Shown: one piece after another, positions 1 to 32,145 of the stretch
Numbering within the stretch: the first letter of the stretch is position 1
How the letters are laid out: every line of letters begins with the position of its first letter
Source of the DNA: an uncultured Solirubrobacteraceae bacterium
GTDB lineage: Bacteria > Actinomycetota > Thermoleophilia > Solirubrobacterales > Solirubrobacteraceae
Assembly: GCA_902806175.1 (NCBI GenBank)
Contig: CADCVQ010000039.1
Coordinates: 1 to 32,145, forward strand
Length of the DNA stretch: 32,145 nt
Reading direction: 5' to 3'
The notes under the pieces: model-generated
Told to the model about the DNA's origin: nothing
What the model saw: the letters and a program-made list of their open reading frames with translations, nothing else
Databases searched by the model: none
Program-made: the position numbers and the translations under genes

Positions 1-225
1 AGCGCGGCGCTGCGATCCGATGTCTGTCCATCCGTCACGTTGCCACCTCTCGGTCTGTCCTGACGCGCATCCCAGGACTTCGACGACGGTCACGGCCCGG
101 TCCTCATCATCGACGATCGCCGCCCGGGCAGCCGACGTCGAGCGCGTGCCGCAGGCAGCGCCGTCGCCGCGTCCGGTAGTGGTTCGTCTCTGGGGACGCC
201 GCGGCGGCTTGCAGCGCCCGGGCGG
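1..225. other. left window edge, no supportable gene
   Basis: No reading frame here has a convincing start or recognisable family. On the minus strand the outermost ~130 bases are open and read with coding-like composition (DDEDRAVTVVEVLGCASG), so a gene on that strand may run off the left edge. I cannot assign it. Confidence 0.2.
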
Positions 226-387
226 CTATTGCCTGTCGTTGTCCGGCTGGTCGGCGGGATCCTGAAAGCCTGGCCATGTCGGGTCGATGCCCTCGCTGCG
301 TAGGAGCTCGGCCTCAACGGCCATGATCTCGCTGACGTCATCTTTGTTGCTGAGGATGTAGCCCTTCGGGGGCTCTACTCGCTCCAA
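226..387 (-). CDS. small acidic hypothetical protein coupled to the zincin-like gene
   Basis: Predicted 53-residue acidic protein, no recognised domain. It begins PPKGYILSNKDDVSEI after a few residues and ends in a polar DPADQPDNDRQ tail. The start is placed at a TTG codon because a strong AGGAGG ribosome site lies eight bases before it, inside the end of the upstream gene. The two genes overlap by 13 bases, so they are probably translationally coupled. A longer ATG-started frame exists from position 432, but it lacks a ribosome site and runs deeper into the upstream gene. It may be a partner or regulator of the peptidase-like protein; that is inference from gene order only. Confidence 0.6.
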   Translation of the reverse strand: MERVEPPKGYILSNKDDVSEIMAVEAELLRSEGIDPTWPGFQDPADQPDNDRQ

Positions 388-971
388 CCGCTCACCCTCC
401 TGACAAGGTTGTAGATCTCGTCGTGAAGCCACGGAGGCTGCCCGGGTTGGCCGCGACGCCGGCGTGACATGAGCAGAGCGTAGATCTCGGCGACGAGTTC
501 ATGCGTGTACTCCGAACGACGGTAGCCGCCGCGGCGGACGAAGTCGCGTATGCCAGACGGCGCGAGGTCAAGGAGGCGTTCTCCGGCCGCGACGTCCTCG
601 CGTGTGGCGCGCACGACAGACAGGGCGTGTGCCCATTCGTGCCAGGCGACGCGGGCAAGCATCGCTTCATAGGTGCGGTCGTCGAGCTCAGCAAGCGGTT
701 CGTGCGCGGCGCTGATGACCACCAGCCGCAGCTCGGCGATCCAGACACCAGCCGCGGCGTTGAGGTCACGAACCGCGCGTTCGCTCAAGCGCTCATAGCC
801 CGCCGAACGCAGCAGATCGTCGACGGCTCGCCCGGTCGCTTCTGTCGTGATCAGCCACTGAGACGCGCCGATGCTTTGCAGCAGATGCCTGTCATACGCC
901 GGCAGATCGCGCCACGCGTGCTCGACGATCTGCTGCGCGCGGCGCCACCGCCGTTCCTGATCGGCCGACAT
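375..971 (-). CDS. zincin-like putative metallopeptidase (HEWAH motif)
   Basis: 198-residue cytoplasmic protein without signal peptide or membrane segment. It carries a zinc-peptidase motif HEWAH (residues 111-115: two histidine ligands and the catalytic glutamate). A second conserved block, EYTHELVAEIYALL (around 154-167), could supply the third, acidic ligand (E158 or E162). The spacing resembles minimal zincins such as the ImmA/IrrE group, but the flanking sequence is not that of a typical ImmA. Substrate is unknown. The last codons contain the ribosome site for the 53-residue protein that follows, so the two form a coupled pair. The ATG start has only a weak upstream purine tract. The zincin call is firm at motif level; activity is inferred. 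Confidence 0.65.
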   Translation of the reverse strand: MSADQERRWRRAQQIVEHAWRDLPAYDRHLLQSIGASQWLITTEATGRAVDDLLRSAGYERLSERAVRDLNAAAGVWIAELRLVVISAAHEPLAELDDRTYEAMLARVAWHEWAHALSVVRATREDVAAGERLLDLAPSGIRDFVRRGGYRRSEYTHELVAEIYALLMSRRRRGQPGQPPWLHDEIYNLVRRVSGWSE

Positions 972-1203
972 CTCGCGGAACCTATCGGCCCCTATCGAGA
1001 CGCTTCACGCGGCCAACCGAGCGCCGCCTTCGGCCGCGATTTCGGCTGCTGAAGGGATGCCAGGGTGCGTCCCGCAATAGACGCGGAGTTGGCACGAAAG
1101 CACAAGCCCGCCTCGCTCCCGCTGGCGGTTACGTAGCGGACGGCCGATGGTCCCTTCCGGACGGATACAAACCGTCGCAGGGGCGACGGGCGCGCGGTGC
1201 GCG

Positions 1204-1740
1204 CTATGCGGAGGAGCTGCGGCTCGCCAGGGCCGTTACCTCTTGGATGAACGTGGCTTTGCCGACGCGGTAGGGCTCGCGGCGGTTGGGGTCGCTGCCG
1301 TGTTGCGAAGCCAGCTCACGCTTGAGCGAAGCGTATGCCGCTGCGAACCCGGGATGCGCGCGCAGATAGTCCCGGAACGCGAGCAGGTCGCGCCAGCTAT
1401 CAGACGTCTTCTCGAAGACATGGAGGTGGTGGGTCCGCTGAGCGATGTCTGGCGTGCAGAAGGATCGAAACGGCTGTGCCTGGTCAGGCTCTGGAGCGTG
1501 CACCCACCCGAGCGCGCGAAGCGGGTCCACGACCGCCTCGAACCCGTCCATGGAGTGCACGACCGCGACCATGTCGATGATGGCCTTGGCGGCCATGCCC
1601 GGGATCGATGTGCTGCCGACGTGCGCGATGTCACGGGCCAGCCAAGGTTCAAGAACAGGCGTGATCTGATCGCGCTCGACCTCGAACGCGTGCACCCATG
1701 CCGCGTCGTAGGGCGAGATCACGATCGGGTCACGTCGCAT
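1204..1740 (-). CDS. GrpB family protein (UPF0157, nucleotidyltransferase-like fold)
   Basis: 178-residue protein matching the GrpB/UPF0157 family along its full length. The N-terminal ISPYDAAWVHAFEVERDQI block is followed by the signature HVGSTSIPGMAAKAIIDM (about residues 40-57) and then HHLHVFEKTSDSWRDLLAFRDYLRAHP (about 124-150). The family has the nucleotidyltransferase fold, with GSTS as its characteristic loop. Some members are fused to dephospho-CoA kinase, but the standalone function is not established. Length is normal. The gene is monocistronic, with about 230 bases separating it from the peptidase-like gene on the same strand. Family call is strong; biochemical role unknown. Confidence 0.88.
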   Translation of the reverse strand: MRRDPIVISPYDAAWVHAFEVERDQITPVLEPWLARDIAHVGSTSIPGMAAKAIIDMVAVVHSMDGFEAVVDPLRALGWVHAPEPDQAQPFRSFCTPDIAQRTHHLHVFEKTSDSWRDLLAFRDYLRAHPGFAAAYASLKRELASQHGSDPNRREPYRVGKATFIQEVTALASRSSSA

Positions 1741-1876
1741 AGGCAGTGCCAGGCCTCTCGGCGCGGCGTCAAGCTGAGGAAGCGGGGCGACAAGGCGCCC
1801 CGCCCCGCAGCATGAGTCGGAGCAGGTCGGTCGTCAAGCGCGCCGGTGGCAACTAGGTGTCCCGCTGAGGGACCGG

Positions 1877-2206
1877 CTAGCCGCATCTCGCGGAGCTCGA
1901 TGAGACTGCTCCCTGCAGGGCGAAGCAGCAGCCGCTATCGCTTCGCCGCCGCGCCGCTTCCCAGTCGAGCACCGCGGTCAGCCGCGAACCGCGCACAAGC
2001 ATGTTCTCGTGCCACAGGTCACCGTGGACGATCGCCGGGCCTGGCAGCCTTTGCAGATCGTCGGCGAGATCGCCGAGGACGCGACCGAGCCAGCGCGTCA
2101 TCTCATCACCGATCAGCGCCGACGCCGCTGCGAGTCCGCGTCGCGCCCGGTCGATCTGCTGCACGCGCCACCGATCGTAGGGCGCGACGATGCGCCGCAG
2201 CGGCAC
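1877..2206 (-). pseudogene. phosphotransferase (APH/choline-kinase-like) fragment
   Basis: Only the catalytic core of an aminoglycoside-phosphotransferase-like enzyme remains. The Brenner-type loop IVHGDLWHENMLV carries the catalytic Asp and metal-binding Asn, and is followed by AVLDWEAA (the metal-binding Asp). A full enzyme is about 280-330 residues; here the ATP-binding N-lobe is absent and the part after the DWE motif degenerates into serine-rich out-of-frame sequence. The fragment begins at about 2206, exactly where an unrelated carboxypeptidase fragment starts on the opposite strand, so the two sit back to back at a rearrangement junction. No resistance function should be inferred. Confidence 0.7.
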
Positions 2207-2208
2207 TC

Positions 2209-2673
2209 ATGCAGCGCGAGGTGCTGACCGTTCACCAAGACCCCGATGAGCTCACGGCGAAGGTCCTCATCGGAGGCCGCGCGACCGGGGTCTTGATGGG
2301 CGGCAACTTCGACACCATCGGGCGGTCGGTGGGATGGGCGTGTCCGAGCTTTGACGGCGCGATCTTGCTGATCGAAGACGTCGACAAGTACATCGGTGCG
2401 ATTGACCGGACCGTGACGCAGCTGCTCGAGGCGGGCTGCCTTGAGGGCCTCAGAGGTGTGGCCGTCGGCCAGTTCATCCGCTCCGCCGAAGAACACGCGG
2501 GCAAATGGTCGATCGTCGACCTCCTGTACGACCGGCTTGGTGCCCTCGGCGTCCCCGTGCTCGGAGGCCTGCCGATCGGCCACGGCGCGCACCCGCCGAC
2601 CGTCCCGCTTGGCACCACCGCAACGCTCGACACCACCACGCGGACCCTCACCGTCGAGCTCGGCGTGCAATGA
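2209..2673 (+). pseudogene. LD-carboxypeptidase (peptidase S66) C-terminal fragment
   Basis: About 155 residues match the C-terminal domain of muramoyltetrapeptide carboxypeptidase / MccF-like S66 peptidases. Visible are the GVLMGGNFDTIG loop, ILLIEDVDKYIGAIDRTVTQL with the family glutamate, and LPIGHGAHPPTVPLG with the catalytic His. The N-terminal half, which carries the nucleophilic Ser, is missing: full enzymes are about 300 residues. The frame is open further upstream, but that sequence is antisense to the phosphotransferase fragment and shows no S66 similarity. There is no ribosome site at the first in-frame ATG. I call it a truncated, inactive relic; the alternative is a misjoined assembly at about 2207. 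Confidence 0.72.
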
Positions 2674-2761
2674 CGTGATCGAGCCGTTGATCAACGTAAC
2701 CGCTCGGGAACCTCCACCGACCCCTGCGCGGTGGTCCCTCGTGGCCTCCGAGCGCGGAAGC

Positions 2762-2783
2762 CGTCGGCGACGGCGTCGCCGGC
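2762..2783 (+). terminator. GC hairpin after the S66 fragment
   Basis: Nine-base-pair stem (GTCGGCGAC with GTCGCCGGC, one G-T pair) and a three-base loop, with no T tract. It lies between the carboxypeptidase fragment and the VOC gene and could be a factor-independent terminator of the weak actinobacterial type. Confidence 0.3.
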
Positions 2784-2928
2784 TGGAGAGCGCCCCTTGT
2801 GCCTCGAAGGAGCAGTGCTGTCGTCAGGCGCAAGGACGTTGTGTTTCGTCCACTGCGAGCACCGTCCGGCGGTTCTGAAGGCAGTAGCGTGGCTTGCAAC
2901 TGTTCAACCGGACCGAGGAGGAGCCTCG

Positions 2929-3357
2929 ATGTTCACGATCGGAACCGTCCAGCAGTGGGTGCGCGACCAAGACGAGGCGCTCGAGTTCTACACCCAGAGG
3001 CTCGGCATGGAGGTCCGCGACGACGTGACGATGGCCGAGATGGGCAATTTCCGCTGGCTCACCGTAGGGCCGCCCAAGCAGCCCGATCTCGCCGTCGTGC
3101 TCGTCCCCATCCCCGGCCCGCCGGTGATGGACCCCGAGATCGCCGACCACCTGCGGGGCCTAATGGCCATGGGATTCGCGGGAACGATGTTCCTAACCAC
3201 CGAGGACTTCCAAGCATCTTATGAGGAGCTAAGACGCCGCGGCGTAGAGTTCAGCGAGGAGCCCTCGGAGCGCCCCTTCGGGATCTCCTCGTCCTTCCGA
3301 GACCCATCCGGCAATCGCATCCGACTGACCGAGGTGCGGGAGATCGCCGCGGTGTAA
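2929..3357 (+). CDS. VOC superfamily (glyoxalase/bleomycin resistance-like) protein
   Basis: 142-residue single-domain vicinal-oxygen-chelate protein. The N-terminal half reads VQQWVRDQDEALEFYTQRLGMEVRDD, the classic VOC opening. The C-terminal half has a TTEDFQASYEELRRRGVEF helix and ends SSFRDPSGNRIRLTEV, containing the usual DPxGNxxxL strand. It probably acts as a dimer in the cytoplasm; substrate cannot be told. The start is the ATG with an excellent GAGGAGGAG ribosome site; the open frame extends upstream but without support. A TAGCGT box at 2885-2890 could be its -10 element. A compound hairpin 20 bases after the stop probably ends transcription. Confidence 0.85.
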   Translation: MFTIGTVQQWVRDQDEALEFYTQRLGMEVRDDVTMAEMGNFRWLTVGPPKQPDLAVVLVPIPGPPVMDPEIADHLRGLMAMGFAGTMFLTTEDFQASYEELRRRGVEFSEEPSERPFGISSSFRDPSGNRIRLTEVREIAAV

Positions 3358-3376
3358 CTCAGACAGACCTTCGGGC

Positions 3377-3432
3377 CGTAGAGCGCGGAGCCGTCGCGGC
3401 TTCCGCTCTCGCCTTGGAAGGGGCGCTCTACG
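3377..3432 (+). terminator. compound stem-loop downstream of the VOC gene
   Basis: Ten-base perfect inverted arms (CGTAGAGCGC at 3377-3386 and GCGCTCTACG at 3423-3432) enclose a smaller AGCC/GGCT hairpin. It starts 20 bases after the VOC stop codon. Likely a terminator or a transcript-end stabiliser; there is no T tract. Confidence 0.45.
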
Positions 3433-3473
3433 CTCGGCTCGACGCTGCTAAACCGGGGTGGCGCCATCAACGA

Positions 3474-3506
3474 CGCGAAATCCAACGCTTGGTATTTGTC
3501 GCCATT
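3474..3506 (+). repeat. 33-bp inverted repeat, left copy
   Basis: Exact reverse complement of 4754-4786. Recognisable by CGCGAAATCCAACGC at its start and TTTGTCGCCATT at its end. Similarity continues imperfectly about 16 bases outward (GGGTGGCGCCATCA against GGGTAGCGGCATCA). The two copies bracket the acetyltransferase gene. Confidence 0.85.
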
Positions 3507-3801
3507 GGCGCCGAGCGGTGCGCGAGCTTCGATGCCTCGCTGTCCGTACCGCATGACGCCCCTGACCCGGGTGTCAATTCGGACGGTTCTATCGGGACCA
3601 CAACGAGCGTCGCTGCGCCGCCGCTCAGCGCAACGGATCACTGTGCCGGTCGAGGACCGGCGGCTTGCGGCGCCGACTACAGCGCGCTCGCGTTGGTAGG
3701 TGCGCTGCCGCACGACGGCCAGGAGAACAGCGCCGGTTCAGGGCACACCTCATTCCCGTCGCCTATCACGCCTCGATCCCCCGCCGTCTGCGCTCGTCGC
3801 G

Positions 3802-3807
3802 TATACC
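3802..3807 (+). promoter_or_regulatory. -10-like TATACC, probable leaderless start for the GNAT gene
   Basis: The box ends six bases before the GTG at 3814. There is no Shine-Dalgarno sequence, which fits leaderless transcription and translation as is common in actinobacteria. Confidence 0.4.
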
Positions 3808-3813
3808 TTGGGC

Positions 3814-4572
3814 GTGGCAGTCCGGTGGATGGGCGTAGGCGACGTGCCTTGGGCGGCGGAGATGATGGAAGCGCGGCGGCAGGTTTACGCTTCTTACTCG
3901 CCGGTCTTCTGGCGTCCCGCAAATGACGTCGTTGAACTGCACGGCCGCTTCCTAGAGCGGCAACTGCAAGACCCAGCGAACGTGGGGCTTCGAACGGACC
4001 ACGCCTTCTTGATGGGCCAGCTCCGAGGCGAAGAGGGGGTCGTCGACGACTTCGCTGTTGACCAGCAGCCGAGGTGGGCCAACGAGGGGCGAGAGCTGGT
4101 GGGTGGAGCGTGGCAGGCCCTACGGGCATTAGGAGCGACGCGGCTGCGGGTCGTCACGGCTAAGGCCGACTTCGACAAAGTCTCGATGCTTCTCGCCGCG
4201 TCACTTCAGCTCGCCGAGGAGTGGTGGGTGAAGGAGGTGCGGCCCAGCGGCGGGGCGAACTCGCCACGATCGGTGAAGGGGACGCGCTTTTCAGGCGTCG
4301 TGGGACCCGCCCCGCCGGTCTACGACCCTGGCGGCCCTGTGCTTCTGGCGCGTCTCGAACCCGATGCAGACCTCGCTGTCCTCGAAGCCGAGGCCGCAGA
4401 CCTAGGCGCCGTTTTGGCAGTCGTGGCGGTCGCCCCGTCGAGCGAGTACGTGCAACGCCTTCAGCACCGCAGCTGGACAGTCGCTTCCCAGTGGTATGTG
4501 GGTCGGCCCGGCACCGGCCCTGGTGATGATGAGATGTCGCGCGACAGTCAGGCTCCGAACGCGTCTCTGTAG
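3814..4572 (+). CDS. GNAT family acetyltransferase-like protein
   Basis: 252-residue protein. The N-terminal half reads as a GNAT-type fold: an initial RWMGVGDVPWAAEMMEARRQVYA helix, a strand pair FLMGQLRGEEGVVDDFAVD (about residues 66-84), then the helix ELVGGAWQALRALGATRLRVVTAKAD, which resembles the acetyl-CoA-binding segment. The canonical QxxGxG/A pyrophosphate loop is not clearly seen, so the donor is inferred. The C-terminal 110 residues (PPVYDPGGPVLLARLEPDADLAVLEAEAADLGAVLAVVAV) look like a second, weaker GNAT-like or regulatory domain. The GTG start is chosen for the adjacent -10-like box. The gene lies alone between two inverted 33-bp repeats, suggesting it moves or spreads as a unit. 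A related N-acetyltransferase-like fold of other function is possible. Confidence 0.6.
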   Translation: MAVRWMGVGDVPWAAEMMEARRQVYASYSPVFWRPANDVVELHGRFLERQLQDPANVGLRTDHAFLMGQLRGEEGVVDDFAVDQQPRWANEGRELVGGAWQALRALGATRLRVVTAKADFDKVSMLLAASLQLAEEWWVKEVRPSGGANSPRSVKGTRFSGVVGPAPPVYDPGGPVLLARLEPDADLAVLEAEAADLGAVLAVVAVAPSSEYVQRLQHRSWTVASQWYVGRPGTGPGDDEMSRDSQAPNASL

Positions 4573-4620
4573 CCGTTCATCGTGGGGAAGCCGGCGTCCC
4601 GATGCGGCGGCTGATTGCTC

Positions 4621-4765
4621 TTTGTCGCCGCCGAACCGACGATGATGGCGACAAACCGGGCCTCGGAGGCCCCGCGATGGCGCCGGCGCCGCGGCGACAA
4701 ATAGGCGCTACCGCCGGGATCGGCCGGTCGGGATCGTCGCGACGCTATCCGCGAATGGCGACAAA
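4621..4765. repeat. cluster of four TTTGTCGCC nonamers
   Basis: TTTGTCGCC occurs on the plus strand at 4621-4629 and on the minus strand at 4647-4655, 4693-4701 and 4757-4765. The last is part of the 33-bp repeat. The first two face each other and can form a nine-pair stem with a 17-base loop. Spacing is irregular (46 and 64 bases between same-strand copies), unlike a replication-origin iteron array. Confidence 0.6.
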
Positions 4766-4786
4766 TACCAAGCGTTGGATTTCGCG
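4754..4786 (-). repeat. 33-bp inverted repeat, right copy
   Basis: Exact inverted copy of 3474-3506, 1.25 kb away on the other side of the acetyltransferase gene. Confidence 0.85.
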
Positions 4787-4893
4787 CGGATGATGCCGCT
4801 ACCCGAAACCCGTCGCGTTCCGCCTCAAGAGGCGCTCGTAGCCGCCAGCTCCCAGTAGCGCGGTCCGGTGTTTCGCGCCGTCGCACGGCGGAC

Positions 4894-4930
4894 TTCCACT
4901 AACCGAACGCCCGCAGTTCTGCTCCGCTGC
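4894..4930 (-). repeat. dispersed ~37-bp repeat, copy A
   Basis: Read on the minus strand it begins GCAGCGGAGCAGAACTGCGG and ends TAGTGGAA. It matches 18582-18617 on the plus strand at 34 positions, with one substitution and one small length difference inside the alignment. Confidence 0.75.
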
Positions 4931-5083
4931 TAGAGAGACCCGTCCCAGCGTCGATGACGCCTGACCGTCGCACGCGCGCCCAGCCAGCGCGACCCGAGTT
5001 GCCACCAAGGGCGTCGCGCTGCCGGCTCATCGGCTCGATCTACGTCGCGGGGCGCGCTCGAGATCGTCGAATAGGGGCAGTGT

Positions 5084-5111
5084 GGCTCCCCTGCCGGGGG
5101 GCAGGCCAGCC
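5084..5111 (-). terminator. strong hairpin after the membrane protein gene
   Basis: On the minus strand CCTGCC pairs with GGCAGG around a four-C loop, closed further out by GGCT/AGCC. It starts seven bases after the stop codon at 5118 and is the likely end of the SnoaL/membrane operon. There is no clear T tract. Confidence 0.55.
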
Positions 5112-5117
5112 CCAACC

Positions 5118-5798
5118 TCACTTGGCGGCGACATTGGGCTTGCCCAACCGCTGAGCGACGACGACGCTCGTGGCCGCGGTCCACGCCAGCCACACGACGA
5201 ACGCGACGAATCCGACGCCTGCCCAGGCCTCGCTCTCGGTCGTGGCCCCGACACCGGCCAGCAGCCAGAGCACGGCGGAGACGAAGCTCAATACTCCTAG
5301 CCATCGCGGCAGCGACTCGTTGCGGAGGACCAGGCCGCCGACCGCGCCGGTGAGCGCGGCGGCGGCGAATCCCGACAGCGCGAGGAGCATGAACGCGATC
5401 ACGTAGAGCGAGGAGACGACGCCGGCGTCGAGACCGTCGTCGGCCCGCACGGCCAGCCCGGTGAGGATTGCGATGTGTACCCCCACGAGTGAAACGAGAA
5501 TGGCGGTGGCGCCGACGGCGACGACCGAGAGGCGCCCGGGACCACCCTCGGAGTCGCGCAAGACGCGCCAGAGGCTGCCGAGGAACCACAGGTACGCGAT
5601 CATTGCCAAGCCTTGCAGGTACGCGCCGAGCTTGAACTCGCCTTCCTTGCCGGCGAGGTATTGCACCACCTCGTCGGGAGGGTCCTGCAAGGTGGGCGGG
5701 CTGCCCTGAAGGATGGCGTGGACCATGATGAGAACGACGAAGACGACGCCGCTGAGGGCGGCGATGCGCTCCCTGACCAAGTCGGGCTGGTCGATCAT
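5118..5798 (-). CDS. DUF4386-like integral membrane protein
   Basis: 226-residue membrane protein with about six hydrophobic segments: near residues 12-30, 58-75, 92-114, 129-150, 152-165 and 180-213. A soluble loop DPPDEVVQYLAGKEGEFKLGAYLQG lies between the first two. This layout resembles DUF4386-type proteins of unknown function. No transport or catalytic motif is visible. It starts inside the stop codon of the SnoaL-like gene (ATGA overlap) after a TAGGAG ribosome site, so the two are one operon with coupled translation. A hairpin follows the stop. The operon is divergent from the large XRE/NB-ARC regulator, which is the obvious candidate controller. The family assignment is tentative; membrane topology is clear. 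Confidence 0.7.
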   Translation of the reverse strand: MIDQPDLVRERIAALSGVVFVVLIMVHAILQGSPPTLQDPPDEVVQYLAGKEGEFKLGAYLQGLAMIAYLWFLGSLWRVLRDSEGGPGRLSVVAVGATAILVSLVGVHIAILTGLAVRADDGLDAGVVSSLYVIAFMLLALSGFAAAALTGAVGGLVLRNESLPRWLGVLSFVSAVLWLLAGVGATTESEAWAGVGFVAFVVWLAWTAATSVVVAQRLGKPNVAAK

Positions 5799-6334
5799 GG
5801 CCGGCTCCTAGAGCCACGTCGCCCAACCTTCGGCGAAACGGTGATGCTGATGGGGCGGTTGGTCACGGTCGCTTCTCCCTCGTCTGGAGGGCGGCTAGGC
5901 TTTCCCTCGAGTTCTGTCGGAAGGGCGCCGAGCTGCTGGAGCAGGCCGAGCAGGTCGACCGACGACCAATGTTCGACGAACTTCCCATCTGGTCCGACGC
6001 GATTGATCTCGATGAACGGAACGCAGACGCCGGTGCCGGTTGGCGGGATGCCGAAGAGCTCTCCTTCGTGGGTGCCGCGGGCGGTCATGCGCTGCACGAC
6101 CCTGTCACCTTCGGCGATCTGGTCCTCCACGATCACGTGGAAGTCAGGGAACGCGCTATGCATGAGCGTCACCCATTCCTTGAGGCCGGTCAGGCCCGGT
6201 GCGGGTTGGTCCCCCGGGACATGGTGGACGTACTCGGCCGCGACGAGCTCGTCGGCGACGGCGAGATCGCCCTGGGTGAACACTTCGTCGGCGAGGCGGT
6301 GGGCACGAGCTTTCAGCTCTTGGTTGCTGCACAT
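5795..6334 (-). CDS. SnoaL-like polyketide cyclase / ester cyclase family protein
   Basis: 179-residue protein. Residues 1-135 match the SnoaL/ester-cyclase branch of the NTF2-like fold: LADEVFTQGDLAVADELVAAEYVHHVPG, then GLKEWVTLMHSAFPDFHVIVEDQIAEGDRVVQRMTARGTHEGELFGIPPTG, then VPFIEINRVGPDGKFVEHWSSVDLLGLLQQLG. These small barrels bind hydrophobic substrates; actual chemistry is unknown. The last 40 residues (arginine- and proline-rich) are an unusual extension with no visible fold. The start is the ATG with an AAGGAG site nine bases upstream; longer in-frame starts have none and would run into the divergent regulator gene. First gene of the operon with the membrane protein. Confidence 0.82.
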   Translation of the reverse strand: MCSNQELKARAHRLADEVFTQGDLAVADELVAAEYVHHVPGDQPAPGLTGLKEWVTLMHSAFPDFHVIVEDQIAEGDRVVQRMTARGTHEGELFGIPPTGTGVCVPFIEINRVGPDGKFVEHWSSVDLLGLLQQLGALPTELEGKPSRPPDEGEATVTNRPISITVSPKVGRRGSRSRP

Positions 6335-6377
6335 GCGCTCGTCTCCTTGTCGGGATCCTGAGACCGGTCCCATGGTG

Positions 6378-6408
6378 CGACATGTCGAGACCGCTGACCA
6401 TGTCGAGA
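6378..6408. promoter_or_regulatory. candidate operator between the SnoaL operon and the XRE regulator
   Basis: A perfect palindrome CGACATGTCG (6378-6387) overlaps the first of two direct CATGTCGAGA repeats (6381-6390 and 6399-6408), 18 bases apart. The arrangement lies in the 121-base divergent gap, about where a regulator could control both directions. Confidence 0.45.
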
Positions 6409-6455
6409 GCTCCCCAAGTTGTGGCCGTTTCCTGGACGTTTGGCGGTAGTTCGAG

Positions 6456-9167
6456 ATGGCGCGTGCGAATGTCAGCCCGTTCGGGGCGCTGCTGAGGCGC
6501 CACCGGCTTGCGGCAGGACTCACCCAGGAGGCGCTCGCCGAACGCGCGCGAGTGAGCCCGAAGGCGGTAAGCGACCTGGAGCGAGACGCCGCTCGTGCCC
6601 CGCGGTTCGGCACCGTGGGACTCCTCGCCGACGCGCTCGGCCTCACGCCTGAACTGCGGGCGGGTCTCCTCGCCGCCGCACGGCCGCGAGCCACCCCCGC
6701 CGGTGCGCCCACCACATCCGCGATGCCGCGACCGCTTACGCGCCTGGTGGGGCGCACGAGCGTCGTCGCAGCGCTGGCCGAGCTCATGGGCCGCGATGAG
6801 ATCCAGCTGCTGACCCTGACCGGTCCCGGCGGCGTGGGCAAGACCCGCGTGGCAATCGAGGTCGCCCGCCGCATGGCCGCCCACTTTCCCGACGGAGTCG
6901 TTTTCGTTGACCTGGCGGCGCTACAAGACTCAGCGCTCGTGCTCGCCGCGATCGCTCACCGCCTGGGAGTCGACGAGCGCGACGCGACGTCTCTTCACGA
7001 CGGCCTTGCGGCGTCACTGCGCGACAAGCAAGTGCTGTTGTTGCTCGACAACTTCGAACGCGTGGTCGCCGCCGGCCAGGCGATTGTGCGCCTGCTGGAG
7101 GCATGTCCTCGCCTGGTTGTGCTCGTCACTAGCCGGGTCGCGCTGCAGCTGCGGGGCGGGCTCGATTACCCAATTGCTCCGCTTGTCTTGCCGGAGCCGA
7201 CGGACGCGCCGGAGTCGCTGCTGCGGTCGCCGGCGGTGGAGCTGTTCGTCGACCTAGCGCGCGCAAGTGGGGCCGAGCTGCGGATGGAAGGCCAGACGCC
7301 GGGTGCGGTGGCCGAGATCTGTCGTCGGCTGGACGGGGTTCCCCTCGCGATCGAACTCGCTGCCGCAAAGGTCAGGTTCCTGCCCCCGCCGGTGCTGCTG
7401 GCACGCGTGGAGAAGCGGCTGCCGCTTCTGGAGCGTGGGCGTCGCGACCTCCCCGCCCGCCAGAAGACGATGCGCGATGCCATTGCCTGGAGCTACGAGC
7501 TGCTGGAGGCGCCCGAACAGGCGCTCTTCCGCCGAGTTTGCGTGTTCGCCGGTGGCGGCACGCTCGACGCGGCGGAGGTGGTCTGTCGGCAAGACCCATC
7601 GTGCCCACCGATCATCGACGGGTTGGCGACGTTGGTCGACAACAGCTTGCTGCAGACGAACGCAGTGCCCGCGGATGAGGGATCCGACGTCGCGGGGGAT
7701 GCCCCCCGCCTCCTTGTCCTGGAGACGCTCCGCGAGTACGGGCTCGAACAGCTGGAGTCGCACGGCGAGACAGATGATGTGTGCGAACGCCACGCGACGT
7801 ACTACCTCGGGCTGGCCGAAGAGGCGGCGCGCGCGCTCGGTGGTCCGGACGGTGCGGCGTGGCTGGCGCGGCTCGACCGCGAGCACGACAACATGCAGGT
7901 CGCGCTTCGGTGGATGGGCGATCGACGAGACGGACCGACGGCGCTTCGCCTGGCGGGTGCGCTTTGGCGCTTTTGGCAGCGGCGGGGTCATCTGAGCGAG
8001 GGGCGGCGGTGGTTGCGTGAGGCGCTCGAGCTGCGCGCTGCCGCGAGCACCATCGCGGTGCCTGTCGAGCTGAACGCCCTGGCCGGGGCGGCGACGCTCG
8101 AGATCGACCAGGCGGCTTACGATGAGGCCGAAGCACACATCGCCGAAGCCGTGACTATCGCTCGCGAGCAGGCAGCGCCCTCCGATCTGGCTGCCGCCCT
8201 GAACCTGAAGGGCCTGTTAGCACGCGAGCAGGCCCGCTACGCGGACTCGGTGCGCTACCACCAGGAGGCGCTGTCCCTGGCCCGGGAAGCCGAGGATCCA
8301 AGCGGCGAGGCTACGGCTCTGCTCGGTCTCGCCCAAGCGCAGATGTTCAACGGCGATGCCGCTGAGGCCAGTGTCGTTGCCCGCGAGGGCCTCGCGCTCG
8401 CCCGCGAGCGGGGGGACAGCTATCTCCTGGCGCGCGCGCTCATCCTGGTCGCGTGGCAGGCCGCCCATACGGGCCGGTACAAGGAGGCGGAGGGGGTTGC
8501 GGGCGAAGCCCGGTCCTTGTTGGGCGCCGATGGAGAGATCGGCGAGTACGCGGAAGCGCTCTTCCTGTCGGGCGCTGTCGCGCTGTTCCGCGGTGAGCAC
8601 GAGCGGGCGGCCAGCTTCTTCAATGACAGCTTGACCTTCAATCGCACGCGAGGCGCCGAGCGGCGCTGGGCCACAGACTTGGGCGGCTTGGCCGCCGCCG
8701 CCCTCAACTTAGGAGACACGGGGCGCGCGCGAACACTCGCCGAGGAGAGCCTGACGCTGGCCCGCCGGTACCGCGACCTCTGGAGCGCGGCGATGTCGCT
8801 CAGTGTGCTCGGTCATGTCGATCTCGCGGAGGGTGACGCCGGACGAGCGCGGGAGCTGTTCGCGGAGGCATCAGATCTGTTCCACACGATCGGCAACCTC
8901 ATATACCTGCCGTGGTGCCTGGACGGCCTCGCCGGCGTGGCGGCGGCGCGGGGGCATTACGAACGCGCCGCAGAGCTCGGGGGCGCAGTCGAGGCAATGC
9001 GACGTGAAGTTGGCTTTTCCGTCCCACCGATCCACCCACTCGCTCACGCCCGCGTCCTCGCAACAGTCCGCGAGTCCCTCTCCCAAGAGACCTTCGATGC
9101 GGCGCAAGCGGCGGGCGAGGCTCGACCCCCTGAGCACACGATCGCTGCCGCTCTGCTGGATGAGTGA
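6456..9167 (+). CDS. XRE-HTH / NB-ARC-type ATPase / TPR transcriptional regulator
   Basis: 903-residue cytoplasmic regulator with three parts. Residues 5-65 are an XRE helix-turn-helix (FGALLRRHRLAAGLTQEALAERARVSPKAVSDLE). Residues about 94-400 are a STAND/NB-ARC-like NTPase with Walker A GPGGVGKT (123-130), Walker B VLLLLDNFE (193-201), a sensor VLVTSR and the GVPLAIELAAAKVRFL motif. From about 510 to 890 the chain is tetratricopeptide-like helix pairs (LNLKGLLAREQARYADSVRYHQEALSLAREA and similar). This is the AfsR/MalT-like switch layout with an N-terminal XRE domain instead of a C-terminal LuxR domain. Ligand sensed by the TPR part is unknown. It is transcribed away from the SnoaL/membrane operon, its likely target. 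Ribosome site weak (CGAG). Confidence 0.88.
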   Translation: MARANVSPFGALLRRHRLAAGLTQEALAERARVSPKAVSDLERDAARAPRFGTVGLLADALGLTPELRAGLLAAARPRATPAGAPTTSAMPRPLTRLVGRTSVVAALAELMGRDEIQLLTLTGPGGVGKTRVAIEVARRMAAHFPDGVVFVDLAALQDSALVLAAIAHRLGVDERDATSLHDGLAASLRDKQVLLLLDNFERVVAAGQAIVRLLEACPRLVVLVTSRVALQLRGGLDYPIAPLVLPEPTDAPESLLRSPAVELFVDLARASGAELRMEGQTPGAVAEICRRLDGVPLAIELAAAKVRFLPPPVLLARVEKRLPLLERGRRDLPARQKTMRDAIAWSYELLEAPEQALFRRVCVFAGGGTLDAAEVVCRQDPSCPPIIDGLATLVDNSLLQTNAVPADEGSDVAGDAPRLLVLETLREYGLEQLESHGETDDVCERHATYYLGLAEEAARALGGPDGAAWLARLDREHDNMQVALRWMGDRRDGPTALRLAGALWRFWQRRGHLSEGRRWLREALELRAAASTIAVPVELNALAGAATLEIDQAAYDEAEAHIAEAVTIAREQAAPSDLAAALNLKGLLAREQARYADSVRYHQEALSLAREAEDPSGEATALLGLAQAQMFNGDAAEASVVAREGLALARERGDSYLLARALILVAWQAAHTGRYKEAEGVAGEARSLLGADGEIGEYAEALFLSGAVALFRGEHERAASFFNDSLTFNRTRGAERRWATDLGGLAAAALNLGDTGRARTLAEESLTLARRYRDLWSAAMSLSVLGHVDLAEGDAGRARELFAEASDLFHTIGNLIYLPWCLDGLAGVAAARGHYERAAELGGAVEAMRREVGFSVPPIHPLAHARVLATVRESLSQETFDAAQAAGEARPPEHTIAAALLDE

Positions 9168-9387
9168 ACTGAGCTGGACTACGGCTCAACGCTGGGGCTG
9201 GCGACCGGTTGGCTCCTCGACGCCACCACACCGCTGGTCCTCGCGCCGACCAGCGCTCGGCGTAGCCCGCCGGCGCAGCGCTCCCTGCAGGCGGAAGCGC
9301 AACTGTGCTCGCGCGCCTGGCCACTGGCCCAGGGTCAACAGGGAAAGCGGCGCCGGCGGCCGGTCGGATGGCCGTAGGCTGACAAAC

Positions 9388-9603
9388 GTGATCGCGGAAC
9401 CGAGGACGTGGAGAGTGCGTGCCGCCGGCGCAACGGACGCTCGTCAAGCCCTGGCTGACTTAGACGCGGAGCTGAGAAGCGTGGGCTCGAGCGGGCGCGA
9501 GTGGGATGTGTTGTTGCCCGAGAACAATGTCGGTGAGATCGTAGGCACGATGACCCGGTGGAGAATGCAGGTCTCGGCGGTTGAGCCGCTCGCTGCGCCC
9601 TAG
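9388..9603 (+). CDS. small hypothetical protein
   Basis: Candidate 71-residue protein beginning at GTG (IAEPRTWRVRAAG) and reading ATDARQALADLDAELRSVGSSGREWDVLLPENNVGEIVGTMTRWR. The alternation of helix-like and strand-like segments suggests a small alpha/beta fold; no family recognised. A TAGGCT box ends seven bases before the GTG, consistent with a leaderless start. The frame is open further upstream without evidence of coding. It lies directly before the IS110 leader. Could be spurious. Confidence 0.4.
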   Translation: MIAEPRTWRVRAAGATDARQALADLDAELRSVGSSGREWDVLLPENNVGEIVGTMTRWRMQVSAVEPLAAP

Positions 9604-9740
9604 AGGCAGAAAGCAGCAGCCGCTTCCGGGCGAAAGATGGCATGAGCCGGGCTTCTGTCCTGGCGCGTGTGTAGGGACCTCCTCAGCTCGGGCGCGCGTG
9701 GCGTGCCGGTAATCAACCGTGGAGCTTGAGGAGGCCCCAG
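9604..9740 (+). ncRNA. structured 5' leader of the IS110 element, candidate bridge RNA region
   Basis: The 137 bases before the transposase can fold into successive hairpins. GCCGGG/CCTGGC (9646-9664) forms one. A long stem of about 15 pairs with two bulges joins 9674-9689 to 9722-9737. Inside its loop a small GGCGCG/CGTGCC hairpin is followed by an unpaired GGTAATCAACCGTG. IS110-group elements are known to encode a bridge RNA in the non-coding left end; position and internal loops fit, but no guide match has been tested. The 3' arm contains the transposase GAGGAGG ribosome site, so the fold could also repress translation. Confidence 0.4.
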
Positions 9741-10757
9741 GTGACGATCGTAATGGGACTTGATCAGCATCGAGCGCAGATCACCGCCGATTGGCTAGAC
9801 AGCGACAGCGGCGAGATCGGCCGCGCGCGGGTGAGGCCCGCGCACCGCGAAGGCGTGCGCGAGTTCTTGGGCCGGTTCGCGGGCCGCGAACTTCAGGTTG
9901 CTCTGGAAGCGACGACCGGCTGGCGCTTTGTCGTTGAGGAGCTGCAGGCGATCGGCGCCGAGGTGCACTTGGCCGAGCCGGCCGAGACGAGCTTCATGCG
10001 CGGCAACAAGCGGCGCGCCAAGACCGATCGTGCGGACGCGCGCCACCTGCGCGAGCTGTTGATGGTCGGGCGGCTGCCGGAGTCGTGGATCGCGCCGGCG
10101 CACCTGCTCGATCTGCGTGCCCGGGTGCGGCTGCGTCACACGCTCGTCGATCAGCGCGGCGAGTGGCAGCAACGCATCCAGGCGGTGCTCTATCACCACG
10201 GCGTGCCTCAGCGCCGCGATCTGCTGCGCGCCGACAAGCGCCGCTGGCTGGAGCAGCTCGAGTTGCCCGCGGCGGCGCGTGAGCAGATCACGATCGCGCT
10301 AACGATGATCGACGCGCTCGACGCGCAGTCAGGACCGCTGACCGCCGAGCTGCGCTCCTATGCGCGCCGCCAGCCGGGCTGCCGGGCGCTGATGGGCCAC
10401 TACGGCATCGGCGCGCTGACTGCCGTCACGATCCTTGCCGAGCTCGGCGACACGCGGCGCTTCTCCTCCTCACGCCACGCCGTGCGCTACGCCGGCCTGG
10501 ACATCACCGTCCACCAATCAGACCAGCGCCGCGCGCCCGGGCACCTCTCCCGCCAAGGGCCGCCCGCGTTGCGCTGGGCGCTCTACGAGGCCGCCCAGGT
10601 CGCCCGCCACCCCCGCAGCCCCGACCGCGCCTACTACGAGCAGGCCGCCGCACGGCTCGGCGGCAACCGGGCGTGTCTGGCGATCGCGCGCAAGCTGCTC
10701 AAGCGCAGCTACCACACGCTGCGCGAACTCGGCGACGAGGCGCTGCAGCCCGCCTGA
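9741..10757 (+). CDS. IS110 family transposase (DEDD/RuvC-like)
   Basis: 338-residue recombinase. The N-terminal RuvC-like domain shows the DEDD set: D8 in MGLDQH, E56 in ALEATTGW, D96 and D99 in KTDRADARHL. A helical middle follows. The C-terminal Transposase_20 domain contains GHYGIGALTAVTILAELGDTRRF, SRHAVRYAGLDI and a HQSDQRR segment that probably holds the catalytic serine. It ends with LGDEALQPA. It acts with an element-encoded RNA in characterised relatives. The GTG start is chosen for GAGGAGG six bases upstream; a TTG five codons earlier is inside that site. Length is slightly short for the family but all motifs are present, so it may be active. Confidence 0.93.
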   Translation: MTIVMGLDQHRAQITADWLDSDSGEIGRARVRPAHREGVREFLGRFAGRELQVALEATTGWRFVVEELQAIGAEVHLAEPAETSFMRGNKRRAKTDRADARHLRELLMVGRLPESWIAPAHLLDLRARVRLRHTLVDQRGEWQQRIQAVLYHHGVPQRRDLLRADKRRWLEQLELPAAAREQITIALTMIDALDAQSGPLTAELRSYARRQPGCRALMGHYGIGALTAVTILAELGDTRRFSSSRHAVRYAGLDITVHQSDQRRAPGHLSRQGPPALRWALYEAAQVARHPRSPDRAYYEQAAARLGGNRACLAIARKLLKRSYHTLRELGDEALQPA

Positions 10758-11256
10758 ACCTCCAAGCTCGCGGTGCGCGCACAGTCCTCACTCACCCCGA
10801 TGCACCGCGGCCAGCTCCCGACATGCTGCCGCCGCCACCGTCATGTGGACGGCCCAGAAAGACCGAGCGGCCGCAACGCTTCAACCTGCGGGAACACCCC
10901 ATCGACCATCACGTCACCGACCGGCCGCGTGGGCCGATCGCGGACCGAGATAAGCCCGGGCGCCCGCGCGCACCACCCCCACACCCCCGACCGCGCTCAC
11001 GCACCGCCCCACCGACTCGACGTTCACCCGACAACAACGACGCGCTCGCTCTTGACACGGGCCCCGACACAGATAAGCAGCAGCGCCACGCCCCAGCGAG
11101 GGCTATCCCTGTCCTGCGAACGTGGATAGGGAAGAGGTCCCAGGTTCCAATCCTGGGTCGCCCACTCGACCTCCGCAGGGTTTCGTCCCGACGTTGCCGC
11201 CACGGCACGAGCCATGCTGCGAGCGCAGACGCGTCGCGGCCGAGTCGCGATGCCGT
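10758..11256. other. C-rich non-coding 3' region of the IS110 element
   Basis: About 370 bases after the transposase are strongly C-rich on this strand and open in several frames without ribosome sites. They probably belong to the element's right end. The stretch also holds an imperfect hairpin (CTATCC with GGATAG near 11103-11128) and the tRNA-like fragment. Nothing else is seen up to the decarboxylase stop codon. Confidence 0.45.
11131..11164 (+). tRNA. tRNA 3'-end fragment (T arm and acceptor strand only)
   Basis: A perfect T arm, CCAGG-TTCCAAT-CCTGG (11140-11156), is followed by a seven-base acceptor strand GTCGCCC and discriminator A. No anticodon arm, D arm or 5' acceptor strand is present upstream, where the IS110 end lies. 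This is a remnant: either an attachment-site duplication or a tRNA gene cut by insertion. Confidence 0.5.
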
Positions 11257-12660
11257 TCAGGCGGCGTCCGTGATCGCCTTCCACAGGCGTTCGACGTCCT
11301 CGGCTGTCGTCTGCGTCTGGCCGACGGCGACGCGGACGAAGCGCATGTCGCCGATCGCCGACGGCGTCACGTACAGGTCGGGATGCGCGTTGATCGCCGC
11401 CGCGAGAGCCTCGGTCGCCGGGTTGCCATCAGCGTGGCGGAAGCAGACGAGGGCAAACGAGACGGGCGCCACGCGCTCCAGGCGCGGGTGCTCGTCGAGG
11501 CGCCGGCCAAGCTCCGCGGCCAGTGCGATGTGCTCCCGCACGTGCCGGCGTAGCCCGCCCGCGCCATAGCTGCGCAGCACCCACCACAGCTTCAGCGCCC
11601 GGAAGCGGCGCCCCAGCGGCACGTGCCAGTCGCGGTAGTCGATGACCTCGCCGGACTCACTGGCGGCGTTGCGCAAGTAGGGCGGCAGGATCGACAACGA
11701 CGTGATCAGCGGAGCGCGATCGGCCACCCACAGCACGTTGCAGTCGAAGTTCGTAAACAGCCACTTGTGCGGGTTGAACGTGTAGCTGTCGGCGCGCTCG
11801 GCGCCCGCCTGGTGCGCGCGCTGCTCCTCGCAGAGCATCGCTGAGCCCGCCCAGGCGGCGTCGACGTGATGCCAGAGGCCGTACTTGCCTGCTATCTCGG
11901 CGACGGCGGCGACGGGGTCGACGGCGCCGGTTGCGGTCGTGCCAACGGCGCTCGTGACGATTGTCGGCACCAGGCCGGCGGCGCGGTCCTGCTCGACCGC
12001 ATCGCGCAGGGCGCCGGCACGCAACGCGAGCGCGTCGTCGGCGTCGAGCAGGCGCACGTGGGAGAAGCCCGCCACACGCGCCCCCCGCTCGACCGACGAG
12101 TGCGCCTGCCAGGAGCCGTAGGCGACGAGGTGCTCGATCGACGCGCCGTCGCCGACGGCGCGATCGCGCGCGACGACGTGCACCAGATGGGTGGAGTCCG
12201 ACGCGCTCGTCTGGATGACGCCGCCGCCGGGCCCCACCGCGGTCTTGAAGTGCTGCGGCAGCCCGAGGAGGTCGACGAGCCAGTCGAGGACGTGCGCCTC
12301 GATCTCGGTCACCGCGGGGCTCGTCGCCCACAGCATCCCCTGCGCACCCAGCCCGGCCGCGACGAGCTCGGCGAGGATCGAGGGCCCCGAGGCGTTGGCC
12401 GGGAAGTAGGCGAACCAGCCGGGGGCCTGCCAGTGCGTGATGCCAGGCAGGACGATCTCGTCGAGATCGCGCAGCAGCGCGGCGAAGGGCTCCGGCTCCT
12501 CGGGCGCCGCGTCGGGCAGCCGCGCGCGGATCTCTCCCGGGTTCACCGTGGACACAATCGGCAGCTCCCGCACGCGCTCCATGTAGGCCGCCACCCACTC
12601 CACGACGTCGTGGCCGTGGCGACGGAACTCCTCGGGCGTCATGTGGGCGTCGTCAGACAC
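11257..12660 (-). CDS. PLP-dependent group II decarboxylase (aromatic-L-amino-acid decarboxylase type)
   Basis: 467-residue PLP enzyme of the pyridoxal_deC family. Visible are the N-terminal EEFRRHGHDVVEWVAAYM segment, the substrate-entry block HWQAPGWFAYFPANASGPSILAEL, a GVIQTSASDSTHLVHVVARDRA cofactor loop, HHVDAAWAGSAM with the Asp that holds the pyridine nitrogen (D267), and NPHKWL with the Schiff-base lysine K299. Length is normal for a bacterial AADC. Related enzymes decarboxylate tryptophan, tyrosine, phenylalanine or DOPA to amines; the substrate cannot be read from sequence. The GTG at 12660 gives the longest frame; an ATG at 12642 is an equally good start and neither has a clear ribosome site. 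It stands alone, 3' end toward the IS110 element. Confidence 0.93.
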   Translation of the reverse strand: MSDDAHMTPEEFRRHGHDVVEWVAAYMERVRELPIVSTVNPGEIRARLPDAAPEEPEPFAALLRDLDEIVLPGITHWQAPGWFAYFPANASGPSILAELVAAGLGAQGMLWATSPAVTEIEAHVLDWLVDLLGLPQHFKTAVGPGGGVIQTSASDSTHLVHVVARDRAVGDGASIEHLVAYGSWQAHSSVERGARVAGFSHVRLLDADDALALRAGALRDAVEQDRAAGLVPTIVTSAVGTTATGAVDPVAAVAEIAGKYGLWHHVDAAWAGSAMLCEEQRAHQAGAERADSYTFNPHKWLFTNFDCNVLWVADRAPLITSLSILPPYLRNAASESGEVIDYRDWHVPLGRRFRALKLWWVLRSYGAGGLRRHVREHIALAAELGRRLDEHPRLERVAPVSFALVCFRHADGNPATEALAAAINAHPDLYVTPSAIGDMRFVRVAVGQTQTTAEDVERLWKAITDAA

Positions 12661-13098
12661 GCGCGCGGCCGCTCGCAGTCAGGCCCGGGCTGCGCAGCAT
12701 CGTTCCGCGCTTCGGAGGGTGGCGGACCGCATCGTCGAGCAGCCTATGACGATCACGACGGGCGCGAGCTCGCTGGTGTTCGCGAACCGCGCCGACCGCC
12801 GCCAGACGTCGATGCGAGCACGCTTCACCTGGCCTCCTGAACTCAGGCACCGGCCTCGGGTGTCGACCTGCGTGTCAACGGAGGAGCGACCCCTGCGCAT
12901 GTGTACGCACGCGGTTCCGGTTCAGGTTCCCGCTGTGAGACGGCGGCGGATGCCCGGCTCGGGGTCTGGTTGCGCGGCCAGACGGCTGTAGCGCGGCGTG
13001 CCCTGCCGCGGAGCCAGCGTCGTGCGAGGGCCGTGTCACGGCATGCGGGGCTGTGCGGAGCTGGCCGTCGGAGATCCATGTCACTTCGCGGTGGATGA
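12661..13098. other. 438-base stretch without a supported gene
   Basis: Upstream region of the decarboxylase. Several open frames of 60-110 codons exist on both strands, but all are arginine-rich shadows without start signals. No promoter, repeat or strong hairpin stands out. Confidence 0.4.
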
Positions 13099-13230
13099 AG
13101 TGGCCAGGACATCCGGCCCTTTGTCGGATGGCCAGCGAATGGAACACCCCGGTGGCACTTCGCCGTCTACATGAAGGACATTCAGCGCTACGCGGAGGAG
13201 CTCCTCGAACGAGGCGGCGGGCGGGCGTAG
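13099..13230 (+). pseudogene. possible C-terminal gene remnant
   Basis: One frame reads SGQDIRPFVGWPANG then WHFAVYMKDIQRYAEELLERGGGRA and stops. It has coding-like composition, with a clear amphipathic C-terminal helix, unlike the surroundings. A stop codon lies just upstream and there is no start, so at most the tail of a broken gene survives. Family not recognised. Confidence 0.25.
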
Positions 13231-13320
13231 TTGACTGCCGTCCCGTCGGCGCAGTCCTGTCAACGACCGGCTTGCGGACGTCGACGAGGAGCACGACGAG
13301 AGCGCCCCCTTCAGGGGATA

Positions 13321-13707
13321 GCGAAACTGTCAAGGCCGGTTGAAAATGCACCCCTCTACGGCGATTGCGAGCCGCCGCCAAACCGAGAGGGCGGGTGTCC
13401 GCCGCCACTGAGTGTGCAGAACTTCGAGGTCTGTGCCGTGAGCCCTAAGAGCCATGCCGTGCCTCGCAGCGCGCTGACCGAGAAAATCAGGGGCGTTCCC
13501 TACCTGAGGAATACCGCTGTCGGCAGCCTGAACGTGTTCACTGGCCAGACGACGGTCACCATCTTCAGCAGCTGGGACCGAGCCATGCGCGCCGCAAAGG
13601 ATCTTCGCTCGATCGACGGTCGCATCGCGCCTAAAGCCAGGCTGCCATCGCCCGTGGCGGGCGCGCTTGAGGGCCGCCTGCGCTGCCAGCCCCCCGATAG
13701 CGAATGA
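13321..13707 (+). pseudogene. truncated hypothetical protein (C-terminal part)
   Basis: About 128 residues with clear protein character: PLYGDCEPPPNREGGCPPPLSVQNFEVC, then KIRGVPYLRNTAVGSLNVFTGQTTVTIFSSWDRAMRAAKDLRSI and LPSPVAGALEGRLRCQPP. Three cysteines in a GDC-GGC-VC pattern suggest an extracytoplasmic domain. From memory it resembles the C-terminal half of an uncharacterised protein type found repeatedly in Solirubrobacterales; that cannot be checked here. No start codon, ribosome site or N-terminal half is visible; upstream frames are unrelated, so the gene seems cut at its 5' end. Confidence 0.5.
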
Positions 13708-14316
13708 GCACTGAACGGGGGTCACATCGCCTGGCAGCGGCGCCCCGGGCTCCGGCGCCTACTGAATGAATTCAACGCTGACGCCGCTCCTGCAGTACGA
13801 ACCGGGCACTCTGGTGATCGTCTGGTCGACGGTTTGCTCCCGCGTGCAAGCACCGTAGCGGCGCCGCTTCAGCGCTTCTCCCTCGGACGAGCACGAGCAG
13901 CGCTGGCGCGGAGTGCGACGGCGCGACCGCTTCGAGGCAGGACGGGCACTCTCGACGTCGCCGCGAGACGCAGCCGATCCTCCGCCTGCTCCGCAATCGT
14001 TCGTTGAGAGGGTGCCCGTGCGTCCCGCAATTAGCAGCCTTCAGCCCGCGCGGCCGATCGAACTCGGCGTCCCGGTTTCCGTTCGGCTGTGGGACGAGCG
14101 CCAAGCTGCGACCGGTTGCGGCACGTCGATGCGAGCTTGCGCACCACTCGTTCAGCCGAAACCAGCGCGGCCGCCATCGCGCTCAGTGCCGTCGACCAGC
14201 TGCTCGAGGACTCTCGCGCGGGCGCTCATGAGATGGCGGCTCCGCCCGAGTGCTTGGACGCAGCCGTCGAGGGTGTAGCGCGCGCGTCAGGGCGGTAGTG
14301 TCGGGCCTCGCCATCC
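13708..14316. other. 609-base stretch with dispersed repeat, no supported gene
   Basis: Open frames on both strands lack start signals. It holds a 20-base repeat shared with 25595-25614 (see 14080) and a GTGCGTCCCGCAAT motif near 14018 also found near 1061. A TAGTGT box lies about 15 bases before the MarP-like start. Confidence 0.4.
14080..14099 (-). repeat. 20-bp dispersed repeat, copy 1
   Basis: Exact inverted copy of 25595-25614 (minus-strand reading GCTCGTCCCACAGCCGAACG). A shorter related copy lies at 22898-22912. Confidence 0.6.
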
Positions 14317-15258
14317 ATGCTGCTCATCGACCTGTTCATCGTCGTCGCGATCGTCTTCGCCGGAGCCGTGGGGCGGGAGCGCGGCGCGCGCGCGGGGAGG
14401 CAGCGCGACCGCGCCCGGCGGCGGCGGTCGCATGCGCCGCGGAACTTCGCCGCCGCCGGCGCGGCGATTGGCGCCGGCACAGTGCTGCTCGCGGGCGCGG
14501 CGCTCGCCCAGGTGGGCAAGCTGCACGGCTCGCTGCGCGACACCACGGTCCTCGGCGCCTTTGTTCCGGCGTCAGACGAAGCGCCGCCGCGGCGGGCCGG
14601 GCCGCTGGCGGCGGGCACAGGCCAGCCCGCCGACGGCGTCGTCACTGGCGCGCGTCCCGTGCTGAACGCCGCACGCAGCATCGTCATGCTGCGCGGATCG
14701 GCCTGCGGGCGGCGATACAGCGGGACCGGCTGGGTGGCGCCCGGCGGCGTGATCGTGACCAACGCCCACGTCGTCGCCGGGCAGGCGGACACGACGGCGC
14801 AGGTGCGGAAATCGGGGCCGCTAGCTGCCACGACGCCGATCTGGTTCGATCGCGAGACCGACGTCGCGCTCCTGCGTGCGCCGGCGCTGAGACACATCCG
14901 AGGGCTGCAGCTTGCTCGCGAACCGGTCTCGCGCGGGATGCGGGCCGCGCTGCTGGGCTTCCCATTGGGAGGCCCGTTCCGGGTGCTCGCCGCACGCATC
15001 GCGGCGACGTACGAGCGGCCCCAGGGCGAGCGCATCGGCGACGGCCGCTCGTCGTGGATCAGGAGGGGGCCGATCACGGAGCTACAGACCCGCGCGCAGG
15101 CCGGCAGCTCGGGCTCGGCGGTGGTCGACGCGGATGGCCGCGTGCTCACTACGGTGTTCGCGGCCAACGGGCTGAGCGCCGCCGGCGTACCGAACGATGT
15201 GGTGCGCCGCGCGCTGCGGCGGGCCCGTGGCCCTGTCAGCACCGGCGACTGTGACTGA
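14317..15258 (+). CDS. membrane-anchored trypsin-like serine protease (MarP-like)
   Basis: 313-residue protein. Two hydrophobic segments (about residues 2-18 and 43-65) separated by a very basic loop anchor it to the membrane. From about 112 the chain is a chymotrypsin-fold protease with the triad H151 (VTNAHVV), D182 (ETDVALL) and S265 (QAGSSGSAVV). This resembles mycobacterial MarP, a periplasmic protease for acid and oxidative stress, but MarP has a four-helix CvpA-like domain, so the membrane part here is reduced. Substrate unknown. No ribosome site is seen; a TAGTGT box about 15 bases upstream suggests a very short leader. It converges on the glycosyltransferase pseudogene. Fold and triad are clear; the MarP orthology is not. 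Confidence 0.85.
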   Translation: MLLIDLFIVVAIVFAGAVGRERGARAGRQRDRARRRRSHAPRNFAAAGAAIGAGTVLLAGAALAQVGKLHGSLRDTTVLGAFVPASDEAPPRRAGPLAAGTGQPADGVVTGARPVLNAARSIVMLRGSACGRRYSGTGWVAPGGVIVTNAHVVAGQADTTAQVRKSGPLAATTPIWFDRETDVALLRAPALRHIRGLQLAREPVSRGMRAALLGFPLGGPFRVLAARIAATYERPQGERIGDGRSSWIRRGPITELQTRAQAGSSGSAVVDADGRVLTTVFAANGLSAAGVPNDVVRRALRRARGPVSTGDCD

Positions 15259-15289
15259 CGCCCGACGAGGGACGCGCGTGGTGCGATCA

Positions 15290-16130
15290 CGCGTCGAAGG
15301 CGCCGACACCCCAGCGCGACAGCCGAGTCGACCGGGGGGAGTGCGCGCGCGGCGTCGGCGATGCGCCGCGCCTCGCGGTCGTACGCGGCGTCGCCGAGCA
15401 CGCGCGCAACCGCCGGCGCGAGCTGCCTGATCGTGTCGGCGCCCGGGAGGCCGGGAACCTCCCGCGTGGTCCGTTCGGCGGTCAGCGCGATGTCGGCGCC
15501 GGCGCGGGCGACGGCGGCCGCGTTCGCCCATTGATCGAAGGCGAACAGCGGCATGACCACGAGCGGAACTCCGTGGCGCAGCGAGCCCAGCGTCGAGCCC
15601 AACCCACCGTGGCAGACGATCACCGGCGGCGTGACGCGCGACAGCGTCGTGCGCGACCCGTTTCTCGACGTGGACGTTGGCTGGGACCGGGTTGAGCGCC
15701 AGCGGCTCGGGGACGCTGCCGACCGTGACGAGGACGCGGGCCCGAAGCGGCGCCAGCGCGTCGATCGCCGCGCGGTAGAGCGCTGGGAAGAATGGTAGGT
15801 GCGCCTGCCCGGCGATCGAGCCGAAGCTCAGGTAGACGAGCGGATCGTCGTTGCGGGGCCACCAGTCAGCCAGCGGCGCCTGGGCGTCAGGCGCATCCCG
15901 CGCGAAGCGAGATGTTCGCGGCGCCGACGCGCCGACCGAGTCGTCGAGCGGCCTGGGGACCATCGTGAAGCATGGCGTGTCGCGTAGCCGATCGCTGGCG
16001 GGGTCGGGCGCGAGCCCCAGACGGGCGCGGCGGCATCGACCGCCGGCAGCGCGACGATCTGACCCACGAGCGTTGCCGCACCCGTCCCCCGCTCGTACTG
16101 CTTCCACCGGAGCTTCCAGATTGGGCCGAG
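15290..16130 (-). pseudogene. UDP-glycosyltransferase (MGT/GT1-like) with frameshifts
   Basis: Three pieces in different frames rebuild the C-terminal two thirds of a GT1 glycosyltransferase. First WKQYERGTGAATLVGQIVALPAVDA (near 16050-16120). Then GLAPDPASDRLRDTPCFTMVP through DPLVYLSFGSIAG to VPANVHVEKRVAHDAV (about 15650-16015). Then TPPVIVCHGGLGSTLGSLRHGVPLVVMPLFAFDQWANA with the sugar-nucleotide HGG motif (about 15290-15645). At least two frameshifts separate them, near 16020 and 15645. The N-terminal acceptor domain is missing; the gene ends abruptly just left of the tRNA-Val fragment, suggesting it was cut by the integration event. Sequencing error could explain single shifts but not the truncation. 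Confidence 0.8.
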
Positions 16131-16515
16131 AGGAAACCGTCGGCGGCATCGGCAGAACGCAGAAAGCCCGCCGTAGCGGGTCTCCTAGAATGGGCGCGGC
16201 GGGTTTCGAACCTGCGACCTCTCGCGTGTGAAGCGCTCGGACTTGGCCAAAGGACTGGCGCATTTGCAGGAAGAAACCAGAAAACGGTTTCGTTGGGCCT
16301 GCACGATCCTGCCTGTACCTGCACGATTTGCACCCCCGTTTCGGCCATCGGGTGGCCTAAACGCGCGGCGCCGATACGGGTTTGGGCCATCGGAGGGCCC
16401 GAAACCCCGGCCGGCCGCGCCGCCGCCCCGCGCGCACCGCCCTCGCGTAGGTCTCGCGGGGCGCTCCGCCGAGGTCGGCGGGGGTCGGAGCGGCGCCTGC
16501 GGCGACAGCCGGAAG
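16131..16515. other. 385-base gap holding the attachment-site region
   Basis: Holds the tRNA-Val 3' half (16191-16237) and then about 270 bases up to the excisionase-like gene. The latter include repeated TGCACGAT and CCTGTACCTGCACGATTTGC tracts near 16300-16330 and GGGCCATCGG repeats near 16345 and 16388. These short direct repeats could be arm-type integrase or excisionase sites; that is inference. Confidence 0.4.
16191..16237 (-). tRNA. tRNA-Val(CAC) 3' half, probable attachment site
   Basis: Reading the minus strand: an anticodon arm with loop TTCACAC (anticodon CAC), a variable region AGGTC, a T arm GCAGG-TTCGAAA-CCCGC with one A-C mismatch, then acceptor strand CGCGCCC and discriminator A. 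The 5' half (acceptor, D arm) is absent. A tRNA cut at the anticodon beside an integrase gene is the usual signature of a tyrosine-recombinase attachment site. Orientation predicts the element extends to the right, with the complete tRNA at its far end beyond this window or lost. Confidence 0.65.
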
Positions 16516-16866
16516 ATGACCGTCGCGCACTCACCCGAGCAGCTCGTCGAGTTGCTCAGCCAAGCCGCCCGCACTCCAGGCGACGAGGTCGGCCTGCTCA
16601 CCAGCGCGCAGGTCGCGCGGGTCGTCGGGCGCCACCGCAACTGGGTGCTGCGAAACGCCATCCGCCTGGGCGGGTTTCGGCTGCCTGGGTCTGATGAGTG
16701 GCGCTTCTCGCCGCGCGGTGTGGCCGAGGGCATCCTGGGCTCTCAGGAAGGTGCGGCGCGGCCGATGCAGCCCGCCGCCACGGGCCGCCGGTCGGCCTCG
16801 CGGCTGCTGTCCTACCCGCCGCCCGAACAGCTGTTCGGCGACCGTCCGCGGAGAGTAGCGCGCTGA
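16516..16866 (+). CDS. excisionase-like helix-turn-helix protein
   Basis: 116-residue basic protein. Residues about 20-65 (LLTSAQVARVVGRHRNWVLRNAIRLGGFRLPGSDEWRFSPRGV) form a MerR/AlpA-type winged helix: two recognition helices followed by a strand ending in the typical WRF. Such small proteins next to integrases are recombination directionality factors (Xis). The C-terminal 40 residues are disordered and arginine-rich. Its stop codon shares one base with the integrase ATG (TGATG), so the pair is translationally coupled. The ATG has no spaced ribosome site (GGAAG is immediately adjacent), so the true start is uncertain. The role is inferred from fold and position. Confidence 0.68.
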   Translation: MTVAHSPEQLVELLSQAARTPGDEVGLLTSAQVARVVGRHRNWVLRNAIRLGGFRLPGSDEWRFSPRGVAEGILGSQEGAARPMQPAATGRRSASRLLSYPPPEQLFGDRPRRVAR

Positions 16867-18272
16867 TGGCCCGCCCGGCGCGCGGCAGCGTGGAGATCGT
16901 CAAGCGCAAGGACGGCCTGCGCACCTTCTGGGTGCGCCTGACCGTCGACGGGCGCCGCCACCGCGTCAGGCTGGGCACCGACCGCGATGGCTGGACACCG
17001 GCCCGGGCGCAGGTCGAGCTCGAAGAGCAGGTCAAGGCGGTTGGGGCGGGAACGTGGGCGCACCCCGACGATCGGCTGGACGCCCGCCAGGACAGCGACC
17101 CCACCTTCCGCGCGTTCGCTTCCAGCTGGCTTGAGGACAACATGCTCGAGTGGCGCCTGAGCACGGTCAAGGACGTGCGATGGCGGCTGAAGAGCCACCT
17201 GCTTCCGCACATCGGCGAGGACCGCCTGTCGACGTTCGACATCCCGCGCGTCACCGCGGTCAAGACGGCGCTGCTGAAGGAGAGCCGTCGCATCGCCGAG
17301 GGCATCGACGCGGGCGATATCGAGCGCGACGCGCACAACAATCCGTTGCGGCCGCTGTCCAACGAGTCGATCAACAAGTGCCTGGCGCTGCTGTCGCGCA
17401 TCCTCGACGACGCCGTCGAACGCGGCTATCTGCACGACAACCCCGCCCGCAGGGTGCGCCGCCTGCGCCACCACCGCCCACGCCGCCCCGTGCTCGAGTC
17501 CCATGAGGTCTGCGCGATGCTCGACGCCGCAGACCGCCTCGACCTCCGACGCGCAGGCGTCACCGAACCGGTGGCGCAGGTCGCGGCACTGCGCGCCGAA
17601 GGACAGACCTACCAGCAGATCGCCGACCGCCTTCAGATCAGCCTGTCCACCGCGCACCGTCGCCAGACTCGCTACGACCAGGCCGGTGAGCCGATCGCCT
17701 ACTTCCGCATCTGGGTGCGAACGCTGTGCACTATCGGGCTGCGGATCGACGAGGCGTGCCGCGCGCGCCGCAGCGACGTCGATCTCATCGCCGGGTGCCT
17801 CCGCGTCGGACACGCCAAGACCGCCGCCGGCGTGCGCAACGTCCAGCTGACTCCCGACACCGCGATCGACCTTGAGCGCTACCTGACGATGACCGCAGAG
17901 CGCCCCGCCGACTGGCCGCTGTTGCCGACGCGCCGCGCCACGTTTCACAACCGCAACAACGTTGCCAAGCGCGTCGTCGCCCCTCTCGTGGCCGAGACGA
18001 ACCTTGTCCTCGCTGAGCGCGGCCAACCCGGGCTGCGCGAAGGAGTCACCGCGCACGCCCTGCGCAAGACGTACTTCACGTTCCTGCACGGAGCGGGCGC
18101 GCCGCCGCGATGGGTCGCAGACCAGGGAGGCCACAGTGACCCGTCGACATCGCTTCGCATCTACACCGAGTCGCTGCGCCACCGCGAGCGCGGACACCAC
18201 GGAAAGGCGTTCGACGCCTTGCTCAACCCAACGCCAGCAAGCGACAACAGCACGCCGGGTCCCGACGGGTAA
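16866..18272 (+). CDS. tyrosine recombinase / phage-type integrase with an internal HTH insertion
   Basis: 468-residue site-specific recombinase. Residues 6-60 are an arm-binding-like strand region (GSVEIVKRKDGLRTFWVRLTVDGRR). A core-binding SAM-like domain (about 78-195) includes FASSWLEDNMLEWRLSTVKD. The catalytic domain has R293 (GLRIDEAC), K318 (GHAKTAAG), H397 and R400 (AHALRKTYF), H423 (GGHSDPSTS) and Y433 (RIYTE), so the full set is present. Unusual: between the helix LESHEVCAMLDAADRLD and the helix carrying R293 there are about 50 extra residues (231-280) reading VAALRAEGQTYQQIADRLQISLSTAHRRQ, a helix-turn-helix of resolvase or sigma type. The gene is coupled to the Xis-like gene and lies beside a tRNA-Val half. 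Probably functional. Confidence 0.92.
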   Translation: MARPARGSVEIVKRKDGLRTFWVRLTVDGRRHRVRLGTDRDGWTPARAQVELEEQVKAVGAGTWAHPDDRLDARQDSDPTFRAFASSWLEDNMLEWRLSTVKDVRWRLKSHLLPHIGEDRLSTFDIPRVTAVKTALLKESRRIAEGIDAGDIERDAHNNPLRPLSNESINKCLALLSRILDDAVERGYLHDNPARRVRRLRHHRPRRPVLESHEVCAMLDAADRLDLRRAGVTEPVAQVAALRAEGQTYQQIADRLQISLSTAHRRQTRYDQAGEPIAYFRIWVRTLCTIGLRIDEACRARRSDVDLIAGCLRVGHAKTAAGVRNVQLTPDTAIDLERYLTMTAERPADWPLLPTRRATFHNRNNVAKRVVAPLVAETNLVLAERGQPGLREGVTAHALRKTYFTFLHGAGAPPRWVADQGGHSDPSTSLRIYTESLRHRERGHHGKAFDALLNPTPASDNSTPGPDG

Positions 18273-18365
18273 TCGGGCGCACGGTAGCCGCAGACGGAAG
18301 GTCGACAGCGCGCACAGGGACGACGGTCGAGAACGCCGAGCTCGACGAGTGGCGGACGGTGGAGC

Positions 18366-18581
18366 TCAGCCGCCCGTGGGCCGGCCGGTACGGGAGGGCC
18401 CGGCGCCACAAGGGTCGCCGGTGGCGGTGGTCTGTTTCATGGCCGACTCCAGCATGGTGCCCGGGACGAGCAACTCACCCGCAAAGGAGCTCGCCTCCTG
18501 CTCGGCCAGCGGCTCGTCGCGATGTCGGTTGCCGAGGAAGTGGTGCCCCAGCTCATGCGCCACCGCGAAGGGGTCTGCCTG
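18366..18581 (-). pseudogene. ImmA/IrrE-type metallopeptidase remnant
   Basis: About 70 residues of an ImmA/IrrE-like peptidase: DPFAVAHELGHHFLGNRHRDEP with the HELGHH zinc motif, then EQEASSFAGELLVPGTML, the conserved ExxAxxFAxxLLxP helix carrying the third ligand. The N-terminal part is gone: coding similarity stops where a dispersed repeat begins at 18582. The C-terminal part is also short. In ICEBs1-type elements ImmA cleaves the ImmR repressor to switch on excision, and lies near int, as here. Best read as a broken immunity or lysogeny control gene of the element. Confidence 0.7.
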
Positions 18582-18617
18582 GCAGCGGAGCAGAACTGCG
18601 GTCGTTCGATAGTGGAA
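18582..18617 (+). repeat. dispersed ~37-bp repeat, copy B
   Basis: Begins GCAGCGGAGCAGAACTGCGG and ends TAGTGGAA; near-identical to 4894-4930 in inverted orientation. Its left end coincides with the truncation point of the ImmA-like remnant, so it may be the end of a small mobile repeat that caused the truncation. Confidence 0.75.
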
Positions 18618-18784
18618 AGACCGTGGGGCGCTGGCGCGGCTGCGCGCCCGTGCCCGCAGCGGTCGTCGCCTGTTGATGGAAGCCAGATCGGGTCCTTCCC
18701 GGCTCCTGCGGCGCGTGTTGGTGGAAGCCCAAGCTGCCGCCGGCTTCGATCAACGAGCGTTAGTGGATCTGCCGCCGCGCGTCA

Positions 18785-19435
18785 TTAGGGCGTAATGAAT
18801 CCGCTTTGGTAGGCGCGGATGACCGCTTGTGTGCGGTCGCGCGCTTCGAGCTTGGTGAGCAGATGCGCGACGTGGGTCTTGACCGTTTCGAGACTGACGG
18901 TGAGCTGGGAGGCGATCTCGGCGTTGGAGTGTCCGTGGGCGATCAGGCGTAGCACCTCGGTCTCGCGGTCGGTGAGGCCTGCCGCGTCGAGGCGGCAGGC
19001 GGACGGCTCGGCGGGTGAGTGGCGCGCGGCAAGTTCGCGGATCGCGACGGGGAACAGCAGTGAGTCGCCGGCGGCGAGCAGCCGGATGGCGCGGATGACC
19101 TCGTCGGGGCGGGCGCGCTTGAGCAGGAACCCGGAGGCTCCCGCGCGCAGGGCGTCAAAGACGTAGTCGTCGTTCTCGAAGGTCGTGAGGACGAGGATGC
19201 GTGGTGGGTCGTCGAGGTTGGCGAGTAGGCGTCGCGTGGCTTCGATGCCGTCGACGACCGGCATGCGGACGTCCATCAGCACGACGTCGGGGCGCAGTCG
19301 GCGTACGAGCGCCGTGACGCCGGCGCCGTCCTCGGCCTCGCCGATGACGCTGAGGTCTGCTTCGGCGTTGATGATCGCGCGCAGGCCGCTGCGGATCAGC
19401 GGTTCGTCGTCGACGAGCACGACGCCGAGGCTCAT
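18785..19435 (-). CDS. NarL/FixJ-family response regulator
   Basis: 216-residue DNA-binding regulator. The receiver domain (1-120) has acidic residues DD9-10, phospho-acceptor D55 (VVLMDVRMP), the TT switch and K105-region FLLKRA. The C-terminal LuxR HTH (about 150-210) reads LTDRETEVLRLIAHGHSNAEIASQLTVSLETVKTHVAHLLTKL. It is co-transcribed with the preceding histidine kinase, overlapping it by four bases (ATGA). The likely signal is relayed from that kinase. The nearest targets are its own operon and the divergent membrane-protein operon, separated by a gap with phased CTCGCA repeats. Confidence 0.93.
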   Translation of the reverse strand: MSLGVVLVDDEPLIRSGLRAIINAEADLSVIGEAEDGAGVTALVRRLRPDVVLMDVRMPVVDGIEATRRLLANLDDPPRILVLTTFENDDYVFDALRAGASGFLLKRARPDEVIRAIRLLAAGDSLLFPVAIRELAARHSPAEPSACRLDAAGLTDRETEVLRLIAHGHSNAEIASQLTVSLETVKTHVAHLLTKLEARDRTQAVIRAYQSGFITP

Positions 19436-20679
19436 GGCGTGGGGTGCAGCGGCAGTTGCACGGAGACGCGCCAGCGACCGCCGTCGGGGCCGGCGGACAT
19501 CTGGCCGCGCAGGCTCGTGACGCGCTCTTGTATGCCGTTCAGGCCGCGGCCGCCGCCCGCGCGCCGGGGCTGCGCTGCGGCGAGGGGATTTGTCAGCTCG
19601 AGCTCGAGGTTGTCCGCGCCGACGTTGAGGCTCAGGCTGACCGGTGCGCGGCCTGCATGACGCGCGGCGTTGGTGAGGCTCTCTTGGACGATGCGGTAGG
19701 CCTCGCGGGACACCGCCTGTGGCACATCGTCGATGCGGCCGGTCAGCTCGGTGGTGACATCGAGCCCGGCGGACCGGGAGCTTTCGACGAGTCGCTGCAG
19801 GTCAGCCAGGGTGGGTGTTGGAGCGCGCGTGGCAGCACGGTCCTCGCGCAGCAGGCTGAGGACGTGATCGAGGTCGCGCAGGCCGTTGCGCGCAGATGTT
19901 TGGATGTTCGTCAGCGCTTCACGCACGAAGACCGGATCGTCGGACAGGACGTGCTCGGCGGCGCCGGCCTGCACGTTGACGATGCTCAGCGCGTGACCGA
20001 CGGAGTCGTGCAGCTCGCGGGCGAGGCGGTTGCGCTCGGCCAGGCGCAGCGCTTGGCGGTGCATAACGGCGAGCTGCTCGGCCGGTGACGGGCCGAGCAG
20101 GCGCGGCGCGAGGCGCGCGAGGATCGCGCACGCGGTCGCGGCGAGGTAGATGAGCGCGAACGGTGACAGCAGGGCGAGCGGTACAAGCCACGCGCTCGCC
20201 GCGCCTCCGGGCACTGTCGCATCCAGCTGACCGAGCGGCACCTCTCCGGAGGCAAACGGCGCCAGGCAGGCGGAAACGGCCGCCGGCGGCAGGACGAGCG
20301 TCAGGGCACCGACCACGCCGCCCGCAAGGAGATGCGCCACGAACCACCCCGCGGAACGCCAGCGCGTCGACCATGAGATCTGCACGTCGAGCGCAGCAGC
20401 GTCAACGAGCGAGACGCCGAGCAACCGGCGTACCGCGGCGATCTCGAGATCGCGCACGGACGCCAGCATCCCCGTGGCCATGGCGAGCGGCCCGAAGCAC
20501 AAGACGCCTGCCACCGTCCATGCCGCGGGCTCTCCCAGGCCGCCCTCCAGCACGGGCGCGAGGAACCCTGCGAGTGTCCCGAACGGTGCGATCAGCGCAG
20601 TGCCGATCCCCAGATACACGAAGCGCTGCCACGTCGACCTACGCACGGGGATGGTCAGCATTTCACGCGCTCGCGCCAT
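19432..20679 (-). CDS. NarL-type sensor histidine kinase
   Basis: 415-residue membrane kinase of the HisKA_3 class. The N-terminal part has about four to five membrane segments (near 22-47, 54-74, 112-142, 163-190) with a bulky loop between, and no separate extracellular domain, so it probably senses a membrane-associated signal. The dimerisation/phosphoacceptor helix RNRLARELHDSVGHALSIVNVQA holds H224. The HATPase domain shows the N box RIVQESLTNAARHA and a glycine box GGGRGLNGIQERV. First gene of the operon with the regulator at 18785. No ribosome site is obvious at the ATG. Ligand unknown. Confidence 0.92.
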   Translation of the reverse strand: MARAREMLTIPVRRSTWQRFVYLGIGTALIAPFGTLAGFLAPVLEGGLGEPAAWTVAGVLCFGPLAMATGMLASVRDLEIAAVRRLLGVSLVDAAALDVQISWSTRWRSAGWFVAHLLAGGVVGALTLVLPPAAVSACLAPFASGEVPLGQLDATVPGGAASAWLVPLALLSPFALIYLAATACAILARLAPRLLGPSPAEQLAVMHRQALRLAERNRLARELHDSVGHALSIVNVQAGAAEHVLSDDPVFVREALTNIQTSARNGLRDLDHVLSLLREDRAATRAPTPTLADLQRLVESSRSAGLDVTTELTGRIDDVPQAVSREAYRIVQESLTNAARHAGRAPVSLSLNVGADNLELELTNPLAAAQPRRAGGGRGLNGIQERVTSLRGQMSAGPDGGRWRVSVQLPLHPTP

Positions 20680-20706
20680 CTGGCGATCGTGTCACACGCC
20701 CGCGGC

Positions 20707-20745
20707 CTCGCAAATCCCTCGCAGGAGTGAGGCAGATCGCTCGCA
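20707..20745. promoter_or_regulatory. helically phased CTCGCA repeats between divergent operons
   Basis: CTCGCA occurs at 20707, 20718 and 20740, spaced exactly 11 and 22 bases, that is one and two DNA turns. A degenerate GAGGCA occupies the missing position at 20729. Sites on one face of the helix in a short divergent gap suit a dimerising NarL-type regulator. Confidence 0.45.
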
Positions 20746-20787
20746 CAGGGGACGAACGCGCCGTCGGTCGCCGCGAGAGTGACGACC

Positions 20788-21321
20788 ATGACTTCGACAC
20801 CGCACCAGCAGGCAATGACGGCCGCCCACGTGGGGTGCGCGGCCGCGACAGGCTACGGCGCCATCAAGGCCGCTTGGGGGCTTGGCAGCACGGTCGGCGT
20901 GCGCGACAGCGCGGTGCTTGAGGACTTCATGGCGCAGATCGGAGGACCGCTGCTCGCGGTGTGGGCCACGGTCGTGCTTGCCCTGCTCGCAGGCGCGATC
21001 CTGCAGTCCCTCGTGCAGCCGTGGGGCCGCCGAATCCCGCGGCGCCTACGCGCGTCGCTGGCATGGCTTGGCTTCGCGATCATGACACCGATCGGACTGC
21101 TCAGCCTCGCGGGGACCGTCGCCAAGGCCGTCGCCGGCCAACCCGAGCCGATGCTCTCCCCCGCGATCTACGTCTACGTCTACAGCTGCTTCGTCGTGCT
21201 CGGCCTCAGCTTCGCGGTCACGGCATGGCGAACCCGCCCAGCAGCGCGGGCCTCGTCACCGCGACCGCGCCGCTCCGCACGTCCTGCCCCATTTGTCGCC
21301 CATCCTCAGGAGGACCGATGA
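20788..21321 (+). CDS. integral membrane protein of unknown function
   Basis: 177-residue protein with about three to four membrane segments (near 45-68, 90-115, 128-150) and a short hydrophobic N-terminal stretch AAHVGCAAATGYGAIKAAWGLG. The C-terminal 30 residues are a basic, proline-rich cytoplasmic tail. No family recognised. Start taken as ATG with GAGAG nine bases upstream; a GTG three codons earlier is possible. Its end overlaps the next gene by four bases (ATGA). The pair is divergent from the kinase/regulator operon and probably its target, a usual layout for two-component systems that control a membrane module. Confidence 0.68.
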   Translation: MTSTPHQQAMTAAHVGCAAATGYGAIKAAWGLGSTVGVRDSAVLEDFMAQIGGPLLAVWATVVLALLAGAILQSLVQPWGRRIPRRLRASLAWLGFAIMTPIGLLSLAGTVAKAVAGQPEPMLSPAIYVYVYSCFVVLGLSFAVTAWRTRPAARASSPRPRRSARPAPFVAHPQEDR

Positions 21322-21803
21322 CCCCCGCCGCACATACCGCACCGACCAACGCCGCACGCAGTGCCGACATGACCGACCGGACCGCACGAGTCGCACCGAC
21401 GTCGATCACGATCACCGCGGGCAAGCTCGCCGCCGCGATCCTCCTGCTGGCCTGCGGATTTCACGCCTTCTGGGCCGCCGGCGGAGAATGGGGAGCCGCG
21501 ACCGCCTACGGCTCGCCCCAACTCCCACCCCAGGCCGCGACCGCGGTCATCGCAGTCCTGATCGGCTGCGCAGCCCTGCTGCTGCTGGCGCGCATCGGCG
21601 TCCTGGCCATGCCACTGCCACGCTGGATGCTGCGCGTGGGCACCTGGGTCCTCGTCGCCGTGTTCGCGCTCGCCGGCGTAACCAACCTCATCCAGACCCC
21701 CGACGCCTACGCCCGCGACTGGCACATCTACTTCTTCGGGCCGCTCCTGCTGACCCTGGCGGCGCTGTGCGCGATCGCCGAGCGCTCCATCCCGGGCCGC
21801 TAG
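21318..21803 (+). CDS. DUF3995-like membrane protein
   Basis: 161-residue protein with four membrane segments (about 33-52, 70-92, 101-125, 133-152). Features typical of DUF3995 are the GFHAFWAAGGEWG motif after the first segment and the short loop TPDAYARDWHIYFFGPLLL before the last. The family is uncharacterised. The first 30 residues are polar and may contain a later true start (MTDRTARV), but the ATG at 21318 has a good GGAGGA site. Coupled to the preceding membrane gene by an ATGA overlap; the two may form one complex in the membrane. Confidence 0.75.
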   Translation: MTPAAHTAPTNAARSADMTDRTARVAPTSITITAGKLAAAILLLACGFHAFWAAGGEWGAATAYGSPQLPPQAATAVIAVLIGCAALLLLARIGVLAMPLPRWMLRVGTWVLVAVFALAGVTNLIQTPDAYARDWHIYFFGPLLLTLAALCAIAERSIPGR

Positions 21804-22064
21804 AGCGTCCCTGCTCCCCGCGTACGCTCAGACCAGCGCAGCTGCCGTCGGGCAGCCGCGGCCGATGACTGCCATCGCCTCAAGCAGGTCCGGCGTCGGC
21901 GGCCGATAGCCGACGCCCGCGAGATGGCCTCTCGCCCTCCCAAGCCCAAAGGGGTCGCTCGAGCAGAGCGCAACGTCTGGGCGAAGCAGGGCCAGCGACG
22001 CCGGCGGCTACGACGACCCGCTACGCGAGCGTTGCTCGGCACAGTGGCGGCGTCATGGCGCTAC
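21804..22064. other. intergenic region with two hairpins
   Basis: No gene is supported. GCTGCC/GGCAGC (21841-21856) and a stronger hairpin at 21892 follow the membrane operon; the rest shows nothing recognisable. Confidence 0.35.
21892..21917 (+). terminator. nine-base-pair hairpin downstream of the membrane operon
   Basis: GGCGTCGGC pairs perfectly with GCCGACGCC around the eight-base loop GGCCGATA. It is about 90 bases after the DUF3995 stop and has no T tract. Probably a terminator or mRNA-end structure. Confidence 0.4.
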
Positions 22065-22070
22065 TAAGAT
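22065..22070 (+). promoter_or_regulatory. -10-like TAAGAT with leaderless GTG
   Basis: The box ends eight bases before the GTG at 22079; there is no ribosome site, consistent with a leaderless start. Confidence 0.35.
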
Positions 22071-22078
22071 CGCGCGGC

Positions 22079-22728
22079 GTGACCCGGCCGCCCAGCACGA
22101 TGCTTTTTGACGCTTACTCGCAGGTGTCCTACGACGTCTGGATGATGGGCACGCGGGCATGGAGCTGAGAGACAGGCGAACGGGCCGTGGGAGTTCATCG
22201 GCGGCAGCGTGGACAAGCTATTCGGCGCCTCCGATCCCAGCAAACCCCGCGGGCGGGCAGTGGATGGCCCAGCACACGTGCGCTACGTGCGCCGCGCTGC
22301 TGAGCTGGGCGCTCAACCATACGTCGGCGGCGACCGCGATCACGAGCGGCGTGATCCCGAGCGTGCAGTCGGGCGGCGGCTCGGTGTTTCGCAACGATCC
22401 GAACGTCACGTACGGCCGAAAGGCCGGCGACGGGATGAACTACATCGTCGGCGCCGCCGCGATGCAGATGTACCTCACAACGCAGTGGAGCAGCCCTGAT
22501 ACCAAGCTGTCCAGCGTCGACGTGTACGCCACCGATCCCGCGACCGGGCGCCCGACGAGAACCTCCGAGGGCGACGCGAGCGCGCTGAGGGCAAAGCTCG
22601 GGCCCGACAAGGTCGCGGTCTTCGCCGGCGTGTACCACGCCGGCGTGATCAGCCAGCAGCTAAAGACCGACGACTACATCTACTACGACCCGAACGTCGC
22701 GCCGGCGGTCGCGTGGATCCTGCCGTGA
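22079..22728 (+). pseudogene. frameshifted hypothetical gene, possibly papain-fold
   Basis: Three consecutive frames read as one protein of about 215 residues: RPPSTMLFDAYSQVSYDVWMMGTRAW, then GPWEFIGGSVDKLFGASDPSKP, then NPAGGQWMAQHTCATCAALLSWALNHT to the end. Shifts fall near 22160 and 22250. The last piece has a Gln-Cys-helix start (QWMAQHTCATCAALL) and a late strand AVFAGVYHAGVISQQ followed by DDYIYYDPN. This is the order of Gln, Cys, His and DP motifs in C39/NlpC-like cysteine peptidases; the fold is inferred, not established. Either a recently broken gene or two indel errors. Family otherwise unrecognised. Confidence 0.5.
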
Positions 22729-22897
22729 TCAGTCGCGCCGCTCGCACAGCGACCGGAGCTCGCATCGGGTGTGGGAGTTCGGATCGCGTCGCTGCTTCTT
22801 TCGCCTAAACGGAGCAGCCTCGGCGAGCACCACTAGCCGGTCCCTGAGGGGAATCGTCTAGGCCCCGGGCGCTGGGTCAGGTGTCGCCTGGTGGCAT

Positions 22898-22919
22898 CCA
22901 CAGCCGAACGCTCAGCGGA
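22898..22919 (+). repeat. dispersed repeat, copy 3
   Basis: CCACAGCCGAACGCT followed by CAGCGG; matches 25602-25622 at about 20 of 22 positions and shares its core with 14080-14099. Confidence 0.5.
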
Positions 22920-22954
22920 GCCGTCGCGGGAGCCCAGAGCGGAAACTTGATTCG

Positions 22955-22969
22955 CGGTATCCCATACCG
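22955..22969. promoter_or_regulatory. inverted repeat CGGTAT-ccc-ATACCG
   Basis: Six-base perfect arms with a three-base centre, about 110 bases before the secreted propeller gene. A candidate operator; no regulator is assigned. Confidence 0.35.
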
Positions 22970-23078
22970 TGTGACTTCGGACGGCGGAGACTCAGTAAGC
23001 TCGCATTGTCATTTTCGTGCGGGGCTGACTCGCAGCCGACTCAGGTACATTGGGCACTGTCCTGGTGTGGAGGTCGCA

Positions 23079-25061
23079 ATGCTCGCTGGTCGATGCTCAC
23101 AGCCGCGCCTCCGCGTGTTAGCGGCCGCGCTCTTCGCGTGCGCGCTCGCGCTGGCGCTTGTTGGCGAGGCTCAGGGCGCACCGGGCGAACTTGACAACTC
23201 ATTTTCAGGCGACGGCAAGCAGATCACCGACTTCGCCGGAGGCTTTGATGCCGGCGGCGACCTTGCAGTCCAGCGCGATGGCAAGATCGTCGTCGCGGGG
23301 GGTGCTCGCAGGAGCGACGTCCCGTCGAGCGAAAACTTCGATTTCGCGGTGGCTCGCTACCACGTTGACGGCTCGCTCGACGACTCGTTCTCGGGCGACG
23401 GCAAGCAGACGACCGACTTCGGCGACCACGACTCTGGCAGTGCGGTGGCGGTGCAGGCGGACGGCAAGATCCTCGTCGCCGGGACCTCGGGCTTCGACTT
23501 GGCGGTCGTTCGCTACAACGCCGACGGGACGCTCGACGCCAGCTTCGGCAGCGGCGGCAAGCTGACGACGGACTTCGCCAACGGCGTCGACGCTGGACAG
23601 GCGATCGCGCTGCAGGCCGACGGGAGGATCGTCGTGGCCGGGTCCTCGCACGGCGACTTCGCGCTTGCTCGCTATAACGCTGACGGGTCGCTGGACAGCT
23701 CGTTCTCGGGCGACGGCAAGCAGACGACCTTCTTTAACGGTGGGGGCAGCGCGGTGGCGATTCAGGCCGACGGCAAGATCGTCATCGCCGGGCACTCCTG
23801 GCAAGGGGACGGCCGGGGCTACGACTTCGCGGTCGCGCGCTACGACGCCGACGGCTCGCTTGACAGCTCGTTCACCGGGGACGGCAGCCAGATGACCGAC
23901 TTCAGCGGAAACGATGACGGTGGCGGTGCGGTTGCGGTGCAGGGCGACGGTAGGATCGTGGTGGTCGGCGCCGCACACGGCGCGGGCTTCGCGCTTGCTC
24001 GCTACAACGCCGACGGCTCGCTCGACAACTCGTTCTCGGGTGACGGCACGCAGACGACCAGCTTCGGCGGGTTCCGTGATGGGGGCGCTGGCGTGGCGCT
24101 GCAGGCCGACGGGAGGATCGTCGTCGCCGGGTCCTCGCACGACGACTTCGCGCTTGCTCGCTATCACGTCGACGGCTCGCTCGACAGCTCGTTCGCCGTT
24201 GACGGCAAGCAGAGGACCGACGTCGGCGGCCACGACGCTGGCGGTGCGGTGGCGCTGCAAGCCGACGGCAGGATCGTCGTCGCCGGGTTCTCTGGCACCT
24301 TTGCGGAGGGTTACGACTTCTCCCTCGCGCGCTTCGACGGCGACCCGGCGGCGCTTCTGCCGCCTCCTGCGCTGATCCTCGATCCGCCGCGCGGCGCCGC
24401 GCCGCGGGCCGACGAGATGCCGGCCGCCGCGGCGCCGCCGGCCGGCACCGCCCGGGTCACGGCAAAGCTTCAGTTGGCGCGCGCGACGGTCGACCGGCGT
24501 GAAAGGGTGCTCGACGTCTTCGCGCCGATCACGAGCCTGGCGTCGGGTCGCGCGCGTGTGGAGTTGCAGGCCGCGGGCCGACGCTATCGGTTCGCGAAGC
24601 CGGTTGACGCACGCGGCGGCCGGATCCGCTTTCGCCAGCGGATCCCGGCGGAGCAGGCGCGATTGGGCACGGGGATCCTGACGATCAGCTACCCGGGAGA
24701 TGCCGATACGCGTCCGCAGTCCGTGCGTCTGCGTGCAGCGGCTCGGCACGCCGATCTGCGCCCGGCACGTCCGACGATCGCCGACGGGCGCCTGCGTGCG
24801 GCGGGTACGATCAGCAGCCGGGCGCGCGGCGCCGTCCGCGTGCAGATCGAGTACGCCACCGGCAGCGAAGCCGCGACGCTGCAGCTCTCGGCGGCCATCA
24901 GCAACGGCCGCTGGTCGCTGAACCACGCGCTGCCACAGACGGTGCGCGACGACATCGCACGACGCACCGGAACCGTGCATGCCTACACGCTGTTCACCGG
25001 CTATCTGCCGGCACGCATGCGCGGCGAGATGCGCTCCTTCCAAATCCTCGGAGACCGCTGA
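23079..25061 (+). CDS. secreted delta-60-repeat beta-propeller protein
   Basis: 660-residue exported protein. A signal peptide (about 1-33) has a basic start, the hydrophobic run VLAAALFACALALALVG and an AQGA cleavage region. It is followed by seven tandem delta-60-type repeats of 50-60 residues, each reading about LDxSFSGDGKxTTDFG, AVAxQADGRIVVAG, FALARYNADGS. Seven repeats fit one closed seven-bladed propeller. A proline/alanine linker (about 425-460) leads to roughly 200 residues of beta-sandwich-like sequence with TGILTISYPGDAD (Ig-like) and RVQIEYATGSEAATLQ. No sorting signal or catalytic motif is seen. The ATG is chosen for GGAGG five bases upstream. Probably binds ligand or surface; function unknown. 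Confidence 0.88.
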   Translation: MLAGRCSQPRLRVLAAALFACALALALVGEAQGAPGELDNSFSGDGKQITDFAGGFDAGGDLAVQRDGKIVVAGGARRSDVPSSENFDFAVARYHVDGSLDDSFSGDGKQTTDFGDHDSGSAVAVQADGKILVAGTSGFDLAVVRYNADGTLDASFGSGGKLTTDFANGVDAGQAIALQADGRIVVAGSSHGDFALARYNADGSLDSSFSGDGKQTTFFNGGGSAVAIQADGKIVIAGHSWQGDGRGYDFAVARYDADGSLDSSFTGDGSQMTDFSGNDDGGGAVAVQGDGRIVVVGAAHGAGFALARYNADGSLDNSFSGDGTQTTSFGGFRDGGAGVALQADGRIVVAGSSHDDFALARYHVDGSLDSSFAVDGKQRTDVGGHDAGGAVALQADGRIVVAGFSGTFAEGYDFSLARFDGDPAALLPPPALILDPPRGAAPRADEMPAAAAPPAGTARVTAKLQLARATVDRRERVLDVFAPITSLASGRARVELQAAGRRYRFAKPVDARGGRIRFRQRIPAEQARLGTGILTISYPGDADTRPQSVRLRAAARHADLRPARPTIADGRLRAAGTISSRARGAVRVQIEYATGSEAATLQLSAAISNGRWSLNHALPQTVRDDIARRTGTVHAYTLFTGYLPARMRGEMRSFQILGDR

Positions 25062-25105
25062 GCCAAGGCTGGTTGATGGGCCCTCCTCGCTCGGCCTGGT
25101 AGTTT

Positions 25106-25260
25106 CGCGGCGGTGGAGCCTGAGGTGATCTGGTCCAACGACGCCGTGGAGCTCGTGATCCTTGCGTCGGAGCCGCAGCTGACGCTCAGCGTCCGGGCCG
25201 ACCTCGAACGTGATCGCTCCCTTGAGCACGTAGAACATGTCGATATGCTCGAGGTGCCGG
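25106..25260 (-). pseudogene. cupin fragment
   Basis: Minus-strand reading HIDMFYVLKGAITFEVGPDAE is the centre of a small cupin: the strand after the first metal motif. What follows is out of frame and lacks the second motif, and the part before it runs into a GGCC-repeat tract. A relic of a cupin gene like those at 28418 and 29791. A plus-strand frame here is probably its shadow. Confidence 0.35.
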
Positions 25261-25319
25261 CCGGCCGGCCGGCCGCTGTCCGGTCGCGAAGCGGCCGCGT
25301 AAGCGACGCTACCCCAGGG

Positions 25320-25433
25320 TCAAGCCGCGGGCTCGTCGCCCAGGCCGGGGACCTCGCGGCGCCAAATCCGTACAGCCGCGCCGAGCATAATCAAGGCGAA
25401 CCCGCCGATGAAGAACACATCGAGTGGTGTCAT
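25320..25433 (-). CDS. 37-residue single-pass membrane peptide
   Basis: Very short frame beginning TPLDVFFIGGFALIMLGAAV after the ATG, a textbook membrane helix, followed by RIWRREVPGLGDEPAA. The positive residues after the helix put the C-terminus inside by the positive-inside rule. No ribosome site is evident upstream (GCGGCCCG), and it could be the tail of a longer lost gene. The composition is too protein-like to be a random frame, but it has no recognised family. Confidence 0.4.
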   Translation of the reverse strand: MTPLDVFFIGGFALIMLGAAVRIWRREVPGLGDEPAA

Positions 25434-25594
25434 CGGGCCGCTATCGCTCGAGCCACGTGCTCACGCAACGAGCCTACCGGCTGAAACGAGCGCTAAGGAC
25501 CGCAGCGGATGCAGCCGGATCCCCACCAGATGTGCCGCGAGCCGGTCCTCCAGCGGGACGCGAGCGGCGCGTAGCTGGTGGCCCGATACCGCCG

Positions 25595-25614
25595 GCTCGT
25601 CCCACAGCCGAACG
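25595..25614 (+). repeat. 20-bp dispersed repeat, copy 2
   Basis: Reads GCTCGTCCCACAGCCGAACG; an exact inverted copy is at 14080-14099. Confidence 0.6.
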
Positions 25615-25682
25615 CTAAGCGGGGCATCAACGGAGCGAACCTCCGCATCCTTGGGCTGTTGGCGTTACGGCCTGATCGGGCG

Positions 25683-26123
25683 TCAGGGCAGCAGGCGGAA
25701 CGTCACGCTTTTCGTGCCGACCAGCGCGGTCCCTCGGGCGCCGGCGAATCGGCCGGTGCCGCCCGCGATGGGCATCGTGAAGGGTGGATCGGCGGCCGTC
25801 GGGCCCACGGTCGTCAGGGTTCCGTCTGAGAGCAGCCAGCCCATCGTGCACAGGGGGAGGTGCTTGTCGGCGTTGGCGACGATGCATGTTCCGCGTTCTT
25901 TGCCGACGATGCGCCCACCGGTCAGCAGGTGTGCCTCGAAGGCGACGAAATCTCCGCGCGAGTCGCCTTTGGGTCGGGAGTCGACGAACGTGCCGCCGAT
26001 GTCGCGCACGTTGTAGCTCAGGACGGTCTCTTCGGGTGTCTGTGCGCCGCCGGATGTCGCGATCGCGAGGGTGACCGCGGCGGTTGACGTGAGGGCTGTG
26101 AGAGCGACGACAGTTCGGAACAT
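25683..26123 (-). CDS. secreted allene-oxide-cyclase-like barrel protein
   Basis: 146-residue exported protein. A signal peptide (about 1-27, FRTVVALTALTSTAAVTLAIATSGGAQ) precedes a small beta barrel of the AOC/dirigent type. Strands include FVAFEAHLL, IVGKERGTCIVANA, HLPLCTMGWLLSDGTLTTVG, and the closing block PFTMPIAGGTGRFAGARGTALV, which is the family hallmark. Bacterial members are of unknown function and probably not allene oxide cyclases. Two cysteines (in GTCIV and PLCTM) may pair. The ATG has a GAGGAG site. It is transcribed away from the second kinase/regulator pair and could be one of its targets. Confidence 0.82.
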   Translation of the reverse strand: MFRTVVALTALTSTAAVTLAIATSGGAQTPEETVLSYNVRDIGGTFVDSRPKGDSRGDFVAFEAHLLTGGRIVGKERGTCIVANADKHLPLCTMGWLLSDGTLTTVGPTAADPPFTMPIAGGTGRFAGARGTALVGTKSVTFRLLP

Positions 26124-26279
26124 GGTGTCTCCTCAATCGGCGGATCGGATCGCGCTCAAGCTAGGCGTCGACGGGCCCGCTGTCGTCCGTCGCGTTGCTG
26201 AACGAGGGGTCCGCCGTACGGGTGATCCGTCGGCCGTCGAGTCCTCATTCGGGCGGATGCGGTTGGGCCTGCGACGCAG

Positions 26280-26285
26280 TACGGT
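26280..26285 (+). promoter_or_regulatory. -10-like TACGGT, leaderless start for the second kinase
   Basis: The box ends six bases before the kinase ATG at 26292; no ribosome site is present. Confidence 0.4.
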
Positions 26286-26291
26286 CGCTCG

Positions 26292-27473
26292 ATGCGCACG
26301 CTTGCGTCGGCGCGCTCCCAGGCCCTGGTTTTGCTGAATGTCCTGCTCGTGGCGTTCCTGTTGGGCACGTCGCAATACGAGGTTTGGGTGGGCCCGATCT
26401 TTCAGGAGAGTCAGGGGCCGCGGGTGGCGAATGCGCTGCTGTTGAGTGCTGCATGCCTGCCATTGCTGTGGCGACGTTCGCGTCCGTTGCTCTCGTTCGG
26501 GATTGTTGTGGTGGCCGTCCTCGCACAGGCCAAGCTCGAGGCGTACGCCGGAGCCGACCAGCGCGACGATCAGGGGACGCTGCAGTTGTGGTTTGCCACG
26601 CTGATCGCCTTCTATTCGCTGGCGACGCATGCCCACCGGCGTCACGCGATGGTCGCGGCCTCGATCGCGGGGGTCGTGTGGCTGGCCAATGACGTGCGCG
26701 AGCTGCTCGTCGGCGATACGGACATCGACCACACGATGCCTGCGTGGTTCATCATCGGCGGTGCCTGGGGTCTTGGATACGCGCTGCGCGGCCGCCGCCA
26801 GCAGGTGGAGGAGCTGGCCGATCGCAGCGCGCGTCTTGAGCGCGAGCGAGAGGAACAGTCACGCGCCGCCGTCGCGGCCGAACGCGCGCAGATCGCGCGC
26901 GAGCTGCACGACGTTGTCGCGCACAGCCTCAGCGTGATGGTCGTGCAGGCGCAGGCCGCGGACCGCGTGCTTGAGGGCGAGCAGCCGTCAGCGCGCGAGG
27001 CACTGCGCTCCGTGCATGCGACCGGCCGCCAAGCGCTGGTCGAGATGCGTCGCCTGGTCGGGCTGCTGCGCGAGAACCCCGAGCTTGAGCTCGCGCCCCA
27101 GCCAGGGCTGGGCCGCCTCGACGAGCTCGTCGAGCAGATGCGCGAGGCCGGCCTGCCGGTCGAGCTGAAGATCGAGGGAGATCAGCGCGCACTGACACCC
27201 GGCGTGGATCTGTCGGCCTACCGGATCGTGCAGGAGGCGCTCACCAACGTCCTCAAGCACGCCGGTGGCGCTCGTGCATGTGTTGCCGTGCGCTTCGGAG
27301 TCGATGAGGTCGAGCTCGAAGTAGTCGACGATGGTAACGGACCGCACAACGGCGCCGACGGTGGACACGGCCTGGTCGGGATGAGCGAGCGCGTCGCCCT
27401 TTATGGAGGCATCCTCGACTACGGAGGCCACGACGGCCACGGCTTTCGCGTGCGGGCGCGGCTACCGACGTGA
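26292..27473 (+). CDS. NarL-type sensor histidine kinase
   Basis: 393-residue HisKA_3-class kinase. The N-terminal half has about four to five membrane segments (near 10-26, 46-60, 66-80, 98-112, 120-135, 150-165) and no sizeable external domain. A short coiled coil (QQVEELADRSARLEREREEQ) leads to the phosphoacceptor helix AQIARELHDVVAHSLSVMVVQA with H206. The HATPase domain has N box YRIVQEALTNVLKHAGG and glycine boxes VDDGNGP and GGHGLVGMSERV. Its stop overlaps the regulator start (GTGA). The start is the ATG just after a -10-like box. Signal unknown; similar in type to the kinase at 19432 but clearly a different paralogue. Confidence 0.92.
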   Translation: MRTLASARSQALVLLNVLLVAFLLGTSQYEVWVGPIFQESQGPRVANALLLSAACLPLLWRRSRPLLSFGIVVVAVLAQAKLEAYAGADQRDDQGTLQLWFATLIAFYSLATHAHRRHAMVAASIAGVVWLANDVRELLVGDTDIDHTMPAWFIIGGAWGLGYALRGRRQQVEELADRSARLEREREEQSRAAVAAERAQIARELHDVVAHSLSVMVVQAQAADRVLEGEQPSAREALRSVHATGRQALVEMRRLVGLLRENPELELAPQPGLGRLDELVEQMREAGLPVELKIEGDQRALTPGVDLSAYRIVQEALTNVLKHAGGARACVAVRFGVDEVELEVVDDGNGPHNGADGGHGLVGMSERVALYGGILDYGGHDGHGFRVRARLPT

Positions 27474-28126
27474 GCATCCGCGTTCTCATCGCCGATGACC
27501 AAGCCCTCGTACGAGTCGGCTTTCGCAAGATCCTCGAGTCCGAACCCGATCTCGAGGTCGTCGGTGAGGCAGCAGACGGTGGCGAGGCCATCGAGCGCGC
27601 CCGCCTGCTGCGCCCGGACATCGTGCTGATGGACATCCAGATGCCACGCATTGACGGTCTACAGGCGACCCGCCGACTCGCCGGCGGTGGCATCGCGCGT
27701 GTCCTGATCCTCACCACCTTCGACATCAACGAGTACGTCTACGAAGCATTGCGCGCTGGCGCCAGCGGTTTCCTGCTGAAGGACACCGAGGCCGATCAGC
27801 TCATCACTGCCATCCGCGTCGTCGCACAGGGCGACGCGCTCCTGGCACCCTCGATCACGCGCCGGCTAATCGAGCAGTTCGCCAGACGCCCGCCGCCGAG
27901 TAGCCGCCCTGACGCGCTGACGGAGCTGACCGCGCGCGAGCTTGAGATCCTTCAACTGCTCGCACGTGGGCTCTCAAACGCCGAGATCGCACACGAGCTG
28001 ACCCTCGGGGAGGCCACCGTCAAGACGCACGTGGCGCGCGTCCTGCACAAACTCGGGCTGCGCGACCGCGTACAGGCCGTCGTGGCCGCCTACGAAACCG
28101 GGCTCGTCCAGCCCGGCGGCCGATAA
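27470..28126 (+). CDS. NarL/FixJ-family response regulator
   Basis: 218-residue regulator paired with the kinase at 26292, sharing four bases with it. The receiver has ADD (8-10), D55 (IVLMDIQMP), LTTFD and FLLKDTE around the conserved Lys. The LuxR-type HTH reads LTARELEILQLLARGLSNAEIAHELTLGEATVKTHVARVLHKL. It probably controls nearby genes such as the divergent AOC-like secreted protein gene or the cupin gene downstream; neither is proven. Confidence 0.93.
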   Translation: MSIRVLIADDQALVRVGFRKILESEPDLEVVGEAADGGEAIERARLLRPDIVLMDIQMPRIDGLQATRRLAGGGIARVLILTTFDINEYVYEALRAGASGFLLKDTEADQLITAIRVVAQGDALLAPSITRRLIEQFARRPPPSSRPDALTELTARELEILQLLARGLSNAEIAHELTLGEATVKTHVARVLHKLGLRDRVQAVVAAYETGLVQPGGR

Positions 28127-28349
28127 TCGCGACACGTCGCCCGCGGCGGCCGGCATCATGAAAGGCACACGCGTCCCACTGCCGAACGACGTCTGGGACG
28201 ACGCAGGCGGTACTGACTGACCGTTCTGCGGCTCTGCTCGCTATGCGGCCCATTCGGGGGGACTCCGCCAGGGACGCTCAGCTAACCACGCGTCAAGGCG
28301 CACGCCGCTGCGACGTGCCGCACGGCACGCAGGGCTCGGCGCCGGTGCC

Positions 28350-28386
28350 TTGTCCGGCCTCGCGCCCTGATGTAGTGTCGCGACAC
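28350..28386 (+). promoter_or_regulatory. promoter with palindromic operator before the cupin gene
   Basis: TTGTCC (28350-28355), a 17-base spacer and TAGTGT (28373-28378) form a well-spaced promoter. A perfect 12-base palindrome GTGTCGCGACAC (28375-28386) covers the end of the -10 box and the likely start point, the classic place for a repressor. Confidence 0.55.
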
Positions 28387-28417
28387 GGGTGAACGATGAT
28401 CCTGCTCTGGGATTCTC

Positions 28418-28909
28418 ATGGCTGATCAACACGCGCGGCCGATCGTCATCGGTGCAGGCGAAGGTCAGACGGTCGCGAATCCTGCCGGCGGAGGCCTGAC
28501 ATACAAGGCCCGCAGTAGCCAGACCGGAGGAGCGCTGACAGTCTGGGAGAGCACCGCCGCACCCGGCGAGGGCCCGCCCCTTCACCTGCACGTCAACGAA
28601 GACGAGCTCATGTACGTGCTCGAAGGCCGGCTTCGCTTCAGGCTGAACGAGACCGACCACTCGGCGTCCGCCGGCTCATTCGTCTTCATACCGAGGGGCG
28701 TCCCCCACACATGGCAGAACGCTGGAGACCGGCATGCGCGCATTCTGTTCGTGTTCGCACCGGCGTCGCCCGGCATGGAGCGCTTCTTCGAGCGTTCCGC
28801 GCAGCTCCCCGAGGACACGCGGATGGCAGAGGCCTTCAAGACGCTCGCGAGCGACGCCGGCATGGAGGTCGTTGGTCCTCCGCTCGAACGATCTGACACC
28901 GGGTCGTAG
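28418..28909 (+). CDS. cupin domain protein (quercetinase-like single cupin)
   Basis: 163-residue small cupin. Metal motif 1 is GPPLHLHVNEDELMYVLEGRLRFRL (His, His, Glu and the following strand). Motif 2 is SAGSFVFIPRGVPHTWQNAGDRHARIL, with the second-motif His. The C-terminal 50 residues are helical (MERFFERSAQLPEDTRMAEAFKTLASDAGMEVVG), as in quercetin-2,3-dioxygenase-like proteins. The likely metal is Fe or another divalent ion; substrate unknown. The ATG lacks a good ribosome site and is overlapped by a 9-codon upstream frame (28396-28425), which might couple translation. Preceded by a palindrome-controlled promoter. Confidence 0.82.
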   Translation: MADQHARPIVIGAGEGQTVANPAGGGLTYKARSSQTGGALTVWESTAAPGEGPPLHLHVNEDELMYVLEGRLRFRLNETDHSASAGSFVFIPRGVPHTWQNAGDRHARILFVFAPASPGMERFFERSAQLPEDTRMAEAFKTLASDAGMEVVGPPLERSDTGS

Positions 28910-29047
28910 AGCGCGAGCCTTCCGCAGGCGGTCCCCTAAACGAGACGTGCCGGCGCGTCCCACATTCGAACCGCAATCGGGACCGAAGCGACGGTCGCTG
29001 GCACCGGTCTGCGTCTCGTCGAGCTACCGAATGCGGCTTATGGCTCA

Positions 29048-29101
29048 ACCGGCCTCGATCGCTTCCGCTGCGCGCCGGCGAGCGGTACCTCTGAGGCCGG
29101 T
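29048..29101. terminator. inverted repeat between convergent genes
   Basis: Nine-base arms ACCGGCCTC and GAGGCCGGT separated by 36 bases, between the cupin stop at 28909 and the TetR stop at 29136. Could serve as a bidirectional terminator; the long loop makes it weak. Confidence 0.25.
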
Positions 29102-29135
29102 CGGCCCCGACAGGAGCCGCGGCTGCACCGGTGAC

Positions 29136-29762
29136 TCAGCTTGCGTTCGCCTCGGCCACCGCTGCGCGGAGGAGGCCGCGAGCCGACCAGCGCATGAGTT
29201 CGGCGGCCTCCTCACGGCTGAGGCCGCCGACGTCGGTCAGCCATGCCAGCGCCTCGATGCCAACGGTCGCACGAATTGCGAGGACGAGGCGGTTGAAGGC
29301 GGCTTCGGAGATCTTGCCGCGAACCCCGCTCAGACCATCCTCGATCCATGTGATCGCGCGGCCGCGGCGCAGGGGTAGCTGCTCAGGCTGCGGAGGCTGG
29401 GGCTCGAGTGAGAAGCGCAGCATTGCGCGCAGCTGTGCCTCGCTTGCGAGGATCCGATCGGTCAGGGCTTGGACGAGCGCGTCGAGGCGGGCCTCAGGAT
29501 CGGTCGGCGCGTCGGGTCCGAGCAGCGAGTCGACCTCGACCTCCGGGTTCGTCGCGACGAGCAGCGCGCGCTGATTGGGGAAGTAGCGGTAGGCCGTCGC
29601 GTGGGAGATCAGCGCGCGGTCGGCGGCCGCCCCGACGGTGGGGTTGAGGCCTTCGGCCATGAGCTCACGTGCGGCAGCGACGAGCGCAGTGCGCGTACGC
29701 GTCTTCTGCCGGATCCGCCCCGAGCTTTCATATGGGGTTGACATAGTCATTATGATAGTCAT
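29136..29762 (-). CDS. TetR/AcrR family transcriptional regulator
   Basis: 208-residue regulator. The N-terminal HTH (about 18-62) reads KTRTRTALVAAARELMAEGLNPTVGAAADRALISHATAYRYFPNQRALL, a standard TetR head with the AYRYF helix end. The ligand-binding part is helical (about 75-200). Three in-frame ATG codons lie within the first seven residues (MTIIMTM); the second or third is the more likely start because a GAGAG tract lies just before the first. It is divergent from the cupin gene at 29791 across a 28-base gap rich in AT and repeats, so it almost certainly represses that gene and itself. Confidence 0.9.
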   Translation of the reverse strand: MTIIMTMSTPYESSGRIRQKTRTRTALVAAARELMAEGLNPTVGAAADRALISHATAYRYFPNQRALLVATNPEVEVDSLLGPDAPTDPEARLDALVQALTDRILASEAQLRAMLRFSLEPQPPQPEQLPLRRGRAITWIEDGLSGVRGKISEAAFNRLVLAIRATVGIEALAWLTDVGGLSREEAAELMRWSARGLLRAAVAEANAS

Positions 29763-29775
29763 CTCTCATGAGAGA
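29738..29775. promoter_or_regulatory. TetR operator/promoter region
   Basis: AT-rich island in GC-rich DNA. It holds TTGACA (29738-29743), two direct TAGTCAT copies (29744-29750 and 29756-29762) and a perfect 14-base palindrome TCTCTCATGAGAGA (29762-29775). The palindrome sits between the two divergent starts and overlaps the regulator's start region, fitting autorepression. Confidence 0.6.
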
Positions 29776-29790
29776 CGGTTTGAGAAGACA

Positions 29791-30297
29791 ATGAACGATC
29801 GTGACGCCACTCACGCCGTCGGCCGCGACGCCGGCGAGGCGATCTGGTTCAACGGCGCGCTCGTGACGATCAAGACGCCCGGCGAGTGGAGCGAAGGCGC
29901 CTTCTCGCTCGTCGAGCTCGTCATGCCGCAGGGCCGCGCGACGGGACTTCACAGCGATCCCAGCGATGAGACCATCCACGTGCTCGACGGCGAGCTGCTC
30001 GTTCACATCGACGGCGCCGAGCAGCCAGCGCGCACGGGTGACACGCTCGCCATCGCGCGCGGCGTGGCGCACGCGCTGCTCGCCGTCACCGAGCGAGCCC
30101 GGGTGCTCGTGCTCAACACGCCCGGCACGCATGACCGATTCTTCCGTCTTGGCGGGGTGCCCGCGACCGACCGCGACTTTGCGTCCGCCCCACCCCCGGA
30201 TTTCGAGCGCACCCGTGCCGCCGCCGAAGCTGTCGACGTCCGGCTTTTGGGCCCGCCGCCCTTCTCCTCGACTTCGGTCGACCAGACCAGCGGATAG
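29791..30297 (+). CDS. cupin domain protein under TetR control
   Basis: 168-residue single cupin. Motif 1 is GRATGLHSDPSDETIHVLDGELLVHIDG: one His, then Glu and His, a variant of the usual HxH pattern because the second His of the pair is replaced by Asp. Motif 2 is GDTLAIARGVAHALLAVTERARVLVLNTPG. The C-terminal region (FFRLGGVPATDRDFASAPPPDFERTRAAAEAVDVRLLGPPPF) resembles that of the cupin at 28418, so the two are probably distant paralogues. Start ATG has GAGAAG upstream. Metal binding may be altered by the missing His. Likely induced when the divergent TetR protein binds its ligand. Confidence 0.82.
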   Translation: MNDRDATHAVGRDAGEAIWFNGALVTIKTPGEWSEGAFSLVELVMPQGRATGLHSDPSDETIHVLDGELLVHIDGAEQPARTGDTLAIARGVAHALLAVTERARVLVLNTPGTHDRFFRLGGVPATDRDFASAPPPDFERTRAAAEAVDVRLLGPPPFSSTSVDQTSG

Positions 30298-30308
30298 GAG
30301 CGACAACC

Positions 30309-30477
30309 ATGACCAGCACCGCACGCACACCGGCGATGGCTTCGCCGGTGACGAACCCACGCCCCGACCTAGCCCGTGTCCTACGGCAGCTGCCTACTCG
30401 CGATCGGGATCGCGATGTACACGCGCCCATCAGCCGCCACCGGTGCCCTCAAGACGCACCAGCCCCGTGCCGTCTAG
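30309..30477 (+). pseudogene. frameshifted small membrane protein after the cupin gene
   Basis: An ATG with a good AGGAGC site 11 bases after the cupin stop opens TSTARTPAMASPVTNPRPDLARV. After about 22 codons the sensible frame moves by one base to SYGSCLLAIGIAMYTRPSAATGALKTHQP and a stop. The rebuilt product would be about 55 residues with one membrane helix, possibly the tail of a DUF4267-like protein. In the original frame the product turns into arginine-rich nonsense. Could be a true indel mutation or a sequencing error. Confidence 0.35.
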
Positions 30478-30646
30478 CCCCGGCGCCCCGAGCGATCAAC
30501 GGCCCAAACAGCACGCGAGTCCCCACATCCGCGGAAACGAGAAGCGAAGCACCCGGCGAGTGACGACAACCCACGGCGAAGCGGCAAATGCTGCTCACCG
30601 ACAGCCGTCGCTGCCCGCCAGCAATTTCCATCCAACAGGAGGCACC

Positions 30647-31198
30647 ATGAAGGGCACGTTCACATCCCCGCGCAGCATCGCGTTGAGCAACAGGACGAAA
30701 TTGAGTGCTGCGATCGCCGCCGTTTTCGCTGTGATCGCCGTTGGCGGCGGCGTGATCGCCACGGCCGGCGCCACGAGCGAAAGCGCAATCCAGGCGCGAG
30801 GCTGGCCCGGGAACCACAACCACCTCGCGGGTACCTGGACGGCGACGGTCAACCGGCCGGCACCACTACCGCCAATTGACTCGCTGCAGGTCTACACCGC
30901 CCAGGGGAGCATGGTCGAATCGGGCAGCGACTCGGCATCGAGGTCACCGCAGTACGCGAGCTGGAAGCGCGTCGGGCGCCGCGAATACGCCGCGACCGGC
31001 GTCATGTTGCGCTTCGATCCGCAGACCGGAGCGTTTGCCGGCCAGATGAAGATGAACCGCACGATGGAGCTGGCGCGCGACGGTCAGTCATTCACGTTCC
31101 AGGGCCGCGCGACGCTTTACAACACGGACGGCGACGTCGTCGCGAGCTTTCCGGTGAGCGGCATCGGACAGCGCCTGCAGGTCGAGGAGCAACCGTAG
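30647..31198 (+). CDS. secreted or lipid-sheet-anchored hypothetical protein
   Basis: 183-residue protein with a hydrophobic segment at about 20-43 (LSAAIAAVFAVIAVGGGVIATAGA) acting as signal peptide or anchor. The outside part reads as a small beta-rich domain: HLAGTWTATVNRP, SLQVYTAQGSMVESG, YASWKRVGRREYAATGVMLRFDPQTGAFAGQMKMNRTMEL, GQSFTFQGRATLYNTDGDVV. The GTWxxTV start and the WxRxGxREYA block recall a lipocalin-like group of uncharacterised bacterial secreted proteins; no catalytic motif. The ATG has an excellent AGGAGG site. Downstream of the cupin, separated by 350 bases, so co-transcription is uncertain. Confidence 0.78.
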   Translation: MKGTFTSPRSIALSNRTKLSAAIAAVFAVIAVGGGVIATAGATSESAIQARGWPGNHNHLAGTWTATVNRPAPLPPIDSLQVYTAQGSMVESGSDSASRSPQYASWKRVGRREYAATGVMLRFDPQTGAFAGQMKMNRTMELARDGQSFTFQGRATLYNTDGDVVASFPVSGIGQRLQVEEQP

Positions 31199-31330
31199 GG
31201 TCATGCGGACTTTCGCTGGCGTGCGGGGGCGTGCAACGGCGCGCCCCCGCTCGTTGGGGCTCGTCCTCACTGAGCAGACCGATCGAGCGCAACCGCAGCC
31301 GGGGCCGGCATCGGCCGCTGAGGAGCTTCC

Positions 31331-31845
31331 ATGTCACACGACACCACCGAACAACGCGACGTCAGCGGATCTCGATCGCAGGGTCCGGTGCAGGGTCGCC
31401 CCCGTAGCGAAGCGATCCGCCCGACCGCGATCCTCGCAGCCATGAATCGCACGCCTTTCGTCTTGGATGGGACCTCGGCAGAGGATCGCGTGATCCTGCC
31501 GGTCAACCGGGGTCGGAGCATCGATGCCGCGACGTCTCTGACGGCGACTCTGCGCATCGCGGCTGTGCATCAGCGACTCGTCTTTCTGTGCTCTTTCAGA
31601 AGGAGGAGTCGGTGATCCTCGACGAGCTGCTGCGCCTCGCGCCGCACGTGCGCGTGGTGATGATTGACACCGGTGTGCTCTTCGAGCAGACGGTTGCCAC
31701 CTGGCGCGCGTTCGAGGAGCACTTCGACGTGCAGATCGGCGTCGAGCCGGCGATGGGGACGCCGCGGTGGATGGGGCCGGAGCACTGCTGCGGGTCGGCG
31801 AAGGTGGCCGCGCTGGAGCGCGCGCTCGCCGGCGCCGACGCGTAG
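31331..31845 (+). pseudogene. cysH: phosphoadenylyl-/adenylyl-sulfate reductase (CysH-like) fragment with frameshift
   Basis: A frame opening at ATG 31331 with a GAGGAG site runs through unassigned sequence into LRIAAVHQRLVFLCSF, then continues one base out of register as FQKEESVILDELLRLAPHVRVVMIDTGVLFEQTVATWRAFEEHF and ends WMGPEHCCGSAKVAALERALAGADA. That is the central CysH fold: the nucleotide-binding SFQKEES loop, the LDTGxLFxxT motif and the first Cys pair of the Fe-S site. The single-base shift is near 31590. The C-terminal third, with the second Cys pair and active-site tail, is absent where the methyltransferase fragment begins. Sulfate reduction from this copy is not expected. Confidence 0.72.
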
Positions 31846-32145
31846 ATCGCGAGGTAACCGCCTGGTCTGAGGACGTCCGCCGCCTTCCGGTATCGCACGT
31901 CAGGGTCGACCCATGACCAGGACGCGGCGGCGATGACCAGGTCGAAGGATCCGGGGCCTGGTACCCAGTCCTCAAAGCGGACCTGCTCGATCTTGACCGC
32001 GTCGAAGCCCACAAGGTTGCGGCGCGCTGCGGCCGCCAGCGCGGGGCCGGGCTCAACGCATGTGATCCGAAACCCTCGCTGCGCAAAGGGAAGCGTCGCC
32101 TTTCCGGTCGCGCATCCAACCTCAAGAACCCGACCATCGGGCGCC
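31596..32145 (-). pseudogene. class I SAM-dependent methyltransferase, truncated, runs off the right edge
   Basis: The minus strand from the window edge reads GRVLEVGCATGKATLPFAQRGF (SAM-binding motif I), ITCVEPGPALAAAARRNL (motif II acidic end), FEDWVPGPGSFDLVIAAASWSWVDP (motif IV region) and KAADVLRPGGYLAIYAS. Recognisable similarity ends near 31850; the rest of the open frame is antisense to the cysH fragment and serine/arginine-rich. The N-terminal ~40 residues lie outside the window. A usual family member would continue another 80-100 residues. So the two fragments meet tail to tail at a rearrangement point. Confidence 0.68.

What the first reader, a model, noticed from the sequence alone, without database searches (positions are those of the whole stretch)
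16866..18272. Tyrosine integrase with a helix-turn-helix inserted in its catalytic domain
All six catalytic positions are present (R293, K318, H397, R400, H423, Y433). Yet about 50 residues (231-280) sit between the first catalytic-domain helix and the helix carrying R293. They read ALRAEGQTYQQIADRLQISLSTAHRRQ, a convincing helix-turn-helix like those of resolvases or sigma region 4. In known tyrosine recombinases this position is a short linker. An extra DNA-binding module here could give target choice or self-regulation.
Basis: partly seen in the sequence, partly recalled or inferred. Interest (0 to 1): 0.72.

Follow-up and report, generated by a model that had tools for sequence, protein, structure and literature searches.

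The report
Integrase with built-in helix-turn-helix domain
This bacterium carries a DNA-inserting enzyme whose cutting domain holds a complete extra DNA-binding module; many relatives in the same bacterial order share it, it was found nowhere else here, and it is probably an added control on how the mobile DNA moves.

Summary
Confirmed. ORF 16866-18272 encodes a 468-aa tyrosine integrase with an N-terminal arm-binding domain, a core-binding domain and a catalytic domain; all six catalytic residues are conserved in a 60-row alignment. A tri-helical helix-turn-helix (residues 234-273; Pfam HTH_23, E 6e-8; AlphaFold pLDDT about 90-95) sits between the first catalytic-domain helix and the helix leading to R293. 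It is not a one-off: 34 distinct integrases from 27 Solirubrobacterales genomes carry it at the same place (81-94 residues from Glu211 to the first catalytic Arg, against 29-48 in 29 relatives without it). It is not standard for tyrosine recombinases: 58 viral integrases have 28-59 residues there, and no spanning match turned up in class and phylum samples, phages or plasmids. The element sits in the 3' end of tRNA-Val(CAC). Its att arms carry GTTTNGGMCAWCG sites, often palindromic, at conserved spacings (-98, +147) in this and two sister elements. Best reading: an extra DNA-binding module working on attP arms or the int promoter. Target choice looks less likely, because integrases with conserved recognition helices lie beside different tRNAs. 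Which protein binds the sites is untested.

The parts
16866..18272 (+). Tyrosine integrase, 468 aa, with an HTH inserted in its catalytic domain
16866..17060 (+). N-terminal arm-binding-type domain (residues 1-65, three strands plus one helix)
   Evidence: AlphaFold2 secondary structure, confident in both models
17100..17480 (+). Core-binding domain (residues 79-205; Phage_int_M / SAM-like)
17550..17705 (+). Inserted segment, residues 229-280
   Evidence: absent from 29 relatives and 58 viral integrases
17565..17684 (+). Helix-turn-helix proper, residues 234-273 (helices 234-244, 249-256, 260-273)
   Evidence: HTH_23 E 6.1e-8; AF2 pLDDT about 90-95
17706..18185 (+). Rest of the catalytic domain, residues 281-440, with R293, K318, H397, R400, H423, Y433
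16516..16866 (+). Small upstream gene, 116 aa, stop overlaps the int start (TGATG); possible excisionase-like winged HTH
   Evidence: homologue upstream of int in L003; HTH_17 only weakly, E 0.017-0.07
16190..16235 (-). att core: 46 bp identical to the 3' end of tRNA-Val(CAC) (intact gene on G000:C153, about 4096-4167)
16263..16269 (+). TTTGCAG at +72 from the core; also +72 in L003, and at -21 in the element's inferred other arm on C153
16298..16327 (+). Two CCTGCACGAT direct repeats, 20 bp apart, in the att arm
16338..16362 (+). Palindromic arm-like site at +147 (GTTTCGGCCATCGGGTGGCCTAAAC)
   Evidence: same spacing in L003
16380..16405 (+). Second palindromic arm-like site at +189 (GTTTGGGCCATCGGAGGGCCCGAAAC)

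Best explanation
A tRNA-targeting tyrosine integrase with the usual three domains (arm-binding, core-binding, catalytic) that has gained a fourth domain: an HTH in the loop between the first catalytic helix and the helix before the first catalytic arginine. Shown: the predicted fold, the place, the spread across Solirubrobacterales, purifying selection and the tRNA-Val att core. Inferred: the HTH binds the element's own att-arm DNA, most likely the GTTTNGGMCAWCG sites at -98, +147 and +189. It would thus help build or stabilise the recombination complex and set its direction. Because the +147/+189 sites lie just upstream of the xis-like and int genes, it may also repress int expression.
For: HTH fold and place. 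Lineage-wide presence with a bimodal spacing, strongly clustered on a tree built without the insert: 3 changes against 21 for shuffled labels. dN/dS in the insert about 0.50, below 1; recognition helix about as conserved as the core-binding domain in most clades. Arm-like sites at the same spacings in this and two sister elements. The perfect or near-perfect palindrome occurs only in the two sister genomes among 10 searched, one site each, both in the att region; 2 of 3 genome-wide matches of the half-site lie in this att region. Integrases with similar recognition helices lie next to different tRNAs, which argues against reading of attB.
Against: No experiment or structure with DNA links the HTH to these sites; the arm-binding domain or the upstream xis-like protein could bind them. 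The insert evolves faster than the catalytic core (dN/dS 0.50 against 0.20). The sites were compared only within the query's small clade.
Confidence: 0.4

Rival explanations
1. The palindromic sites belong to the upstream xis-like protein (116 aa) or another regulator; the HTH insert binds something else or only stabilises the recombination complex.
For: The upstream protein is encoded with int (TGATG overlap) and weakly resembles HTH_17 excisionase-type domains. Winged-HTH directionality factors act with tyrosine recombinases in excision (PMC11963761, abstract seen).
Against: The HTH_17 match is weak (E 0.017-0.07) and below the cut-off; no excisionase family matched.
Confidence: 0.28
2. The HTH helps choose the chromosomal target by contacting attB or its flanks beside the tRNA.
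For: Different insert clades have different HTH sequences and sit next to different tRNAs.
Against: Within the 13-member clade the recognition helix is similar (K/R-x-TV-x-(Y/F/W)H) although tRNAs near its members include Phe, Ile and Thr. Integrases without the insert are also found beside tRNA-Val(CAC).
Confidence: 0.1
3. The HTH no longer binds DNA: it is a structural insert or a protein-protein contact that the catalytic fold tolerates at a permissive loop.
For: The loop tolerates other insertions (59-residue span in L195 and L197). The insert is among the fastest evolving parts of the protein.
Against: HTH signatures and the recognition helix are kept across divergent members; dN/dS stays below 1.
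Confidence: 0.14
4. Artefact: chance HTH match or assembly or translation error.
For: None found.
Against: 34 distinct sequences with the insert, confident fold, open frame under purifying selection.
Confidence: 0.01

Closest known systems
Tn1549/Tn916-type integrases (arm-binding-domain tyrosine recombinases)
   Same: Best structural match (6EN2, Z 22.5, rmsd 3.0, 290 residues aligned); same catalytic set; arm-binding, core-binding, catalytic order (PMC8138268).
   Different: The subgroup has a beta-strand insertion between strands 2 and 3 of the catalytic domain (PMC8138268); the query family lacks it and has an HTH between the first two catalytic helices instead.
Lambda integrase
   Same: Three-domain layout and catalytic fold (Z about 19-20); arm sites beside the core (general knowledge).
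   Different: No HTH in the catalytic domain; other extra strands (PMC8138268).
Integron integrases (IntI)
   Same: A subgroup-specific insertion inside the catalytic domain that is essential for integron function (PMC8138268); similar fold.
   Different: From general knowledge that insert is a short helix at another place and not an HTH.
Solirubrobacterales integrases without the insert (L026, L027, L091-L110)
   Same: Same family; some lie beside the same tRNA-Val(CAC).
   Different: 29-48 residues in place of 81-94; no convincing HTH in the ten scanned.

Membership tests
Tyrosine recombinase / Phage_integrase (PF00589) | Catalytic residues R-K-H-R-H-Y | tested here: met
   R293, K318, H397, R400, H423, Y433
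Tyrosine recombinase / Phage_integrase (PF00589) | Catalytic-domain profile and fold | tested here: met
   PF00589 E 2.9e-13; Z 17-22 to known recombinases
Tyrosine recombinase / Phage_integrase (PF00589) | Recombination activity | not testable with these tools
   needs bench work
Arm-binding-domain integrases | N-terminal arm-binding domain, three strands and one helix | tested here: met
   Predicted E7-13, E19-27, E30-38, H45-61
Arm-binding-domain integrases | Arm-type sites flanking the att core | tested here: inconclusive
   Conserved repeats on both arms at fixed spacing; binding cannot be tested here
IntTn916 subgroup | Beta-strand insertion between strands 2 and 3 of the catalytic domain | tested here: not met
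   Profile alignment to Tn1549 Int shows that the family lacks those residues
tRNA-integrating elements | Core duplicated from a tRNA 3' end | tested here: met
   46-bp identity with tRNA-Val(CAC)

The most novel reading that the evidence does not exclude
A distinct subgroup of tyrosine integrases, found here only in Solirubrobacterales, that recognises attP with two accessory DNA-binding domains, one N-terminal and one built into the catalytic domain, so that arm binding is coupled directly to the first catalytic arginine and can gate catalysis or direction.
Probability: 0.3. Interest if true: 0.72.

Novelty: new variant of a known kind. Interest (0 to 1): 0.56.

Why it matters
The insertions in the catalytic domain of tyrosine recombinases that a large survey lists (PMC8138268) are strands, helices or short segments, and some of them change how DNA is handled. 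A whole HTH just before the first catalytic arginine would be a new way to couple accessory DNA binding to catalysis, and it comes with 34 natural variants and a ready comparison set without it. It also marks a loop that accepts a folded domain, which could interest integrase engineers.

Tried and rejected
AlphaFold2 with only two sequences gave pLDDT 42 and was set aside. Searches for relatives in viral contigs, phages and plasmids found no insert-bearing integrase. NCBIfam and PHROGs gave only generic integrase names. Six paper searches of open-access texts gave titles and abstracts with no report of an HTH inside a tyrosine recombinase catalytic domain; only one paper was opened (PMC8138268, by term search), and subscription papers were not searched. 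A single origin of the insert was tested: AU p = 0.02 against one clade, so two gains or a gain with losses are possible, but long branches make this weak. Contig C26 of G071, where both att arms flank the core, shows no end overlap, so tandem elements are the likelier reason. A second copy of the tRNA-Thr core was not found in G084-G086.

Full report
What was checked. The window (G000:C39, a 4.1-Mb draft genome in 183 contigs; the two named relatives found are Solirubrobacteraceae MAGs) holds an intact ORF at 16866-18272. Pfam finds Phage_integrase (282-437), Phage_int_M (81-133) and, between them, HTH_23 at 237-275 above its cut-off. The catalytic-domain match starts only at profile position 26, which is what an insert after the first catalytic helix would give.

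Structure. With two sequences the prediction failed except for the N-terminal domain. With 58 viral integrases added (alignment A5) the model has mean pLDDT 89.9 and pTM 0.77. Helix 212-229 is the first catalytic helix, helices 234-244, 249-256 and 260-273 form the HTH, and helix 279-289 precedes R293. Closest solved folds are Tn1549 Int (Z 22.5) and, with high Z too, XerA and lambda Int; 290 residues align to Tn1549 Int over model residues 78-452, so about 85 residues of that span, the length of the insert and more, have no partner.

How widespread. A search of 232 genomes of the order gave two kinds of match: full-length ones, and ones broken at about residue 227 and taken up again at about 284. 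Measured on 63 distinct sequences, the span from Glu211 to the first catalytic Arg is 29-48 residues in 29 and 81-94 in 34, with nothing between. The 34 come from 27 genomes (my count) in three families of the order. HTH-type Pfam families match at least 11 of 21 insert members and only one of 10 members without insert, weakly (E 0.02). In samples of 249 genomes of the class and 396 of the phylum, spanning matches occurred only in this order. Those searches scored only 4-6 candidates per genome at strict thresholds, so distant cases could be missed. Other phyla were sampled only through viral, phage and plasmid collections and one peptide-pattern scan of bacterial and archaeal genomes, which found only the two MAGs.

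Evolution. On a tree made without the insert columns the label needs 3 changes (shuffled mean 21). One clade is mildly rejected (AU p 0.02). Between the query and its 73%-identical relative in L003, dN/dS is about 0.50 in the insert, 0.36 in the arm-binding and core-binding domains and 0.20 in the catalytic rest (ratios taken from dN and dS). Within most clades the recognition helix is about as conserved as the core-binding domain.

The element and its att site. Directly upstream of int lies a 116-aa gene whose stop overlaps the int start, with a homologue in L003. Upstream of it, 16190-16235 equals the 3' end of tRNA-Val(CAC); the intact gene is on contig C153. The left flank of the window copy looks like the terminator found after tRNA-Val in many relatives, whereas the left flank of the C153 copy resembles the end of sister elements. 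So the element probably starts at 16190 and runs right, beyond the contig end at 32145, to C153; this is inferred, as the contigs are not joined. The same core lies beside sister integrases or their remnants in G071, G069 and G060, and repeated copies in G060 and G073 suggest stacked elements. Insert-bearing integrases elsewhere lie near tRNA-Thr, Phe, Gly, Ala, Ile and His genes. In G133 a 30-bp tRNA-Phe end recurs about 100 kb from the intact gene beside int, consistent with a large island.

Arm sites. Comparing this element with G071 and G069 gives GTTTNGGMCAWCG sites (one mismatch in the query's copy on C153) at -98, -98 and -97 on one arm and at +147 on the other (query and G071), plus +189 in the query. 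The +147 site of G071 and the -97 site of G069 are palindromes, each the only one of its kind in its genome and absent from eight others searched. In the query genome three exact GTTTNGGCCATCG matches occur, two of them here. Among about 30 other core-containing loci of the family none has an exact site; three have one-mismatch matches at other spacings (L028, L138, L146). TTTGCAG near the core is less specific: it also occurs at -17 to -19 in four other tRNA-Val loci.

Interpretation. The HTH and its place are firmly supported. Its function is inferred. A palindrome suggests a dimer, and two kinds of site on the arms would suit two accessory DNA-binding domains in one protein, but the upstream xis-like protein is a real candidate for one of them. 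Target choice is disfavoured by similar recognition helices in integrases beside different tRNAs.

Noticed in passing
window 11131-11166: Degenerate 3' fragment of tRNA-Ile(GAT) (intact copy near G000:C171:25326), perhaps the scar of another element.
   Followed up: partly
window 21027-21787 and L037:1-748 (G000:C153): About 760 bp with membrane-protein genes repeated at 85% identity near the inferred other end of the element.
   Followed up: no
window 18785-20679 and 26292-28126: Two related two-component systems (HisKA_3 kinase plus response regulator) inside the presumed element; the regulator genes are 66% identical and inverted.
   Followed up: no
L003 / L039 (G071:C26), core at L003 5357: Core flanked by both att arms, as in attP or a tandem junction; the contig ends do not overlap, so it is not shown to be circular.
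   Followed up: partly
window 9726-10757: IS110-family transposase (Transposase_20, DEDD_Tnp_IS110).
   Followed up: no
L195, L197: Viral integrases with a 59-residue span at the same loop, showing that the site takes other insertions.
   Followed up: no
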